From NCBI GenBank assembly GCA_016292095.1, contig JAEFAB010000043.1:1-64000 (forward strand): a DNA stretch of 64,000 bases. The letters are read 5' to 3'. Positions 1 to 64,000 of the stretch are shown here, piece after piece. The first letter of the stretch is position 1. The number at the start of each line of letters is the position of its first letter. This stretch comes from Eubacterium sp. Its GTDB lineage: Bacteria; Bacillota; Clostridia; Lachnospirales; Lachnospiraceae. The translations under genes and the position numbers were made by a program. The notes below the pieces were generated by a model. The model was given only the letters and a program-made list of their open reading frames with translations. It was not told the DNA's origin and searched no databases.

Positions 1-426
1 AGTCTAGAGGTGGAGTTAAGAGAGGCGAAATACAGAGTTGAGAATGATTTGGTGGATGTGGATCATGTGGAAGCGACAACCTTTGGGGAGGGCGGACGAT
101 TTAGAAATCCAGAGGAACTTTTAAAATGGCTGGAAGAACATCAGCCGGATTATGAGCCTGTATTATCCCACGGAGATTTTTGCTTACCAAATGTATTTTT
201 TAAGGACGGAAAGGTAACAGGATATATTGATTTAGGAGATACAGGAATTGGTGACCGCTGGAGAGATATTGCCCTGTGCTATCGAAGTCTGAAACATAAC
301 TTTGATGGAAGCTTTGGTGGAAAAGGATATCCTGGATTTAATCCGGATATTCTCTTTGAAAAATTAGAAATGGAACCAAATTGGGAAAAATTAGATTACT
401 ATATTATGTTGGATGAGTTATTTTAA
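1..426 (+). CDS. APH(3')-like aminoglycoside/antibiotic phosphotransferase, 3' part only
   Basis: The reading frame is open to the first base of the window, so the gene starts upstream and only about 141 C-terminal residues are present. Seen: the catalytic-loop motif SHGDFCLPN (HGDxxxxN), the metal-binding IDLGDTG segment, and an ending EKLDYYIMLDELF that closely matches the C-terminus of the APH(3')-III family as I remember it. Family role: ATP-dependent phosphorylation of a hydroxyl group on kanamycin-type aminoglycosides in the cytoplasm. The catalytic residues visible are intact, so it may be functional, but the true substrate cannot be told from this fragment. No terminator hairpin is obvious directly downstream. 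Confidence 0.85.
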   Translation, partial: SLEVELREAKYRVENDLVDVDHVEATTFGEGGRFRNPEELLKWLEEHQPDYEPVLSHGDFCLPNVFFKDGKVTGYIDLGDTGIGDRWRDIALCYRSLKHNFDGSFGGKGYPGFNPDILFEKLEMEPNWEKLDYYIMLDELF

Positions 427-519
427 ATGGGGTATGAAGTTTGATTAGAGAGATAAAGGAAAATGATTAGGAGTAAGTGCACAGAGGAAAAAAGAATAGA
501 TTTCCGCAGTCGTTTGATG

Positions 520-525
520 TATAAT
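520..525 (+). promoter_or_regulatory. Putative -10 box for argC
   Basis: A perfect TATAAT lies 33 bases before the argC start codon, in the 131-base gap after the phosphotransferase gene. No good -35 hexamer is seen at the expected distance, so this is a weak call. A GGAAG-type ribosome-binding site follows at about 542. Confidence 0.4.
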
Positions 526-557
526 CGTAGGCGTGTAAAGAAAGGAAGTGCAAAGTC

Positions 558-1505
558 ATGAAAACTAAAATATTTATAGATGGTAGCGAAGGTACAACAG
601 GTCTTCGAATTAATGAGAGATTTCAGAAGCGTGACGATATTGAATTATTGAAAATCAATCCGGAATTAAGAAAGGATCCTGAAGAACGAAAGAAGATGAT
701 TAATGCTTCAGATATTACGTTCCTGTGTTTGCCGGATGATGCTTCAAGAGAATCTGTTTCTTTGGTTGAAAACGAGGATGTTGTTATTATTGATGCATCT
801 ACTGCACATAGAACAGAAGAAGGATGGGCTTATGGTTTTCCAGAATTGTCTAAAGGACATAAGGATGCCATTGCAAACGGAAAGCGTATTGCTGTTCCGG
901 GATGCTATGCCACAGGATTTATTTCGCTAGTGTATCCGTTGATTGCCGGCGGAATACTTCCAAAAGATTATCCGGTAAGCAGTTTTGCTCTTTCAGGATA
1001 CAGTGGAGCAGGCAAGAGAACCATTGCAACCTACGAAAGTGAAGACAGACCAAAGCAGTTGTCTGCAGGTAGAGAGTATGCGCTGACACAGCAGCATAAG
1101 CACCTGAAAGAAATGAAGGCGATTACAGGTTTGGAACGTACACCGTTGTTCTCGCCGATTATTGATGATTATTACAGTGGAATGGTTGTTTCCGTGCCAT
1201 TGTTTACAGATATGCTGGAAAAGAAAGTGACAGTAGAAGAGTTACTGAACTACTATGCAGAATACTATAAGGGACAGCAGTTTATTGAAGTGAGCGCTGC
1301 AGATGATGAGATTGCAGCCAGTGGATTCTTAGCAGGAAATGAAAAGTCCGGTTGGGATGGATTGAAGATTTATGTTACCGGAAATGACGAACGAATTGTT
1401 GTTTCTTCACAGTTTGATAATCTTGGAAAAGGTGCATCCGGTGCGGCGATTCAGTGTATGAATATTGTTCTTGGCTGCGATGCGGCAAAGGGATTGGACT
1501 TATAA
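558..1505 (+). CDS. argC: N-acetyl-gamma-glutamyl-phosphate reductase
   Basis: Catalyses the NADPH-dependent reduction of N-acetylglutamyl phosphate to the semialdehyde in arginine biosynthesis. Seen: an N-terminal nucleotide-binding start (IDGSEGTTG, residues 8-15) and the active-site motif PGCYATG with the nucleophile Cys116. At 315 residues it fits the shorter type-2 ArgC class rather than the roughly 345-residue type 1. The ATG is preceded by an AAAGGAAG ribosome-binding site. It stands alone: no other arg gene lies nearby, and a terminator follows at once, so it is probably monocistronic. Confidence 0.95.
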   Translation: MKTKIFIDGSEGTTGLRINERFQKRDDIELLKINPELRKDPEERKKMINASDITFLCLPDDASRESVSLVENEDVVIIDASTAHRTEEGWAYGFPELSKGHKDAIANGKRIAVPGCYATGFISLVYPLIAGGILPKDYPVSSFALSGYSGAGKRTIATYESEDRPKQLSAGREYALTQQHKHLKEMKAITGLERTPLFSPIIDDYYSGMVVSVPLFTDMLEKKVTVEELLNYYAEYYKGQQFIEVSAADDEIAASGFLAGNEKSGWDGLKIYVTGNDERIVVSSQFDNLGKGASGAAIQCMNIVLGCDAAKGLDL

Positions 1506-1517
1506 AAAGAATCATCA

Positions 1518-1547
1518 AGTCACTATGAAGTTCATAGTGGCTTTTTG
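1518..1547 (+). terminator. Intrinsic terminator after argC
   Basis: AGTCACTATG pairs with CATAGTGGCT (one G-U pair) around an AAGTT loop and is followed by a short T run. It starts 12 bases after the argC stop. Confidence 0.8.
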
Positions 1548-1568
1548 TATTTGTTATGGAGAGAAAAG

Positions 1569-2234
1569 ATGAAGTATCAGAACACAATTGAAGGAAGATT
1601 TCACAGCAGACCCAATCGCTTTATTGCAAAGGTGTGGGTGGAAGATGTGTTAGAGACGGTGCATGTGAAAAATACCGGCCGTTGCAAAGAACTGTTATTG
1701 CCGGACAGCAGAGTGATTTTGGAAATCAGTGATAATCCAAACCGCAAGACCAAGTATGATTTAATCGCGGTATATAAAGAAGGATTGGGGCTGATTAACA
1801 TGGACAGTCAGGCTCCCAACAAGGTGGCGTTGGAGTGGCTGAGAGAACAGGACTATGACTTTATCAAACCGGAGTATACTTATGGAAATTCCCGGATTGA
1901 TTTCTATATGGAAAAGGGTGATAAGAAATACTTGATGGAAGTGAAAGGTTGTACGTTGGAAATTGACGGGGTGGGATATTTTCCCGATGCACCTACAGAG
2001 CGTGGCGTAAAGCATTTGAAAGAACTGACCGGGGCAAGAGGGGAAGGGTTTGAGTGTATTACTGCCTTTGTAATCCAGATGGAAGGGGTTCATCAGGTAC
2101 TGCCTAATGTGGAAACCCATCCGGCCTTTGGGGAAGCTTTGGCAGAAGCAAAAGCAGCCGGGGTTCGTGTACTGTTTTTAGGCTGTGAAGTAGAAGAGAA
2201 TCGATTGGTAATTAATCGAAGCTTTGAGGGCTGA
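1569..2234 (+). CDS. sfsA: SfsA family protein (sugar fermentation stimulation protein)
   Basis: 221 residues from the ATG at 1569. An in-frame TTG at 1545 lies inside the argC terminator and is rejected as a start. Features typical of SfsA: an N-terminal OB-like part with VKNTGRCKELL, and a nuclease-like core with SRIDFYME followed by YLMEVKGCTLE and FPDAPTERGVKHLKEL. SfsA was named from an E. coli maltose phenotype; its biochemical role is unsettled, with a nucleic-acid-binding or nuclease fold suggested. The stop codon is one base from the convergent stop of the next gene and no terminator lies between, so the two transcripts must overlap. Confidence 0.93.
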   Translation: MKYQNTIEGRFHSRPNRFIAKVWVEDVLETVHVKNTGRCKELLLPDSRVILEISDNPNRKTKYDLIAVYKEGLGLINMDSQAPNKVALEWLREQDYDFIKPEYTYGNSRIDFYMEKGDKKYLMEVKGCTLEIDGVGYFPDAPTERGVKHLKELTGARGEGFECITAFVIQMEGVHQVLPNVETHPAFGEALAEAKAAGVRVLFLGCEVEENRLVINRSFEG

Positions 2235-2235
2235 C

Positions 2236-2802
2236 TTATTTGCGCAGCATTGCATCGATGTATTGTCCGCCGTTGTCTTTTAACCATTTTCTGTGGATTT
2301 TATAATCGGGCAGAATTCTTTCCACTTCAGCCCAGAATTTCGGTGAGTGGTTCATCTCTAAACGGTGGCATAGCTCGTGCACTACAACATAATCAATGAC
2401 TTCTTTGGGAGTCAGCATCAGCAGACAATTAAAATTGAGATTTCCCTTGGAGCTACAGCTACCCCAACGGGTTTTCTGATTACGAATGGTGATGCGACCG
2501 TAAGTTACACCAACCAAAGGCGCATAATAACGGACCCGTTCCGGAATATAGGAACAGGCATCTTGAGCAAGTTTTTGCACATCGGCAGTAGACAAAGTCA
2601 TTGCCGGTGTGTTTTCTTTTTCCTGAAGTTCCTCCATTCGTTTCCGTACATGCTTCAGAATCCAATCCTGTTTCTCAATAATGAATTTCTGAATTTCCAC
2701 GGTAGAAAGACGATAGGGAGCGCAAACAAGGACTTCTGCATCTTTTGTAATTTCTATGGCTAATGTTTTTCTTTTAGATCGAATAATTTTAATTTCACTC
2801 AT
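2236..2802 (-). CDS. YgjP-like (DUF45) zinc metallopeptidase-fold protein
   Basis: 188 residues on the minus strand. Seen: a zinc motif HELCH at residues 142-146, with a third likely ligand His152 in MNHSPKFW. A preceding segment RWGSCSSKGNLNFN is the other hallmark of the YgjP/DUF45 family. The family is predicted to be metal-dependent hydrolases, often beside restriction systems or housekeeping genes; the substrate is not established. The gene is convergent with sfsA (one base between stops) and divergent from the exporter gene at 2954. Confidence 0.85.
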   Translation of the reverse strand: MSEIKIIRSKRKTLAIEITKDAEVLVCAPYRLSTVEIQKFIIEKQDWILKHVRKRMEELQEKENTPAMTLSTADVQKLAQDACSYIPERVRYYAPLVGVTYGRITIRNQKTRWGSCSSKGNLNFNCLLMLTPKEVIDYVVVHELCHRLEMNHSPKFWAEVERILPDYKIHRKWLKDNGGQYIDAMLRK

Positions 2803-2953
2803 AATTAAACAGTATATCGAAATTGATGAAAAGAATCAAAGAAATAGGGTGGGAAAGAGTAATGTTGTGTGATAAACTTATGAAAGAATGGGTTTGGAAT
2901 GATTTGTTACCAAAGAACGGGATACAAATTTTAAGGTGGAGTTGTGAGAAAAA

Positions 2954-3889
2954 ATGGAGAAAAGTAAATGGGAAAATATGCCGATGATGATTTTTGGAGC
3001 GATGATTTGTTGCTTCCTTTGGGGCTCGGCTTTCCCTTGTATTAAGATTGGGTATCAGTTATTTCATATTGCAGGAGGAGATACAGCCTCTCAAATTATG
3101 TTTGCCGGATGCAGATTTACCATAGCGGGGATGATGGTAATTTTATTTTCAAGTATAACAAATCGGAAGTTTACAAAACCGAAGCATCCGAAGCGAATTG
3201 CTACCTTAAGTGCATTCCAGACGATTACACAGTATGTGTTTTTTTATATTGGACTGGCGCATACCACAGGAGTGAAGTCTTCCATTATTACAGGTTCGGG
3301 AACTTTTCTGACTTTGTTGGTTTGCTGCTGGGGATTTAAACAGGAAAAATTGACAACGAAAAAAATCCTTGGAAGTATTTTAGGTTTTGCGGGAATTATT
3401 CTGGTAAATCTGAACGGTGAAAGTATTGATTTGGATTTTTCCGTCCGGGGAGAAGGATTCGTGTTCATTGCAGCCTTTTGTACGGCCATGGCATCGGGAT
3501 ATATTAAGAAATTTTCGGCAGATTCCGATGTGGTAATGCTGAGCGGATATCAGTTCTTCTTTGGTGGCCTTGTGATGGCAATTGTCGGAACTTGCGTCGG
3601 AGGACGTTTGAACGGATTTTCTTTTGGTGGAATGTGCCTGCTTTTATATATGGGATTTATTTCAGCGATGGCATATACGCTTTGGGGAATTCTTTTGAAA
3701 TACAATGATGTATCCAAGGTATCTACCTGTAAGTTTATGAATCCGGTATTCGGTGTGATTTTGTCATTCCTGTTGTTGAGTGAAAGCAATACTTTGGGTT
3801 GGCAGACCGTGGTTGCGTTGTTATTGGTATGCTTGGGAATTTTTGTTGTAAATTATAAAAAGCCTGCTGAAGTGGCAGAAGCAAATTAA
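2954..3889 (+). CDS. EamA/DMT superfamily transporter
   Basis: 311 residues, strongly hydrophobic, with about ten predicted membrane segments in two EamA repeats. The N-terminal repeat opens with CCFLWGSAFPCIKIG, typical of drug/metabolite exporters of small polar solutes. The substrate cannot be predicted. The ATG follows an AGGTGGAG site. The next gene begins 14 bases after the stop, so it heads a four-gene operon with the AGCS symporter, larE and the dipeptidase. Confidence 0.88.
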   Translation: MEKSKWENMPMMIFGAMICCFLWGSAFPCIKIGYQLFHIAGGDTASQIMFAGCRFTIAGMMVILFSSITNRKFTKPKHPKRIATLSAFQTITQYVFFYIGLAHTTGVKSSIITGSGTFLTLLVCCWGFKQEKLTTKKILGSILGFAGIILVNLNGESIDLDFSVRGEGFVFIAAFCTAMASGYIKKFSADSDVVMLSGYQFFFGGLVMAIVGTCVGGRLNGFSFGGMCLLLYMGFISAMAYTLWGILLKYNDVSKVSTCKFMNPVFGVILSFLLLSESNTLGWQTVVALLLVCLGIFVVNYKKPAEVAEAN

Positions 3890-3903
3890 AAGGAGAGGTG
3901 CCT

Positions 3904-5319
3904 ATGGGGAATGCGATTTTAGAAACGCTTAATAAGATCGATGAAGTAATGTATTATCCGATTTTAATTATTGTGATGGCAATCGCTGGATTGTACTTTA
4001 CTTTTTTGACAAGGGGAGTTCAGATACGCCTGTTCAAAGAGTCTTGCAGGTTGGTTATGGAACCTTCCGGAGACGGTAAGGTATCATCTTTTCAGGCATT
4101 GATGGTTTCTACGGCATCTCGTGTAGGTACGGGAAATATTATCGGAGTTTCCACTGCAATTTGTCTCGGTGGTCCCGGAGCATGTTTTTGGATGTGGGTC
4201 ATGTGCATCGTTGGAGCATCTTCCGCTTTTATGGAAAGTACTTTGGCGCAGATTTACAAACGTAAGGACAAGAATGGTGCTTGTTTCGGAGGACCGGCAT
4301 ATTATATCGAGAAGGCTTTGCATGCACGCTGGCTGGCGGTACTGTTTTGCATCTTTCTGATTGCAACCTATGCAGTTGGATTTAATTTATTGTGTTCTTA
4401 CAATTTGCAGTCGACTTTTGAAGTATATTCTTTCTACAATAAATCCGTGACACCATTGGTTGTGGGTGGCGTACTGGCTTGTCTGGTTGGATACTGCCTG
4501 TTAGGCGGCGGAAAGCGTATTGTAAAACTGACCAGCGTCATTGTGCCGTTTATGGGAGTGTCTTATGTGGCGATTTCTATTATTGTCATCCTTTTCCATA
4601 TCACCTATGTGCCGGCAATGTTTGTGGAAATTTTCAAAGACGCATTTGATTTTAAATCCATTTTAGGAGGTGTGGCAGGTTCCTGTTTGATTTACGGAAT
4701 TAAGAGAGGCCTTTATTCCAATGAAGCAGGTGTTGGTTCTGCACCAAATGCATCCGCTTCTGCGCATGTGTCACATCCGGCAAAACAGGGATTGGTTCAG
4801 ACCTTGTCTGTTTACATTGATACATTATTGCTTTGTACGGCGACAGCGTTGATGTGTCTGGCAACTGGTGTGCCTCATACAAAAGAAGTATCCGGAGCAA
4901 TGTATGTTCAAAATGCAATCTCCACGGTTTTTGGTAAAATCGGGCCGACGTTTATTACTTTTGCAATGGTGCTGTTTGCCTTTACGACATTGTTGGGAAA
5001 TCTTTATTATGTAGACAATGCGTTGATTTTTATGAATCATAAGAAAGAACCGTCCAAAAGATTTCAGGTGGTTTTCAAAATCATCTGTATCATTATTGTA
5101 TTTCTGGGAGCAATCATTCCAATGGATGCAGCTTGGGCAGTGGCAGATATTACTATGGGAGGAATGACATTGATTAACCTTCCGGCGTGTATGCTTTTAG
5201 GAAAAGTAGCAATTGATGCGTTGAAAGATTTTGAAAGGCAAAAGAAAGACGGAAAGAATCCAACGTTCAGAGGAAGCAACATTGGATTGGATGAGAAAGA
5301 ATTGGATTATTGGAATTAA
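3904..5319 (+). CDS. Alanine/glycine:cation symporter (AGCS family)
   Basis: 471 residues from the ATG at 3904, with AGGAG about 8 bases upstream; the upstream in-frame GTG at 3898 overlaps that site and is rejected. Seen: the AGCS signature VGTGNIIGVSTAICLGGPGA with FWMWV, and roughly ten membrane helices. Family members import D- or L-alanine or glycine with Na+ or H+. The stop (TAATG) overlaps the larE start by one base, indicating translational coupling. Its place next to a D-Ala-D-Ala dipeptidase-like gene suggests, by inference, an alanine-handling operon. Confidence 0.92.
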   Translation: MGNAILETLNKIDEVMYYPILIIVMAIAGLYFTFLTRGVQIRLFKESCRLVMEPSGDGKVSSFQALMVSTASRVGTGNIIGVSTAICLGGPGACFWMWVMCIVGASSAFMESTLAQIYKRKDKNGACFGGPAYYIEKALHARWLAVLFCIFLIATYAVGFNLLCSYNLQSTFEVYSFYNKSVTPLVVGGVLACLVGYCLLGGGKRIVKLTSVIVPFMGVSYVAISIIVILFHITYVPAMFVEIFKDAFDFKSILGGVAGSCLIYGIKRGLYSNEAGVGSAPNASASAHVSHPAKQGLVQTLSVYIDTLLLCTATALMCLATGVPHTKEVSGAMYVQNAISTVFGKIGPTFITFAMVLFAFTTLLGNLYYVDNALIFMNHKKEPSKRFQVVFKIICIIIVFLGAIIPMDAAWAVADITMGGMTLINLPACMLLGKVAIDALKDFERQKKDGKNPTFRGSNIGLDEKELDYWN

Positions 5320-6125
5320 TGGAAACTAATTTAAAATATCAAAAACTGAAACAATATTTAAAAGAATTGGGTAGCGTAGTTGTAGCGTTCTCCAGTGGAG
5401 TGGATTCCACATTTCTCCTGAAAACAGCCAAGGATGTTTTGGGAAATCAGGTGATTGCCGTAACGGCAATGTCCTGCTCGTTTCCGAAAAGAGAATTGGA
5501 AGAGGCAAAAGCTTTTTGCGAGAAAGAAGGAATTCGGCATATTTTAGTTGAATCAGAGGAACTGGCGATTGAAGGGTTCCGACAAAATCCCGTGAATCGT
5601 TGCTATTTGTGTAAACGGGAACTCTTTGAGAAAATCCGGAAAATTGCAGAAGACAATCATATGAATTACGTTGTGGAAGGTTCCAACATGGATGACAACG
5701 GGGATTACAGACCGGGATTACAGGCCGTGGCAGAACTGGGCGTGAAAAGTCCTTTAAGGGAAGTGGGATTGTACAAGGAAGAAATCCGGGAGTTGTCCAA
5801 GGGAATGAATCTTCCGACCTGGGACAAGCCATCCTTTGCCTGCCTTTCCTCACGATTTGTTTACGGAGAGACCATTTCCGAAGAAAAGTTGGCAATGGTA
5901 GATAAGGCAGAGCAGTTACTTTTGGATTTGGGCTTTCATCAGGTCCGAGTGAGAATTCACGGAACCATTGCAAGAATTGAGGTGGAACCGGAGGAACTGT
6001 ATCGGATTTTAGATGAACGAACACTGATCACGGAAAAATTCAAATCCTATGGTTTTACTTATGTGTCTTTGGATTTGATGGGATATCGTACCGGCAGTAT
6101 GAACGAGACATTAAAGGAAATATAA
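5319..6125 (+). CDS. larE: ATP-dependent sacrificial sulfur transferase LarE
   Basis: 268 residues. The ATG at 5319 overlaps the previous stop (TAATG) and is preferred to an upstream TTG at 5310. Seen: the PP-loop SSGVDST, the segment NRCYLCKRELF, and Cys175 in KPSFACLSSR, at the position of the sulfur-donating cysteine (Cys176) of Lactiplantibacillus plantarum LarE. LarE turns its own cysteine into dehydroalanine to thiolate the pyridinium cofactor of the nickel-pincer nucleotide. No larA, larB or larC is in this window, so cofactor synthesis would need genes elsewhere, or this LarE serves another thiolation. Confidence 0.93.
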   Translation: METNLKYQKLKQYLKELGSVVVAFSSGVDSTFLLKTAKDVLGNQVIAVTAMSCSFPKRELEEAKAFCEKEGIRHILVESEELAIEGFRQNPVNRCYLCKRELFEKIRKIAEDNHMNYVVEGSNMDDNGDYRPGLQAVAELGVKSPLREVGLYKEEIRELSKGMNLPTWDKPSFACLSSRFVYGETISEEKLAMVDKAEQLLLDLGFHQVRVRIHGTIARIEVEPEELYRILDERTLITEKFKSYGFTYVSLDLMGYRTGSMNETLKEI

Positions 6126-6147
6126 AAGAATCGGGGAGGTGACCTGC

Positions 6148-6813
6148 ATGGCGACAGATTATAAAAAAGAAGCGGTAATGGATGCTTCAAAGTTTGTGTT
6201 GTTATCGGATTTTGTACCGGGAATTATTCAGGAAATCCGTTATTACTCGACTTATAATTTTGTCGGGGAACGCATTGACGGATATGAAGAACCTTGTGCG
6301 CTGATAACAAAGGAAGCAGCAAGAGCGTTAAAGACCGTAAGCAATCAGGCAAATGCTTTGGGATTTCGCCTGAAGGTTTTTGATGCATACCGACCGGCAA
6401 AGGCTGTAAAACATTTTGTTCTTTGGGGCATTGAAGATTTAGATCAGAGAATGAAGCCTTTCTTTTATCCTGAACTGGAAAAACAGGAGTTGTTTCAAAA
6501 AGGATATATTGCCAGCCAGTCAGGACACAGCAGAGGCAGCACCATTGACTTGACGTTGTTGGATATGAAGACCGGAAAAGAACTGGATATGGGAAGTCCC
6601 TTTGATTATTTCGGAGAAGCATCCCATCCGGATTATCAGGGTGTGACGAAAGAACAGTATGCCAACAGAATGCTGTTACAGGATTTGATGGTACAAAACG
6701 GATTTGAACCTATTGATTGTGAATGGTGGCATTTCACCTTGAAGGACGAACCATTTCCGGACACTTATTTTGAATTTCCGGTGTCGGTGGATTCCTTGAA
6801 AAAGTTAAAATAA
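6148..6813 (+). CDS. D-alanyl-D-alanine dipeptidase, VanX/DdpX family (M15D)
   Basis: 221 residues from the ATG at 6148, eight bases after a GGGGAGG site; the GTG at 6139 lies in that site. Seen: His127 and Asp134 in SGHSRGSTID, Glu192 and His195 in EWWH, and Arg82 in DAYRPAKA. These match the zinc ligands, catalytic glutamate and transition-state arginine of VanX. The enzyme splits D-Ala-D-Ala in the cytoplasm. No vanH or vanA ligase is adjacent, so a nutritional or cell-wall recycling role with the upstream alanine symporter is likelier than glycopeptide resistance (inference). Confidence 0.88.
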   Translation: MATDYKKEAVMDASKFVLLSDFVPGIIQEIRYYSTYNFVGERIDGYEEPCALITKEAARALKTVSNQANALGFRLKVFDAYRPAKAVKHFVLWGIEDLDQRMKPFFYPELEKQELFQKGYIASQSGHSRGSTIDLTLLDMKTGKELDMGSPFDYFGEASHPDYQGVTKEQYANRMLLQDLMVQNGFEPIDCEWWHFTLKDEPFPDTYFEFPVSVDSLKKLK

Positions 6814-6823
6814 AGAACGGAAC

Positions 6824-6858
6824 ATGCTTGTGGTGGATGCTGCAAGCATTTTTCTTTT
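6824..6858 (+). terminator. Terminator after the dipeptidase gene
   Basis: ATGCTTG pairs with CAAGCAT around a 12-base loop and is followed by a T-rich run (TTTTTCTTTT). Confidence 0.7.
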
Positions 6859-6871
6859 GCAAGGAAACGGA

Positions 6872-6900
6872 TTGAGAAACTTTTCTATTCGTGATAAGAT
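6872..6900 (+). promoter_or_regulatory. Putative sigma-A promoter of the pyrE operon
   Basis: TTGAGA at 6872-6877 and TAAGAT at 6895-6900 with a 17-base spacer, about 38 bases before pyrE. Confidence 0.55.
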
Positions 6901-6938
6901 AAGGGGGATTATGATATTTTGGAAGGAGAATTATTACA

Positions 6939-7616
6939 ATGGAAGCATATAAGCAGGAATTTATAAATTTTATGGTTGAAAGTGATGTATTAAAATTCGG
7001 AGAGTTTACTTTAAAGAGTGGAAGAAAGTCTCCGTTTTTCATGAACGCGGGAGCTTACGTAACAGGTTCTCAGTTGCATAAATTAGGACAGTATTACGCA
7101 AAAGCAATTCACGAACATTACGGAGATGATTTTGACGTATTGTTTGGACCGGCATACAAGGGAATTCCTTTGGGTGTGGCAACATGTATTGCTTTTAGTG
7201 AATTATACGGAAAAGAAATCAGATATTGCTCAAACAGAAAAGAAGCAAAGGATCACGGTGATGCAGGAATTCTTCTTGGAAGTTCTATTAAAGACGGTGA
7301 TAAGGTTGTAATTATCGAAGACGTTACCACATCAGGAAAATCTATTGAAGAAACATTCCCAATTATTAAGGCACAGGGTGATGTGGAAATTCTTGGATTA
7401 ATGGTTTCCTTAAACCGTATGGAAAAAGGTCGCGACAGTGACAAGAGTGCTTTGGATGAAATCAAGGAAAAATACGGATTTGATGCCAATGCAATTGTAT
7501 CCATGAGCGATGTTGTAGAATGCCTTTACAATAAGGAATGCAACGGAAAAGTTGTAATCAATGATGAAATCAAGACTGCAATTGATGCGTACTATGAACA
7601 GTATGGAGCAAAATAA
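6939..7616 (+). CDS. pyrE: Orotate phosphoribosyltransferase
   Basis: 225 residues. Converts orotate and PRPP to OMP in pyrimidine synthesis. Seen: the PRPP-binding motif VVIIEDVTTSGKS, the early LKSGRKSPFFMNAG segment, and FGPAYKGIPL, all characteristic of PyrE. The start has a GGAAGGAG site. The stop TAA overlaps the next ATG by one base (TAATG). No other pyr gene is in the window, so it is separated from the main pyrimidine operon. Confidence 0.97.
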   Translation: MEAYKQEFINFMVESDVLKFGEFTLKSGRKSPFFMNAGAYVTGSQLHKLGQYYAKAIHEHYGDDFDVLFGPAYKGIPLGVATCIAFSELYGKEIRYCSNRKEAKDHGDAGILLGSSIKDGDKVVIIEDVTTSGKSIEETFPIIKAQGDVEILGLMVSLNRMEKGRDSDKSALDEIKEKYGFDANAIVSMSDVVECLYNKECNGKVVINDEIKTAIDAYYEQYGAK

Positions 7617-8080
7617 TGGTTAAAAAAACAAGAAGTGTGAATATCATAGGAAGAATATTATTTGTTCTGTATATGATGCTGGCGCTTTACTTTATGTTTT
7701 TTTCAGAATCGCTGGGAAGGAAGATTATCAGCGAGGATTACCGGTACAATTTAGTTGTCGGTTCCGAAATCAAAAGATTTTGGATGATGCATTACAGTTA
7801 CGGATGGGGTGTGACATTAATCAATTTGCTGGGAAATATTATTTGTTTCATTCCCTTTGGTTTTCTGTTGCCTACGCTATCATATAAGCGGGGATACAAA
7901 AACGGCGTGACGGTTACATTGCTGGCGACAGTTTTCAGTATTCTGATTGAAACAGCCCAGGTCATTGCAAAAGTGGGGGCCTTTGATGTGGATGACATTC
8001 TGTTAAACACGCTGGGAGGTCTGATTGGGTACATTATTTTTGTGATTGGCAGAAAAATAGTAAAAGGTAAGAAGAGGTAA
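7616..8080 (+). CDS. VanZ-like membrane protein
   Basis: 154 residues with four predicted membrane segments, the usual VanZ-like layout. Conserved-looking parts are NLLGNIICFIPFGFLLP in the second helix and the late FDVDDILLNTLGGLIGY, both hallmarks of the VanZ-like domain. VanZ itself gives low-level teicoplanin resistance; the general function of the family is unknown. It is translationally coupled to pyrE (one-base overlap) and followed four bases later by another small membrane protein. Confidence 0.8.
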   Translation: MVKKTRSVNIIGRILFVLYMMLALYFMFFSESLGRKIISEDYRYNLVVGSEIKRFWMMHYSYGWGVTLINLLGNIICFIPFGFLLPTLSYKRGYKNGVTVTLLATVFSILIETAQVIAKVGAFDVDDILLNTLGGLIGYIIFVIGRKIVKGKKR

Positions 8081-8084
8081 GTTC

Positions 8085-8432
8085 ATGATCTTACGCAAAA
8101 AACGAACGCGAGAAGAAAGGGAGGCCAGAAAGGCCAGACATATCCCTTTGAGTAAATATACAGAAGGCGGAAGAATTGCAACGCTGATGGGACTGATTCA
8201 TATCTTTCTCATCTTCCTTACAATTTTCGCCTCATTTTCCAAAAGAGGACATGCAGGAATTTATGCAGGAGTAATGATGTTGCTGGTCATGATTTCGGCA
8301 GCAGCAGGATTTGTGATTGGAATTAACAGTTTCAAGGAAAGCGATAAGTTTTTCCGATACTCTTATATCGGAACCATTCTCAATGCATCGATTTGGATTG
8401 GAATCCTTGGATTGTATATGACTTATGTTTAA
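8085..8432 (+). CDS. Small membrane protein of unknown function
   Basis: 115 residues. A basic N-terminus (about 30 residues rich in Arg and Lys) is followed by three hydrophobic segments at roughly 33-52, 57-80 and 92-113. I do not recognise a function. It is co-transcribed with pyrE and the VanZ-like gene (4-base gap upstream, 12-base gap downstream) and has an AAGAGGT ribosome-binding site. Its position just before an aminopeptidase gene says little about its job. Confidence 0.8.
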   Translation: MILRKKRTREEREARKARHIPLSKYTEGGRIATLMGLIHIFLIFLTIFASFSKRGHAGIYAGVMMLLVMISAAAGFVIGINSFKESDKFFRYSYIGTILNASIWIGILGLYMTYV

Positions 8433-8444
8433 AGGGGGCGCGTA

Positions 8445-10454
8445 ATGGATATTATTAAAGAAAGATATGAAATTTCAATAGAACGAATTAGGGAAATTCA
8501 AACGGAAGGTGCTGTAAAGGCACCTTTTGCAGATTTTTTCGAAAAAAGCGGAAAGTTGATGGAGAAGATTGACGGATTGTATCAGATGGTTCAGTCCGGA
8601 GAATACAGAACTCTTTCGTTGGAAGAACTGGAAAAAATCAATGAAAGTTTATTCTGCGAAATTTACAGGGAAAACTATCAGGAAAGCTATGCAAATCCTG
8701 CCTATGCAGTGCAGCAGTTAGGAGAAGAATACGGAAAACTTCTCTGCTATCTGCATGTGGGAAATCGGAAGTTGATTCGCAGTGCGGTAAAGCAGGAAAC
8801 AGAAAAAATGGCATTGCAGATGGAACTGTTCATTGAAATCTACAATTACTTTGAAGAACTGGATACAACGGATGAAAAAGATATTTTTGAAACCGTTTAT
8901 TCTTACGAGAAAGACAATACGGAAATCTTTGTAGACGATCAGGTTGACGCCATGATTAATCCGGAACGGGATTACTATACGAGAATTGTCTTAGACAGTG
9001 ATCTGGAGGATTTGCGTTATCTGTATTATTACGGTGAACACGTAGGAAGCAATGAAGTTCAAATGGCTCAGTTTTTAAACGGACTTTCTCAGGAAAAGAT
9101 TGACCGGATTGCATCGACTTATACGGAAGGCTTCCGGGTTGGTTTTGTGAAAGCCGGAAAGCCGTTGGAGAAAAAAGGCTCCGTGCAAATCAGATACAAT
9201 GTGGGATTTGAACGGATTGTCCGAAAGGCAGTTGAAAATTTTGCGGCCATGGGACTGAAACCGATTATCAGTGTGAATTGTGTTTCCTCAACACCACCAA
9301 ATCCACAGTATGGCTTTGACCATAAAAATGATATGGGACTCTACTTTGACAAAGCCTATGTGAAGCGCAGTCTGGAGGTACGAAGACAGGCATTTGAAAT
9401 CCGCAAGGAACTGGCAGGACTGATGGCAGGACCTGCAGTGATTGAAATTTTCGGAGAAACCCCGTTCGAACCGGAAAGCAAGAAAGAGGCAATTGCACTT
9501 TCCGAAGAACAGCAGAAACTGAAAGTTCAGTATATGAATGATGCGGCACAGCTGACACAGCAGTTTATCAAAGAAGAGGAACGTAGTTTTACAATCATTG
9601 CATTTCCGATTCCGGAGTTTGGAGAGGATTTTGAGGCAATGTTTGAAGAAACCATCAAAATCAATACGCTGGATGCAAATCTTTATGAACAGGTGCAGCA
9701 GCAGTTGATTGATACATTGGACCGGGCAGAGTATGTACGTGTTGTAGGTTCCGGGGAAAACAAAACCTATATGAACGTACAGTTGCAGAAACTCAACAAC
9801 CCGGAAAAAGAAAGTAACTTTGAAAATTGTGTTGCCGATGTAAATATTCCGGTGGGAGAAGTGTTCACTTCGCCGAAACTGACGGGAACCAACGGAAAAC
9901 TTCATGTGAGTCAGGTTTATCTGAACGGTCTGAAATTCAATGAACTGGAAATTGATTTTGAAGACGGAAAAATCAAGAACTATACCTGTGGAAATTTTGA
10001 GGAAGAAGCAGACAATCAAAAATATATTCGGGAAAATATTCTGTTTAACCACGAAACCTTACCGATTGGCGAGTTTGCCATTGGAACCAACACTACGGCA
10101 TATGTTATCGCAAATAAATACGATGCGGTATATAAGCTGCCGATTCTGATTGTGGAGAAGATGGGACCGCACTTCGCAGTGGGGGATACCTGCTACAGCT
10201 GGGAAGAGGACATTAAGGTGTACAATCCGGATGGAAAGGAAATTATTGCCAGAGACAATGAAATTTCCGTTTTGCGAAAGACGGACGTGTCGAAAGCATA
10301 CTTCGGATGTCATACGGATATTACCATTCCTTATGATGAATTGGGAGAGATAACCGCTGTCACTAAAGACGGGGAAGAAATTACGATTATTAAAGACGGA
10401 AGATTTGTTTTGGCGGGAACAGAATTGTTAAATGAACCTTTTCAGGAAAAATAG
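8445..10454 (+). CDS. M29-like aminopeptidase
   Basis: 669 residues, longer than the roughly 410-residue classic M29 enzymes because of an added N-terminal alpha-helical part (about residues 1-270). The C-terminal half holds M29-style segments: NIPVGEVFTSPK, then the acidic LPIGEFAIGTNTTAY and a late GPHFAVGDTCYS, where the two-metal ligands (Glu, Glu, His, Asp) are expected. Family role: cytoplasmic metal-dependent release of N-terminal amino acids. Last gene of the pyrE operon, with a GGGGG site before the ATG. The assignment rests on the C-terminal motifs; the N-terminal domain is not recognised. Confidence 0.75.
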   Translation: MDIIKERYEISIERIREIQTEGAVKAPFADFFEKSGKLMEKIDGLYQMVQSGEYRTLSLEELEKINESLFCEIYRENYQESYANPAYAVQQLGEEYGKLLCYLHVGNRKLIRSAVKQETEKMALQMELFIEIYNYFEELDTTDEKDIFETVYSYEKDNTEIFVDDQVDAMINPERDYYTRIVLDSDLEDLRYLYYYGEHVGSNEVQMAQFLNGLSQEKIDRIASTYTEGFRVGFVKAGKPLEKKGSVQIRYNVGFERIVRKAVENFAAMGLKPIISVNCVSSTPPNPQYGFDHKNDMGLYFDKAYVKRSLEVRRQAFEIRKELAGLMAGPAVIEIFGETPFEPESKKEAIALSEEQQKLKVQYMNDAAQLTQQFIKEEERSFTIIAFPIPEFGEDFEAMFEETIKINTLDANLYEQVQQQLIDTLDRAEYVRVVGSGENKTYMNVQLQKLNNPEKESNFENCVADVNIPVGEVFTSPKLTGTNGKLHVSQVYLNGLKFNELEIDFEDGKIKNYTCGNFEEEADNQKYIRENILFNHETLPIGEFAIGTNTTAYVIANKYDAVYKLPILIVEKMGPHFAVGDTCYSWEEDIKVYNPDGKEIIARDNEISVLRKTDVSKAYFGCHTDITIPYDELGEITAVTKDGEEITIIKDGRFVLAGTELLNEPFQEK

Positions 10455-10483
10455 GGATTACATCTTCCTTTTTCAAGGGAATA

Positions 10484-10492
10484 TGTTACAAT
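10484..10492 (+). promoter_or_regulatory. Extended -10 promoter of the pur operon
   Basis: TGT followed by TACAAT is an extended -10 element, with no clear -35. Predicted start near 10499 leaves a leader of about 50 bases, too short for a purine riboswitch aptamer plus expression platform. Confidence 0.5.
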
Positions 10493-10549
10493 AGAAAGAG
10501 CGTTAAATTTCTAACAATAATGATAATAAATTAAAAAAGGAGAAAAATA

Positions 10550-11050
10550 ATGGCTAAAGTAGGAATTGTTATGGGGAGTGATTCAGATTTGCCTATCATG
10601 AGCAAGGCAGCTGAATTTTTAGACAAAGTGGGTATTGATTATGAAATGACAATTATTTCAGCCCACAGAGAACCTGATATTTTCTTTGACTGGGCAAAAG
10701 GTGCAGAAGGAAGAGGAATTAAGGTAATTATTGCAGGTGCCGGTAAGGCAGCTCATTTACCGGGAATGTGTGCAGCATTGTTCCCAATGCCTGTTATTGG
10801 TATTCCAATGAAGACCTCTGATTTAGGTGGTGTAGATTCTCTTTACTCCATCGTACAGATGCCATCCGGAATTCCGGTTGCAACAGTGGCCATTAACGGC
10901 GGACAGAATGCAGGAATTCTTGCAGCGAAGATCCTTGCAACATCAGATGCCGAATTATTAAATAAATTAAAAGACTTCAGTGAAGAAATGAAAAATTCTG
11001 TAGTGGAAAAAGCAGAACGTCTTGATGAAGTAGGCTATAAGAATTACTAG
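10550..11050 (+). CDS. purE: 5-(carboxyamino)imidazole ribonucleotide mutase
   Basis: 166 residues, class I PurE. Moves the carboxyl group of N5-CAIR to give CAIR in purine synthesis. Seen: the substrate-binding GSDSDLPIM near the N-terminus, SAHREPD, and the loop AGAGKAAHLPGM. Class I PurE normally needs PurK to make N5-CAIR; no purK is in this window. It is first in purE-purM-purN-purD. The gap to purM is 51 bases and holds an AGAAGGAG site. Confidence 0.96.
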   Translation: MAKVGIVMGSDSDLPIMSKAAEFLDKVGIDYEMTIISAHREPDIFFDWAKGAEGRGIKVIIAGAGKAAHLPGMCAALFPMPVIGIPMKTSDLGGVDSLYSIVQMPSGIPVATVAINGGQNAGILAAKILATSDAELLNKLKDFSEEMKNSVVEKAERLDEVGYKNY

Positions 11051-11101
11051 AAAAAAGTAACAGGGAAACATTTATTTTTTTAAAGAGAAGGAGATTATCA
11101 T

Positions 11102-12127
11102 ATGGATTACAAGACATCCGGAGTAGATATTGAAGCAGGATACAAGTCAGTGGAATTAATGAAAGCAAGCATTAAGGAAACAATGAGACCAGAAGTTTTA
11201 GGTGGAATCGGTGGATTTGCCGGAGCTTTTGATTTATCATCAATCAAAAATATGGAAGAACCGGTTTTACTGTCAGGAACAGACGGCTGTGGAACAAAGG
11301 TAAAATTAGCATTTGTTATGGATAAGCATGACACAATCGGTATTGATGCCGTAGCAATGTGTGTAAACGACATTGCATGTTCCGGTGGAGAACCATTATT
11401 CTTCTTAGATTATATTGCATGTGGCAAGAACTATCCTGAAAAGATTGCAACAATCGTTAGCGGTGTGGCAGAAGGATGTAAACAGTCCGGTGCAGCATTA
11501 GTTGGTGGTGAAACAGCAGAACATCCGGGATTAATGCCTGAAGATGATTATGATTTAGCTGGATTTGCTGTAGGTGTTGTTGACAAGAAAGATTTAATTA
11601 CAGGAGAAAACATCAAGCCCGGCGATGCTTTAATCGGTATTGCATCCAGTGGTGTTCACAGCAACGGATTTTCATTAGTTCGTAAAGTATTCGATATGAC
11701 AGAAGAATCTTTAAATACATACTATGATGAATTAGGAAAGACTTTAGGAGAAGCGTTAATCGAGCCAACAAGAATTTACGTTAAGGCTCTTAAGAACGTG
11801 AAAGAAGCAGGCGTTACAATCAAGGGTTGTAGCCATATTACCGGTGGTGGATTCTATGAAAACATTCCTAGAATGCTTCCGGACGGTGTTAAGGCAGTTG
11901 TTAAGAAAGACAGCTATGAAGTACCTGCAATCTTCAAACTCTTAGCAGAAAAAGGTGATATTTCCGAAGAAATGATGTATAACACATACAACATGGGTAT
12001 CGGTATGATTCTTGCTGTAGATCCGGCAGACGTGGATACTACCATGAAAGCTTTGGAAGCAGCAGGAGATAAATGTTTTGTTGTTGGTCAGATTGAAGCA
12101 GGCGAAAAGGTTGCAGAACTGATTTAA
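11102..12127 (+). CDS. purM: Phosphoribosylformylglycinamidine cyclo-ligase (AIR synthetase)
   Basis: 341 residues. ATP-dependent ring closure of FGAM to AIR. Seen: the N-terminal YKTSGVDIEAGYKSVELMK, the glycine-rich SGTDGCGTKVKLA, VNDIACSGGEPLFFLDY, and GGETAEHPG, all typical of PurM. The length is normal. The purN start lies 17 bases after the stop. Nearby pur genes cover only part of the ten-step pathway; purL, purQ, purC, purB and purH are not seen here. Confidence 0.97.
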   Translation: MDYKTSGVDIEAGYKSVELMKASIKETMRPEVLGGIGGFAGAFDLSSIKNMEEPVLLSGTDGCGTKVKLAFVMDKHDTIGIDAVAMCVNDIACSGGEPLFFLDYIACGKNYPEKIATIVSGVAEGCKQSGAALVGGETAEHPGLMPEDDYDLAGFAVGVVDKKDLITGENIKPGDALIGIASSGVHSNGFSLVRKVFDMTEESLNTYYDELGKTLGEALIEPTRIYVKALKNVKEAGVTIKGCSHITGGGFYENIPRMLPDGVKAVVKKDSYEVPAIFKLLAEKGDISEEMMYNTYNMGIGMILAVDPADVDTTMKALEAAGDKCFVVGQIEAGEKVAELI

Positions 12128-12144
12128 TAAAGAAGGAGAAAATC

Positions 12145-12744
12145 ATGATACGTGTTGGTGTAATGGTTTCCGGTGGAGGAACAAACCTTCAGGCAATTTT
12201 GGATGCAGTGGATGCTGGAAAAATTACAAATGCTTCTATTGAAGTAGTTATCAGTAATAAGAAAGATGCATATGCTTTGGAAAGAGCAAAGAAGCATAAC
12301 ATTGCCGCAGTTGCAGTTTCTCCAAAAGACTATGAAACAAGAGAAGAATTTAACAAAGCGTTAATTGAAACAACAGATTCTTACAATCTTGACTTAATTG
12401 TATTGGCGGGATTTTTGGTAGTACTTCCAAAAGAATTTGTTCAGAAATATGAAGGAAGAATCATTAACATTCATCCTTCCTTAATCCCATCTTTTTGCGG
12501 AGATGGATTTTACGGATTACATGTTCACGAAGCGGCATTGGCTCGTGGTGTGAAGGTAACCGGAGCAACCGTTCATTTTGTGGATGAAGGAACCGATACA
12601 GGTCCGATCATCTATCAGAAGGCAGTGGAAATTTTACCGGATGATACACCGGAAGTTTTACAGAAACGTGTAATGGAACAGGCGGAATGGAAGATTCTTC
12701 CGGAAGCAATCAATGCCATTGCAAATGGTTCCGTGAAATTTTAA
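12145..12744 (+). CDS. purN: Phosphoribosylglycinamide formyltransferase
   Basis: 199 residues. Formylates GAR with 10-formyl-THF. Seen: MVSGGGTNLQAI at the N-terminus for phosphate binding, NIHPSLIPSF holding the catalytic Asn-His pair, and HFVDEGTDTGPII containing the catalytic Asp region. It sits between purM (17-base gap) and purD (28-base gap), each with its own AAGGAG or AGGAG site. Confidence 0.96.
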   Translation: MIRVGVMVSGGGTNLQAILDAVDAGKITNASIEVVISNKKDAYALERAKKHNIAAVAVSPKDYETREEFNKALIETTDSYNLDLIVLAGFLVVLPKEFVQKYEGRIINIHPSLIPSFCGDGFYGLHVHEAALARGVKVTGATVHFVDEGTDTGPIIYQKAVEILPDDTPEVLQKRVMEQAEWKILPEAINAIANGSVKF

Positions 12745-12772
12745 TGAAGTACAAAGATAGAGGAGATACGAG

Positions 12773-14044
12773 ATGAAAGTTTTAATCGTTGGAAGCGGCG
12801 GAAGAGAACATGCCATTGCTACAGCTGTAGCAAAGAGTCCAAAAGTAGATAAGATTTATTGTGCACCGGGAAATGCAGGAATCGGACAGATTGCCGAATG
12901 CGTTAATATTGGTGCAATGGAATTCGATAAACTGGTTGCATTTGCAAAGGAAAACGAAATTGATTTAACTGTTGTCGGAATGGATGACCCGTTGGTAGGC
13001 GGTGTTGTAGATGAATTTGAAAAAGAAGGACTTCGTGTATTCGGACCAAGAAAGAATGCAGCAATCCTGGAAGGCTCTAAAGCATTTTCCAAGGATTTAA
13101 TGAAGAAGTACAATATTCCGACTGCAACTTATGAAAACTTCAATTCTCCGGAAGAAGCAAAAGCATATTTGGAAACTTCAAAGTATCCAATCGTTTTAAA
13201 GGCAGACGGTCTTGCTCTCGGTAAGGGCGTATTAATCTGCAATACAAAAGAAGAAGCAATGGATGGCGTAAACGAACTGATGCTTGATAAGAAGTTCGGT
13301 GATGCAGGAAATACAATTGTTATTGAAGAATTTATGACAGGTCGTGAAGTTTCAGTACTTTCTTATGTGGATGGAAAGACGATTAAGATTATGACTTCTG
13401 CACAGGATCATAAGAGAGCAAAGGACGGAGATCAGGGATTGAATACCGGTGGTATGGGAACATTCTCCCCAAGTCCTTTCTATACAGATGAAGTAGACGA
13501 ATTCTGTAAGAAATATATCTATCAGGCAACGGTAGATGCCATGGCAGCTGAAGGAAGAGAATTTAAGGGAATTATCTTCTTTGGATTAATGCTGACAGAA
13601 GAAGGACCAAAGGTATTGGAATATAATGCAAGATTTGGTGATCCGGAAGCGCAGGTTGTTCTGCCACGCATGCAGAACGATATTGTGGAAGTGTTTGAAG
13701 CATGTATTGACGGAACACTGGATCAGATTGATTTACAGTTCGAAGACAACGCAGCAGTTTGTGTTGTTCTTGCCAGCGATGGTTATCCTGTTTCTTATGA
13801 AAAAGGATTTGAAATCAAAGGATTGGAACAGTTTGAACAGAAGGAAGGCTACTATGTATTCCATGCAGGAACAAAGCTTTCTGACGGAAAGATTGTTACA
13901 AATGGAGGAAGAGTTCTTGGCGTAACAGCAAAGGGTAAAGACTTAAAAGAAGCAAGAGCGAATGCATATGAAGCAACAAAACTGATTGATTTCGAAAACA
14001 AATATATGAGAAATGATATCGGTAAGGCAATCGATGAAGCTTAA
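12773..14044 (+). CDS. purD: Phosphoribosylamine-glycine ligase (GAR synthetase)
   Basis: 423 residues. ATP-dependent joining of glycine to phosphoribosylamine. Seen: the start KVLIVGSGGREHAI, an ATP-grasp core with KADGLALGKGV, the GDQGLNTGGMGTFSP loop, and YNARFGDPEAQ. Normal length for a single-function PurD. The next gene starts 19 bases after the stop without a terminator between, so readthrough into it is likely. Confidence 0.97.
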   Translation: MKVLIVGSGGREHAIATAVAKSPKVDKIYCAPGNAGIGQIAECVNIGAMEFDKLVAFAKENEIDLTVVGMDDPLVGGVVDEFEKEGLRVFGPRKNAAILEGSKAFSKDLMKKYNIPTATYENFNSPEEAKAYLETSKYPIVLKADGLALGKGVLICNTKEEAMDGVNELMLDKKFGDAGNTIVIEEFMTGREVSVLSYVDGKTIKIMTSAQDHKRAKDGDQGLNTGGMGTFSPSPFYTDEVDEFCKKYIYQATVDAMAAEGREFKGIIFFGLMLTEEGPKVLEYNARFGDPEAQVVLPRMQNDIVEVFEACIDGTLDQIDLQFEDNAAVCVVLASDGYPVSYEKGFEIKGLEQFEQKEGYYVFHAGTKLSDGKIVTNGGRVLGVTAKGKDLKEARANAYEATKLIDFENKYMRNDIGKAIDEA

Positions 14045-14063
14045 GGGATAAGGAAGGTAAGTC

Positions 14064-15725
14064 ATGAAACAGTTAAGAAGTTTATTATTAGTGATGATAA
14101 TGATGGTCCTGGGATTAGCGGGAACAGCTACCGTAGCGGCAGCACCGACAGATTTGTCATCAATGACTATTTATGCTGTTGATGCAGCAGGAAACAAAAC
14201 AGAAGTACCAATTGAGTTCAATTCTACAACATACAGTTATGATATCACTGTTAAATCGACAGCGTTAACAATTGATATTGTGTTCAAAACAGAAGATGCA
14301 ACTTCTACAGCACAGATTGTAAATGCTCCGTATAACACAAGATTGGACATCGGTGCAAACAATAAGACACAGGTATTGGTTACTGCAGCAAACAGAGCGA
14401 CAGCAACATATACAATTAACACGACAAGACTTACAGCAGATCAGGATGCAAACTTCAGTTACGAAAAGACTGAAGATGCTACGGAAGAAAAAGAAACAAA
14501 GGCTGAAAAAGCAGAAAAGAATGCAACAAAAGTCACTGTTGGAAAAAGAACATTAAAGATTAAAAAGAAAATCACTGAGGAAGTTCCAAAGGGATTTGAC
14601 AAAAGCACCTATGAATATCAGGGAAAGAAATATGATTGTATCGTAAAGGGTGATGCTGATCACTTGGTTGCACTTTACCTGTACAATTCCAAGGTGGAAG
14701 GTTTTTACGTATACGATAAGGACCAGGATGATTTCTATCCGTTAAAGAACATCAATGTTGCCAGCAGAATGTATACAATTATCAGTAACAGCCAGCCGGC
14801 AGATGTATTAAAGAACTACAGCAGAGAATCCATCGAAATCGGGGATGAAAAAGTAAAGGCTTGGGTTCTTGATGCAGAAGAAGGTGTTTATCTTGTTTAT
14901 GCAATGAACTGGGACGAAGAAGTAAACCTGTATGCATATGATTCAGAGGAAGGTGTATTCCAGAGATACATGATTAATGAAGATGCATTTTCTCAGCAGG
15001 AAGCTGCGGAAGTGGCATACAGAAAGCTTCAGAAGAACAGAACAACACTTGCAAATAAGTACAACAGATTGTTGAAGGTTATTGCAGGATTAATCATTTT
15101 CATTGTGATGTTAATCTTCATTTTAATTAACATGAAGCTGGATCGTAAGGCAAAGAAACTTCAGAAGGAAGAAAGCGTTGCCGATGATGAGTTGGATGAT
15201 GAAGAGTACAATGAAAAGCAGAGAAAGAAAGCTGAAAAGAAAAAGTTAAAAGAAGAAAAGAAAAATAAAAAAGAAGAGTCCGTTTCTGAAGAAGACTTAA
15301 GAGAAGTACCGGAAGAAAATGAAGACGCAGAAGTGGAAGATTTTACAGAAGATACTGAAGAAGAGGAACCGGAAGAACAGCCAAAGCGTGGATTGTTCGG
15401 AAAGAGAAAAATTGCCGGCGGTGTTTACGGTGATGTTCCGACATTTGGTTCCGACATGGAATCTTCAGAAGGATTTTACGGTGGAGAAATTCTGGAAGAG
15501 GATGAGGTATTAATTGATATTACTTCAGATGAACCGGAAGAACCGGAAAACCAGTTCGAAATTTCCAAACCGGAAGAAGCGGTTGATGAAAAGAAAATCA
15601 CACCGGAAGAAATTATGAAAAATGAAGAAGAGGACTTAAAAGAGACTTTGAAATCAATGTTGCCTCCAAAGGAAGAGGATGACGACGATGATGATGATGA
15701 TTTTGAATTCATTGATTTAGACTAA
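14064..15725 (+). CDS. Secreted/membrane protein with cadherin-like beta-sandwich domain and acidic cytoplasmic tail
   Basis: 553 residues. Layout seen: a signal peptide (about 1-27, ending TVAAA); a cadherin-like beta-sandwich domain (about 28-130); a Lys/Glu-rich linker; a second extracellular region; one membrane helix (about 338-358); and a roughly 195-residue cytoplasmic tail dominated by Glu, Asp and Lys that ends in a run of eight aspartates before FEFIDLD. Function unknown. It may be co-transcribed with purD. The acidic tail could bind cations or basic proteins (inference). The poly-Asp codons form a GAC/GAT microsatellite at about 15676-15702. Confidence 0.8.
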   Translation: MKQLRSLLLVMIMMVLGLAGTATVAAAPTDLSSMTIYAVDAAGNKTEVPIEFNSTTYSYDITVKSTALTIDIVFKTEDATSTAQIVNAPYNTRLDIGANNKTQVLVTAANRATATYTINTTRLTADQDANFSYEKTEDATEEKETKAEKAEKNATKVTVGKRTLKIKKKITEEVPKGFDKSTYEYQGKKYDCIVKGDADHLVALYLYNSKVEGFYVYDKDQDDFYPLKNINVASRMYTIISNSQPADVLKNYSRESIEIGDEKVKAWVLDAEEGVYLVYAMNWDEEVNLYAYDSEEGVFQRYMINEDAFSQQEAAEVAYRKLQKNRTTLANKYNRLLKVIAGLIIFIVMLIFILINMKLDRKAKKLQKEESVADDELDDEEYNEKQRKKAEKKKLKEEKKNKKEESVSEEDLREVPEENEDAEVEDFTEDTEEEEPEEQPKRGLFGKRKIAGGVYGDVPTFGSDMESSEGFYGGEILEEDEVLIDITSDEPEEPENQFEISKPEEAVDEKKITPEEIMKNEEEDLKETLKSMLPPKEEDDDDDDDDFEFIDLD

Positions 15726-15746
15726 AGATAAGTGCTCAATAATTAC

Positions 15747-15778
15747 TTAATGCTCTGGGCGAAAGTCTGGAGCATTAA
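15747..15778 (+). promoter_or_regulatory. 14-bp hairpin with a GAAA tetraloop, between the cadherin-like gene and clpC
   Basis: TTAATGCTCTGGGC pairs with GTCTGGAGCATTAA, allowing G-U pairs, around a GAAA (GNRA) tetraloop closed by C-G. It is followed by AAAATATA rather than a T run, so it is a poor intrinsic terminator. It could be a transcript-end stabiliser or a structured part of the clpC leader. Confidence 0.55.
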
Positions 15779-15807
15779 AAATATAACCGGAAAATGGAGG
15801 AAAGGAT

Positions 15808-18276
15808 ATGCAGGCAGGAAAATATACAGTTCAGATGCAGAAAGCCATGGAAAGCGCAAGAGAACTGGCTAGCGGAATGGGAATGCGCTATATCGGTACA
15901 GAACACATTCTGGCCGGATTGGCAAGTGTTGCAGACAGTGTTGCTGCAAACGTGTTATACAACTATGAATTGGTTTATAACGACATTGTATCAGCCATTG
16001 AGCAGGACATGGATGTCAAGTATATGCAGAAAAAGCGCAGTAAAGGACGGAATCTCTCCTTATCCAGCAGAGCACAGGCGTTGATGAACCGTGCTGAAGC
16101 CGAAGCCCATAAGAGCGGAATGCCGAAAATCGGTACAGAACATGTTTTGCTGGCTATGATTGCGGAGCCGGACTGTGAAGCCCATGCAATTATTGACAGC
16201 TATCGAATCAGCTTCAAAAAAGTATGCGGAGACTTATTGAAGGTAATGAATCGGGATCCCGCTGAAATTAAAATATATGTGAAAAATCCAAAGAAAGGAA
16301 AGCGGAATGCCCAGGCATCTGCTACTCCGACTTTGGATAAATACGGAAGAGATATGACGGCAGCAGCTGCAAGAAAGCAGTTGGACCCGGTAATCGGAAG
16401 AGAAACGGAAATCGAAAGAATTCTGCAAATTCTCAGCAGACGTACCAAAAACAATCCTTGTCTGGTAGGAGAACCGGGTGTGGGTAAGACCGCTATTGTG
16501 GAAGCAATTGCCCAGCGTATTTGCGAAGGCACCATCCCAAAGAGTATGGTTGGAAAACGACTCATTAGTCTGGACTTATCCGGAACTGTAGCCGGTTCAA
16601 AGTATCGTGGAGAATTTGAGGAGCGTCTGAAGGCGATTATTGATGAGGTAGAGGCTGCAGGCAATATCATTCTTTTTGTCGATGAAATTCATACGATTAT
16701 CGGTGCAGGCGGAGCAGAAGGCTCCATGGATGCATCAAATATTTTGAAACCTTCATTGACCAAGGGAAATCTGAAAATTATCGGCGCGACAACCATAGCG
16801 GAATATCGCAAATATTTTGAAAAGGATGCGGCACTGGAAAGAAGATTTCAGCCGGTTAATGTAGAAGAACCGACAGAAGAACAGGCGGTGGAAATTCTGA
16901 AAGGACTTCGTACCGCTTATGAAGATTATCATAACGTAACGATTTCCGACGAAGCACTGGAGGCAGCAGTTCAATTGTCCGTTCGTTACATCAATGACAG
17001 AAATCTGCCGGATAAGGCAATTGATTTGATTGATGAGGCAAGTTCTAAAATGCACATTCGCGAAGTGCCAAAGCCAAAGAGCTTGATTGATTTGGAACTG
17101 AAGGTAGAAGAATTAAATCTTCAGTTGGAAATGTGTGTCAGACATTCTGACTTCAAAGCAGCAACCCAGCTGAAAAAAGAGTTGGAAAAGACGACGGAAA
17201 AAATGAAGAAAGCCACTGCAAAATGGGAAGGCAGTGATATTGCATACAGACCGGTTATTCAGGAAGAATCCATTCAGGAAATTGTTTCCATGTGGACAGG
17301 AATTCCGATTACAAAGATGGGTAAGAATGAGCAACAGAGATTGCTGAAGTTGGAATCCATCCTTCACAAGAGAGTGGTTGGACAGGAAGAAGCAGTAGAG
17401 GCCGTGGCAAAAGCCGTGAGACGAGGCAGAGTTGGACTTAAGAATCCAAACCGCCCGACCGGTTCTTTCTTATTCCTGGGACCTACCGGTGTGGGAAAAA
17501 CGGAATTGTCCAAGGCACTGGCAGAAGCGGTGTTCGGTTCGGAAGATTCCATTATCCGTGTCGATATGTCCGAATATATGGAAAAACACAGTGTATCCAA
17601 GATGATTGGTTCCCCTCCGGGATATGTAGGGTTTGATGATGGAGGACAGTTAAGCGACAAGGTACGTAAAAATCCTTATTCGGTTATTCTGTTTGATGAA
17701 ATCGAAAAGGCTCATCCGGATGTGTTTAACATTTTACTTCAGGTACTGGATGACGGACAGATTACGGATTCCAAAGGAAGAAAAATCAACTTTAAGAATA
17801 CAATCATTATTATGACTTCCAACGCAGGGGCAGGAAGAATTGTTGATCCAAAGCATTTGGGATTTACCCATGGTGACGTGGAAAAACAGGATTATGAGAA
17901 AATGAAATCCAATGTCATGGAAGAGGTCAAGAAGATGTTCAAACCGGAATTTATTAACCGAATTGACGACATCATTGTATTCCATGCACTGACTCAGAAA
18001 GAAGTGAAGAGTATTGTAACCATTATGCTGAATGTTTTAAAGAAACAGGTGAAACAGCAGATGGACATTGAATTAAAATTCCAAAACAGCCTGAAACAAT
18101 ATCTGGCAACGGAAAGTTACGATAAAAAGTACGGAGCACGTCCTTTGAGACGAATGATTCAGAGCAAAGTTGAGGATGCTCTGGCGGAAGAAATTCTGGC
18201 CGGTAAGGTGAATCGAGGAGATTGTGTAACAATTTCATATAAAGGAAAACAAATTGATATTTCGGTTGCCGAATAG
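15808..18276 (+). CDS. clpC: ATP-dependent Clp protease ATP-binding subunit ClpC
   Basis: 822 residues. AAA+ unfoldase feeding ClpP. Seen: two Clp N-terminal repeats (about 1-145), Walker A GEPGVGKT at 221-228 with Walker B LFVDEIH, a UVR-type coiled-coil middle region (about 430-462), and a second Walker A GPTGVGKT at 558-565 with LFDEIEKAHP. The UVR segment and size mark ClpC rather than ClpA or ClpB. The usual ctsR-mcsA-mcsB genes are not upstream, so regulation differs from Bacillus. ATG preceded by GGAGGAAAG. Confidence 0.95.
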   Translation: MQAGKYTVQMQKAMESARELASGMGMRYIGTEHILAGLASVADSVAANVLYNYELVYNDIVSAIEQDMDVKYMQKKRSKGRNLSLSSRAQALMNRAEAEAHKSGMPKIGTEHVLLAMIAEPDCEAHAIIDSYRISFKKVCGDLLKVMNRDPAEIKIYVKNPKKGKRNAQASATPTLDKYGRDMTAAAARKQLDPVIGRETEIERILQILSRRTKNNPCLVGEPGVGKTAIVEAIAQRICEGTIPKSMVGKRLISLDLSGTVAGSKYRGEFEERLKAIIDEVEAAGNIILFVDEIHTIIGAGGAEGSMDASNILKPSLTKGNLKIIGATTIAEYRKYFEKDAALERRFQPVNVEEPTEEQAVEILKGLRTAYEDYHNVTISDEALEAAVQLSVRYINDRNLPDKAIDLIDEASSKMHIREVPKPKSLIDLELKVEELNLQLEMCVRHSDFKAATQLKKELEKTTEKMKKATAKWEGSDIAYRPVIQEESIQEIVSMWTGIPITKMGKNEQQRLLKLESILHKRVVGQEEAVEAVAKAVRRGRVGLKNPNRPTGSFLFLGPTGVGKTELSKALAEAVFGSEDSIIRVDMSEYMEKHSVSKMIGSPPGYVGFDDGGQLSDKVRKNPYSVILFDEIEKAHPDVFNILLQVLDDGQITDSKGRKINFKNTIIIMTSNAGAGRIVDPKHLGFTHGDVEKQDYEKMKSNVMEEVKKMFKPEFINRIDDIIVFHALTQKEVKSIVTIMLNVLKKQVKQQMDIELKFQNSLKQYLATESYDKKYGARPLRRMIQSKVEDALAEEILAGKVNRGDCVTISYKGKQIDISVAE

Positions 18277-18295
18277 GTATAAAAAAAGGTATAAT
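18266..18295 (+). promoter_or_regulatory. Putative promoter of the 18357 gene
   Basis: TTGCCG at 18266-18271 and a perfect TATAAT at 18290-18295, 18 bases apart. It overlaps the end of clpC, leaving a leader of about 55 bases before the next start. Confidence 0.5.
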
Positions 18296-18356
18296 AGACT
18301 TAGGCTCAACGGAGCGGAAGAGGAAGTCCAAAGAGACTTGAAAACAGGAGGATAAG

Positions 18357-18770
18357 ATGGCAGTAGTTAAAGAATTAATCAGAGAAGAGAGTAACGGTTC
18401 AATCAGTTTCGGTAATTATGAATTACCACAGAAAACAAAAAAAGCTGACTTTGAAGTAGCGGGCGATGTTTACAAAGTTAAGACTTTCAAAGAAATCACA
18501 AAGTTGGAAAGAAATGAGTCTTTTGTATATGAATCTATTCCGGGAACAGCAGTTAGCGTATTCAGAGAAACAGACCAGGAAATCAGTTTCTTTGTTGATG
18601 GAACAACTCAAACTCAGATTACATTAGAACTGGAACCAAACAAGGAGTATCGTGTAGTTGTGGGACAGTCTGATTTAGGTGTTTCAAAAACTGACGTTGG
18701 TGGAAAACTTACATTTGACGTAGCATTGAGCGAAGGAAATTTAGTTCAGGTTAAAATCACAGCTGCCTAA
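18357..18770 (+). CDS. Conserved small beta-rich protein of unknown function
   Basis: 137 residues with no signal peptide or membrane segment. Composition and alternating hydrophobic pattern suggest an all-beta fold. Relatives in Lachnospiraceae are, as I recall, sometimes labelled endosialidase, but no catalytic motif is visible and I would not use that name. Strong AGGAGG site. It precedes the small metal-binding protein by 16 bases, so the two are probably one transcript. Confidence 0.75.
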   Translation: MAVVKELIREESNGSISFGNYELPQKTKKADFEVAGDVYKVKTFKEITKLERNESFVYESIPGTAVSVFRETDQEISFFVDGTTQTQITLELEPNKEYRVVVGQSDLGVSKTDVGGKLTFDVALSEGNLVQVKITAA

Positions 18771-18786
18771 TTGTTAAGGAGGCGTT

Positions 18787-19041
18787 ATGGTAAAAATGAC
18801 CGTTGGCATCGAGGGAATGATGTGTGGAATGTGCGAAGCACACATGAATGATGCAATCAGAAATTCTTTTAAAGTAAAAAGTGTTCATGCATCACGTTCG
18901 GACAAAAAAGCAGTAATCATTGCTGAAAAAGAAATTTCAAAAGAGGAATTGGAAAAAGTAATCCGTGAAGCGGGCTATAAAATGCTTCAGGTAGAAACAG
19001 AACCTTATGAGAAAAAAGGGCTGTTCGGCTTTTTGAAATAA
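18787..19041 (+). CDS. Small HMA-domain (CopZ-like) metal-binding protein
   Basis: 84 residues. Seen: the heavy-metal-associated motif GMMCGMC with Cys13 and Cys16, and a beta-alpha-beta-beta-alpha-beta length of about 70 residues, followed by a short basic C-terminus ending KKGLFGFLK. Proteins of this type pass Cu(I) or a similar soft metal to an exporter. No copper ATPase lies beside it, so the partner must be elsewhere. Ribosome-binding site AAGGAGG. Confidence 0.85.
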   Translation: MVKMTVGIEGMMCGMCEAHMNDAIRNSFKVKSVHASRSDKKAVIIAEKEISKEELEKVIREAGYKMLQVETEPYEKKGLFGFLK

Positions 19042-19052
19042 GAACAAAAGAG

Positions 19053-19091
19053 GAGAGGCAATTCGTATGAGATTCATGCGAATTGTTTCTC
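19053..19091. promoter_or_regulatory. 18-bp near-perfect hairpin upstream of radA
   Basis: Bases 19053-19070 pair with 19074-19091 around a three-base loop; three pairs are G-U and all others are Watson-Crick. It is followed by ATATATAAAA, not T residues. It lies 33 bases before radA and 11 bases after the HMA gene. As a plus-strand terminator it lacks the U tract; it may block RNA decay or affect radA. Confidence 0.6.
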
Positions 19092-19124
19092 ATATATAAA
19101 AAAAACAGCTAGAATGGAGAATCA

Positions 19125-20480
19125 ATGGCAAAAAGCACAAAGACAGTATTTTTTTGTAAAGAATGTGGATATGAATCGGCAAAATGGTTGGGACAATGTC
19201 CGGGATGTCACGAAGTAGGAACTTTTGTTGAAGAACCGGTTAGCATGGGAAAAGCAAAAAGAAGTGTGAACCGGCTAGGAAATAAGCCGGTTTTATTAAA
19301 TGAGGTTTCTGCAGAGGACGAGGAACGTACGACCACAGGATTTTCGGAACTGGACCGCGTTCTTGGAGGAGGAGTTGTTCCGGGTGGTCTGATTTTAGTA
19401 GGTGGTGACCCCGGAATCGGAAAATCCACACTGCTTCTTCAGGTTTGCAGAAATATGGCACAGAACGGAAAAAAAGTGCTTTATATTTCCGGTGAAGAAT
19501 CTCTGAAGCAGATTAAATTTCGCGCAAACCGTATGGGCGAATTTTCTGATAATATCAGCTTGCTGGCTGAGACCAATCTGGATGTTATTGAGTCCGAAAT
19601 TCTGGAAATGAAGCCGGAAATCGTTGTAATCGATTCGATTCAGACTATTTTCAGAGAAGACATCAGTTCAGCACCGGGAAGTGTCAGTCAGGTGCGTGAA
19701 TCAACGAATACTTTGATGCAGTTGGCAAAGGGACACACAATTCCGATTTTTATTGTCGGTCACGTAACAAAAGAAGGCGTTGTTGCAGGACCGAGAGTTT
19801 TGGAACATATGGTGGATACCGTTCTTTATTTTGAAGGGGATCGCCATGCAACCTATCGTATTATCCGCGGAGTGAAAAACCGTTTTGGTTCTACCAATGA
19901 AATCGGTGTTTTTGAAATGAGAAACAACGGATTGCAACAGGTACTGAATCCATCTGAATTTATGTTGGACGGAAGACCGACGGATGCATCCGGTTCAGTG
20001 GTTGCCTGCCTTATGGAAGGAACCCGCCCGATTTTAGTGGAAATTCAGGCGTTGATTACGCATACAAACTTTGGAATGCCCCGTAGAACCGCCGTAGGAA
20101 CGGATTATAACCGTGTGAATTTATTAATGGCTGTGCTGGAAAAACGATTGGGAATTCAGATGGGAGATTATGACGCCTATGTGAATATTGCAGGTGGATT
20201 AAAAATCAATGAACCTGCACTGGACCTTGCCCTGGTGATGGCATTGCTCAGTAGCTTTAAGAACAGAATTGTTGATGCTGAAACAATTGTTTTCGGTGAA
20301 GTGGGATTGTCAGGAGAAGTCAGAGCTGTTTCGCAAATTGAACAGCGTGTGATGGAAGCGAAAAAATTAGGTTTCAAGAGATGTATTCTTCCGACAGTTT
20401 CAATGAAAGGATTATCCGATGTAGATGGAATTGAACTGATTGGTGTAGCGAATGTTCAGGAAGCTGCAGATAAAATCTAA
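19125..20480 (+). CDS. radA: DNA repair protein RadA/Sms
   Basis: 451 residues. Branch-migration helicase in recombination. Seen: a four-cysteine zinc finger (Cys11, 14, 25, 28), the RecA-type Walker A in GGDPGIGKST (residues 93-102), the RadA-specific KNRFG motif at 251-255, and a C-terminal Lon-protease-like domain without a need for catalysis. Normal length. It is followed 32 bases later by a membrane protein gene with its own GGGAGG site. Confidence 0.97.
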   Translation: MAKSTKTVFFCKECGYESAKWLGQCPGCHEVGTFVEEPVSMGKAKRSVNRLGNKPVLLNEVSAEDEERTTTGFSELDRVLGGGVVPGGLILVGGDPGIGKSTLLLQVCRNMAQNGKKVLYISGEESLKQIKFRANRMGEFSDNISLLAETNLDVIESEILEMKPEIVVIDSIQTIFREDISSAPGSVSQVRESTNTLMQLAKGHTIPIFIVGHVTKEGVVAGPRVLEHMVDTVLYFEGDRHATYRIIRGVKNRFGSTNEIGVFEMRNNGLQQVLNPSEFMLDGRPTDASGSVVACLMEGTRPILVEIQALITHTNFGMPRRTAVGTDYNRVNLLMAVLEKRLGIQMGDYDAYVNIAGGLKINEPALDLALVMALLSSFKNRIVDAETIVFGEVGLSGEVRAVSQIEQRVMEAKKLGFKRCILPTVSMKGLSDVDGIELIGVANVQEAADKI

Positions 20481-20512
20481 GGGGTTAAAGAGTACATAAG
20501 AGGGAGGAAAAA

Positions 20513-21742
20513 ATGATTTTTGAAGGAAAACATTTGAGAATGCTCGGTGTCAGCATTTTTCTTTTATATCTAGCAATCTATTATTGGGAAAAAATTGCAG
20601 GTTTTCTTTATACAGGATTTGGCGCCGTCGCTCCGGTACTTCTCGGAGCAGTACTTGCATACATGCTTAATATCCTGATGGACATGTATGAAGACTATTT
20701 CTTTAAAAAAAGTGAAAAACCGATAATTAATAAAATCAGAAGACCGGTTTGTCTGATTGGCTCCATTGTGACCATTGCCGTTATTATCGGTGTGTTAGTA
20801 TATCTGGTTATTCCGGAATTAGTAGAAAGTGCCACAATTCTCGTGGAAGGTATTCCAAACGGGGTACGTGCATTAGCGAGATATGATTGGTTCCAGGCAA
20901 TTGTACCAGACAATATTGTGGACAAACTTTTAGAAATGCACTGGAAAGATTATATTGACAGTGCCATGAAGTTTTTTAAAGGCGGAATTGGCGGATTTGC
21001 TGGAAGTGCCATGAATATTGCAGGGTCTGTCTTTTCTAAATTTGTTTCTGCACTGTTTGCAATTGTGTTTGCAATTTATTTTTTAGGCAGCAAGGAAAAA
21101 TTCCAGACACAGGCTTTGCGTGTAATGCGTGTGGTTGTTAAAAAGGATTACTATGATAAAACATTGCATTACTTAAACGTTTGTAATCTCTGTTTCCATA
21201 ACTATATTGTAGGAAAACTTGTGGATGCCATTGTAGTTGGAATTCTTTGTGCAATCGGAATGTCTGTTTTGAGACTGCCATATGTTTTGATGATTTCAGT
21301 ATTTGTAGGATTTACAGCATTAATTCCAATCGTCGGAACCTATCTGGGTATAGCTGCTGGTGCAATCATTATTTTGACTGTATCTCCTATGAAAGCTTTA
21401 ATCTTCTTGATTTTCATTATTATTATGATTCAGTTTGAAGCGAATGTAATCTATCCAAAGCTGATGAGTAATTCTATTGGACTTCCGGGCGTTTGGGTTC
21501 TCGCAGCAGTTACTGTAGGCGGAACAATTGCCGGTATCGGTGGTATGTTAATCGGTGTTCCAATCGTGGCAACCGTTTACCAGATCTCCAGAGAAATCAT
21601 TTTGGAACGAGAGAAAAAACTGGGATTAGAGACACTTCCGGAGATTAAAAATGTCTCACAGGAACGCTGGACTAAAATTAAAAATATTAAGAATAAAGCA
21701 GCGAAAAAAACAGAACAACGGAAAAAGAACGGAAAGAATTAG
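20513..21742 (+). CDS. AI-2E family (PerM/YtvI-like) membrane protein
   Basis: 409 residues, about eight membrane segments and a large loop after the third. The C-terminal half has the family pattern GFTALIPIVGTYLG, then PKLMSNSIGLPGVWVLAAVTVGG split over two helices. Family members include permeases for autoinducer-2 or Na+/H+ antiporters; substrate here is unknown. The C-terminus is a basic, Lys-rich cytoplasmic tail. Preceded by GGGAGG. Confidence 0.85.
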   Translation: MIFEGKHLRMLGVSIFLLYLAIYYWEKIAGFLYTGFGAVAPVLLGAVLAYMLNILMDMYEDYFFKKSEKPIINKIRRPVCLIGSIVTIAVIIGVLVYLVIPELVESATILVEGIPNGVRALARYDWFQAIVPDNIVDKLLEMHWKDYIDSAMKFFKGGIGGFAGSAMNIAGSVFSKFVSALFAIVFAIYFLGSKEKFQTQALRVMRVVVKKDYYDKTLHYLNVCNLCFHNYIVGKLVDAIVVGILCAIGMSVLRLPYVLMISVFVGFTALIPIVGTYLGIAAGAIIILTVSPMKALIFLIFIIIMIQFEANVIYPKLMSNSIGLPGVWVLAAVTVGGTIAGIGGMLIGVPIVATVYQISREIILEREKKLGLETLPEIKNVSQERWTKIKNIKNKAAKKTEQRKKNGKN

Positions 21743-21781
21743 AGAGTTTTACTTATTCGCGTGTCAGAAGTGAAAAATACC

Positions 21782-21811
21782 TTGACAAAGCCGATGAATT
21801 TATGGTATAAA
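21782..21811 (+). promoter_or_regulatory. Promoter of tRNA-Trp
   Basis: Consensus TTGACA at 21782-21787 and TATAAA at 21806-21811, 18 bases apart. The tRNA begins 20 bases downstream of the -10 box. Confidence 0.75.
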
Positions 21812-21831
21812 TACCCTTGTGCAAATTACAT

Positions 21832-21902
21832 AGGGGCATAGTTCATCGGTAGAATAAGAGTCTCCAAAACTCCAGAGCTGGGTTCGATTCCTAGTGCCCC
21901 TG
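21832..21902 (+). tRNA. tRNA-Trp (anticodon CCA)
   Basis: Folds as a cloverleaf. The acceptor AGGGGCA pairs with TGCCCCT and the discriminator is G. The D stem is GTTC/GAAT. The seven-base anticodon loop CTCCAAA has CCA at 34-36; one outer anticodon-stem pair is mismatched. The T arm is CTGGG/CCTAG with loop TTCGATT. The 3' CCA is not encoded. It stands alone, with its own promoter and terminator. Confidence 0.93.
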
Positions 21903-21907
21903 CTGAA

Positions 21908-21939
21908 AAGAATCAGTCGTAAGACTGGTTCTTTTTTTG
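21908..21939 (+). terminator. Terminator of tRNA-Trp (first copy of a repeated hairpin)
   Basis: AAGAATCAGTC pairs with GACTGGTTCTT around GTAA, followed by seven T. The same stem occurs again at 22611 and 26351. Confidence 0.9.
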
Positions 21940-21991
21940 TGCTTTCGACGCGGTGGTAGCGTGGGGAGTTGGGGACACGGGGGAGTGAATT

Positions 21992-22486
21992 ACGAACGAA
22001 ATTGGGAATGTGCGAGATTCATCCGTAGGGAGTTGAGGGCTTTTACAGATGAAAATAGGGGAAGGCGATATTTATTCGTAGTGGATTGGGGACTATTACG
22101 AATGAAAATATGAGATTGTGGAATGTATTCGTAGGATCGAGAAGATTTTTACGAATGAAATCTGAGAATTGGGAAATGGATTCGTAATGGTCGGGGAGTT
22201 GTTACGAATGAAAATAGAGAAACGTGAGATGGATTCGTAATGATAGCGCGACTACTACGGATGAAAGTGGAGAAAAGTGAATTATATACGTAGTAATGAG
22301 GATTTGGCTACGGATGAAAGAGGAGAAATGGGCAAATCATACGTAGTGGCAAGGGAAAATGAGGTTCTTCGCTGGGGATTACTAGAGGATTTCCGGTTTC
22401 TGCACTTCATCTAGTGACAAATTTGCAGAGATTACTAGATAAAATGAGAATTAAGCAAAATCACCAGTGAATTGGCGTATTGGAAT
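21992..22486. repeat. Array A: nine degenerate 53-bp tandem repeats, each with an internal inverted repeat
   Basis: Units begin at 21992, 22045, 22098, 22151, 22204, 22257 and 22310 with an exact 53-base period. After an 18-base insertion two more begin at 22381 and 22434. In each unit, positions 1-6 and 30-35 tend to be complementary: ACGAAT/ATTCGT in units 3-5 and ACTAGA/TCTAGT in unit 8. Units 1, 2, 6, 7 and 9 are imperfect. The interior drifts freely. No ORF with a ribosome-binding site runs through it. This array fills most of the 828-base gap between the tRNA and the sigma-factor gene. I do not recognise the element. Confidence 0.85.
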
Positions 22487-22563
22487 AGTGCTAGTAAACG
22501 GGGGTCAGAATCCATGGTATTGTTGGTAATGTCAATTTAGAACAAATATGTTATGATGAAAGC

Positions 22564-22640
22564 AAAGTTTAAGTGTCTCAAGAGGAATTGACTTTAGTGC
22601 TTCTGATAAAAGGATCAGTCAAAAGACTGGTTCTTTTTTA
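22564..22640 (+). ncRNA. Candidate small RNA of about 75 nt
   Basis: An extended -10 (TGT plus TATGAT at 22552-22557) is followed about 75 bases later by a strong terminator hairpin at 22611-22640. Between them there is no ORF with a ribosome-binding site. No -35 box is clear. The call rests only on promoter-to-terminator spacing. Confidence 0.3.
22611..22640 (+). terminator. Second copy of the repeated terminator hairpin
   Basis: AGGATCAGTC pairs with GACTGGTTCT around AAAA, then six T. Compared with the other two copies, an A-to-G change in the left arm still pairs as G-U. Confidence 0.8.
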
Positions 22641-22730
22641 ACAAAAGAAGATGAAATAAAAAAGTTTGAATTTATTTCGACACATTGGCAGACTGAATCG
22701 TAGTTATAGTGAAAGGAGGTTGATATACAT

Positions 22731-23228
22731 ATGGAAGGTACCGGACATGAAAAAGATTTTGAAAGAATTTATGAGATGTATGTGAACGATATTTACCGGT
22801 TATGCTATTCCTTCATGAAAAATAGTATGGATGCGGAAGATGCAGTTCAGGAGACGTTTTGTAAATACTACCGATGTGAGAAAGTCTTTGATTCGGACAG
22901 TCATATTAAGTCTTGGCTTATTGTGACCGCGTCAAATTATTGCAAGGACGTATTGAAGCATTGGTGGCGAAAGCGACGTGATATAGACGAATGTGTCAAT
23001 ATGTACTCCGAAGAGCGGACGGAAATCAATGAACTGATGAGTGACATCATGAATCTTCCGGAAAAGTATAAAACCGCTGTATTCCTATATTACTACGAGG
23101 GGTATAACAGTAGGGAGATTGCAAAACTTTTAAATAAACCGGAATCGACAATACGTACATATCTTCAGAAAGCTCGGAACATTTTAAAAGGGAAATTGAT
23201 CGAAGGAGAGGTTGTGTATGAACAATGA
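22731..23228 (+). CDS. ECF-type RNA polymerase sigma factor
   Basis: 165 residues. Seen: sigma region 2 (about 10-75) with MDAEDAVQETFCKYY and the promoter-melting region, then region 4 (about 105-160) with LPEKYKTAVFLYYYEGYNS and a helix-turn-helix ending in TIRTYLQKARNILK. Very strong AAAGGAGG site. The next gene, a membrane-anchored putative anti-sigma factor, overlaps it by 11 bases, so the pair is coupled. The promoter it recognises is not known; such factors often control their own operon. Confidence 0.92.
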   Translation: MEGTGHEKDFERIYEMYVNDIYRLCYSFMKNSMDAEDAVQETFCKYYRCEKVFDSDSHIKSWLIVTASNYCKDVLKHWWRKRRDIDECVNMYSEERTEINELMSDIMNLPEKYKTAVFLYYYEGYNSREIAKLLNKPESTIRTYLQKARNILKGKLIEGEVVYEQ

Positions 23229-24651
23229 ATTCAAAGAAGCATACGAAACAATAAACATCTCAAGTGATGTAAAGAACCGTATAAAAGGGGAAATAATGAA
23301 TGAAAATAAAACAACAAGGAAAGTTTTCCACTTTGGAAAACCATTTGCAGTTGCTGCGGTAATTGTAGCTCTTGTTGTGCCAACAGGGGTATTTGCGACA
23401 CAGCAGATGATAAAGCATTATAAAATGAAAATGACGAAAGGAAATCATAAGGTTGAGTTTGATCTTTCTGATGTGCAAGTAACAAAAGAAGAAGGGGCAG
23501 ATGAAAACGTAAAATACGTGAAAGTGACGGGAGACTTTGACAAAAAGTTTAAACCTTACTATGAAGAGTTGGAAGAGCCAGTTCTTCCGGAAGATGATAT
23601 AAAATATGGATTGTATGGTTCCAATCAATTCTTTGTTTTGAAAGAGAATAAAAAGGATGATTGGGATCTTTGGTACGAATTAGTTTATTTGGACGATGAA
23701 GTGGCGAAAGGTGAAATCTTTGAGACTTTTGTAGGAGGAACAAAGGAGTTTGAATCAAACGGAATGAAGGGCGTATGCGTGGATTACTCCGCAACAGATG
23801 GAAGTCAGGATGAGGAAGAACCTGTTGCTCATCGACTATATCTTTTCCATGAAGAGTATGGATATTTTATTACATTATTTGCTTCGAAAAATGTATCGGA
23901 GAAAGAACTGGTTCGTTTGGCAAAGACAATCAAGATGGAACCGGTGAACCACAAATATGAGGCATCAGACTATACTCGTTACAGCAGGAGTAAGTATAAG
24001 ACCGTTGATCCGAATGCAATTGATGATTTTGATTATTATCATGAACGGGTAATGCATGAAGATTCATTTATTTCCGGAAATCAAGCAAAAATTGGGGAAG
24101 CAACAGTTTGCGTGAAAAATGTTGAAGTGCTTGATGCTGTGACCGGACTGGATCAAGAACATTTTAACATAGGATTTCGTTATCGGGATTATAAAAAATT
24201 TACCGACAAGAATGGAAAGGTAAAGAGCTATAACAGAGAGACTTTTAATCCGATGAATTTTGAAATTCTCGAAAACAAAACAATTCATCCGAAATATGTG
24301 AAGGTAACATATGAAGTTGATAATTCACAAGCACTCACGTTTGATGGGACTTATTTCTTCCCATTTGGTTTGACGAAATATGACATCGAAGATGGAGTGA
24401 AATATCAGAGGAAGGATGGATATGAAGGATGCAAGTATCTTCCAACAAATGAACTTGTACGTGGAGACGGTTGTATGTATTGCGAAGAGCTGGAGCATGT
24501 GAAAGGAAAGCCAGAAGAAATGCGGGCAATAAAAGCTACCAAGGGTAAGTTGACATTACATTGCATCTATTGTGTGGATGATGATTTCTTGGATAAGATG
24601 GCAGTGGATTTAAAGTATAACGGACCTTATATTGATATTTCACAAAAATAA
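23218..24651 (+). CDS. Putative membrane-anchored anti-sigma factor
   Basis: 477 residues from the ATG at 23218 (GAAGGAGAGG upstream); a TTG at 23212 is rejected. Seen: a cytoplasmic N-terminus of about 45 residues, one membrane helix (about 45-62, FAVAAVIVALVVPTGVFA), and a roughly 410-residue extracellular region rich in Tyr, Asp and Lys. This layout, plus the overlap with the ECF sigma gene, indicates an anti-sigma factor that senses an extracellular signal. The extracellular part shows no catalytic motif I recognise. Confidence 0.75.
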   Translation: MNNEFKEAYETINISSDVKNRIKGEIMNENKTTRKVFHFGKPFAVAAVIVALVVPTGVFATQQMIKHYKMKMTKGNHKVEFDLSDVQVTKEEGADENVKYVKVTGDFDKKFKPYYEELEEPVLPEDDIKYGLYGSNQFFVLKENKKDDWDLWYELVYLDDEVAKGEIFETFVGGTKEFESNGMKGVCVDYSATDGSQDEEEPVAHRLYLFHEEYGYFITLFASKNVSEKELVRLAKTIKMEPVNHKYEASDYTRYSRSKYKTVDPNAIDDFDYYHERVMHEDSFISGNQAKIGEATVCVKNVEVLDAVTGLDQEHFNIGFRYRDYKKFTDKNGKVKSYNRETFNPMNFEILENKTIHPKYVKVTYEVDNSQALTFDGTYFFPFGLTKYDIEDGVKYQRKDGYEGCKYLPTNELVRGDGCMYCEELEHVKGKPEEMRAIKATKGKLTLHCIYCVDDDFLDKMAVDLKYNGPYIDISQK

Positions 24652-24698
24652 AAAACGGAAACGGGATATGAGGAACCCTGTCAAAGTTAGACTTTTTT

Positions 24699-24727
24699 CG
24701 AGACGACTTCGGTCGTCTCGTTTTTTT
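24699..24727 (+). terminator. Terminator of the first sigma/anti-sigma operon
   Basis: CGAGACGAC pairs perfectly with GTCGTCTCG around a TTCG tetraloop and is followed by seven T. Confidence 0.93.
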
Positions 24728-24767
24728 ATGTGGAAAGAAAAAAGTATAAGGGAGATTTATTGGACTT

Positions 24768-24875
24768 TTGATTTTTTATATTAAAAGCAACAAGATTATT
24801 CCATTGCCCGAAGAAAAGATAAATCAAGTGTGGCGCGTGTTGAATTATAAGACCGGACAATATGAAGAAGTTTAG
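24768..24875 (+). pseudogene. Short coding remnant, about 35 codons
   Basis: An open frame ends at 24875 with codons for PEEKINQVWRVLNYKTGQY, a sequence that looks protein-like, but there is only a TTG start and no well-placed ribosome-binding site; an in-frame stop lies at 24747. It may be the 3' tail of a lost gene. I cannot name the parent family. Confidence 0.3.
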
Positions 24876-24925
24876 CAGCACTTCAAAGTGTTTAAGGTTG
24901 ATTAAAACGAAAGGAAGGATGACCT

Positions 24926-25762
24926 ATGAAAAAAACGATGATAAACAAGTGGAGACCAGTTTCTGAGTTGAGACCGATTGAAAAAGATATATCAAATTTA
25001 GGATACAAGAAGCATTTTGCAGATGTACATGAGCTGGCAAAGGACAAATATAAAGTGTGGAGCAGTATGAACAACGGGACAGCGTGTTTTTATGAACCAC
25101 TTGAGTTGAAAGAAGAAAATGGGGAACTCTTTTATCGGGAAAATGCTGAAACGGAATTCGCCGAAGAAATTGAGAGTTTTGAAACGCAGTTGGGAACAGT
25201 TGAAAATCACGATTGTGGCGAATTCGATAGCTGGATTGAAATACAGAATGAGGGGAAGAAACTCAAAATTGAAGGAAACTATTGTGACATGTTCGATTGC
25301 GGAGAGTATGTGTATGCAGTGTCCAATTTTATGCACATGGGTTTGGGAACTTTCAAAATTACTCGAATCGGAAGAGATTACGAAGCAACAGAACTGTTCA
25401 ATAATGATTGGCATGCATTAAGTGATGAGTACCAAGGAACAAGACTGGAATATGTGGGCCGCTTTAATGAAGAGTATGGGTATATTCTTATTGCTAGCGG
25501 GCAAAAAAAGGAGGAAGCGCCTGAAGAACGAAACGTGACATTTTTGTTCCGGTTTGATGAAAACGGAGATTATTGTGTGTACAAAGAATTGGATTTCTAT
25601 ATGCCGGCTTGTGTGAGCCTGATTGAACAGGGAGAGAATATGTATTTTGGTTGTAACAAGATGTTGATCCGATTGAATGCAAAAACAGGGGAATTGTTGT
25701 ATTATACAAACAAGAGTGATGAAGAAATTGCTGCATTAGAGAAGCAAAGATTAAGAAAGTAA
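24926..25762 (+). CDS. Hypothetical protein, possibly a beta-propeller-like fold
   Basis: 278 residues, no signal peptide or membrane segment, acidic overall. I do not recognise a family. Several stretches look like repeated beta strands ending in turn motifs, for example FLFRFDENGDYCVYKEL and LIRLNAKTGELLYY, which hints at a small beta-propeller. AGGAAGG site before the ATG. Flanked by short coding remnants on both sides, so this part of the chromosome seems to have lost genes. A role as an immunity or accessory protein is only a guess. Confidence 0.65.
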   Translation: MKKTMINKWRPVSELRPIEKDISNLGYKKHFADVHELAKDKYKVWSSMNNGTACFYEPLELKEENGELFYRENAETEFAEEIESFETQLGTVENHDCGEFDSWIEIQNEGKKLKIEGNYCDMFDCGEYVYAVSNFMHMGLGTFKITRIGRDYEATELFNNDWHALSDEYQGTRLEYVGRFNEEYGYILIASGQKKEEAPEERNVTFLFRFDENGDYCVYKELDFYMPACVSLIEQGENMYFGCNKMLIRLNAKTGELLYYTNKSDEEIAALEKQRLRK

Positions 25763-25782
25763 AAAGGAGGAAAAGTACTTTG

Positions 25783-25857
25783 ATGATTAGTCCGGAAGTA
25801 TATGTTGAAATGCTTAAAGATAGTTCGTTGGAATCGGGTGGATTATTTGAATATTGA
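25783..25857 (+). CDS. 24-residue ORF, probably a truncated gene
   Basis: ATG at 25783 preceded by AAAAAGGAGG, 20 bases after the previous stop. The peptide starts MISPEVYVEMLKD and stops after 24 codons. The start and ribosome-binding site look real, but the product looks like the N-terminal helix of a longer lost protein. It could instead be a genuine small protein. Confidence 0.4.
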   Translation: MISPEVYVEMLKDSSLESGGLFEY

Positions 25858-25887
25858 TGCTTTCGTTTTCCCTAAAGTATGTTATTA

Positions 25888-25893
25888 TATAAT
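25888..25893 (+). promoter_or_regulatory. Putative -10 box upstream of the 25995 gene
   Basis: A perfect TATAAT about 100 bases before the start codon; no convincing -35 partner. Confidence 0.35.
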
Positions 25894-25994
25894 ATGATGC
25901 TTGGGTCAAGGAGAAGGAGGGCATGTCCTGATTATTCCAAAGCTGCACGTTGATTCAAGTCATATTAATTTTAGCGTTGAAAGGGAGAGACATT

Positions 25995-26333
25995 ATGAGT
26001 GAAGTTAACAGTTTAAACGGCGGTAACAATTCGTCTGAGTCAAATAATACAGAAATAGGTAAAATGTTCAAATCGCCTTACAATCATTCCGGCAAGAGTA
26101 CACATTTTTCTACCGGAAGTAAAATACAAGCTTTTGCAGTAATCATGCTTATTTTAGATGTGATTGGTGTAATTTGCCTTACCTATAATGGTTTTGACAT
26201 TTCAGTTTTGATAGCCAGTGCGTTGGGCGGAGCAGTTTTATTTACTTTTTTCTATGGATTTGGTGAAATCATTGACAGACTCATTTCCATCGATGAAGGA
26301 ATCACAAGGATAAAAAATAGTAAGAGAAATTAA
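25995..26333 (+). CDS. Small two-helix membrane protein
   Basis: 112 residues from the ATG at 25995, seven bases after AAGGGAGA. An upstream in-frame start at 25950 has no such site. The first 45 residues are rich in Asn, Ser and Gly, followed by two hydrophobic segments (about 46-65 and 70-90) and a basic end. Function unknown. Ends 17 bases before a terminator, so it is probably monocistronic. Confidence 0.65.
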   Translation: MSEVNSLNGGNNSSESNNTEIGKMFKSPYNHSGKSTHFSTGSKIQAFAVIMLILDVIGVICLTYNGFDISVLIASALGGAVLFTFFYGFGEIIDRLISIDEGITRIKNSKRN

Positions 26334-26350
26334 TATTAGTACCTCTGAAA

Positions 26351-26379
26351 AAGAATCAGTCGGAAGACTGGTTCTTTTT
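26351..26379 (+). terminator. Third copy of the repeated terminator hairpin
   Basis: AAGAATCAGTC pairs with GACTGGTTCTT around GGAA, then five T. The stem is identical to the tRNA-Trp terminator; only the loop differs. Confidence 0.88.
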
Positions 26380-26409
26380 GTTGTTGTAAAGGGGGAGATT
26401 TCTCCCATC

Positions 26410-26496
26410 TATTGTTTTCAAAGGGCGAATTTAATAACATTGTCCCCGGGGTTGCTATTGCAACGGCGGTTATGCTGGCAGTGAAGGCGCTCTCTT
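26410..26496 (+). other. Possible 28-codon hydrophobic peptide remnant
   Basis: A frame from a TTG at 26410 to a TGA at 26494-26496 would encode a short hydrophobic helix (NNIVPGVAIATAVMLAVKAL). There is no good ribosome-binding site, and the frame ends inside the terminator stem at 26490. It may be the C-terminal tail of a lost membrane protein. Confidence 0.2.
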
Positions 26497-26519
26497 GATT
26501 ACATCAAGAGAGTTTTTTT
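26490..26519 (+). terminator. Strong intrinsic terminator with no clear gene upstream
   Basis: CTCTCTTGAT pairs perfectly with ATCAAGAGAG around TAC, then seven T. The only upstream gene already has its own terminator at 26351, so this one may belong to a lost gene. Confidence 0.85.
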
Positions 26520-26590
26520 ATACCATTCTTCGTATTTTGTGCTATAATAAGTGAAAATACGCCAAAAGGCATAAAAAGAAAGGGGAAAAA

Positions 26591-28342
26591 ATGAGAAAAG
26601 AATCACTGAAAAAGCTTAAAGCATTATTAATCACATTAACATTATCGGTTCCTTGCGCACCGGTTCAGGCGGAGGAGACGAAAACGTTGGAACATGGAGA
26701 TTTTATTATTTCGGGAAATACGGAAGGAATTTCCGAGAATCCTGATCAGTTAACAATCTGTGCCGGAACAGATATCACAATCAGAATGAAAGATGGCGTG
26801 GACAAAACCACTTCGACCATTGTAATTGATGGCAGAAATGCTGTAAAAATAACGATGGAAAATCTAAATATTGAAGCAGATGGAGCGTGTCCGATTACAC
26901 TCATTAATTCGGACGCTGAACTGGTATTTCCGGAAGGAACAGAAAGTACTTTTGTTTCAGGGGAAAAAGCAGGTATTAATGTTTCAAAAGATAGTAAACT
27001 GACGATTTCAGGAAAAGGAACATTGAATGCAAAAGCGGATGGAAATAATGCAGGAATAGGTTCTACATTGGAGTCTCCTGAATGTGGAGAGATTGTCATT
27101 AAAGAAGGAACTGTAAATGCTGAATCTTCTTTTGGCGCCGGTATTGGCGGATGTACTCTTGGTGATGGTGGAACAGTTACGGTTGATGGTGGAACATTAA
27201 ATGCAACATCATTTATGGGTTCCGCAATTGGCGGAGGATTTTCAGGGGATAAAGAAGATGGTTGTTCCGGAGGAACCTTTACAATGAATGACGGAACAGT
27301 GAAAGCAACCAGCACCCATGGAACCGGAATCGGCGGAGGTTGGACTGATGGCGAAAATGGTGGAAATGGTGGCAATGGTGGCGACGTCACTATAAATGGC
27401 GGAACATTAAATGTTGAGGTACACAGTTTAGCAACCGGAATTGGCGGTGGCTGGTCTCAAGAAGGAAATGGTGGAAACGGCGGAACATTTACCATGAATG
27501 ATGGGAATGTTACGATTCAGGCTGAAGGCGGAACTGCTATTGGAGGCGGATTTTCCGGTATTCAGGGCGGTGCAGGTAGTGACGTGACACTGAATGGTGG
27601 TACTTTAACCGCTAAAACGAAGTGGGGAATGGTTGCCATCGGTGGGGGTTCTACTACAATGGAGAGTGATACCTGCGGTGGTGATAGTGGAAATCTCACA
27701 ATAACCGGAGGAACTCTGATTGCTCAGTCAGGGTCGACAGATGTTTTAAATGTATGTGTTATTGGACCAGGTCGTGGTATGCCAGGTGGAATTCCGGGAA
27801 AAACTATTATTAAACCACAAGATGGAACTAAGATCAAAGCGGAATATGGTTATGAAGGACGGACATTTGAAAGGGAAGGGTCTCCATTTACTTCTGAGAC
27901 TGAGTTAGATTCTTTCGAAATGTTTTCGTACTTTAGTGCTACTACAAGTAAACTGGAAGAGGAAAGTTCAACAGAAGAAGCATCTACAAAAGCACCTGAA
28001 ACAAAACAAGAACAGACTACTTCAAAGATGGTTCAGCCAACCAAGGGAAGCAATGTAGTTGCTCCAAAGGCAGTAAAACTGAACAAACTGAAGTATAAGA
28101 AAAAGAGAATTGTTGCAACATGGAAAACGAAAGAATCCGTAAATGGATATGAAGTTCAATATTCTACAAATAAGAAATTCAAAAAGAATGTTAATAAAAA
28201 AATTCTTTCAAGTGCTTCTTATAAAATCAAAGCAAAAAAAGGAAAGACTTATTACGTAAGAGTCCGTGCGTTCAGGAAAAAAGGAAGCAAACGTATCTCT
28301 GGTGCATGGAGTAGCGTGAAAAAAATTAAAATAAAAAAGTAA
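26591..28342 (+). CDS. Secreted Gly-rich repeat (beta-helix-like) protein with C-terminal FN3-like domain
   Basis: 583 residues. Seen: a signal peptide (about 1-28, ending PVQAEE); a long region (about 80-400) of repeated motifs of the type GGTLNATS...AIGGG, with TFTMNDGTV alternating, typical of a right-handed beta-helix surface protein; a Ser/Thr/Glu linker; and a C-terminal fibronectin-III-like domain (about 497-583) containing VNGYEVQYSTNKKF and YYVRVRAF. No cell-wall sorting motif is present. Likely exported and possibly carbohydrate-binding (inference). The minus-strand proline-rich ORF inside it is a composition artefact. Confidence 0.8.
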   Translation: MRKESLKKLKALLITLTLSVPCAPVQAEETKTLEHGDFIISGNTEGISENPDQLTICAGTDITIRMKDGVDKTTSTIVIDGRNAVKITMENLNIEADGACPITLINSDAELVFPEGTESTFVSGEKAGINVSKDSKLTISGKGTLNAKADGNNAGIGSTLESPECGEIVIKEGTVNAESSFGAGIGGCTLGDGGTVTVDGGTLNATSFMGSAIGGGFSGDKEDGCSGGTFTMNDGTVKATSTHGTGIGGGWTDGENGGNGGNGGDVTINGGTLNVEVHSLATGIGGGWSQEGNGGNGGTFTMNDGNVTIQAEGGTAIGGGFSGIQGGAGSDVTLNGGTLTAKTKWGMVAIGGGSTTMESDTCGGDSGNLTITGGTLIAQSGSTDVLNVCVIGPGRGMPGGIPGKTIIKPQDGTKIKAEYGYEGRTFEREGSPFTSETELDSFEMFSYFSATTSKLEEESSTEEASTKAPETKQEQTTSKMVQPTKGSNVVAPKAVKLNKLKYKKKRIVATWKTKESVNGYEVQYSTNKKFKKNVNKKILSSASYKIKAKKGKTYYVRVRAFRKKGSKRISGAWSSVKKIKIKK

Positions 28343-28360
28343 GATTGCTGGAGAAACAAG

Positions 28361-28948
28361 ATGATTAAAAAGAGAATTGCACTGATGTTTTTGGCGGTTG
28401 CTGTTATGACTGCGAGTGGATGCGGCAATACGAAAGCGAAGACAGACGATAGCAAAAAAGAAGAAACAACCGAAGTGACAACAGAGGAAACCACTGAGGA
28501 AACAACCGAGGAAACAACGGAAGAGTCTTATGAGGAAGTCGTTAAAGAAGATGATGAGATTTGGGGAAGCTGGATTACAGAATCAGGAACAGAGTTCTCC
28601 TTTAAATCAGATAATTCATATGGATGGTATCAGGATAGCGAGGACCACAGTGACAATTACTATGATGGAACCGTTGAGGTGTTGAAAGGTTATGCTGCTA
28701 CCGAAGAACTGGGAATTGGTATGGATCAGGTAATGAATGTAATCATTAACAGTGAAGGGAAAGTTACCTATTCAAATATCTATGCCGTGAAATGCCATCC
28801 GACTTACTTGATTTCCGGTGGTGTGGATAAAACAGATACTCTGACCAGTGAGTTTGATATGACATTATTAATGATTGTTGTAGATGAGCATGAAGCACAG
28901 GGGTATAACTTCTCAACGGGAGATACCTATTACTTCAAAAGAAAATAG
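28361..28948 (+). CDS. Lipoprotein with Thr/Glu-repeat linker, unknown function
   Basis: 195 residues. Seen: a lipoprotein signal with lipobox TASGC (Cys around residue 21), then an acidic linker of repeated ETTEETTE units (about 35-58), then a roughly 130-residue domain beginning IWGSWITESG that may bind a ligand. Anchored to the outer face of the membrane. It begins 18 bases after the preceding surface-protein gene and is followed by a terminator, so the two form a small operon. Confidence 0.78.
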   Translation: MIKKRIALMFLAVAVMTASGCGNTKAKTDDSKKEETTEVTTEETTEETTEETTEESYEEVVKEDDEIWGSWITESGTEFSFKSDNSYGWYQDSEDHSDNYYDGTVEVLKGYAATEELGIGMDQVMNVIINSEGKVTYSNIYAVKCHPTYLISGGVDKTDTLTSEFDMTLLMIVVDEHEAQGYNFSTGDTYYFKRK

Positions 28949-28953
28949 ATTCG

Positions 28954-28986
28954 GAAGGTGGAGAAATCCACCTTCTTATTTTTTTA
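28954..28986 (+). terminator. Terminator after the lipoprotein gene
   Basis: GAAGGTGGA pairs perfectly with TCCACCTTC around GAAA, then a T-rich run. Confidence 0.88.
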
Positions 28987-29048
28987 CAAAATTGGAAACG
29001 ATATCTTATTTATTTTTCACGAAAAATATTTAGAATCGTTTTTTTTAT

Positions 29049-29077
29049 TTGACGATTTGCACATTTTTGAGTAGGAT
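29049..29077 (+). promoter_or_regulatory. Putative promoter of the chitinase-like gene
   Basis: TTGACG at 29049-29054 and TAGGAT at 29072-29077, 17 bases apart, leaving a leader of about 95 bases. Confidence 0.5.
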
Positions 29078-29178
29078 TGTTGTTGGTGGTAATTTATGGT
29101 TATATGGGAGAAAGTAGTTATCACCGATTCAATATTTACCGAATTGGGAACTCGGTGGAAAATTGAGAGGGTAAAAAA

Positions 29179-31437
29179 ATGAATAAGAAGAAAGTGGTTT
29201 CTATCTTACTGGCAGTAGTGATGGTCTTTTCACTGATTCCTGCCAACCACAAGACAGCCGAAGTGCAGGCTGCAACAGGAAAAAGGGTGGTAGGTTATTT
29301 TCCATCCTATCGTACTTATGCAATCAATTCGATTGACTATTCTGCAATGACCCATTGTATTTTGTCCTTTATGACATATGCAAACGGTACATTGACTTCA
29401 GGCTTTTCCGGAGGAGACGTTCAGACCATTGTCAACAAATGTCACAGCAATGGAACCAAGGCAATGATTGCCATTGGTGGATGGAACGGATTTGATCCTA
29501 GTGACAATCCTTTTGGAACAGCACAGAAGAGAACCAACTTCATCAATCAGGTCATGAATTATGTAGATACCTATAACCTGGATGGTGTTGATTTGGATTT
29601 GGAAGTAAATGACGCAAACGTATGGAACAATTTTGATCCATTTGTTTCAGAATTATCAGGTCGATTAAAACAAAAAGGAAAGTTGCTTACAATGGCAGTA
29701 GCAACTTGGTTTACCGGTCCGATTGCAAACTCCACATACAGTTATTTTGATTTCTTAAATTTAATGTCCTATGACTACAATCAGTCAGGAACAGGCGATG
29801 TTGCACCAATGTCACAGATTTATGACATGGTATCTTACTATGGAAGTCGTGGTGTTAGCAACGACCGCATGGTAATCGGTGTGCCTTTCTATGGATATGC
29901 AGCAGGTGGTGCTTCAAAAACCTATGCAGAGATGGTGCAGGCGAATGTAGCCAATGCAAACTTAGACTATGCCAACGGTGTACATTACAATGGTATGCAG
30001 ACCATCAGACAGAAAGCTGAATACAGCAAAAGTTACGGCGGAACCATGATTTGGGAAATTGGTCAGGACAGCTTTGATTCCCGCTATTCTTTGTTACAGG
30101 TAATTAAAAGTGTCATGGGAACAAATAATCAGGGAGAACAGGGAACACAACCGCCTGCAACGACTAAGAAGCAGGAAACAACCACAAAAGCATCAGAACA
30201 AACCAGCGGAACATGGAATGCAGGAACTTCTTATACAGGAGGTTCTATTGTTACATATAACGGAAAGACCTACAGAGCACAGTGGTGGACTCAGGGAGAA
30301 AGACCGGATTCATCCGGTGTTTGGGTTTTAGTTGAAGATGCACCAGAACCAACTACAAAGGCACCGGAAACAACTACAGTAACTCCACAGGACGGATATA
30401 CTACTGCAGGAGCAAACTGGACCGAGTTAAATTATTGGTCTCCATATTTCGCATCCGGATGGGGCGGAAATCCTACAGGAGCTTACAAGAATGGAAATTC
30501 TTACAGTGACTTTGCAGTTAAAGTCACAAAGACCGGTGATGGCGGTGCATGGGGAATCCAGTTAAAGACAAAGGAAATGTCTATGGATGCAGGTGCACAG
30601 TATCGTTGTAAAGTAGGCGTTCAGTCAAACGTTGCAGCAAACGGCATCATCTTTAAAGAAGATAAATCAACAGCAGAAGTATCCAAAAATCTTTCTGCAG
30701 GAAATAACAGTTTTGAATTAACATTTACAGCATCCGCAGCAGCACAGTTTGTATTCGATTTGGCAAAACTTCCAACAGGAGCAGAAATGAAGATTACTTC
30801 TTTCTCTTTGGAAAAACTGGTTCAGGAAACAACAACAGAAAAACCAACAGAAAAACCAACAGAGACTACTACAGAAGCTCCAACAGAAAAGCCTACGGAA
30901 GAACCGACAACAAGTGTGCAGACACAGGCAAAACTGGAAATCAACGGATGTCAGATTAGCACAACTTACGAAGGATTCCGTATCATTTATTCTGTAAGTG
31001 ATGTGAAATCAGAAGTAGACAGCATAGGATTGGTTTACGGATTGGAAGGATATGCAACCGATGCAGAGATGGTTGTAAACAGCAGCAATAAAACTGTGTA
31101 CAGCTATGAAGCGAACGGTACCGGAAAATTAAATGCACAGTACAGCAGTTTACCATCTGCAAAGAGTTATGCAATGACAATGAAGTTCATTAAGAACGCA
31201 GCATTCTATACCACACCAATCAAAGTTCGTGCTTATGCAAAATTAAAGAACGGTCAGTACATTTATACGAATATCCGCAGTTACGTAATGTACAATGTTG
31301 CAGATTATCTTTACAAAAACCAGTTGATGAACACCATTTACGGACACGATTACTTATATGACAGTATTTTGAAGGTTGTAAACAGTGCTTATCAGAGAAT
31401 TGATTATAATTTAGATAATACTTTGGTGCAGTTCTAA
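29179..31437 (+). CDS. Secreted GH18 (chitinase-like) glycoside hydrolase with carbohydrate-binding modules
   Basis: 752 residues. Seen: a signal peptide (about 1-31); a GH18 barrel (about 32-310) with the catalytic motif DGVDLDLE at 135-142 (Glu142 as acid/base); a Thr-rich linker; a CBM5/12-like chitin-binding module (about 341-388, with WNAGTSYTGGSIVTYNGKTY and aromatic QWWTQGE); a beta-sandwich region (about 408-552); a TEKPTEKPTE-type linker; and an unrecognised C-terminal domain. GH18 enzymes cleave beta-1,4-GlcNAc bonds. The target could be chitin, host glycans or peptidoglycan-like polymers. No cell-wall anchor is seen. Confidence 0.88.
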   Translation: MNKKKVVSILLAVVMVFSLIPANHKTAEVQAATGKRVVGYFPSYRTYAINSIDYSAMTHCILSFMTYANGTLTSGFSGGDVQTIVNKCHSNGTKAMIAIGGWNGFDPSDNPFGTAQKRTNFINQVMNYVDTYNLDGVDLDLEVNDANVWNNFDPFVSELSGRLKQKGKLLTMAVATWFTGPIANSTYSYFDFLNLMSYDYNQSGTGDVAPMSQIYDMVSYYGSRGVSNDRMVIGVPFYGYAAGGASKTYAEMVQANVANANLDYANGVHYNGMQTIRQKAEYSKSYGGTMIWEIGQDSFDSRYSLLQVIKSVMGTNNQGEQGTQPPATTKKQETTTKASEQTSGTWNAGTSYTGGSIVTYNGKTYRAQWWTQGERPDSSGVWVLVEDAPEPTTKAPETTTVTPQDGYTTAGANWTELNYWSPYFASGWGGNPTGAYKNGNSYSDFAVKVTKTGDGGAWGIQLKTKEMSMDAGAQYRCKVGVQSNVAANGIIFKEDKSTAEVSKNLSAGNNSFELTFTASAAAQFVFDLAKLPTGAEMKITSFSLEKLVQETTTEKPTEKPTETTTEAPTEKPTEEPTTSVQTQAKLEINGCQISTTYEGFRIIYSVSDVKSEVDSIGLVYGLEGYATDAEMVVNSSNKTVYSYEANGTGKLNAQYSSLPSAKSYAMTMKFIKNAAFYTTPIKVRAYAKLKNGQYIYTNIRSYVMYNVADYLYKNQLMNTIYGHDYLYDSILKVVNSAYQRIDYNLDNTLVQF

Positions 31438-31452
31438 ATAAAAGGGGAGAAG

Positions 31453-31491
31453 GCAGTCAGCTCCGGCAAGGAGTTGATTGCTTTTTCTTTT
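31453..31491 (+). terminator. Terminator after the GH18 gene
   Basis: GCAGTCAGCTCC pairs with GGAGTTGATTGC (two G-U pairs) around GGCAA, then a T-rich run. Confidence 0.88.
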
Positions 31492-31514
31492 GTCTACTCC
31501 AAAGACAGAAATTA

Positions 31515-31523
31515 TGGTATACT
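31515..31523 (+). promoter_or_regulatory. Extended -10 promoter of the pyrophosphatase gene
   Basis: TGG followed by TATACT is an extended -10 element; no clear -35 is seen. Confidence 0.5.
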
Positions 31524-31560
31524 AGAAGCGGACTTATAGCGAAGGAAAGGGAAATTGCTT

Positions 31561-33207
31561 ATGCAGGGAAAATATTATGTAGTGGGACATAAAAATCCGG
31601 ATACCGATTCGATTTGCTCCGCAATTGCGTTAGCGTATTTAAAGAATCAGACAGAAGATGGAACTTATTCCGCAAAGCGTGCCGGACAGATTAATGAAGA
31701 AACAGAATTTGTATTAAGTTACTTTGGAATGAATCCGCCGGGATATATGCCGGATGTGGGAAGCCAGGTAAAAGATATGGAAATCCGAAAAACCATCGGA
31801 ATGTCCAAAGATATTTCCGTAAGGAAGGTCTGGGAATATATGCGGGAAAATCAGGTTATGACGGTAGCAGTTACCAATGAGGAAAATGAACTGGAAGGTG
31901 TTATTTCCATGTCCGATATTTCCAACAGCCTGATGGTACAAAATGCTACGGCTTTGTCGGAAGCAAAAACACCGTTTAAGCACATTGCGGAAACTTTGGA
32001 TGGTGAGATTATTGTAGGAGATGCGGATTCCTGTTTCACCAAAGGAAAAGTATTTATCGGTGCGGGAAATGCGGATGTTGTCAAAAAATATATGGTACCG
32101 GGAGATTTAGTGATTCTCGGAAACCGTGCAGAAGACCATTTGAATGCCATTGAATTAGGTGCCGGTTGTCTGGTGATTGCCTTTGGCGCGGAAATTTCTC
32201 CGGCAATTCAGAACTACGCAAAAGAAAAAGGATGCGTTATTATTCGAACACCACATGATTCCTATGCAATTGCCCAGATGATTGAACAGAGTATTCCTGC
32301 TCGAGCGATTATGGTTTCGGAAGGGCTGGTAACCTTCCACATGGATGACTTTACAGATAAGGTTAAAGTAATCATGGGTAAAAACAGAATTCGAAACTTC
32401 CCAATCCTTGATAAGAATGATAAATATGTGGGAACAGTATCCCGAAGAAATTTATTGAATATTGCAAAGAAGAAAGTGATTTTGGTTGACCACAATGAAA
32501 TGTCTCAGGCAGCAGATAACATTGAGCAGGCAGAACTTATTGAAATTGTGGATCATCACCGTATCGGTACGTTGGAAACCAACAATCCGATTATTTTCAG
32601 AAATCAGCCTCTGGGCTGCACGGCAACAATTATTTTCCAGATGTTCCGGGAAAAAGGGGTGGAAATTCCAAAGGATATTGCAGGATTGCTTTGCGCGGCA
32701 ATTATTTCGGATACGTTAATGTTCCGTTCGCCAACTTGTACCGCCATTGATAAGGAGGCAGCAGAGGAACTGGCTGGAATTGCCGGTGTTGAGATTGAAC
32801 AGTTCGCCACAGAAATGTTCAAAGCAGGAAGTAACCTGGGAAGCAAAACGGCAGAAGAAATCTTCTATCAGGATTTCAAAAAGTTTATTGCCGGCAGAGT
32901 TACTTTTGGTGTGGGACAGATCAGTTCTATGGCCGCAGACGAATTACAGCGGTTGAAAGAACGTTTGGAACCACATTTGCAGTACGAATGCGGAAAGCAT
33001 GGAATTCAGATGGTATTCTTTATGCTGACAAATATTCTGGAAGAAAATACAGAGTTGATTTGTTATGGCGAAAACTCAGAGCAGTTGATTAAGGCAGCTT
33101 TTGGTGTTGATGTTTCCAAAGGAGCCTGTGTGCTTCAGGGAATTGTTTCCCGAAAGAAACAGTTGATTCCACTGATGATGAATGTATTACAGGAAAATGA
33201 TATATAA
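31561..33207 (+). CDS. ppaC: CBS-DRTGG family II (Mn-dependent) inorganic pyrophosphatase
   Basis: 548 residues from the ATG at 31561, nine bases after AAGGAAAGGG. Hydrolyses pyrophosphate in the cytoplasm. Seen: the DHH-type metal motifs HKNPDTDS (from His10), VDHNEMSQA (from about 309) and VDHHRIG, and a C-terminal DHHA2 domain. Between the first metal motif and the rest, about 65-300, lie two CBS motifs split by a DRTGG-type domain. In characterised clostridial enzymes of this layout, AMP/ADP inhibit and diadenosine polyphosphates activate. That regulation is inferred here from architecture alone. Confidence 0.93.
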   Translation: MQGKYYVVGHKNPDTDSICSAIALAYLKNQTEDGTYSAKRAGQINEETEFVLSYFGMNPPGYMPDVGSQVKDMEIRKTIGMSKDISVRKVWEYMRENQVMTVAVTNEENELEGVISMSDISNSLMVQNATALSEAKTPFKHIAETLDGEIIVGDADSCFTKGKVFIGAGNADVVKKYMVPGDLVILGNRAEDHLNAIELGAGCLVIAFGAEISPAIQNYAKEKGCVIIRTPHDSYAIAQMIEQSIPARAIMVSEGLVTFHMDDFTDKVKVIMGKNRIRNFPILDKNDKYVGTVSRRNLLNIAKKKVILVDHNEMSQAADNIEQAELIEIVDHHRIGTLETNNPIIFRNQPLGCTATIIFQMFREKGVEIPKDIAGLLCAAIISDTLMFRSPTCTAIDKEAAEELAGIAGVEIEQFATEMFKAGSNLGSKTAEEIFYQDFKKFIAGRVTFGVGQISSMAADELQRLKERLEPHLQYECGKHGIQMVFFMLTNILEENTELICYGENSEQLIKAAFGVDVSKGACVLQGIVSRKKQLIPLMMNVLQENDI

Positions 33208-33210
33208 GAT

Positions 33211-33244
33211 AAAAACCGTAGCAAAAAGTTGCTACGGTTTTTTT
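33211..33244. terminator. Bidirectional terminator between convergent genes
   Basis: AAAAACCGTAGCAA pairs perfectly with TTGCTACGGTTTTT around AAAG. It has A residues before and T residues after, so it can end the pyrophosphatase transcript and the minus-strand methyltransferase transcript. Confidence 0.9.
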
Positions 33245-34013
33245 ATACTTGCAAGATATCCACTGTGTGGGCACCGGCACCCAGTAATTCCGGTCGCTCG
33301 CAGGTTGCAAGATGATATTGGATAAACAGTTCGAATTCTTCTTCAGTTAGACTGTTCAAAGTTGTACGCATGTAATTTGCCGGTCCGTCAGGAGACAGGA
33401 TTTTCACTCGGGTCAGTCCGGCTTCCTGATTCAAACGGTCAATTTCCTCCAAGCGAACGTAGTCATACAACTCGTCAGCTTTAGGGGTACAGTTAAAGTC
33501 CCGGTCAAAACGTCCGCTGGCAATACATTCCTCGACATGGTGTTCTTTAAAACCGTAAGTGAGGATGCTGTATTCATTCATACAATAGGCTACAAACAGA
33601 TAACCGCCGGGTTTTGTAACACGTTTTGCCTCGGTCAGTGCCTTTAATTTGTCTTCATGGGAAATCAGGTGATACATTGGCCCGAATAAAATTGTAATGT
33701 CATAGGCATCAGATTGAAACTTCTTTAAGTCTGTAGCAGTGCCGTGAAACGCCTTCACGTTACTGTTTTTTGCCTTGAGTTTTCCAAGATTCGGTTTCGC
33801 TAATTCCACCGCCGTAACGTCGTGACCTTCTTCAGAAAGCGGAATACTGTAACCGCCGGTTCCGGCACCGATATCAATAATCTTCAATCCCTTCCGACCG
33901 TTTATATATTCATGAATATATTTCATAGATGTGGTAAACTCCACAATACCGTGGCGTCTGGAAAGTCTTTTATCTTCATTAAATTTATTATAATAGGTAT
34001 CTAATATTCCCAT
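33243..34013 (-). CDS. Class I SAM-dependent methyltransferase
   Basis: 256 residues from the ATG at 34013, which sits six bases after GGAG; an upstream TTG at 34025 is rejected. Seen: motif I IIDIGAGTGGYSIPLS, the acidic VELAKPNLGKL, and ITILFGPMYHL as motif III. Class I methyltransferase of UbiE/YcgJ type; the acceptor is unknown. It is divergent from the PurF-like gene and shares the bidirectional terminator with the pyrophosphatase gene. Confidence 0.85.
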   Translation of the reverse strand: MGILDTYYNKFNEDKRLSRRHGIVEFTTSMKYIHEYINGRKGLKIIDIGAGTGGYSIPLSEEGHDVTAVELAKPNLGKLKAKNSNVKAFHGTATDLKKFQSDAYDITILFGPMYHLISHEDKLKALTEAKRVTKPGGYLFVAYCMNEYSILTYGFKEHHVEECIASGRFDRDFNCTPKADELYDYVRLEEIDRLNQEAGLTRVKILSPDGPANYMRTTLNSLTEEEFELFIQYHLATCERPELLGAGAHTVDILQV

Positions 34014-34153
34014 ATGATACTCCAATCCCCTTATTTTTACGGATAAAGTTTAACATAACTTGAAATCTTACGCAAATTATCGGCATTTTGTTTAAGAGTG
34101 TGGGTCGGAACTTAAAAAATGAAGGAAAAATGTCAAAACCGATAGAAATTTAA

Positions 34154-34268
34154 TTGTATATTTTTTTCTCTATGCTATAATGTAACAGTGATTTTACAAA
34201 TGAGATTAAGGAAATCAAAATTATCGGGACAGATTTTTGCCACGATAAATTTTAGAAAGAGGTAAAAA
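34154..34268 (+). promoter_or_regulatory. Promoter and hairpin-bearing leader of the PurF-like gene
   Basis: TTGTAT at 34154-34159, and an extended -10 of TGC plus TATAAT at 34176-34181 (16-base spacer). The leader, about 80 bases, holds a hairpin: TTATCGGG (34221-34228) with CC-A-CGATAA (34240-34248), one bulged A. It is too short for a recognised purine riboswitch. It ends with an AAAGAGGT ribosome-binding site. Confidence 0.55.
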
Positions 34269-35672
34269 ATGGGTGGTTTTTTTGGCGTAGCATCAAAACA
34301 AAACTGTAACTTTGACTTATTTTTTGGAACAGATTATCATTCACATTTAGGAACAAGACGTGCAGGTATGGCTGTTTATGGAAAAGACGGATTTAAGAAG
34401 TCAATCCATAGCATTGAAAATACACAGTTCCGTACACGCTTTGATAAGGATATTCACGAATTAAACGGAAACTACGGTATTGGATGTATTTCCGATTTTG
34501 AAGCACAGCCGATTTTAGTTCGTTCACATCATGGAACTTTTGCTATTACAACTGTCAGCAAGATTAACAATGCTGAGGAATTGGCAAAGGAAATTGTGGA
34601 CAAAGGAACACATTTTTTTGAAATGAGTAATGGTGAAATTAATGCCACAGAATTGGTTGCAGCATTAATTAATCAGAAACCGAACTTAATTGAAGGAATC
34701 AACTATGCATTGGAAGTTGTAGACGGTTCATTATCTTTGATGTTATTAACGCCGAAGGGAATCTTTGCAGCAAGAGATAAAATGGGTAGAACACCGATTA
34801 TCCTCGGTAAAAAAGACGGTGCCAGATGCGCCAGCTTCGAAAGCTATGCATTCATGAATCTTGAGTACCAGTACGAAAGAGATTTGGGACCGGGAGAAAT
34901 CGTTGTATTTGACGAAAACAATTGCAAGACATTAATGGCTCCTGGGGATAACATGAAGATTTGTACATTCCTTTGGGTGTACTATGGTTATCCGGCAGCT
35001 TCTTATGAAGGTGTTAACGTAGAAGAAATGCGCTATAACTGTGGTAAGTTACTTGCTCGTCGTGATGATGCGGAAGTAGACGTTGTTGCAGGTGTTCCGG
35101 ATTCCGGTACAGCACATGCAGTAGGATATGCAAATGAGTCAGGAATTCCATTCTCAAGACCATTCATTAAATATACACCAACCTGGCCACGTTCATTTAT
35201 GCCAACAATTCAGACACAGAGAAATCTGATTGCGCATATGAAACTGTTGCCGGTACATGAATTGATTAAAGACAAGAGATTATTATTAATTGATGATTCA
35301 ATTGTTCGTGGAACACAGCTTCGTGAAACAACTGAATTCTTATATGAAAGCGGTGCAAAGGAAGTTCATATCCGTCCGGCATGTCCACCATTGCTTTACG
35401 GATGTAAATATTTGAATTTCTCACGTTCTACTTCTGAAATGGAATTAATCGGACGTGTAGTTATCGCTGAATTAGAAGGTGGCGAAGTAACAAATGAAAT
35501 TCTTCAGGAATACGCTGATCCGGATTCAGAAAAGTACGCAAAGATGGTAGAAGGTATTCGTCAGAAGTTAAACTTCACATCTCTTCGTTTCCATCGTTTG
35601 GATGATATGTTAGAGTCTGTCGGAATTGAACCGGACAAACTCTGTACTTATTGTTGGAATGGTAAAGAATAA
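34269..35672 (+). CDS. PurF-like glutamine amidotransferase/phosphoribosyltransferase lacking the N-terminal catalytic cysteine
   Basis: 467 residues. Matches amidophosphoribosyltransferase: an N-terminal Ntn-type domain with TDYHSHLGTRRAGMAVY, a PRTase domain with the PRPP motif LLLIDDSIVRGTQLRET, and cysteines at 232, 379, 459 and 462 placed like the [4Fe-4S] ligands of Bacillus PurF. But the protein starts MGGFFG, where active PurF has Cys just after the initiator Met. Without it, glutamine hydrolysis is not expected, so it may use free ammonia or be regulatory. I recall similar proteins in other Clostridia. Own promoter, own terminator, far from the purE operon. Confidence 0.85.
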   Translation: MGGFFGVASKQNCNFDLFFGTDYHSHLGTRRAGMAVYGKDGFKKSIHSIENTQFRTRFDKDIHELNGNYGIGCISDFEAQPILVRSHHGTFAITTVSKINNAEELAKEIVDKGTHFFEMSNGEINATELVAALINQKPNLIEGINYALEVVDGSLSLMLLTPKGIFAARDKMGRTPIILGKKDGARCASFESYAFMNLEYQYERDLGPGEIVVFDENNCKTLMAPGDNMKICTFLWVYYGYPAASYEGVNVEEMRYNCGKLLARRDDAEVDVVAGVPDSGTAHAVGYANESGIPFSRPFIKYTPTWPRSFMPTIQTQRNLIAHMKLLPVHELIKDKRLLLIDDSIVRGTQLRETTEFLYESGAKEVHIRPACPPLLYGCKYLNFSRSTSEMELIGRVVIAELEGGEVTNEILQEYADPDSEKYAKMVEGIRQKLNFTSLRFHRLDDMLESVGIEPDKLCTYCWNGKE

Positions 35673-35687
35673 GAAATTGAATTAGCA

Positions 35688-35720
35688 AAGTGGCTACTGT
35701 TTAAGTAGCCACTTTTTTTG
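35688..35720 (+). terminator. Terminator after the PurF-like gene
   Basis: AAGTGGCTACT pairs perfectly with AGTAGCCACTT around a five-base loop, then seven T. Confidence 0.93.
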
Positions 35721-35752
35721 TGCCGAGCTTCAACCATATATATTCAATATTG

Positions 35753-36136
35753 TCAATCCATACGGTACGCCGGCGGTCGAGTTGCGTACAACTGATACCG
35801 TATAAATGGGGAAAAGTCAATCCATACGGTACGCCGGCGGTTGAGTTGTGTACAACCGATACCGTATAAAGGGGGAAAATGCAATTCATACGGTACACCG
35901 ACAGTTGAGTTGTGTACAATCGATACCGTATAGATGAGAATAATTCAATCCATACGGTACGCCGGCGGTCGAGTTGCGTACAATCGATACCGTATAGATG
36001 AGAAAAAGTCAATCCATACGGTACACCGGTGGTTGAGTTGTGTACAACTGATACCGTATAAAGGGGGAAAATTCGATCCATACGGTACGCCGGCAGTCGA
36101 GTTGTGAATAACCGATACCGCATAGAAAGATTTTCT
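35753..36136. repeat. Array B: six 64-bp tandem repeats, each with an 8-bp inverted repeat
   Basis: Units start at 35753, 35817, 35881, 35945, 36009 and 36073, exactly 64 bases apart. Each has ATACGGTA at unit positions 8-15 and TACCGTAT at 44-51 (28-base interior); the last copy has TACCGCAT. The interior carries a second inner inverted repeat around TTG(T/C)GTACAA. Copies are much more alike than in array A, so the array is younger or homogenised. It fills most of the 534-base gap upstream of hydE, ending 70 bases before that start. Minus-strand ORFs through it are artefacts, because 64 is not a multiple of three. Confidence 0.93.
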
Positions 36137-36206
36137 AGTGTTAAGTTCATTCAAGGGTGTATTAGTCATAGATTTTATGCTAAAATGAGTTTACGTAGGT
36201 GAAAAA

Positions 36207-37238
36207 ATGAAAGATTTAATTAATAGATTAATTGAAAAAGAAGAATTATCCCTACAGGAATGGGAGAAACTTATTGAGACGGATTTTCCACTAGAAGATT
36301 TATTTCTAAAGGCTAATCGCGTGCGGGAGAAAATCTATGGAAAAGATGTCTATATCAGAGGATTGATTGAGATTTCCAGTTATTGCAAAAATGATTGTTA
36401 TTATTGTGGGATTCGTTGTGGCAATAAAAAGGCGCAGCGATATCGACTTACAAAAGAACAAATTTTGGAATGCTGCGAAATTGGAAATCAGCTGGGCTTT
36501 CGGACCTTTGTCTTGCAGGGAGGAGAAGATCCTTTCTTTACCAAGGAACGGGTTACGGATATCATTGTAGAAATTAAGAACCGATATCCGGAAAATGCTT
36601 TAACGTTATCTTTGGGAGAGCATGATTATGAAACCTATGGAGAGTGGTTTGATGCGGGAGCAGACAGGTATTTGCTGAGGCACGAAACCGCTGACCGAAA
36701 TCATTATGAAAGCTTGCATCCATCACAGATGAGTTTTGAAAATAGAATACAATGTCTCAGAAATCTAAAGGAAATTGGGTATCAGGTAGGTTGTGGATTT
36801 ATGGTGGAATCGCCTGGGCAGACCAGTGAGACTTTGGCAGAAGATATGCAGCTGATTACGAAACTGAAACCGGAAATGGTAGGGATTGGTCCGTTTATTC
36901 CACATCAGGATACACCGCTTAGGATGGAAAAAGCTGGAAGCCTTGAAAAGACCTTGAAGATGCTGGCGTTGATTCGCCTGGCACATCCACATGTATTATT
37001 GCCGGCCACAACGGCGCTAGGAACGATTCATCCTCAGGGAAGAGAACTGGGACTAAAAGCCGGAGCTAATGTAGTGATGCCGAATCTTTCGCCTAAAGAT
37101 GTGAGAAAAAAATATTCATTATATGATAATAAAATATGTACCGGTGAAGAAGCAGCAGAGTGTATCCGCTGTCTGAAACTGAGGGTTGAGAATGCGGGAT
37201 ATAAGATTGTTGAAGACCGGGGAGACTATAAACAATAG
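36207..37238 (+). CDS. hydE: [FeFe]-hydrogenase H-cluster radical SAM maturase HydE
   Basis: 343 residues. Radical SAM enzyme that helps build the dithiomethylamine-bearing diiron subcluster. Seen: the CX3CX2C motif in YCKNDCYYCGIRC at about 58-70, followed by a TIM-barrel-like region with LQGGEDPFFT and a radical SAM C-terminal part with MPNLSPKDVRKKYSLYDNK. First of hydE-hydG-hydF in one direction. The start uses a modest AGGTG site. Array B lies directly upstream. Confidence 0.95.
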   Translation: MKDLINRLIEKEELSLQEWEKLIETDFPLEDLFLKANRVREKIYGKDVYIRGLIEISSYCKNDCYYCGIRCGNKKAQRYRLTKEQILECCEIGNQLGFRTFVLQGGEDPFFTKERVTDIIVEIKNRYPENALTLSLGEHDYETYGEWFDAGADRYLLRHETADRNHYESLHPSQMSFENRIQCLRNLKEIGYQVGCGFMVESPGQTSETLAEDMQLITKLKPEMVGIGPFIPHQDTPLRMEKAGSLEKTLKMLALIRLAHPHVLLPATTALGTIHPQGRELGLKAGANVVMPNLSPKDVRKKYSLYDNKICTGEEAAECIRCLKLRVENAGYKIVEDRGDYKQ

Positions 37239-37253
37239 AAAGCGTGAACAAAG

Positions 37254-38693
37254 ATGTATGACAAGAAGTCATTGAATGCAGATGAATTTATTAATCATCA
37301 GGAAATATTAGATACTTTAAAATATGCAGAAGAAAACAAGAATAATGTAGAATTAATTCGTCAGATTTTAGATAAAGCGAAGCCAAAGAAAAAAGGAAAA
37401 GAAACAGTTTGTGAAGGACTGACGCATAGAGAAGCCTTAGTATTATTGGAATGTGAAATTTCGGAAGTGCTGGAAGAAATCAAGCAGTTGGCTGAGGAAA
37501 TTAAGCTTGCTTACTATGGTAATCGCATTGTGATTTTTGCACCATTATATTTATCCAATTATTGTGTGAATGGATGTGTTTATTGTCCATATCATGCAAA
37601 GAATCGACATATTCCAAGAAAGAAGTTGACACAGGAAGAAGTCAAAAAAGAGGTTATTGCATTACAGGATATGGGGCATAAGAGGCTGGCAATTGAAGCA
37701 GGGGAAGATCCGGTGAATAATCCAATTGAGTATATTTTAGATTGTATTAAAACAATCTACTCAATTAAGCACAAAAATGGAGCAATTCGCCGTGTGAATG
37801 TTAATATTGCTGCTACCACTGTGGAAGAATATAAAATGTTGGCAGATGCGGGAATAGGAACTTATATTCTCTTTCAGGAGACCTATCATAAGGAAAGCTA
37901 CCTGAAATTGCACCCGACAGGACCGAAACATGATTATAACTATCATACGGAAGCAATGGATCGTGCTATGGAAGGTGGCATTGATGATGTAGGATTAGGA
38001 GTGTTGTTTGGACTTGAAATGTACAAATATGAACTGGCGGGGCTTTTGATGCATGCAGAACATTTAGAAGCGGTTCATGGTGTGGGACCTCATACCATCA
38101 GTGTCCCAAGAGTGAAGAAAGCAGATGATATAGATCCGTCGGAATTTGACAATGGAATCAGCGATGAAATCTTTGAAAAGATTTGTGCAATTATTCGGAT
38201 TGCTGTTCCTTATACAGGAATGATTATTTCCACTAGAGAAAGTCAGGAAGTCCGTGAGAAAGTATTGCGTCTGGGAGTTTCACAGGTCTCCGGAGGATCG
38301 CGAACCAGCGTAGGTGGTTATGGGGAAGAAATCCGTCCTACTGACACAGAGCAGTTTGATGTTTCAGATCAGAGAACGTTGGATGAAGTTGTGAAATGGT
38401 TAATGGAAATGGGAATGATACCGTCTTTTTGTACTGCTTGCTATCGTGCGGGACGTACAGGGGACCGCTTTATGAGCTTCTGCAAGTCGGGACAGATTTT
38501 GAATTATTGTCATCCGAATGCGTTGATGACATTAAAGGAATATTTAGAAGATTATGCCAGTGAGGAAACAAAACTGGTAGGTGAAGAATTAATAAAACAG
38601 GAAATGGAAAAAATACCGACAGAAAAGGTTCGGGAAACAGCGAAAAGCTATTTAGAAAAAATTGAGCAGGGAACGAGAGATTTCAGATTTTAA
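37254..38693 (+). CDS. hydG: [FeFe]-hydrogenase maturase HydG (tyrosine lyase)
   Basis: 479 residues. Splits tyrosine to give the CO and CN- ligands of the H-cluster. Seen: the radical SAM motif YCVNGCVYC at about 104-112, and the second cluster site near the C-terminus, CTACYRAGRTGDRFMSFC, the CX2CX22C type that is diagnostic for HydG. Starts 15 bases after hydE. No hydA hydrogenase or aspartate ammonia-lyase is in the window, so the client enzyme is elsewhere. Confidence 0.97.
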   Translation: MYDKKSLNADEFINHQEILDTLKYAEENKNNVELIRQILDKAKPKKKGKETVCEGLTHREALVLLECEISEVLEEIKQLAEEIKLAYYGNRIVIFAPLYLSNYCVNGCVYCPYHAKNRHIPRKKLTQEEVKKEVIALQDMGHKRLAIEAGEDPVNNPIEYILDCIKTIYSIKHKNGAIRRVNVNIAATTVEEYKMLADAGIGTYILFQETYHKESYLKLHPTGPKHDYNYHTEAMDRAMEGGIDDVGLGVLFGLEMYKYELAGLLMHAEHLEAVHGVGPHTISVPRVKKADDIDPSEFDNGISDEIFEKICAIIRIAVPYTGMIISTRESQEVREKVLRLGVSQVSGGSRTSVGGYGEEIRPTDTEQFDVSDQRTLDEVVKWLMEMGMIPSFCTACYRAGRTGDRFMSFCKSGQILNYCHPNALMTLKEYLEDYASEETKLVGEELIKQEMEKIPTEKVRETAKSYLEKIEQGTRDFRF

Positions 38694-38708
38694 AAGGAGG
38701 ATGTGCCT

Positions 38709-39950
38709 ATGAGTCTTAATGCAACACCATCAGGAGAGCGTATACATATTGGTTTTTTTGGCAGACGAAATGCGGGAAAATCAAGTCTTGTAAATGCAGT
38801 AACGGGTCAGAACCTTTCTATTGTTTCGGACCATAAAGGAACTACGACAGACCCGGTACAAAAAGCAATGGAATTATTGCCCCTGGGACCGGTTATCATT
38901 GTGGACACACCGGGTTTTGACGATGAAGGCGATTTGGGACGATTGCGAATTCAGAAAGCCAAGGATGTTTTGGGAAAAGTGGATATGGCCATTTTAGTGA
39001 TGGATGTATTGGAACCAATCATTGAATCTGAAAAGCAGTTAATTGAAATGTTTATGGATCGTGACCTTCCTTTTCTAATTGTATTTAGCAAATGGGACTT
39101 ATTAGGTGATGTAGTAGACGAAGGCGTTATGCTGACCGGAAAAACCAGAGAAATGAGTCGATTGGGCTTGGAAGTTTCGGAGGAACAGGTTATTTTTGCA
39201 TCTGTTCATAAGCAGGAAAATATCCATTTGGTGAAGGAACGTATTATTAAACTGATGAAGGATTATGCAGAAGAAAAATACGTTGTAAGGGATTTGATTC
39301 CGGATGGGGATACGGTTGTTTTGGTCATTCCAATTGATAGTGGAGCACCAAAGGGAAGAATTATTTTACCGCAGCAATTAGTTATCAGAGAACTGTTAGA
39401 TGCCGGAAAAATGGCAGTGGCAGTGAGAGAAAGTGAATTAGAAGAAACTATGAAAAGACTGAACAATCAGGTGGCATTGGTGATTACAGACAGTCAGGTG
39501 TTTGAAAAAGTTAATGAAATCATTCCTGAAAATATACCACTAACGTCTTTTTCTATTCTGATGTCTAGATATAAGGGATTCTTTGATGTAGCAGTCAATG
39601 GAATTCAGAAAATTGATGACTTGAAAGAAGGGGACTGCATTTTGATTGCTGAGGGATGTACTCATCACAGACAATGCGATGATATTGGCACGGTAAAGAT
39701 TCCAATGTGGTTACAGGAATATTCGGGGAAAAAATTAAAATTTGAGAATACTGCCGGAAGAGATTTTCCACAGGACTTATCCAAGTATGCAATGGTAATC
39801 CATTGTGGCGGATGTATGCTCAATGAAAGAGAAGTGCTTCGACGAATGAGCCGGGCTGTAAATCAGGGAGTTCCATTTACGAATTACGGAATGGCGATTG
39901 CCAGGATGAAGGGAATCTTGGAACGAAGTATTGAAATCATTAAAAAATAA
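38709..39950 (+). CDS. hydF: [FeFe]-hydrogenase maturation GTPase HydF
   Basis: 413 residues from the ATG at 38709, eight bases after AAAGGAGG; a GTG at 38703 is rejected. Seen: G1 GRRNAGKSS, G3 DTPGFDDEG, G4 SKWD, and the C-terminal [4Fe-4S] site with CTHH and then HCGGC (CxH...HCxxC), the HydF signature. HydF is the scaffold that carries the diiron precursor to HydA. It completes an operon hydE-hydG-hydF; no terminator is obvious before the next gene. Confidence 0.97.
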   Translation: MSLNATPSGERIHIGFFGRRNAGKSSLVNAVTGQNLSIVSDHKGTTTDPVQKAMELLPLGPVIIVDTPGFDDEGDLGRLRIQKAKDVLGKVDMAILVMDVLEPIIESEKQLIEMFMDRDLPFLIVFSKWDLLGDVVDEGVMLTGKTREMSRLGLEVSEEQVIFASVHKQENIHLVKERIIKLMKDYAEEKYVVRDLIPDGDTVVLVIPIDSGAPKGRIILPQQLVIRELLDAGKMAVAVRESELEETMKRLNNQVALVITDSQVFEKVNEIIPENIPLTSFSILMSRYKGFFDVAVNGIQKIDDLKEGDCILIAEGCTHHRQCDDIGTVKIPMWLQEYSGKKLKFENTAGRDFPQDLSKYAMVIHCGGCMLNEREVLRRMSRAVNQGVPFTNYGMAIARMKGILERSIEIIKK

Positions 39951-39988
39951 TATATAATGATGTTTAAAAATTGAAAGGGGAACTGAAG

Positions 39989-41596
39989 ATGAAAAAGAGT
40001 TTGATTCAGAAATTATTAATGATGTTACTTGTTTGTTCCATGTTATTCGGAAGTGCTTCCGTGGAAACAACATATGCAAAAGTTGCTCCGGGAGAAAAGA
40101 GCATGTATGATGTGCTGACACCGAAACTGACCAAGGCGGCTTTTGATTATATGAATGACGTCTATGTGAAACGTTATCCGAAGTTGGGATTACGACTAAA
40201 ATATGGAACAAAAAAAGACCAGGATGTCATAAGAACATTGGCATTAAAGGTGACCAAGGGATGTAAGACAAACCAGGAAAAAACGGATAAGATTGCACAT
40301 TGGATTCGAGAGAATATCCTTTATAAAGGTGGAACATCAGCATATGCCATTGACACGTTTTATGAGCGAAAGGGAAATTGCGTCAGCGATTCGGAATTAA
40401 TGAAGGACATGCTTAGAAGTCTGGGAATTCCGGCTGTTGTTGCGGATGGATTCTATGCAGATATGAAGGAAGTTCCGGCCTATGGAGAGATTAATGGACA
40501 TTCCTGGTGTTATGCATATATTGACGGAACCTGGAAACTTTATGATATTGTTTATAAAAAGTATGGATGGAGCAATCAGAATGAAATTGCGAAATACTAC
40601 TATCATGAATGGATAGAGGGAACGTTTCTGACCTTTGAAGGTATGGACTGGGAAAAAACGACAAATGGGAATATAGAAACTGTGTATGAAAACGGAAAAT
40701 TCTTTGGGAAAAAGAATGGAAAAATCGCAACGGATGAAATTGTTGGATATCGCTTGAACGATGTGCTGTTTTGCGGAGTTACAAAGCAGGATAATGCCAC
40801 TCACACACTGATAACCAATCCGGAAAGAACCGAACAGATGGAAATGGGACAGTTGTATACGGATGGATGGTTACGAGCGAAAACCGGTGGACTCGTATAC
40901 GTTTATGAAAACGGAATGATGGCAGACAATGTATTTATGGAATATGAAGGAAAGCCATATTATATGTATTTTGGCTGGGCATTGAAAATGGAGATTCCGG
41001 AAAAATATTGCAGAATGCGATACGGGTTGCTTTGTATTTCCAAAGGATATCAGGGAAAGTCTTTCCAAATTTCCGACTTTGAACAGTATGAAAAGAATGG
41101 TGATTATACAATTACCTATCAGAGTGATAAACCTAAGGTTATTGAAATACGTCAGGATGGAACCATTAATTGTAAAAGTGAAGGTACAGCAAAAATAACT
41201 GTTAAGGTTTACAAAAAAGGCGAAAACAAAGTAGTTGGGGAATGCAATACTATGTTAGGGGTATGGAAGGAGACAACTCCTGATTATATGCCTACCCGGT
41301 ATAATCCATATGAAAAGAAACGTGTCAAAATCACTTCTGCAAAGAGTCGGAAAAAGAAAAAGATTTCTGTTTCCTGGAAAAAGATGCAATATGCAGCAGG
41401 CTTTGAAGTGATGTATGCAAGCAATAAGAAATTCACGAAAAACAAGAAATGCAAAGAAACGAAGAAAACGTCAATTACATTGAAAAAATTGAAAAGTAAA
41501 AAGGTTTACTATGTGAAAGTCAGAAGCTATATGGAAAAATATGGAATGAAGTTCTATAGCAAATGGAGTAAGGCGAAGAGAGTAAAAGTGAAATAA
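39989..41596 (+). CDS. Secreted transglutaminase-like protein with Ig-like and FN3-like C-terminal regions
   Basis: 535 residues from the ATG at 39989; an upstream TTG at 39971 is rejected. Seen: a signal peptide (about 1-30, ending TTYA); a transglutaminase-core domain with the likely triad Cys131 (RKGNCVSD), His171 (NGHSWCY) and Asp186 (KLYDIVY); a region with repeats like YENGKFFGKKNGK; a Big2-like domain (about 360-425); and a basic C-terminal FN3-like domain. Family members act as cross-linkers or cysteine proteases; the target is unknown. Likely exported. Confidence 0.85.
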   Translation: MKKSLIQKLLMMLLVCSMLFGSASVETTYAKVAPGEKSMYDVLTPKLTKAAFDYMNDVYVKRYPKLGLRLKYGTKKDQDVIRTLALKVTKGCKTNQEKTDKIAHWIRENILYKGGTSAYAIDTFYERKGNCVSDSELMKDMLRSLGIPAVVADGFYADMKEVPAYGEINGHSWCYAYIDGTWKLYDIVYKKYGWSNQNEIAKYYYHEWIEGTFLTFEGMDWEKTTNGNIETVYENGKFFGKKNGKIATDEIVGYRLNDVLFCGVTKQDNATHTLITNPERTEQMEMGQLYTDGWLRAKTGGLVYVYENGMMADNVFMEYEGKPYYMYFGWALKMEIPEKYCRMRYGLLCISKGYQGKSFQISDFEQYEKNGDYTITYQSDKPKVIEIRQDGTINCKSEGTAKITVKVYKKGENKVVGECNTMLGVWKETTPDYMPTRYNPYEKKRVKITSAKSRKKKKISVSWKKMQYAAGFEVMYASNKKFTKNKKCKETKKTSITLKKLKSKKVYYVKVRSYMEKYGMKFYSKWSKAKRVKVK

Positions 41597-41655
41597 AAAA
41601 TGAACGACGTCAAAAGTGACGTATAATAAAAGTATACCAAAGATAACTATTTTAA

Positions 41656-41702
41656 GAGGGCAAGGTGGTGTTTTGATACAGAATCCTTGCCCTCCTTTTT
41701 TT
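41656..41702 (+). terminator. Terminator after the transglutaminase-like gene
   Basis: GAGGGCAAGG pairs perfectly with CCTTGCCCTC around a 19-base loop, then seven T. On the minus strand it coincides with the break in the sigma-like pseudogene. Confidence 0.75.
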
Positions 41703-42007
41703 AGATCATCAATTTCATTCTTCCGAGACATTAGAGATTGGTTCGTATTTTCCAGACTGATGCAAATGGAGTTTTTACTTCGCTTGGCACAATAATCGGC
41801 GTAGACACGATGTGCAATGGTCCAGACAAAAGCGTGAAATTCCAGGATATTTGTTTGTTTCTGAATTGCTGATAATACTGAAAGAATTATTTCAGAACAA
41901 AGGTCTTCAGCTTCTGTACCGGTACTACAGCGTTTGTAAGAAAACTGGTAAATCTGATTCAGAAAATCGTTGTTTTCAAATTGTTTTAATGCTTCATTGG
42001 TATTCAT
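41703..42007 (-). pseudogene. Truncated ECF sigma factor (region 2 only)
   Basis: About 100 codons from the ATG at 42007 match sigma region 2: TEAEDLCSEIILSVLSAI and FVWTIAHRVYADYCAKRS. After codon ~101 the frame runs into a terminator hairpin and then into antisense of the preceding gene, so region 4 (-35 recognition) is absent. No frameshifted continuation was found by eye. A minus-strand TATAAT lies at 42043-42048. Most likely a deletion remnant; less likely a region-2-only protein. Confidence 0.7.
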
Positions 42008-42265
42008 TTGTTTGCCCTCACTGTTTCATTCATGAATGTTACATTATATTAGTCGATACTGTTAGAAAAAGGTTAGGTGGTTTTTATAATTTTATCATTT
42101 ATCTGAAAAGAATAGGGATAATTTTGAAAAATCCTGCATATTGGTTTGAAGCTGTTTGGGCAAAACGGTTATTCATTGCAGCAGTCTTCGTGACACTAGA
42201 ATAGAAAGAAGATATAATATAATTCATAAGAAATGAATGAACGAAAGAAAAGGGAGAATCGCATT

Positions 42266-42889
42266 ATGAAAACACGAGAAGAAGCACTAGCCTATGGATT
42301 ATCGTTTCCTGACACGTATCAGGAGGCACCCTTTCATGATCCCAATTGGCAATTGGTTCGAGTGAAAGGAAGTAAGAAGGCGTTTTTATGGACCTATGAA
42401 AGAGAGGGGCATATTTGTTTGAATGTTAAGGTGAGTCCGGAGTGGAGGGATTTCTGGAGACAGGCGTACGAGTCAGTCATTCCCGCATATCATCAGAACA
42501 AAGAACATTGGAATACAATCATTTTGGATGGCTCCATTCCTAAGAAAGAAGTTGAGCGAATGATTGCGGAAAGTTATGACCTTGTTACAGATACACCGAC
42601 AAAGAGGATTTATGAAGCGGTGAAAAAAATCCCGAAAGGCAAGGTTGCAACTTATGGGTTGATTGCAAAGTTGGCAGGTAATGAAAAAATGTCACGAGCA
42701 GTTGGAAATGCACTTCATAAAAATCCGGATCCGGAACATATTCCATGTTTCAGAGTGGTGAATGCGAAAGGAGAGTTGCCGGGAAATTTTGCATTTGGAG
42801 AAGGAGTGCAGGAAAGACTACTTCGAGAAGATGGAATAGAAGTGGTGGATGGAAAAGTAGATTTACAGAAATATTTGTGGAAGAAATAA
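42266..42889 (+). CDS. YjbR/MmcQ-like protein fused to an MGMT-like domain with a PCFRV active site
   Basis: 207 residues from the ATG at 42266, nine bases after AGGGAGA; an upstream ATG at 42233 lacks such a site. Residues 1-105 match the MmcQ/YjbR (DUF419) fold. Residues 110-185 match the DNA-binding/active-site domain of O6-alkylguanine-DNA alkyltransferases. The normal PCHRV is here PCFRV (Cys161, Phe162), so the acceptor cysteine remains but the His that helps activate it is lost. It may be a weak alkyltransferase or a lesion-binding protein. Stands alone before the helicase gene. Confidence 0.82.
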   Translation: MKTREEALAYGLSFPDTYQEAPFHDPNWQLVRVKGSKKAFLWTYEREGHICLNVKVSPEWRDFWRQAYESVIPAYHQNKEHWNTIILDGSIPKKEVERMIAESYDLVTDTPTKRIYEAVKKIPKGKVATYGLIAKLAGNEKMSRAVGNALHKNPDPEHIPCFRVVNAKGELPGNFAFGEGVQERLLREDGIEVVDGKVDLQKYLWKK

Positions 42890-42952
42890 TATTGAACATA
42901 TGTTCGAAAGATGCTATAATGAATTCATTCATTAACATTTAGGAGAACAGAG

Positions 42953-45121
42953 ATGTTTGATCTTTTAGAAAACTTAAATACAGCGCAAAGAGATGCGGTT
43001 ACTTCCACGGAAGGATTCGTTCGTGTCATTGCGGGAGCGGGCTCTGGAAAGACGAGAGCCCTGTCCCATCGTTTTGCATATTTGGTAAATGAGCTGGGAA
43101 TCCTGCCGGGAAATATTTTGTGTGTCACATTTACAAATAAGGCGGCTAATGAAATGCGCCAGAGAATTCATCGTTTAACCGGCGATAATGACACCGGATA
43201 TATCAATACCTTTCATGGATTCTGTGTTTCCATTTTGCAGGAGGACAGTTTTGTGGTGCAGTATCCGAAAAGCTTTCTGGTGCTGGATAATTCAGATATT
43301 GATGCCATGCTGAAAATTATTTATGAGGAACGGGGACTGACTCTGCGGGATATGACCTTTAGCAAAGCAAGAGACATGATTGAAATGCGGAAACTGTTTA
43401 AGGAACCGAAGTATTACGAAGATATGATTACCATGTCTTTAGAAGTGCTGAAGGAAAAGTATGAAAATGCAGTGGATGCAGATGATATTATTTTTTATGG
43501 ATATTTGTATCAGGAAAAGAAGTGTTTTGGACTGGATTACAATGACTTATTAAAATTTGCGCTTTATATTTTTCAGGTAAATGAAGAGGTGAAACTGAAA
43601 TGGCAGAAGCGTCTGGAATATATCATGATTGATGAATTTCAGGACATTGACCGGATTCAGTACCAATTGATGTCGGTACTCTGTGCGTATCATAAGAATC
43701 TGTTTATTGTGGGAGATCCGGATCAGACTATTTACAGTTGGAGAGGAGCAGAGTCCAGATACCTATTGGAATTCGAACGAAACTTTCCGGGCACGAAAAC
43801 GATTATGATGATGGAAAACTATCGTTCCACACCGGAGATATTATCGGTGGCAAATTCTCTGATAGAGAAGAATCATACCCGAATAAAGAAGGACTTGATT
43901 CCGCTATTAGAAAACGGAGAACGGGTGATTTGTCATCATGGAAAGACTGCGGCAGAAGAAGCGGAATGGATTGCAGAAGAGATTACGGAATTGCTCCGTT
44001 ACGGGAAACGTTACGGTGATATCACCGTTCTATACCGTGCACATTATGTTACGAGAACGTTAGAAGAAGTTTTTCTGAAAAGAGAAATACCGTATACCAT
44101 TTACAGCGGAGTACAGTTTTTTAATCGAATGGAAATTAAGGATGCATTATCCTATTTACGAATGATTGCTTATCAGGATGATTTATCTTTTGCGAGAATT
44201 GTGAATGTTCCGAAACGAAATATTGGACAGCGAAGAATGCGATTGTTGCAGGAATATGCCCAGGAACATCAGTGTAGTCTGTATCAGGCCTTAAAAGAGA
44301 ATGTAGAGGACGAGGTTTTGAAAGGAACCGGTGCAAAGAAATTCATTGCGTTAATCGAGCGGTTTTCCGCAGACTATGAGGACCGACCAATTTCAGAATT
44401 GATTTCTGAGTTGATGAACCGGAGCGAATATGAAAAAATGCTTCGTACGGAAGGCAGCCAGGAACGTCTGGATAATCTGGCAGAATTGAAGCAGTCCATT
44501 TATGAATATGAAACCACCTGTGGAGAAGAGACGACGTTAGAAAGCTATTTGTCGCATATTGCATTGTTTACGAACACAGATACGGTGGATTCTTCTGATA
44601 AAGTAAAATTAATGACTGTTCATGCGGCAAAGGGACTGGAATTCCCGAATGTATTTCTGTGTGGAATGAACGAAGGTGTTTTTCCGTCTCGGAAAACAAA
44701 GACCTTAGAGAGCATGGAAGAAGAACGACGGTTGGCGTTTGTTGCCGTTACAAGAGCAAAAGAACGCTTGTATCTTTCAGAATCGGAAGGAAAGAATTTT
44801 GACGGAACCTATCGCTACCCATCCCGGTTTATTTTTGATATTGATGAAAAACTATTGGAGTTTCATACAAAACCGGATGAAAAGCTTCTTCAGGAAGCGA
44901 GAGAATATATTTACTTGCGAGGGAAAGTATTGGAACCGCAGATCAATCAGGATACCTTAGAAGAGGGAGACCGCGTTCGGCATATTGTTTTTGGAGAAGG
45001 GAAAATCCTGGAAAAAGATACGGAGCAGATGGCATACGTTATCAAGTTTGATGGAATTAACACCACCAGAAGAATTGCTTTTCGCGTAAAATTAGAAAAA
45101 ATAACCGGGAAAGAAAATTGA
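42953..45121 (+). CDS. UvrD/PcrA-type ATP-dependent DNA helicase
   Basis: 722 residues. Superfamily 1 helicase. Seen: Q motif LNTAQRDAV, Walker A AGAGSGKTRAL, motif II DEFQD, motif III GDPDQTIYSWRGA, motif V TVHAAKGLEF and motif VI VAVTRAKERLYLS. A C-terminal segment of about 45 residues beginning GDRVRHIVFGEGKI is the Tudor-like tail found in PcrA. Acts in excision repair, replication conflict or plasmid replication. It may be a second PcrA paralogue, since none of its usual neighbours (ligA) is present. AGGAGA site before the ATG. Confidence 0.92.
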   Translation: MFDLLENLNTAQRDAVTSTEGFVRVIAGAGSGKTRALSHRFAYLVNELGILPGNILCVTFTNKAANEMRQRIHRLTGDNDTGYINTFHGFCVSILQEDSFVVQYPKSFLVLDNSDIDAMLKIIYEERGLTLRDMTFSKARDMIEMRKLFKEPKYYEDMITMSLEVLKEKYENAVDADDIIFYGYLYQEKKCFGLDYNDLLKFALYIFQVNEEVKLKWQKRLEYIMIDEFQDIDRIQYQLMSVLCAYHKNLFIVGDPDQTIYSWRGAESRYLLEFERNFPGTKTIMMMENYRSTPEILSVANSLIEKNHTRIKKDLIPLLENGERVICHHGKTAAEEAEWIAEEITELLRYGKRYGDITVLYRAHYVTRTLEEVFLKREIPYTIYSGVQFFNRMEIKDALSYLRMIAYQDDLSFARIVNVPKRNIGQRRMRLLQEYAQEHQCSLYQALKENVEDEVLKGTGAKKFIALIERFSADYEDRPISELISELMNRSEYEKMLRTEGSQERLDNLAELKQSIYEYETTCGEETTLESYLSHIALFTNTDTVDSSDKVKLMTVHAAKGLEFPNVFLCGMNEGVFPSRKTKTLESMEEERRLAFVAVTRAKERLYLSESEGKNFDGTYRYPSRFIFDIDEKLLEFHTKPDEKLLQEAREYIYLRGKVLEPQINQDTLEEGDRVRHIVFGEGKILEKDTEQMAYVIKFDGINTTRRIAFRVKLEKITGKEN

Positions 45122-45148
45122 CCTAGCAGATAGGTCAATTTTTTTTTG
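45118..45148 (+). terminator. Terminator of the helicase gene, overlapping its stop codon
   Basis: TTGACCTA pairs perfectly with TAGGTCAA around GCAGA, then ten T. The stop codon TGA at 45119-45121 is inside the left arm. Confidence 0.9.
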
Positions 45149-45273
45149 AAAAAATTAAAAATAAAAAAATAAATTTGGAGTGTTGAATGGTCTAATATAT
45201 GTAAGGGTTGAAAAAGCGCTAAAAAACCTCGTAAAATAGATAGGATTGTAACAAAAACACAGGGAGTAAGAAA

Positions 45274-45744
45274 ATGCATATACGTGACGACGATTTTTTT
45301 TATCGAATCGATAATATGAGAACAAAAATGATTAAAATTGCTTATTCATATTTTTCTAGTGAAAGTATGGCAATTGATATTGTGGATGAAGCAATTTATA
45401 AGGGATATTTGAAGCGAAAGAGTCTTCGGGAAATAGAGTATTTGGAGACATGGATGATTCGCATTCTAATCAATTTGTGCAATAACCATTATAAGAAATT
45501 CAGTAAAGTGAATGGAATTGATGAGTTACCGGAAGAATCCACAGTGGAACAATATGATTCCCTGCCATTGAAAATAGCAATGCAGAAATTACCGGAGAAG
45601 TATCGTCAGGTTGTGGTGTTGAAATATTTTGTTGGATACGGAGTGGCAGAAATATCTGAAATTACCGGAACACCACAGGGAACCGTGGCCACGAGACTGA
45701 GAAAAGCCTTGAGTCTTTTAAGACTGGAATTGCAGGACGAATAG
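45274..45744 (+). CDS. ECF-type sigma factor (second)
   Basis: 156 residues. Seen: sigma region 2 (about 10-75) with ETWMIRILINLCNNHYKK, and region 4 (about 95-150) with LPEKYRQVVVLKYFVGYG and a helix-turn-helix ending TVATRLRKALSLL. Followed 11 bases later by a DUF4179-type membrane protein, the usual partner of SigV-like factors in Lachnospiraceae. Own ribosome-binding site AGGGAG. Confidence 0.9.
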   Translation: MHIRDDDFFYRIDNMRTKMIKIAYSYFSSESMAIDIVDEAIYKGYLKRKSLREIEYLETWMIRILINLCNNHYKKFSKVNGIDELPEESTVEQYDSLPLKIAMQKLPEKYRQVVVLKYFVGYGVAEISEITGTPQGTVATRLRKALSLLRLELQDE

Positions 45745-45755
45745 GAGGGGAAAAT

Positions 45756-47129
45756 ATGTACGATAGAAAGAATGAGTTTGATCATTTTTTTGAAGAAGTT
45801 CATTTGGAACAGGAAAAAAATGATATTTCAAGAATTGCAAAAACTGTAAAACGAAAAGCACGGGTTCATACAGCTATGATTTCAATCAGAAATTTTGTTT
45901 TTGCAATGGTATTTTTAAGCAGTATTACAGTGATTGGGGTGAATACGTCTCCGACCATTGCAAGAACACTTGCAAAAATTCCGATTATCGGAGATTGGAT
46001 TGAAGGCGCAGCAGAGGATGAAGGGATTCAGGAAGCGTTAAAGAATGATTGTGAAACCGTAGTGAATCAGACCAGAAAAGTTCAGGGAGGAAGCGTAACA
46101 CTTTCTTATTGTATCGCTGATGAATCAAATTTTGTTTTCTCGGTTAGCGGTGATTTCGCGGACGATAAAAAAGGAACGTTAAATGACATTCAGATTGAAA
46201 ATCTGGATCTGGGGGAAGTAAATGATAATTATAGTTATACGAGTAGTGCTTTCGGTACAAAAGAAAATCCGAGTTGTCTCTATGTGATCGATGATTGGCT
46301 TCTTATGGAGGATACCGAACAGAAATGGGAGTTTCCAAAGAAGATTCGATTGACTGCAACAGCCAATACTTTTGATAAGCAGACCCAGAAATATGTGGAG
46401 GAAATTGTATCTTTTGACATTGCATTAAAGAAACCACAACCTCCGAAGGCATACAAGGTAAATCAGACTGTGACTTTAAAGGGACAAAAAATCACAATTC
46501 ATAAAGTGCTGATGTATCCGACTTGTACGAATATCTACTATTCCATGGACGAGAAAAATACCATGGATGCCCAGGTGGAGTTTCTTTTGAAATCCAAGAA
46601 GGGTGTGGAATTGTCAGGAAAGCAGATGACCTATTATCCGGAAGAGGAAAACGGGGAAATTTTGACTGTGATTAAAAGTGGGTTCTATCTGATGGGAGAC
46701 GACTTTGAGTTGATTCTGTCGGAAGCAGAATTACTTTCCAAGGATAGAAAAGACATTAAATGGAATACCAAAACAAATAAATTTTATGACGCCTACGGAG
46801 AGATAAATCAGTTATTCGTTCCGGATCAAGAAGACCCGGTCTATGGAGAAATTTACAAGGAACTATCAGAGGAAGATTCTATTCCGGTAGTGGTGGATAT
46901 GGAAAAAACAAAGATGATTAGCACCTTAAGTTTCCAGGAGGATTATCCGGATATCGATGATGTCTTTATTTCCACAACAATTACAGAAACGGAACAAAGT
47001 GAAAAGAAGGTATTGTATGCGGAAATACCGCAGGCCGTAATTCAAGCAGACAAGGATGGCATCGTTCATCTTGAAAGAGAATTTCCGGAATATTTTCTTT
47101 CTCCAAATCTTTCCATCAAGGTGAAATAA
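45756..47129 (+). CDS. DUF4179-family membrane-anchored anti-sigma factor (putative)
   Basis: 457 residues. Seen: a cytoplasmic N-terminus (about 1-45), one membrane helix (about 47-65), then the sequence NTSPTIARTLAKIPIIGDWI just outside the membrane, the hallmark of DUF4179 proteins, and a large beta-rich extracellular domain. Pairing with the upstream ECF sigma gene (11 bases) supports an anti-sigma role. Strong AGGAGGGG site. Confidence 0.82.
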   Translation: MYDRKNEFDHFFEEVHLEQEKNDISRIAKTVKRKARVHTAMISIRNFVFAMVFLSSITVIGVNTSPTIARTLAKIPIIGDWIEGAAEDEGIQEALKNDCETVVNQTRKVQGGSVTLSYCIADESNFVFSVSGDFADDKKGTLNDIQIENLDLGEVNDNYSYTSSAFGTKENPSCLYVIDDWLLMEDTEQKWEFPKKIRLTATANTFDKQTQKYVEEIVSFDIALKKPQPPKAYKVNQTVTLKGQKITIHKVLMYPTCTNIYYSMDEKNTMDAQVEFLLKSKKGVELSGKQMTYYPEEENGEILTVIKSGFYLMGDDFELILSEAELLSKDRKDIKWNTKTNKFYDAYGEINQLFVPDQEDPVYGEIYKELSEEDSIPVVVDMEKTKMISTLSFQEDYPDIDDVFISTTITETEQSEKKVLYAEIPQAVIQADKDGIVHLEREFPEYFLSPNLSIKVK

Positions 47130-47189
47130 GAGAGACGTGGGGAAGGCTGTCAGCAGGAAGTCACCCTGACACTAGAGATTTTATGGTTT

Positions 47190-47296
47190 GCAAGGTATGG
47201 CTTCAATCCATCATCTCTTTAAGTGTACCTTAGTACTGACGATTTTCATGTTTGCAAGGTACAATCTCAATTTTTCGTTTTTTCGAGTGTACCTTA
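47190..47296. repeat. Array C: two 64-bp-spaced units with inverted arms AAGGTA / TACCTT
   Basis: AAGGTA at 47192-47197 pairs with TACCTT at 47226-47231, and again at 47256-47261 with 47290-47295; both arms repeat after exactly 64 bases. In the second unit the arms extend to AAGGTACA/TGTACCTT. The 28-base interior equals that of array B, and both share the GGTA-N28-TACC core, although the rest of the sequence differs. This lies in the 329-base gap between the anti-sigma gene and the vWA gene; the remainder of the gap holds only the terminator at 47391. Confidence 0.75.
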
Positions 47297-47390
47297 ACAA
47301 GACAAAAATCATAAATGTTAAGGCTGATTCATACATTATGTTACGTTTGATGCGCGATCCAATAACCTAAAATCAAAACAACTTTTAGTC

Positions 47391-47431
47391 TGCGTCAAAA
47401 AAGGGGCTTTTTTACAGCCCCTTTTTTGATG
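47391..47431. terminator. Bidirectional terminator
   Basis: AAAAAAGGGGCT pairs perfectly with AGCCCCTTTTTT around TTTTTAC. It can end the minus-strand operon (P-type ATPase, AAA, vWA) and anything entering from the sigma/anti-sigma operon. Confidence 0.9.
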
Positions 47432-47458
47432 CGTTGTTCATCAAAACAACAATATATT

Positions 47459-48661
47459 TTATTTTTTATCATTCATTAATGTTTTGATCCCCCGTTTCAA
47501 ACCATCTACGGTCAGTGGGAACATATCAATTTCCTCACGAATCAAACGCTCTGATTCCATCCAATACATGTTGGATAAATCCCCGTGATAGTTCGGGTTA
47601 AGCCAGACGGTATTCGGATATTTTTTCTTGAATAACTGAATCCATTCATAGCCGGAAAGACCACCGTTAGGACCACTGTAATTTCCATTCTTGTCATGGA
47701 ATTCTTCCGGCGCCATACCGGCGTCTCCTACGATAATGACCTTGTAATCCTTGTCGTAGTTTTTAAATGCCCAGGTAGTGTCAATCCAGTCTCCGGTGTC
47801 ACATTCCGGATTCTTATATAATTTCGCATAAATACAATTATGAAAATAGTAGGTCTTTACATCCTTGAAATGATTGGCTTTGTGTACGGACTGGAACAGC
47901 TCGTTACACAATTCACTGTATGGATACATGGAACCGCCACTGTCAAATAAAAGCATCAGCTTTACGGTGTTCTTTCGTGGCTGCTCGAATTCCAGTTTCA
48001 GATAACCCCCCTGGTTACAGGTGGAATCAATGGTGCCGTCAATGTCCAGTTCTGTCTTTGGCAAATCCAGTTTTCTGGAGTATTGGCGAAGTTCCCGGAA
48101 AGCAACCTGGAACTGACGCATGGTCAGTTTTGTATCGTGACGGAAGTCTTTGTAACGACGCTCGCCTAAAACGGCAAAGGCAGTCTTCATTCCGGCTTTG
48201 TCACCTAACTGAATTCCGCCGGCTACATGACCATTCTTTCCAAATTCAGAGCCGCCACCGGTACCAATCCAGTAATTACCACCATTGTGTTCGGTGTGCT
48301 GTTCCCCGATACGTTCCCGGAACATTCGATGAACCTCTTTGGCTTCTCGTTTGGTACGCATATCACGGTACATTTCCGGTTTTGTCATGGTTCCTTCTTT
48401 GGCATCGTTATGAAGCCATTTGTTAATCTGCTCCAGATTCAGTTTTTGTTCTTTCACATTTTTGAAATACTCCAGAAATGCTGAGTCCAGTTTGTCGTAA
48501 TCGCTTTCACTTTTTACAAGAATTGTTTTGCAAAGATAGTAGAAGTCCGTAAAACTGGAATGAGCCAAATCCTTGTCTAGGGCATCCATTAACGTCAGCC
48601 ATTCCGTGGTAGAAATGTTGAGACCATTATTTTTCAGTATGTAAAAAAATGGTGTAAACAT
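47459..48661 (-). CDS. vWA-domain protein (CoxE-like partner of MoxR)
   Basis: 400 residues. Seen: an N-terminal helical region and a C-terminal von Willebrand A domain (about 220-400) with a MIDAS-type DSGGSMYPY in LMLLFDSGGS, and IIVGDAGMAPEE further on. In this family the vWA protein works with a MoxR AAA ATPase to insert metals or remodel client proteins. The upstream gene on this strand is such an ATPase, 9 bases away. Excellent AAGGAGG site. Confidence 0.87.
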   Translation of the reverse strand: MFTPFFYILKNNGLNISTTEWLTLMDALDKDLAHSSFTDFYYLCKTILVKSESDYDKLDSAFLEYFKNVKEQKLNLEQINKWLHNDAKEGTMTKPEMYRDMRTKREAKEVHRMFRERIGEQHTEHNGGNYWIGTGGGSEFGKNGHVAGGIQLGDKAGMKTAFAVLGERRYKDFRHDTKLTMRQFQVAFRELRQYSRKLDLPKTELDIDGTIDSTCNQGGYLKLEFEQPRKNTVKLMLLFDSGGSMYPYSELCNELFQSVHKANHFKDVKTYYFHNCIYAKLYKNPECDTGDWIDTTWAFKNYDKDYKVIIVGDAGMAPEEFHDKNGNYSGPNGGLSGYEWIQLFKKKYPNTVWLNPNYHGDLSNMYWMESERLIREEIDMFPLTVDGLKRGIKTLMNDKK

Positions 48662-48670
48662 AGAGCCTCC

Positions 48671-49486
48671 TTATGTGTTCATATCCCGAACCATTTCCAT
48701 GTCTTCGTCTTTTTTCATCAAGACACCAAGGAATGGAAGTTCCTGCTGGATTTTGTCCGGATCCACGCCGCCAATCATCAGTGCACGAATCCAATCAATC
48801 AATTCGGAAGTGCTTGGTTTCTTACGTACATCACGAATACCGCGAATCCAGTAGAAAGTCTTCATAGCACTTTCCAACAAATGATCTTCCAGGTTTTCAA
48901 AATGAGCAGTTACAATCTGCTTCATTAAATCCTGATTTGGAAATTCAATGTAATGGAAAATACAACGACGAAGGAACGCGTCCGGCAATTCCTTTTCCGC
49001 ATTGGATGTAATAATAACAATCGGACGTTTCTTAGCCTTTACAGTTTCCTTGGTTTCGTGAATGTAAAATTCCATTTTATCCAATTCCCAAAGAAGGTCA
49101 TTAGGAAATTCCAAATCTGCTTTGTCAATTTCGTCAATCAATAAAACAACCTGCTCGTCTTTTTTGAACGCTTCTCCCAGCTTTCCAAACTTAATGTAAT
49201 GAGAGATGTCGTCCACGCCGGACTCGTCAAACTGACTGTCATAAAGACGCTGAATAGTATCATACATATACAGACCGTCCTGAGCCTTTGTTGTGGACTT
49301 GATATTCCAGATTAAAAGTTCTTTGTCTAAAGCTTTTGCAACGGCATCCGCCAACATGGTTTTTCCGGTTCCCGGTTCCCCTTTAATCAAGAGAGGTTTC
49401 TCCAATGTGGAAGCAACCTCCACTGCGGCCATCAAATCTTCGGATGCCACATAAGTATCTGTTCCTGTGAATTTTGTTTCTGCCAT
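48671..49486 (-). CDS. MoxR-type AAA ATPase
   Basis: 271 residues from the ATG at 49486. Seen: Walker A GEPGTGKTML, Walker B LLIDEIDKAD, sensor-1-like IVITSN and an arginine-finger-type RRCIFHYIEFPN. Acts as a chaperone with its vWA partner. The ribosome-binding site AAGGAG sits 24 bases before the ATG, separated by a small hairpin that shortens the effective gap; an in-frame TTG at 49519 overlaps that site and is rejected. Lies between the P-type ATPase and vWA genes. Confidence 0.9.
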   Translation of the reverse strand: MAETKFTGTDTYVASEDLMAAVEVASTLEKPLLIKGEPGTGKTMLADAVAKALDKELLIWNIKSTTKAQDGLYMYDTIQRLYDSQFDESGVDDISHYIKFGKLGEAFKKDEQVVLLIDEIDKADLEFPNDLLWELDKMEFYIHETKETVKAKKRPIVIITSNAEKELPDAFLRRCIFHYIEFPNQDLMKQIVTAHFENLEDHLLESAMKTFYWIRGIRDVRKKPSTSELIDWIRALMIGGVDPDKIQQELPFLGVLMKKDEDMEMVRDMNT

Positions 49487-49493
49487 AATATTA

Positions 49494-49516
49494 ATACTAG
49501 AAATAGTATCTCCTTT
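49494..49516 (-). promoter_or_regulatory. Ribosome-binding site plus hairpin before the MoxR-type gene
   Basis: On the minus strand AAGGAG (49515-49510) is followed directly by ATACTA-TTTC-TAGTAT (49509-49494), a six-pair hairpin, then seven bases to the ATG. Folding would bring the Shine-Dalgarno sequence to a normal distance from the start, so translation may depend on the hairpin. Confidence 0.55.
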
Positions 49517-49524
49517 CAAAAGAT

Positions 49525-51933
49525 TTATTTAGAATGTTTTGCATTTCTTCTACGTGAAATATTTTGTGCATGCTTCATTTCGATTTGCTCTAAAAAGTAA
49601 CAGCAAAGCTTGTACAAATATCGCAGCAACGGCTCGGTAATCAGAGCGAAAACAATCAGTAACATGGTACATTGTCTTGTGATATCTGTAATAGAGAATA
49701 ATTTTCCGACAAAAAGCATACATACCAGCCAGCCAATGAACATGGAAATTAGCAGTGCCCAGTGAAGGACTGTCATTGGTGAGGCAATTCTATATAATAT
49801 CATAAATCCAACAATTGCAAGTAAAATTGTGCAACAGGTGGAAATACTTTGTTCGTCTACATGGAATTCGTTACAGAACACAACCAGTCCCGCAACAACA
49901 ATAAAGTCTGTCAAACCGGCAGGTAAAGCCTTTAAAAATACATTGGTCAGGAATTTACCGCTAATCCGGTTATGGTTTGCTTCCAACGCCAGAACGAAGG
50001 AAGGAACTCCGATGGTAAAGACACTAATCAGCGAAATCTGCGATGGCTCCAATGGATAGCTGAACATAAAAATCATTGAGAACAATGCCATCAACAGGGA
50101 GAAAATATTCTTAACCAAAAAGAGGCTGGCGGAACGCTGGATGTTGTTAACAACACGGCGACCTTCCAAAACGACAGATGGCATTCTGGAAAAATCAGAG
50201 TCCAGTAAAACCAACTGGGCCACATTGGCTGCGGCATCACTACCGGAAGCCATGGCAATACTGCAATCAGCATCTTTTAATGCAAGAACATCATTAACAC
50301 CGTCACCGGTCATGGCAACGGTATGGCCCTGATTTTGCAGGGCGTTGACAAACAACTGTTTCTGATCCGGAGTAACACGTCCGAATACGGTATATTTTTC
50401 AATGGCTTCATCAATATCCTCCGGCTGAAGTGTAGAAGCGTCAATGTAGTTTTCGGCATTTGCAATACAAGCCTTTTCGGAAATTTCGGAAACGGTGGCA
50501 GGATTATCCCCGGAAATTACTTTAATTTCCACACCGCATTTTTCGAAATATGCAAAGGTATCCCGGGCACCGCTGCGAATGGCGTTGGATAAGTAAATCA
50601 GACAGATCGGACGAATGCTTTTCTCCAAACGCTTGCCGGTCATTTCTCCGTCATAGGTTCCAAAGACAATGACACGATATCCTTTTTCACTGTAATGCTC
50701 AATTTCCTTGGCGTAGGTCGGGTAGTCCTGTAACAAAAGAAATTCCGGAGCTCCTAAAACATAAGGAGTACCCTGGAAAACAGCGGCACTGTATTTTCTT
50801 TCGGAAGAGAAAGAAATAATCTGCTGAGCCGGATTTGTAACAGGTTCCTTGAAATAGTCTTTCATCGCCGCCATAGTGGCGTTATCGGAAGTCATTGCAG
50901 AAGAAAAGTCTGAAAGCAGACCAAGGACTTGCTCTTCGTTATACGCCGTAGCATTTTCGAAGAGATGCAGACCGCTGACTTCCATTTCCGGAACCGTAAT
51001 GGTTCCGGTTTTATCAACACACAGAACATCGACCCGGGCAAGGGTTTCGATGGATTTCATATCGTGAAGTAATACCTGCTGTTTTGCCAGACGGATTGCA
51101 CTGACAACCAAAGCAACGCTTGCCAGAAGATACAAACCTTCCGGAATCATTCCGATGACGGCAGCCACCATACCGGTAACGCTGTCTTTTAACGAAGCTC
51201 CTGACAGGAAGTACTGCTGAGAAAAGAGAATTGCACCTACCGGGATAATAATAATTCCCACAATTTGTACCAAACGATTCAGAGAACGAATCATTTCTGA
51301 TTGTTCGTGCTTTTTGGATTTTGTAGCTTCCAGTGTCAGCTGAGAAACATAGGATTCCTCACCTACCTTGTCCAGACGGGCAATGCATTTTCCGGAAACA
51401 ATAAAACTTCCGGACAAAAGCTGATGCCCCGGTTCCTTGGTAACCTCATCAGACTCACCGGTAATCAGGGATTCATTTACGTTTACGGAACCTTTGATTA
51501 CTGTTGCGTCCGCAGGAATCTGGTTTCCGGCAGAGAAGATGACAATATCATCACGAACAAGCTGTTCCGCATCAATTTTAACTTTTTTTCCATTTCTAAG
51601 AACGATACAGTGCGGCGCATTCAAGATGGTTAATTCGTCTAATACCTTTTTGGAACGTAACTCCTGAATAATACCAATCAGTGTGTTGGAAATAATAATC
51701 GGCAGAAATGTCAGATTATTAAAAGCACCAACCAAAATCAGTAAGAAAGAAAGAACCAAAAAGATAAAGTTAAAGTAGGTAAATACATTGGATGTGATGA
51801 TTTCCCGCACCGTCTGGGTGGAAGAATCAACTTTTGTATTTACCAACCCCATATTTTGTCGTTCTAAAACCTGCTGGTCCGTTAATCCGAAAGCAGGGTT
51901 GATTTTTTCGTGTTTTTTGTTTTTATTACTCAT
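49525..51933 (-). CDS. P-type cation-transporting ATPase (CtpE-like, probably Ca2+)
   Basis: 802 residues. Seen: an actuator-domain TGES in LITGESDEV, the phosphorylation motif DKTGTIT with Asp307, TGDGVNDVLALKDADCSIAMASG, and the membrane motif IGMIPEGLYLLAS in place of the PEGLP of classical Ca2+ pumps. This MIPEGL form is typical of the CtpE group, where Mycobacterium CtpE takes up Ca2+. About ten membrane helices. First gene of a minus-strand operon with the MoxR and vWA genes (38 bases to the next start), suggesting they help or regulate this pump (inference). Confidence 0.87.
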   Translation of the reverse strand: MSNKNKKHEKINPAFGLTDQQVLERQNMGLVNTKVDSSTQTVREIITSNVFTYFNFIFLVLSFLLILVGAFNNLTFLPIIISNTLIGIIQELRSKKVLDELTILNAPHCIVLRNGKKVKIDAEQLVRDDIVIFSAGNQIPADATVIKGSVNVNESLITGESDEVTKEPGHQLLSGSFIVSGKCIARLDKVGEESYVSQLTLEATKSKKHEQSEMIRSLNRLVQIVGIIIIPVGAILFSQQYFLSGASLKDSVTGMVAAVIGMIPEGLYLLASVALVVSAIRLAKQQVLLHDMKSIETLARVDVLCVDKTGTITVPEMEVSGLHLFENATAYNEEQVLGLLSDFSSAMTSDNATMAAMKDYFKEPVTNPAQQIISFSSERKYSAAVFQGTPYVLGAPEFLLLQDYPTYAKEIEHYSEKGYRVIVFGTYDGEMTGKRLEKSIRPICLIYLSNAIRSGARDTFAYFEKCGVEIKVISGDNPATVSEISEKACIANAENYIDASTLQPEDIDEAIEKYTVFGRVTPDQKQLFVNALQNQGHTVAMTGDGVNDVLALKDADCSIAMASGSDAAANVAQLVLLDSDFSRMPSVVLEGRRVVNNIQRSASLFLVKNIFSLLMALFSMIFMFSYPLEPSQISLISVFTIGVPSFVLALEANHNRISGKFLTNVFLKALPAGLTDFIVVAGLVVFCNEFHVDEQSISTCCTILLAIVGFMILYRIASPMTVLHWALLISMFIGWLVCMLFVGKLFSITDITRQCTMLLIVFALITEPLLRYLYKLCCYFLEQIEMKHAQNISRRRNAKHSK

Positions 51934-51975
51934 TATTCTATACCTTATCCAGTGTTTTCATTGTGTCGCTTTCTT

Positions 51976-51981
51976 ATTATA
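51976..51981 (-). promoter_or_regulatory. Putative -10 box for the P-type ATPase operon
   Basis: Minus-strand TATAAT about 43 bases before the start codon; no -35 at the right distance. Confidence 0.35.
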
Positions 51982-52099
51982 ACCCGAAATTGTCAATAAA
52001 GTGTAAATAAATTGTTGAAAGTTGAAAAAACTTCCATTTTTAGGGGAAAAACAAATAAAAAAATAATTAGAACAATTACTTAAAATAATGCTGAAATTG

Positions 52100-52108
52100 T
52101 GATATAAT
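52100..52108 (+). promoter_or_regulatory. Extended -10 promoter of thrH
   Basis: TGA followed by TATAAT. The leader holds a small hairpin, AAACGG/CCGTTT at 52144-52159, directly before the AAGGAGG site. Confidence 0.55.
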
Positions 52109-52173
52109 CTTATGGTGTGTAAAAATATAAAAATCAAAAGAGAAAACGGTTAGCCGTTTGTTAAGGAGGAAAC

Positions 52174-52785
52174 ATGGATATTGTATGTTTAGATTTAGAA
52201 GGTGTATTAGTTCCGGAGATTTGGATTGCTTTTGCTGAAGAGACAGGCATTGAAGAATTAAAGAAGACAACAAGAGATGAACCGGATTACGATAAATTGA
52301 TGAAATACCGTATCGGTATTTTAAAGGAACACGGATTAGGATTAAAGGAAATTCAGGATACAATCGCAAAAATTGATCCGATTCCGGGAGCAAAAGAATT
52401 TTTAGACAGCCTTCGTGAATTAACACAGGTTATCATTATCAGCGATACATTTACACAGTTTGCAAAACCATTGATGAAGAAATTAGGATGGCCTACAATC
52501 TTCTGTAATTCATTGGTTGTAAATGAAAACGGAGAAATTACAGGACATAAGATGCGTTGTGAAAAATCAAAATACACAACAGTTAAAGCATTACAGTCTA
52601 TTGGATATGAAACAATTGCCAGCGGAGACAGCCACAATGATATTGGTATGATTCAGGCAAGTAAGGCAGGATTTTTATTTAAGAGTACAGATGCCATTAA
52701 GGCTGAGTATCCGGAATTTCCTGCATTTGAAAACTATGACGAATTATTGAATGCGATTAAGGAAAAATTGGGAGATAATAACTAA
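52174..52785 (+). CDS. thrH: ThrH-type phosphoserine phosphatase / homoserine phosphotransferase
   Basis: 203 residues of the HAD superfamily. Seen: motif I DLEGVLVPE (Asp7 as nucleophile), TTRDEPDYDKLMKYR, motif II IISDTF, and motif III SGDSHNDIGMI. The DLEGVLVPEIW start and TTRD segment mark ThrH rather than SerB. ThrH can move phosphate from phosphoserine to homoserine, linking serine and threonine synthesis. The next gene, a serine acetyltransferase, uses serine too (51-base gap), so the pair may serve serine flux. Confidence 0.9.
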   Translation: MDIVCLDLEGVLVPEIWIAFAEETGIEELKKTTRDEPDYDKLMKYRIGILKEHGLGLKEIQDTIAKIDPIPGAKEFLDSLRELTQVIIISDTFTQFAKPLMKKLGWPTIFCNSLVVNENGEITGHKMRCEKSKYTTVKALQSIGYETIASGDSHNDIGMIQASKAGFLFKSTDAIKAEYPEFPAFENYDELLNAIKEKLGDNN

Positions 52786-52835
52786 AGGGATTCCCCCAAG
52801 GTCATTTGCATACAATGAAGTGACGGAGGTAGAAG

Positions 52836-53792
52836 ATGCATAGCAAAATCGAGGCAGAAATCAAGGGGATTGTAAATAATATATTAGAAGATTACGAAAA
52901 TGAAAAAACGATTGATTCAATAGAGCTGTTTGACCAGCCGGATACAGAAGTTGTGGCTGATATTACAAAGAAATTGCTGAATATTGTTTATCCGGGATAT
53001 TATCGTGACCGTTCCTATCGATTTTACAATGATGACAGTAGATTGGCGGTTATTATTGAAGATGTGGTTTACAATCTGACCAAACAAATCAGTATTGTAT
53101 TACGACAACTGCCGGAAAATGCAAAGATGAATCAGGAAGAAATCGAAGACAGAGCACAGCAGATGTCTCTTGATTTTTTCAAGCAAATACCAAAAGTCCG
53201 TGAATATACGGAAACAGATGTAAAGGCGACGTTTGACGGAGATCCTGCCGCCTTTAATAAGAATGAAATTATTCTCTGTTATCCGGGACTGTATGCAATT
53301 ACAATTAATCGTTTGGCACATGAAATGTTCCGGTTAGGCATTCCGATTATTCCGCGTATGATGACGGAACAGGCACATAGCAAAACCGGAATCGACATTC
53401 ATCCGGGTGCAACACTTGGAAAATATTTCTTTATCGATCATGGAACCGGTATTGTTGTAGGTGAAACAACGATTATCGGAGACTATGTTAAGGTCTATCA
53501 GGGAGTAACAATCGGTGCTTTATCCACAAGAGGCGGACAACGTCTGAAAGGGGTTAAACGACATCCGACAATCGAGGATCATGTAACAATTTATGCGGGA
53601 GCATCAATCCTTGGTGGAGAAACTGTGATTGGTCGCGGTGCGGTGATTGGAAGTAATGCTTTTATTACAAAATCGGTTGAACCGGGCGTGACGGTTAGTA
53701 TTAAAAACCAACAGTTGGATATGAAGGGCAAATATGACTATATTGAAGTAAGCGATTTAAATGCTGATGATCAGTGGTTTTACACAATATAG
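52836..53792 (+). CDS. cysE: Serine O-acetyltransferase
   Basis: 318 residues. Makes O-acetylserine for cysteine synthesis. Seen: a helical N-terminal part, then a left-handed beta-helix of hexapeptide repeats with GIDIHPGATLGKYFFIDHGT (catalytic His and Asp), VVGETTIIGDYVKVYQGVT, and GAVIGSNAF. Longer than the E. coli enzyme and of the EpsC type seen in Bacteroidetes and Clostridia. No cysK is adjacent. AGGAGG-like ACGGAGGTAG site. Confidence 0.92.
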   Translation: MHSKIEAEIKGIVNNILEDYENEKTIDSIELFDQPDTEVVADITKKLLNIVYPGYYRDRSYRFYNDDSRLAVIIEDVVYNLTKQISIVLRQLPENAKMNQEEIEDRAQQMSLDFFKQIPKVREYTETDVKATFDGDPAAFNKNEIILCYPGLYAITINRLAHEMFRLGIPIIPRMMTEQAHSKTGIDIHPGATLGKYFFIDHGTGIVVGETTIIGDYVKVYQGVTIGALSTRGGQRLKGVKRHPTIEDHVTIYAGASILGGETVIGRGAVIGSNAFITKSVEPGVTVSIKNQQLDMKGKYDYIEVSDLNADDQWFYTI

Positions 53793-53837
53793 TGGTAAAT
53801 GCTTTGATTATAGAATGGATTTAAAAGGGGTACGGAA

Positions 53838-54539
53838 ATGAACAAAGGAAAAAAGGTTGTATTAGTCGTTGAAGACGACATGAAGTTGAGAGAAGTTCTC
53901 ACAAAATTTCTTCAGAGAAATGAATTTGAAGTACTGGCAGCTGAAAATGGCGAGACCGGAATTGATCTGTTTTTTGAGTACAGTAAAAAAATCGACATTA
54001 TTCTTCTGGATGGTATGTTGCCGGATATCGATGGAATTCAGGTTCTTAAGGAAATTAGAAAACATTCCCAGTTGCCAATTATCATGTTGACAGCGAGAGA
54101 ATCCGAAGAAGACCAGTTAGAAGGCTTAAACGGCGGTGCGGACAACTATATCACAAAGCCATTTCTGATGAAGGTCCTGTTAGCACATATGGACAAGTTG
54201 ATTGACAGAAACGACCAGAAGGGACCGAATGCCATTGAACGTGGTGCATTGAGACTTGAAAAGAATTACCGTAAAGCATATTTGGATGATGAATATTTTG
54301 AAACCACACCGAAGGAATTTGAGTTGTTGGTTTATTTTGCAGAAAACGAAAATATAGTCGTAAGCCGCGAAAGAATTTTGAATGCGGTATGGGGCTTTGA
54401 ATATGATGGAGATATCCGAACTGTGGATACATTGGTAAAACAGCTTAGAAAGAAAATGACTGATGACCATCCATACATCCAATCTGTTTACGGTGTAGGA
54501 TATCGTTTTGAGGTAAAGGAAAAGGATGCACAGAATTAA
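53838..54539 (+). CDS. OmpR-family two-component response regulator
   Basis: 233 residues. Seen: receiver domain with acidic pocket VEDD, phospho-acceptor Asp58 in LLDGMLPD, Lys in YITKPF, and a winged-helix DNA-binding C-terminus with TPKEFELLVYFAEN and RTVDTLVKQLRKK. The stop overlaps the histidine kinase gene by 14 bases, so the two are co-translated. The regulon is not evident; neighbours are a serine acetyltransferase and a GH3 gene. Confidence 0.95.
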   Translation: MNKGKKVVLVVEDDMKLREVLTKFLQRNEFEVLAAENGETGIDLFFEYSKKIDIILLDGMLPDIDGIQVLKEIRKHSQLPIIMLTARESEEDQLEGLNGGADNYITKPFLMKVLLAHMDKLIDRNDQKGPNAIERGALRLEKNYRKAYLDDEYFETTPKEFELLVYFAENENIVVSRERILNAVWGFEYDGDIRTVDTLVKQLRKKMTDDHPYIQSVYGVGYRFEVKEKDAQN

Positions 54540-55956
54540 GAGTAAGTATCTTATCCGAATGACGATTTTTTTGATTATTCTGATTGGCGGAATGATCTGG
54601 GGATATAAATTCTTTGCGAAAGATTATTATCTCCTTGAAATCAAAGGAAAGATGAAAGCTACTTATAAGGAAATATCGCAATATCAGCTGGATAAACTGA
54701 GTAGACAGGAAGAGCAGGAATTGGAAAACCTGGTTTCTGACGGTTATGTATTAGATGTGTTTTGCGAAGATCGCATTTTATATACCAGTGACCGAAAGAG
54801 AAATCTGAATGTCAGACCGGATAGTCTTGGAATTATGGATATTGAAGATTATAGTGAGAATCCAATGCCGATTATCAGTGATAATCAGGTTGAAGTAAAA
54901 GGCAAAGTTAAAAAAGGGGACCGGTATTATTACGTTTTGATAGTAATGAATATCAAGTCTCTGGACAGTAGTGTAGATATTATCAGTCGATTTCTGATTT
55001 TGGAAATGTTGATTGGACTGGCACTGTCGCTGCCGTATTCTCTTCTCCAGGCAAACAGGACCTTAAGACCGGTAGAACAGTTGGAGGAAATTACTCAGAA
55101 ACTGAAAAAAGGACAGATTGATTTTGATAAAAATACTTACAAGTTTTCGAATGATGAGGTTGGCATTTTGGCATCGCGCATTTTTGAAATGTATATGAAT
55201 TTTTCCGACCGGTTGTTGGAAACACAGAATTACAACTATTTGCTGCGAACACAGAATAATGACCTGGTAGAAATGGATGAAAGAAAGAAAGATTTTATCC
55301 GAATGGCTACCCATGAATTGAAAACACCATTGGCGATTGTATCCAGTCAGTTGGAAATGATGAGTCTGGATCATCCGGAGGCAATGGAAGAATATTACGA
55401 TTCAGTAATGGAAGAAATTAATAAAATGTCTGATATGATCAGAGATTTACTGAATCTGTCTATGAATAACGGGGAAAAACAGAAGATTCACTTAAAACGT
55501 GGAAATCTCTCAAACTTACTTCTCTTACGTGAAAAGAGATATAAATCATGGATGAATAAGAAGAATCTGCGAATTAGCTTTGAGATTGAGTCTGATATTT
55601 ATATTATGATGAATCAGGAACAGGTTATGCAGGCATTTAACAACCTGCTGATGAATGCGTTTGAACATGCAGAATCAGAGAGTGGTGTAAAAGTATCTTT
55701 GCGAATGCGGGGAGAAAATGCAGTTTTATCTGTTTATAATCAAGGGGAAAAGATTCCGGAAGAAAGCTTTGATGAGATATGGAAAAGTTACTTCAGTAAA
55801 AAGAGCATGGATGATAATGCCAATATTGGAGTCGGTCTCTATATTGTAAGAGAGATTGTGAAAGAGCATAACGGAAAATGTTATGCGGAAAATAGGGAAA
55901 ACGGCGTAGTGTTTACGATGGAATTTAAAGGAGAGCATGTCATCTCCAATAAATAA
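54526..55956 (+). CDS. Membrane sensor histidine kinase
   Basis: 476 residues. Seen: two membrane helices (about 5-27 and 150-172) around a roughly 120-residue extracellular sensor region; a HAMP-like linker; HisKA with phospho-acceptor His263 in MATHELKTPLA; and a HATPase domain with NNLLMNAFEHA (N box) and IGVGLYIVREI (G2). Paired with the overlapping response regulator. The signal is unknown. Confidence 0.94.
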   Translation: MHRIKSKYLIRMTIFLIILIGGMIWGYKFFAKDYYLLEIKGKMKATYKEISQYQLDKLSRQEEQELENLVSDGYVLDVFCEDRILYTSDRKRNLNVRPDSLGIMDIEDYSENPMPIISDNQVEVKGKVKKGDRYYYVLIVMNIKSLDSSVDIISRFLILEMLIGLALSLPYSLLQANRTLRPVEQLEEITQKLKKGQIDFDKNTYKFSNDEVGILASRIFEMYMNFSDRLLETQNYNYLLRTQNNDLVEMDERKKDFIRMATHELKTPLAIVSSQLEMMSLDHPEAMEEYYDSVMEEINKMSDMIRDLLNLSMNNGEKQKIHLKRGNLSNLLLLREKRYKSWMNKKNLRISFEIESDIYIMMNQEQVMQAFNNLLMNAFEHAESESGVKVSLRMRGENAVLSVYNQGEKIPEESFDEIWKSYFSKKSMDDNANIGVGLYIVREIVKEHNGKCYAENRENGVVFTMEFKGEHVISNK

Positions 55957-55989
55957 TTGTAAAAGAATCATATATCGAACATTTAAAAG

Positions 55990-56043
55990 AACATCCCTGT
56001 CAGACATACGGTTGTGTACCGTTTTCTCATAGGGATGTTTTTT
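55990..56043 (+). terminator. Terminator of the two-component operon
   Basis: AACATCCCT pairs perfectly with AGGGATGTT. The 32-base loop contains a second small stem, ACGGT-TGTGT-ACCGT, so the structure branches. Six T follow. The inner sequence ATACGGTTGTGTACCGT resembles the arms and core of array B, perhaps by chance. Confidence 0.8.
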
Positions 56044-56075
56044 ACAGGAAAAAACGGGAGAAAAGGGAAAGAATT

Positions 56076-58028
56076 ATGCGAAAAGGAATCAGTACAAAAG
56101 GATTGGGTAAAAAGCTTGTTGCCTTTGGAATGGTGTTTACCTTATCTGCATCCATGCTTGCAGGATGTCAGTCCGGAGACAAAAAAGCGAAAGAGGAGAA
56201 ACCGCTTTATCTGGATGCCAAAGCCTCCACGGAAGACAGAGTAAAGGATTTAATGTCCAGAATGGAATTAAAAGACAAGATTGCCCAGATGATTATGGCG
56301 GAACGAAATGTGGCAGACGGCGGCGCGGACTTTAAAGATGTAACCCAGTATGGCTTGGGAGCAATCTTGAGTGGTGGCGGTTCTGCACCAACCAGTGGAA
56401 ACAATCCGGAAGACTGGTCTCAGGAAATTAACGGATACAAGAAGGCAGCGTCAGAAAGTAAATTCAAAATTCCGATTTTATATGGTGTGGATGCTGTTCA
56501 TGGAAACAATAATGTATACGGAACCACGATTTTTCCACATCAGATTGGCTTAGGGGCTACAGGTGATGCGGCTTTGGTGGAAGAAATCGGTATGACAACT
56601 GCATCCGAGACAAGAGCCATTGGTTCAAATTATGCCTTTTCACCGGTATTGGGAGTGGCATATGATGAACATTGGGGAAGATTTTATGAGTGTTTCGGTG
56701 AAAATCCGGATTTGGTTACAGAATTAGGAACTGCTTATGTCAATGGACTTCAGGGAAGAAAAGATTCCGATGATTTTATCTCGGACTACAGAGTTCTTTG
56801 CTCCATCAAACACTTTGTGGGAGAAGGACAGGTAGAACAGGGCGTAAATCAGGGCGATGTTCAGATGGAACCTGAAAAATTCGACCAGCTGCTTCGAAAT
56901 GAAATTATCAAACCTTATGTGTCTGCAATTGAAGCAGGGGCGCAGACCTTGATGGTATCATACAATTCCATTAACGGAGTGAACTGTCATGAAAATAAAG
57001 AATTGATTACAGATTATCTGAAAGGCGAACTGGGATTCCGGGGAATTGTCATTTCAGATTACGACGGTGTAGAACATTGTAAGGGAGAAGAATATAAGGA
57101 TCAGTTACAGGCTTGTGTTAACGCCGGCGTAGATATGCTGATGGAACCGTTGGACTGGCAGATTTGTTACTATTCCTTAAAGACATTGGTTGAAGAGGGA
57201 CGCGTTCCGGAAGAACGAATCGATGATGCGGTGTCCAGAATTTTAACGGTGAAGTTTAATACAGGACTGTTTGAAGAAGAAATTAACGGAAAGGCTGAGA
57301 AAGAACAGCTGGAAGCAGTGGGATGTGATGAACATAGAGCTTTGGCAAGAAAAGCAGTTAGCGAATCTCTAACCTTACTGAAAAATGATAAAATGAAAAA
57401 CAAAAAGACTGCAATTCAGACCCTGGCAGAAGGAAAGAAAATTGCCGTGATGGGAGAAGCAGCCGATGATATTGGAACACAGTGCGGTGGATGGACCATC
57501 AGCTGGAATGGAGACAAAGGTGAAACAACAATTGGAACTACGATCTTGGCAGGATTTAAAGAAGTAGCTTCCGACAAAGAATTTGAGTATGTTGATTCTG
57601 CGGAGGACATTTCCAAAGATGTGGATGCGGTCATTATTGTTGCAGGAGAAAATCCATATTCGGAATCTGCCGGAGATACCGGAGCAAACGGACTTTACCT
57701 GAATTATTACGGAAAGACTATGGTAGCGGAAACAAAGGAAAAATTCGGAGACAGCATTCCGATTGTTTTAATGCTTGTAACAGGACGGCCGCTGACTGTA
57801 CAGGAAGAAATGGATAGCATAGATGCATTGGTTTGTGCATGGCTTCCGGGAACCCAGTGCGAAGGTATCGCAGATGTGTTATTCGGGGATGTGGAATTTA
57901 CCGGAACAACACCGGTAACATGGCCGGTAACAGCCTATGATATTGCTGAAAAATTCACTGATGACAGTCTGGTAATGTTCAAATATGGAATGGGACTGAA
58001 AAAAGACGGAAGTTCTATTCAAAAATAA
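56076..58028 (+). CDS. GH3 family beta-glucosidase-type lipoprotein
   Basis: 650 residues. Seen: a lipoprotein signal with lipobox MLAGC (Cys around residue 32), a GH3 N-terminal barrel with KHFVGEGQVEQG and catalytic nucleophile Asp328 in GIVISDYDG, and a GH3 C-terminal domain with MGEAADDIGTQCGGWTISW. There is no FN3-like third domain. Family activity: release of terminal beta-glucose or related residues from oligosaccharides; the exact sugar is not predictable. Anchored outside the cell, unlike cytoplasmic GH3 enzymes. Confidence 0.9.
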   Translation: MRKGISTKGLGKKLVAFGMVFTLSASMLAGCQSGDKKAKEEKPLYLDAKASTEDRVKDLMSRMELKDKIAQMIMAERNVADGGADFKDVTQYGLGAILSGGGSAPTSGNNPEDWSQEINGYKKAASESKFKIPILYGVDAVHGNNNVYGTTIFPHQIGLGATGDAALVEEIGMTTASETRAIGSNYAFSPVLGVAYDEHWGRFYECFGENPDLVTELGTAYVNGLQGRKDSDDFISDYRVLCSIKHFVGEGQVEQGVNQGDVQMEPEKFDQLLRNEIIKPYVSAIEAGAQTLMVSYNSINGVNCHENKELITDYLKGELGFRGIVISDYDGVEHCKGEEYKDQLQACVNAGVDMLMEPLDWQICYYSLKTLVEEGRVPEERIDDAVSRILTVKFNTGLFEEEINGKAEKEQLEAVGCDEHRALARKAVSESLTLLKNDKMKNKKTAIQTLAEGKKIAVMGEAADDIGTQCGGWTISWNGDKGETTIGTTILAGFKEVASDKEFEYVDSAEDISKDVDAVIIVAGENPYSESAGDTGANGLYLNYYGKTMVAETKEKFGDSIPIVLMLVTGRPLTVQEEMDSIDALVCAWLPGTQCEGIADVLFGDVEFTGTTPVTWPVTAYDIAEKFTDDSLVMFKYGMGLKKDGSSIQK

Positions 58029-58189
58029 GAAAATTAACTCGAAACCACAAGAACCTGTAGAAATATCATGAAACAACAGAAGATATGGAACTATTTGGAA
58101 ACAATAATTAAACGTTTTATGAATTCTATAGATTTATTTATACAAAAGTAATATATTTAAGTGGATGTGTAAAGGAGGAAAAAACTCTT

Positions 58190-58501
58190 ATGATAAAAGA
58201 AACAGTAGATGCTATTAAGGTAGCGGAAAATTCTGCTGATAAGAAAGTTGAAAGCGCCAAAGAGCAGGCTCTTTCCATGAAAGAGGACGTGAAAAAACAG
58301 GCGTTGGAACTTCGGGAATCAGAAATGAAAAAAGCAGAAGAGAAAAGTCTTTTAGAGATGGATAAAACCAGAGAGCAGTGTGCGGCGGAAACCGTGCAGG
58401 TTCAGGAACGCATCGACAAAGAAATTTCAATGATTCACCATATGGCATCAGAAAAAATGGAAGAAGCTGTAGAGGCAGTTGTCCGCGAAATTATTGGATA
58501 A
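58190..58501 (+). CDS. V-type ATP synthase subunit H (NtpF/AtpH-like)
   Basis: 103 residues, nearly all one coiled coil rich in Glu, Lys and Ala. In V/A-type ATPases this small subunit pairs with subunit E to form the peripheral stalk. First gene of the V-ATPase operon, with AAGGAGG upstream and 12 bases before subunit I. Identified mainly by position and coiled-coil composition. Confidence 0.8.
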   Translation: MIKETVDAIKVAENSADKKVESAKEQALSMKEDVKKQALELRESEMKKAEEKSLLEMDKTREQCAAETVQVQERIDKEISMIHHMASEKMEEAVEAVVREIIG

Positions 58502-58513
58502 CAGGAGGAATAC

Positions 58514-60538
58514 ATGGCAGTTTTAGAGATGCGCAAAGTAATGATATGCGCAATGAAAGAAAACAGAAAAGGTATTCTGGAACTGATACAGAAAAAAGGT
58601 GTTTTGGAAATCAGGGAAGACCTGCTGCAGACAGATGAAGAAACAGAGGCGTTTTTGTCAAAGATGAATACGGCAACGCAGGTTTCAATCTTCGATAAGA
58701 ATGCAGCACTGGCGGAAAATGCTCTGGAAATATTACAGGAGCTTTACCCGGAAGAAACCTCTCTACTTTCTTCACTGGAAGGAAAGAAGTTGTTGAACAC
58801 AGAAGAATATGGTCAGATTGTTGCAGATCAGCAGAATCTGATGAATCATGTAAACAATGTCCTTTCTTTGAAAAAGCAGATTGATGAGAAAAAAGCAGAC
58901 ATCTTAAAGTTTCAGGATGAAATCAAGACTTTAAGTCCGTGGATAGAAATGGATGTGGCGATGAATTACGTCGGTACCCGCAGTACATTCCATCAGGTCG
59001 GATGCATTTCAGGTTCCTATGACAATGAAAGTCTTTTGAAAAAATTAGAAGAACTGGAAGCACCGGAACAAATGAGTATTCAGGTGGTTCATCAGGATAA
59101 GTATCAGACTTACGTATCCTGCTTTTATGTAAAAGAACAACAGGATGCAGTGGAACAGTTTTTGCGAAAATTGAATTTTACAAAACCGCCGGTAGTGGCG
59201 CATCATGTTCCGCAAAAATCCATCGATAACCGCTTGGATCGAATTGCAAACACCCAGAAGGCAATTGATGAACTGATGACCAAGATGGAAGAAGAGTCTG
59301 AATTGCGATACGACTTCAAGAAATTGGGAGACTATTATCGAACCAGAGGTTTGAAATACCGGGTGCTGGGCGATTTGAACCAGTCCAAGCACACCTTCAT
59401 TATTACCGGATATATGCCGGCGAGGGATGTGGAACCGCTGAAAAAAGAACTGGAAGAAAAGTACAGCCTGTTCTTTGAAAGTGAAGAGATACCGGAAAAA
59501 GAAGAAGCACCGGTTCTGATTGAAAATAATGGATTTACCAATGCAGTGGAAGGGGTTGTCAAATCCTTTGCCCTGCCGACCAAAAAGGAAATTGACCCGA
59601 CGGCAATTACAGCATTCTTTTACTACTTCCTGTTTGGAATTATGTTATCGGATGCAGCCTACGGATTTTTGATGTTCCTGGGATGCTTCATATTATTAAA
59701 GAAGTTTCCGCGAATGGAAGAAGGAATGGCGAAGACTTTCAAGATGTTTATGTATTGCGGAATATCCACATTGATTTGGGGCGTTCTGTTTGGCGGATAT
59801 TTTGGAAATGCCGTTTCCGTTATCAGCGGAACCTTCTTTGGAAAAGAAGTTACCATACCACCGTTGTGGTTTGAACCGGTTACGCAGCCAATGAAAATGT
59901 TGGTATATTGTATGATTTTCGGAATTATACATCTCTTTACCGGTTTGGGAATTAAAGGATATTTGTTATTGAAAGAAAAAGATTTTGCAGGATTTGTTTT
60001 TGATGTACTTATGTGGTACTTCTTCCTGATCGGATTGATTTTAATGCTGATTCCTACCAGTATTTTTGCTTCCTTTATCGGAGGCATGGTTACATTCCCG
60101 GCATGGGCGAATATGCTGGCCAAGGTACTGACTGTTGTGGGAATGCTTGGAATTTTACTGATGGCAGGAAGACGTGCAAAGAATCCGGCGAAACGAATGC
60201 TTTTAGGAGCATACAGCCTGTATGATACGACCAGCTGGTTAAGTGATTTGTTATCTTATTCCAGATTGTTGGCATTGGGGTTGGCAACCGGAGTTATTGC
60301 ACAGGTTATTAACACCATGGCAGCCATGGGAGGACGAACAATTCCGGGAGTAATTCTCTTCATTGCAGTATTCCTGTTTGGACATATCTTTAACATGGCA
60401 ATCAACCTGTTGGGAGCATATGTTCATACAAACAGATTGCAGTTTGTAGAATTCTTTGGAAAGTTCTATGAAGGAGGCGGAACGGAATTCCGACCTTTCA
60501 GAACAAATACAAAATATACGGATTTCAATGATGTGTAG
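58514..60538 (+). CDS. ntpI: V-type ATP synthase subunit I
   Basis: 674 residues. Seen: a long cytoplasmic N-terminal coiled-coil half (about 1-360), then eight predicted membrane helices beginning near DPTAITAFFYYFLFGIMLSDAAYG, with the conserved Arg in SYSRLLALGLATGVIAQ that meets the rotor ring. This is the stator a-like subunit. AGGAGG site. Followed by subunit K 75 bases later. Confidence 0.95.
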   Translation: MAVLEMRKVMICAMKENRKGILELIQKKGVLEIREDLLQTDEETEAFLSKMNTATQVSIFDKNAALAENALEILQELYPEETSLLSSLEGKKLLNTEEYGQIVADQQNLMNHVNNVLSLKKQIDEKKADILKFQDEIKTLSPWIEMDVAMNYVGTRSTFHQVGCISGSYDNESLLKKLEELEAPEQMSIQVVHQDKYQTYVSCFYVKEQQDAVEQFLRKLNFTKPPVVAHHVPQKSIDNRLDRIANTQKAIDELMTKMEEESELRYDFKKLGDYYRTRGLKYRVLGDLNQSKHTFIITGYMPARDVEPLKKELEEKYSLFFESEEIPEKEEAPVLIENNGFTNAVEGVVKSFALPTKKEIDPTAITAFFYYFLFGIMLSDAAYGFLMFLGCFILLKKFPRMEEGMAKTFKMFMYCGISTLIWGVLFGGYFGNAVSVISGTFFGKEVTIPPLWFEPVTQPMKMLVYCMIFGIIHLFTGLGIKGYLLLKEKDFAGFVFDVLMWYFFLIGLILMLIPTSIFASFIGGMVTFPAWANMLAKVLTVVGMLGILLMAGRRAKNPAKRMLLGAYSLYDTTSWLSDLLSYSRLLALGLATGVIAQVINTMAAMGGRTIPGVILFIAVFLFGHIFNMAINLLGAYVHTNRLQFVEFFGKFYEGGGTEFRPFRTNTKYTDFNDV

Positions 60539-60595
60539 GCAAGAATAAGAAGCCGGAACATTATTACAAAAAATAAAAAAGGATATTGCCGATAA

Positions 60596-61108
<513 letters not shown>

Positions 61109-61130
61109 AAAAGAAAGATAGGATAGATTT

Positions 61131-61724
61131 ATGAGCGGATTAGAAAATATCATCAAAGAAATTGATAATAAAGCAGAAATAGAAGCCGGTCAGATCATTG
61201 CAGACGCAAAAGAATATTGTGACAAATATATGGAACAGGAAAGAGAAAAGATTGCGGAAGAAGTTGCTGAATTTGAAAAGAAGGCACAGCAGGAAAGAGA
61301 ACTCTATGCCAGCAAATCAAATTCCGGCGCTGAGTTTTCGGAAAGAAATGCGGTTTTAGGTGCAAAGCAGTTAAACATTAATATGGCTTTGGACAAGGCA
61401 TATGAAAAAATGACTTCTCTTTCAGATCAGGAGTATTTTGAAATGCTTCTTAAAATCTTAAAAGCCAATGTGGTTGGAAAACCGGGAGAAATTCTTCTTG
61501 GCAAAAAAGATTTAGACAGAATTCCGGCTGGTTTTGAAGCCGAAGCCAATAAGATTGCCGCCGAAAATGGTGGAAGTCTTACCTTAGGAAAAGAAGCAGT
61601 TGATATTTCCGACGGATTTATTTTGCGTTACGGAATGATTGAGGAAAACTGTACGTTGAAATCCTTGATTGATACAAAACTGGAACAGTTGAAGGATGTG
61701 GCATCCGGTAAATTGTTTGGCTAG
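61131..61724 (+). CDS. ntpE: V-type ATP synthase subunit E
   Basis: 197 residues. An N-terminal coiled coil (about 1-85, rich in Glu, Lys, Ala) and a globular C-terminal part with DGFILRYGMIEENCT, typical of subunit E of the peripheral stalk. 22 bases after ntpK and 11 before ntpC. Confidence 0.9.
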   Translation: MSGLENIIKEIDNKAEIEAGQIIADAKEYCDKYMEQEREKIAEEVAEFEKKAQQERELYASKSNSGAEFSERNAVLGAKQLNINMALDKAYEKMTSLSDQEYFEMLLKILKANVVGKPGEILLGKKDLDRIPAGFEAEANKIAAENGGSLTLGKEAVDISDGFILRYGMIEENCTLKSLIDTKLEQLKDVASGKLFG

Positions 61725-61735
61725 GAGGTGACACC

Positions 61736-62704
61736 ATGGAGAAGGAATATACATATGGAGTTGCCAGAGTCAGAACATTGGAAACAGGACTGTTGACGGA
61801 TGAAGCCATGACACAACTTCTTTCCAGCAAAAGTTTTGATGAAGGAATGACTTTTTTACAGGATCGAGGCTGGGGCAGTCGAACGACTGAAAATGAGTTG
61901 GAAGAAATGATGGAAGAAGAGAAGCAGAAAACAATGAAAGTCTTACAGGACATTGTGGATGACGACTCTGAATATTCCATTTTAACAATTCAGGATGAGT
62001 ATCATAATTTAAAGGCTGCAATTAAACAGGCTTGTACAGGCGTGAATGTGGCACATGTGTTCATTGAGGGAACAAAACTGGTGCCGGATGAATTAATGGA
62101 AAAAATCCGGGAAGGCAAGTATGAAAGTCTGCCGGCGGAAATGCAGAAGGTTGCAAAGGAAGCAACAGAAACCCTGCTTCGTACCGGAGACGGACAGTTA
62201 TGTGATTTAATTGTTGACCGTGCAACATTGCAGGCAATTAAAAAGATTGGAAATCAGGCAGAAAACGAATTGATTAAAAAATACGCAGATACCCAACTGA
62301 CATTGGCAAACATTAAAATTGCCATTCGCGGGGTACAGGCAGGAAAGGACGAACAGTTTCTGGAACATGCCATGGTGCCTTGTGAAGGAGTTAGTATTGA
62401 TGAATTGAAATCAGCTTCCGTGGGAGGTGTGGAGTCAATTTTCAGTTATCTGGAAGGTGTGGGATTTGGTGAAGGTGTTAAGGCTTTCAAAACATCTCCA
62501 TCGGTATTTGAATGCTGGTGCGATAATCAGATTGTGGAACTGATTCGAGGAGAAAAATATAAGTCTTTTGGAATCGGACCGATTATTGCCTATGCAGTTG
62601 CCAGATTTAATGAGATAAAAACAGCGAAGATTATTCTTCTTGGAAAACAAAATGGGTTTGAAGAGGAATTTATTGGAGAAAGGATAAGGCGGATGTATGC
62701 ATAA
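61736..62704 (+). CDS. ntpC: V-type ATP synthase subunit C
   Basis: 322 residues, mostly helical. Begins EYTYGVARVRTLETGLLTDE, a typical start for the V/A-type C (d-like) subunit that links the rotor ring to the central stalk. Strong AGGAGGTGA site. Its last eight bases overlap the start of ntpF. Confidence 0.92.
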   Translation: MEKEYTYGVARVRTLETGLLTDEAMTQLLSSKSFDEGMTFLQDRGWGSRTTENELEEMMEEEKQKTMKVLQDIVDDDSEYSILTIQDEYHNLKAAIKQACTGVNVAHVFIEGTKLVPDELMEKIREGKYESLPAEMQKVAKEATETLLRTGDGQLCDLIVDRATLQAIKKIGNQAENELIKKYADTQLTLANIKIAIRGVQAGKDEQFLEHAMVPCEGVSIDELKSASVGGVESIFSYLEGVGFGEGVKAFKTSPSVFECWCDNQIVELIRGEKYKSFGIGPIIAYAVARFNEIKTAKIILLGKQNGFEEEFIGERIRRMYA

Positions 62705-63017
62705 AGCAGTAGTCATCGGAGACTATGACAGCATTTATGGATTTGGCGCCCTGGGATTGGACATTTTTCTGGTAGAGGAAAAAACAGAGGCCATCCATCA
62801 AATCAGAAGACTGGTAAAAGGGAGTTACGCCATTATCTATATTACAGAGTCTCTGGCAGAACAAATAAAAGAAGAATTAGAGAATTATAAAGAACTGATT
62901 ACACCGGCAATTATTTTGATTCCGGGAGTCTGGGGAAATACCGGAGCCGGAATTCAGGGCGTGAAAGACAGCGTGGAACAGGCAATTGGTTCAGATATTC
63001 TTTTTGGAAACGATTAA
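62697..63017 (+). CDS. ntpG: V-type ATP synthase subunit F
   Basis: 106 residues with a Rossmann-like fold: [20 protein letters not shown] at the start, then [10 protein letters not shown] and PAIILIPG. This subunit sits on the central stalk. The start at 62697 overlaps subunit C by eight bases; an out-of-frame ATG at 62693 is not used. Confidence 0.92.
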
Positions 63018-63040
63018 AAAGAAACAGGAAGGAAAGAAAC

Positions 63041-64000
63041 ATGGAAAATAGTAAAGGCACAATCAAAAAAGTTGCAGGACCTTTGGTTATTGCCGAGGGA
63101 ATGCGTGATGCAAACATGTTTGACGTGGTAAGAGTTAGTAACCAGAATCTGATTGGTGAAATTATAGAAATGCATGGTGACAGAGCTTCCATTCAGGTTT
63201 ACGAAGAAACCGCCGGTTTAGGACCGGGAGAACCGGTTATTTCCACCGGTGCACCGATGTCCGTAGAATTAGGACCGGGATTGATTGGAAGTATTTATGA
63301 CGGAATTCAGAGACCGTTGGATGACATTATGAAAGTATCCGGAAATCTTTTGAAGAGAGGAGTTTCCGTTCCTTCATTAAAGAGAGAGCTGAGATGGGAT
63401 TTTGAACCGGTTGCAAAAGTGGGGGACCATGTGGTAGCCGGAGATGTCATTGGTACTGTAAAAGAAACCGCTGTTGTAACACAGAAAATCATGGTTCCTT
63501 ATGGAATTGAAGGTGAAATCGTAAGTATCACTGCAGGAAACTATGATGTTACAGAAACAGTAGCCGTTGTAAAAACAGAAAAGGGAGAAGAAAACCTTAC
63601 ATTAATGCAGAAATGGCCTGTACGTAAGGGAAGACCATATAAGGAAAAGAAGGCACCGAACAAACCATTGATTACAGGACAGCGTGTAGTTGATACCCTG
63701 TTCCCAATTGCAAGGGGTGGTGTGGCTTCTGTACCGGGACCGTTCGGAAGCGGTAAAACCGTTATCCAGCATCAGCTTGCAAAGTGGGCGGAAGCGGATA
63801 TCGTTGTATACATTGGATGTGGTGAACGTGGAAACGAAATGACGGACGTATTAAATGAATTTCCGGAATTGAAGGATCCAAAGACCGGGGAATCATTGAT
63901 GGAAAGAACCGTTCTGATTGCCAATACATCCGATATGCCGGTAGCAGCTCGAGAAGCTTCTATTTATACCGGTATTACCATTGCAGAATACTTCCGTGAT
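63041..64000 (+). CDS. ntpA: V-type ATP synthase catalytic subunit A (3' part beyond window)
   Basis: The ATG at 63041 opens a frame that runs to the last base, 320 codons of a protein expected to be near 590. Seen: the N-terminal barrel ([13 protein letters not shown]), the non-homologous bulge region, and Walker A GPFGSGKT at 233-240 followed by [13 protein letters not shown]. The catalytic subunit of the V1 head. Subunits B and D are expected to follow outside the window. Confidence 0.97.

Follow-up and report, generated by a model that had tools for sequence, protein, structure and literature searches.

What is the tandem array that follows a tRNA-Trp gene in the window (the whole 64,000-nucleotide stretch of DNA analysed here), and do its mirrored arms reflect RNA pairing, a DNA site or mere repetition? 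The locus is composed as follows.

21832 to 21903, + strand: tRNA-Trp gene (ARAGORN; Rfam RF00005 at 21832-21902), upstream of array A.
About 21905 to 21936, + strand: intrinsic terminator of the tRNA-Trp unit (terminator scan), directly before array A.
21991 to 22345, + strand: array A, made up of seven 53-bp units in which a 37-bp module is followed by a 16-bp linker.
22380 to 22469, + strand: two degenerate units, starting at 22380 and 22433, 53 bp apart.

Array A starts 55 bp past the tRNA-Trp terminator, and 385 bp separate its seventh module from a sigma-70-type gene. Its units begin with TACG, or the variant TACA, at 21991, 22044, 22097, 22150, 22203, 22256 and 22309, and all seven were recovered in a whole-genome search with unit model R1, which was itself partly built from them. 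The consensus of the module is TACGNAT(GAAA)...ATNCGTA, i.e. TACGNATGAAA...ATNCGTA. The exact 53-bp period given in the preliminary description was confirmed across these seven units, and holds again between the two degenerate ones once an 18-bp insertion has been passed (22309 to 22380, 71 bp). The arms it listed, TACGAAT/ATTCGTA in units 3-5 and ACTAGA/TCTAGT in unit 8, were likewise found; the full word of the latter, the first degenerate unit, is TACTAGA/TCTAGTG, and a unit with this word occurs at one locus each in two relatives (L060, L061). Over all pairs of the seven units, identity was 87% in the arms as against 50% in the interior and 38% in the linker (29% expected by chance), in agreement with the drift of interiors and linkers described earlier. 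Three terminator hairpins of the window (21906-21937, 22608-22639 and 26349-26384) are near-identical (91-94%), and the first two flank array A on either side. In a search of the whole window against Rfam 15 at the gathering score, the tRNA was the sole match and nothing was found over array A. A protein-coding repeat was rejected as well, since no ORF of at least 70 aa covers array A and the array periods 52, 53, 64 and 74 are not multiples of three. The search for a phage or virus origin covered the two-unit TACG pattern, which gave 0 matches in the viral collection.

The claim that drew attention to this locus was that the arms change together from unit to unit within array A, and this claim failed. 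Only one arm position varies freely; it is paired in units 3-5, forms no more than a G-T in unit 2 and is unpaired in units 1, 6 and 7. Across 49 units from 8 arrays of three genomes, this position formed 20 Watson-Crick pairs compared with 16.7 after shuffling within arrays, and 336 of 3000 shuffles scored as high. The proposed joint switching of the flanking T/C with A/G amounted to 19 pairs versus 21.2 after shuffling. In a 38-unit alignment, the covariation score was 0.158 (0.160 shuffled) and RNAalifold predicted no pair. Covariation within arrays was rejected on these three grounds: shuffled pair counts, covariation score and RNAalifold.

We then considered arrays of other species. A scan of a genome collection with a two-unit pattern gave 81 stretches, 80 of them listed as loci, and from these and loci fetched earlier 78 non-redundant arrays of 37 assemblies were retained; as TACG, GAAA and a period of ~48-54 were preset in this pattern, it is uninformative on period and biases AT profiles at GAAA. 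Most of the scanned loci bear titles of Lachnospiraceae or of genera that we take to belong there, while a few are titled Clostridiales, Clostridia, Firmicutes, Oscillospiraceae or Ruminococcaceae and one Bacteroidetes (period 50). The arm across the 78 arrays has the form TACGxyz...z'y'x'CGTA, in which x, y and z covary: with one array drawn per assembly, 86.9 of 111 cells at positions 5-7 were paired as compared with 51.3 after shuffling, and p was at most 0.005 in 100 of 100 draws, where the typed assembly label of each locus stands in for species and assemblies count as independent, irrespective of phylogeny. The same 37-assembly test gave no pairing excess at positions 8 and 9, and the arm is therefore 7 bp long, TACG plus three mirrored bases. 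Perfectly mirrored words include TACGAAT, TACGTGT, TACGGTT, TACGGCT, TACGGAC and TACGTAT. Mismatched arms are kept in most or all units of three arrays (L021, L022 and L127). One such mismatched pair, TACGGAT with ATACGTA, recurs in four arrays of one assembly (L127, L119, L088 and L111), as if the middle base were free. Covariation was thus seen only between arrays of different species; it supports the view that the mirrored arms are kept by selection, as had been suggested earlier, with the support coming from the arrays of other species and none from array A itself.

Two further arrays lie in the window.

35752 to 36124, + strand: array B, 64-bp units with arms ATACGGTA / TACCGTAT, of the same class as array A.
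47194 to 47294, no strand assigned: third array, two GTAC-class modules 64 bp apart.

Array B is located past the terminator of a glutamine-amidotransferase-domain gene and ahead of a radical SAM gene. Its counterpart at the same junction in the related genome G007 (63 bp; read by eye) has the central arm base flipped in most units. The third array lies between convergent genes, and the first of its modules has a degenerate half-site. The GTAC class, with the word GGTAC/GTACC, comprises 12 listed arrays and 41 modules in the window's genome, or 10 arrays once two near-copies at contig ends are set aside, so that TACG and GTAC words both occur in one genome. All 20 exact TACGNAT modules of this genome sit in its four TACG arrays. 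There are 32 exact GTAC modules, four of them listed singly, of which three fall within arrays of less exact modules (C12, L190; C23, L296; C60, the window) and the fourth is at C57:45502.

The unit model had strong matches in four of the 23 genomes examined in the genus (the window's genome, G004, G007 and G009) and weak ones, mostly attributable to chance, in all 23; one match in G007 (C63, L023), which seems to lie inside a gene, was dropped as chance. With array A as query, BLAST gave matches in 3 of 40 genomes, that of the window among them. Other genus members carry other words at other periods, and word and period vary from genome to genome; G019, for instance, has 94-bp and 72-bp arrays. 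A 54-bp array of G007 (L018, 114-426), with arms TAGTAGCAG/CTGCTACTA, shows the same geometry without the TACG core. A single 7.8-kb locus, L128 (1832-2612 and 7545-7790), holds 74-bp arrays (one with arms TTGTTAGCCGT/ACGGCTAACAA), a 64-bp array (TTACGCGCA) and a 52-bp TACG array. Array A belongs to a class of intergenic arrays, mostly of Lachnospiraceae, that is dispersed and patchy. For the preliminary description, a lack of covariation together with a lack of equivalents in relatives would have pointed to neutral satellite DNA; equivalents exist in many assemblies, though patchily. Its statement that no named element has this form still stands, as no description of such arrays turned up in searches of an open-licence library.

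The periods of the arrays cluster at 52-54, 63-66, 73-75 and 94 bp, with off-phase or edge values at 61, 66, 71 and 72 bp. In searches with free gaps, GGTAC/GTACC gave 31 forward and 36 reverse matches in the window's genome (0 and 1 with the reversed pattern), of which 66 of 67 had a period of 64-66 bp where 46-86 was allowed. The word TTACATAT was matched in G012 (10 forward and 11 reverse), G013 (16 and 15) and G022 (158 and 164), with none for the reversed controls, and had no match in the window's genome or G019. G022 (L212, L250, L251, L253 and L255; 2.2 Mb) is the densest case seen. Of the 374 matches to this word in the three genomes, in which forward and reverse overlap, 115 rows were counted (31 of G013, 21 of G012 and the first 63 of G022), and 107 of these fell at 73-75, eight at 63-64 and none between, periods of 46-106 being allowed; in G022, 61 of the 63 rows, each of three half-sites, were at 73-75 bp, seven turns. 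CTACGG with CCGTAG (free gaps, periods 40-100) matched 14 of 397 family genomes, and 27 of the 36 listed matches (44 in total) were at 52 or 53, the other nine being scattered over 59-93; the reversed control also matches many of the 397 genomes, so that only this crowding counts and not the number of matches. One array of one assembly mixes 53- and 63-bp units. Since these periods fall in whole-turn steps, linkers appear to change mostly by one helical turn. Phase coherence at 10.5 bp was 0.74 over 16 classes, which were hand-picked after viewing and include the off-phase 61, 66, 71 and 72, making the phase p only indicative.

A repeat survey of 1.88 Mb of chosen stretches, partly from array-bearing genomes, gave 32 noncoding arrays. 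Inverted arms reached the best attainable p (0 of 30 permutations) in 15 of them, with periods of 53, 63, 64 (five arrays), 66, 72, 74 (four) and 94 (two); the periods of the other 17 were 34, 40, 42, 44, 52 (two), 63 (two), 64 (three), 68, 71, 74, 80, 97 and 99. Successive units can have little in common beyond arms and spacing. In four divergent GTAC arrays (L296, L298, L302 and L303), adjacent interiors were only 21-50% identical, and the modules were 36 or 37 bp wide (35-39 allowed) with every linker 28; across the whole GTAC class, the linker is 28 or 29, the interior identity between different arrays is 0.306, and some arrays are near-uniform, with adjacent interior identity up to 1.0. 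AT content in the GTAC class was high ~4 and 24 bp from the module centre as well as at the TA of the word (15 bp), and in the TACG class it was high at the centre and ~7-9 bp out and low at 3-5 bp; the symmetry of these profiles is by construction, as they are averaged over both strands.

The arrays sit outside long ORFs. Where both flanking genes could be called (54 arrays), they are co-directional in 35 cases, convergent in 14 and divergent in 5, the calls being longest ORFs rather than gene-finder predictions and 24 of the 78 arrays lacking one flanking gene. A terminator-like hairpin stands between gene end and array in 32 of 78 cases, a crude count made without a shuffled control. One array of the window's genome lies exactly between the terminators of a tRNA-Gly gene and a convergent glycosyl hydrolase gene; at this junction, G009 and G004 have the two terminators side by side and G007 a single hairpin, with no array in any of the three, and arrays are hence dispensable over species time. 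Where arrays do occur at corresponding places in relatives, words or unit numbers have changed, as after tRNA-Trp in G004, where two units and a remnant are found, after the amidotransferase gene in G007 (array B) and ahead of a gene that has homologues in G000, G007 and G009. As for the neighbours, a Pfam search of 20 of 29 flanking ORFs (two without a match) found no recurring family beyond two sigma-70-type genes. A gene of L017 (7679-8470), without a Pfam match at E 1e-6, follows a TACG array, and so do its homologues in G007 and G009. The proposal that these G007 and G009 arrays share the junction of the rpsI array (C26, L017) was dropped, as neither L062 nor L056 contains rpsI sequence; what that comparison gave is the homologous gene following the array in all three genomes.

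On this evidence, we consider it probable that the arrays are rows of dyad half-sites, presented on one helix face, for a putative clade-specific DNA-binding protein. Each module consists of two facing half-sites of 5-9 bp and, in those classes that were measured, spans 36-41 bp from outer edge to outer edge, which array B fits only when read from its other arm. This width places the half-sites about three helical turns apart. From one module to the next there are mostly 5, 6, 7 or 9 whole turns, which brings the sites onto a common side of the double helix. The preliminary description had left a choice between pairing, as RNA or cruciform, and a palindromic binding site, and a palindromic DNA site is now favoured because wobble pairs are not preferred, single units fold weakly and spacing shifts by whole turns, the last being the stronger argument.

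The closest kind of known element is the interspersed palindromic repeat (REPIN/BIME, BOX), from which the arrays are set apart by their helical steps, their changing word and the missing RAYT. The REP word is a self-folding hairpin, whereas that of the arrays is 5-9 bp long, and the arrays keep strict helical spacing over their whole length. The main rival explanation, unlikely though not negligible, is that the arrays are selfish elements of this kind, with arms that serve as recognition ends of a transposase or recombinase spreading and multiplying the modules, and with no host function. Like the REPs and REPINs described in PMC3116915, the arrays are dispersed outside genes, pair two conserved inverted words across a spacer that varies, use words specific to a genome, form tandem clusters as BIMEs do, are present or absent at a given junction and turn over rapidly. 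However, REPINs are mainly doublets or singlets, unlike the exact TACGNAT modules, all of which sit in arrays, and exact spacing through near-random interiors would need continued selection. With the RAYT model (NF047646), 0 of 23 genus genomes were over the cut-off and 3 of 23 below it, none of these being the window's genome. Y1_Tnp (PF01797) was over the cut-off in 5 of 23, and was absent from the window's genome, G019 and G009, all array-bearing; on the other side, it exceeded the cut-off in the array-bearing G004, G013 and G022 (a short match with an internal stop in the last), and the RAYT matches below the cut-off include G004 and G013. This enzyme search comprised the two models, in an assembly that is 91% complete in the case of the window. 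The pneumococcal BOX element, as presented in PMC3049150, is likewise an interspersed repeat of Firmicutes, in which the number of internal tandem modules varies (boxA-boxB(n)-boxC), yet its modules are conserved in sequence and predicted to fold as RNA, while the arrays conserve short arms only. No distinct end modules were seen in the arrays by eye.

That the arrays act as RNA, with read-through transcripts of the upstream gene folding into successive hairpins by which the 3' end is protected or processed, appears improbable. Their frequent position past terminators and mostly between co-directional genes (35 of 54) would suit such a role, and the folds of two complete arrays are more stable than those of shuffled sequences (z -6.9 and -5.2), though any inverted arms would have this effect. 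RNA hairpins were nonetheless disfavoured, as six single units gave weak folds (z -0.5 to -1.8) and G-T was no commoner than A-C: GT/TG accounted for 60 and AC/CA for 54 of 1152 cells (positions 5-7 of 384 units). Moreover, linkers shift by whole helical turns, which an RNA hairpin does not need, Rfam has no match over array A, and 5 arrays lie between divergent genes by the crude calls. Recognition of a DNA hairpin or cruciform by its shape, rather than its sequence, would explain a freely changing word with retained mirror symmetry, but seems more doubtful still: 7-bp arms with loops of ~20-23 nt form poor cruciforms, which counts against it, and the arrays of one genome often share a word, which shape alone does not require. 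Neutral satellite DNA, made uniform by unequal crossing-over, would fit the arrays whose units hardly differ (identity of adjacent interiors up to 1.0), but is highly improbable, given divergent arrays that keep arms and spacing despite near-random interiors, the same geometry at unrelated loci of many assemblies, and the better conservation of arms than interiors in array A (87% versus 50%).

Returning to the favoured reading, a putative sequence-specific protein of the host clade would bridge both half-sites of each module, and neighbouring copies, probably cooperating, would align along the same face of the helix, forming a nucleoprotein row that is stiff or wrapped. As several words occur in one genome, more than one such protein or a loose specificity would be needed. 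The mismatched arms of some arrays, the off-phase periods, the patchy occurrence and dispensability of the arrays and the lack of a shared neighbour gene also count against this reading. These rows would occupy the space between transcription units, and their first-choice role would be that of a barrier or anchor beyond terminators, one that blocks read-through or else insulates or organises the nucleoid. Lrp/AsnC octamers and ParB/ParR centromeres may offer a parallel, being DNA-wrapping or partition proteins whose operator arrays present inverted or repeated sites at whole turns, ~31 bp apart. They differ in that the arrays described here are many per genome, have no linked protein and lie past gene ends, not at promoters or at one locus.

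More tentatively, and short of an even chance in our estimate, the arrays may represent a new chromatin-like system, in which an architectural protein specific to a clade of Lachnospiraceae would form phased rows at intergenic arrays that number up to dozens in a genome, with word and number of turns per unit evolving fast and word and spacing alone under selection. For the interpretation of such repeats, it follows that mirrored arms that seemingly change together need not mean RNA pairing, and that tests of wobble and spacing can separate the two. If the proposed explanation is right, the arrays would constitute a natural experiment in helical phasing, and they would mark the intergenic space of one of the major families of gut bacteria and indicate a putative protein whose recognition word changes fast.
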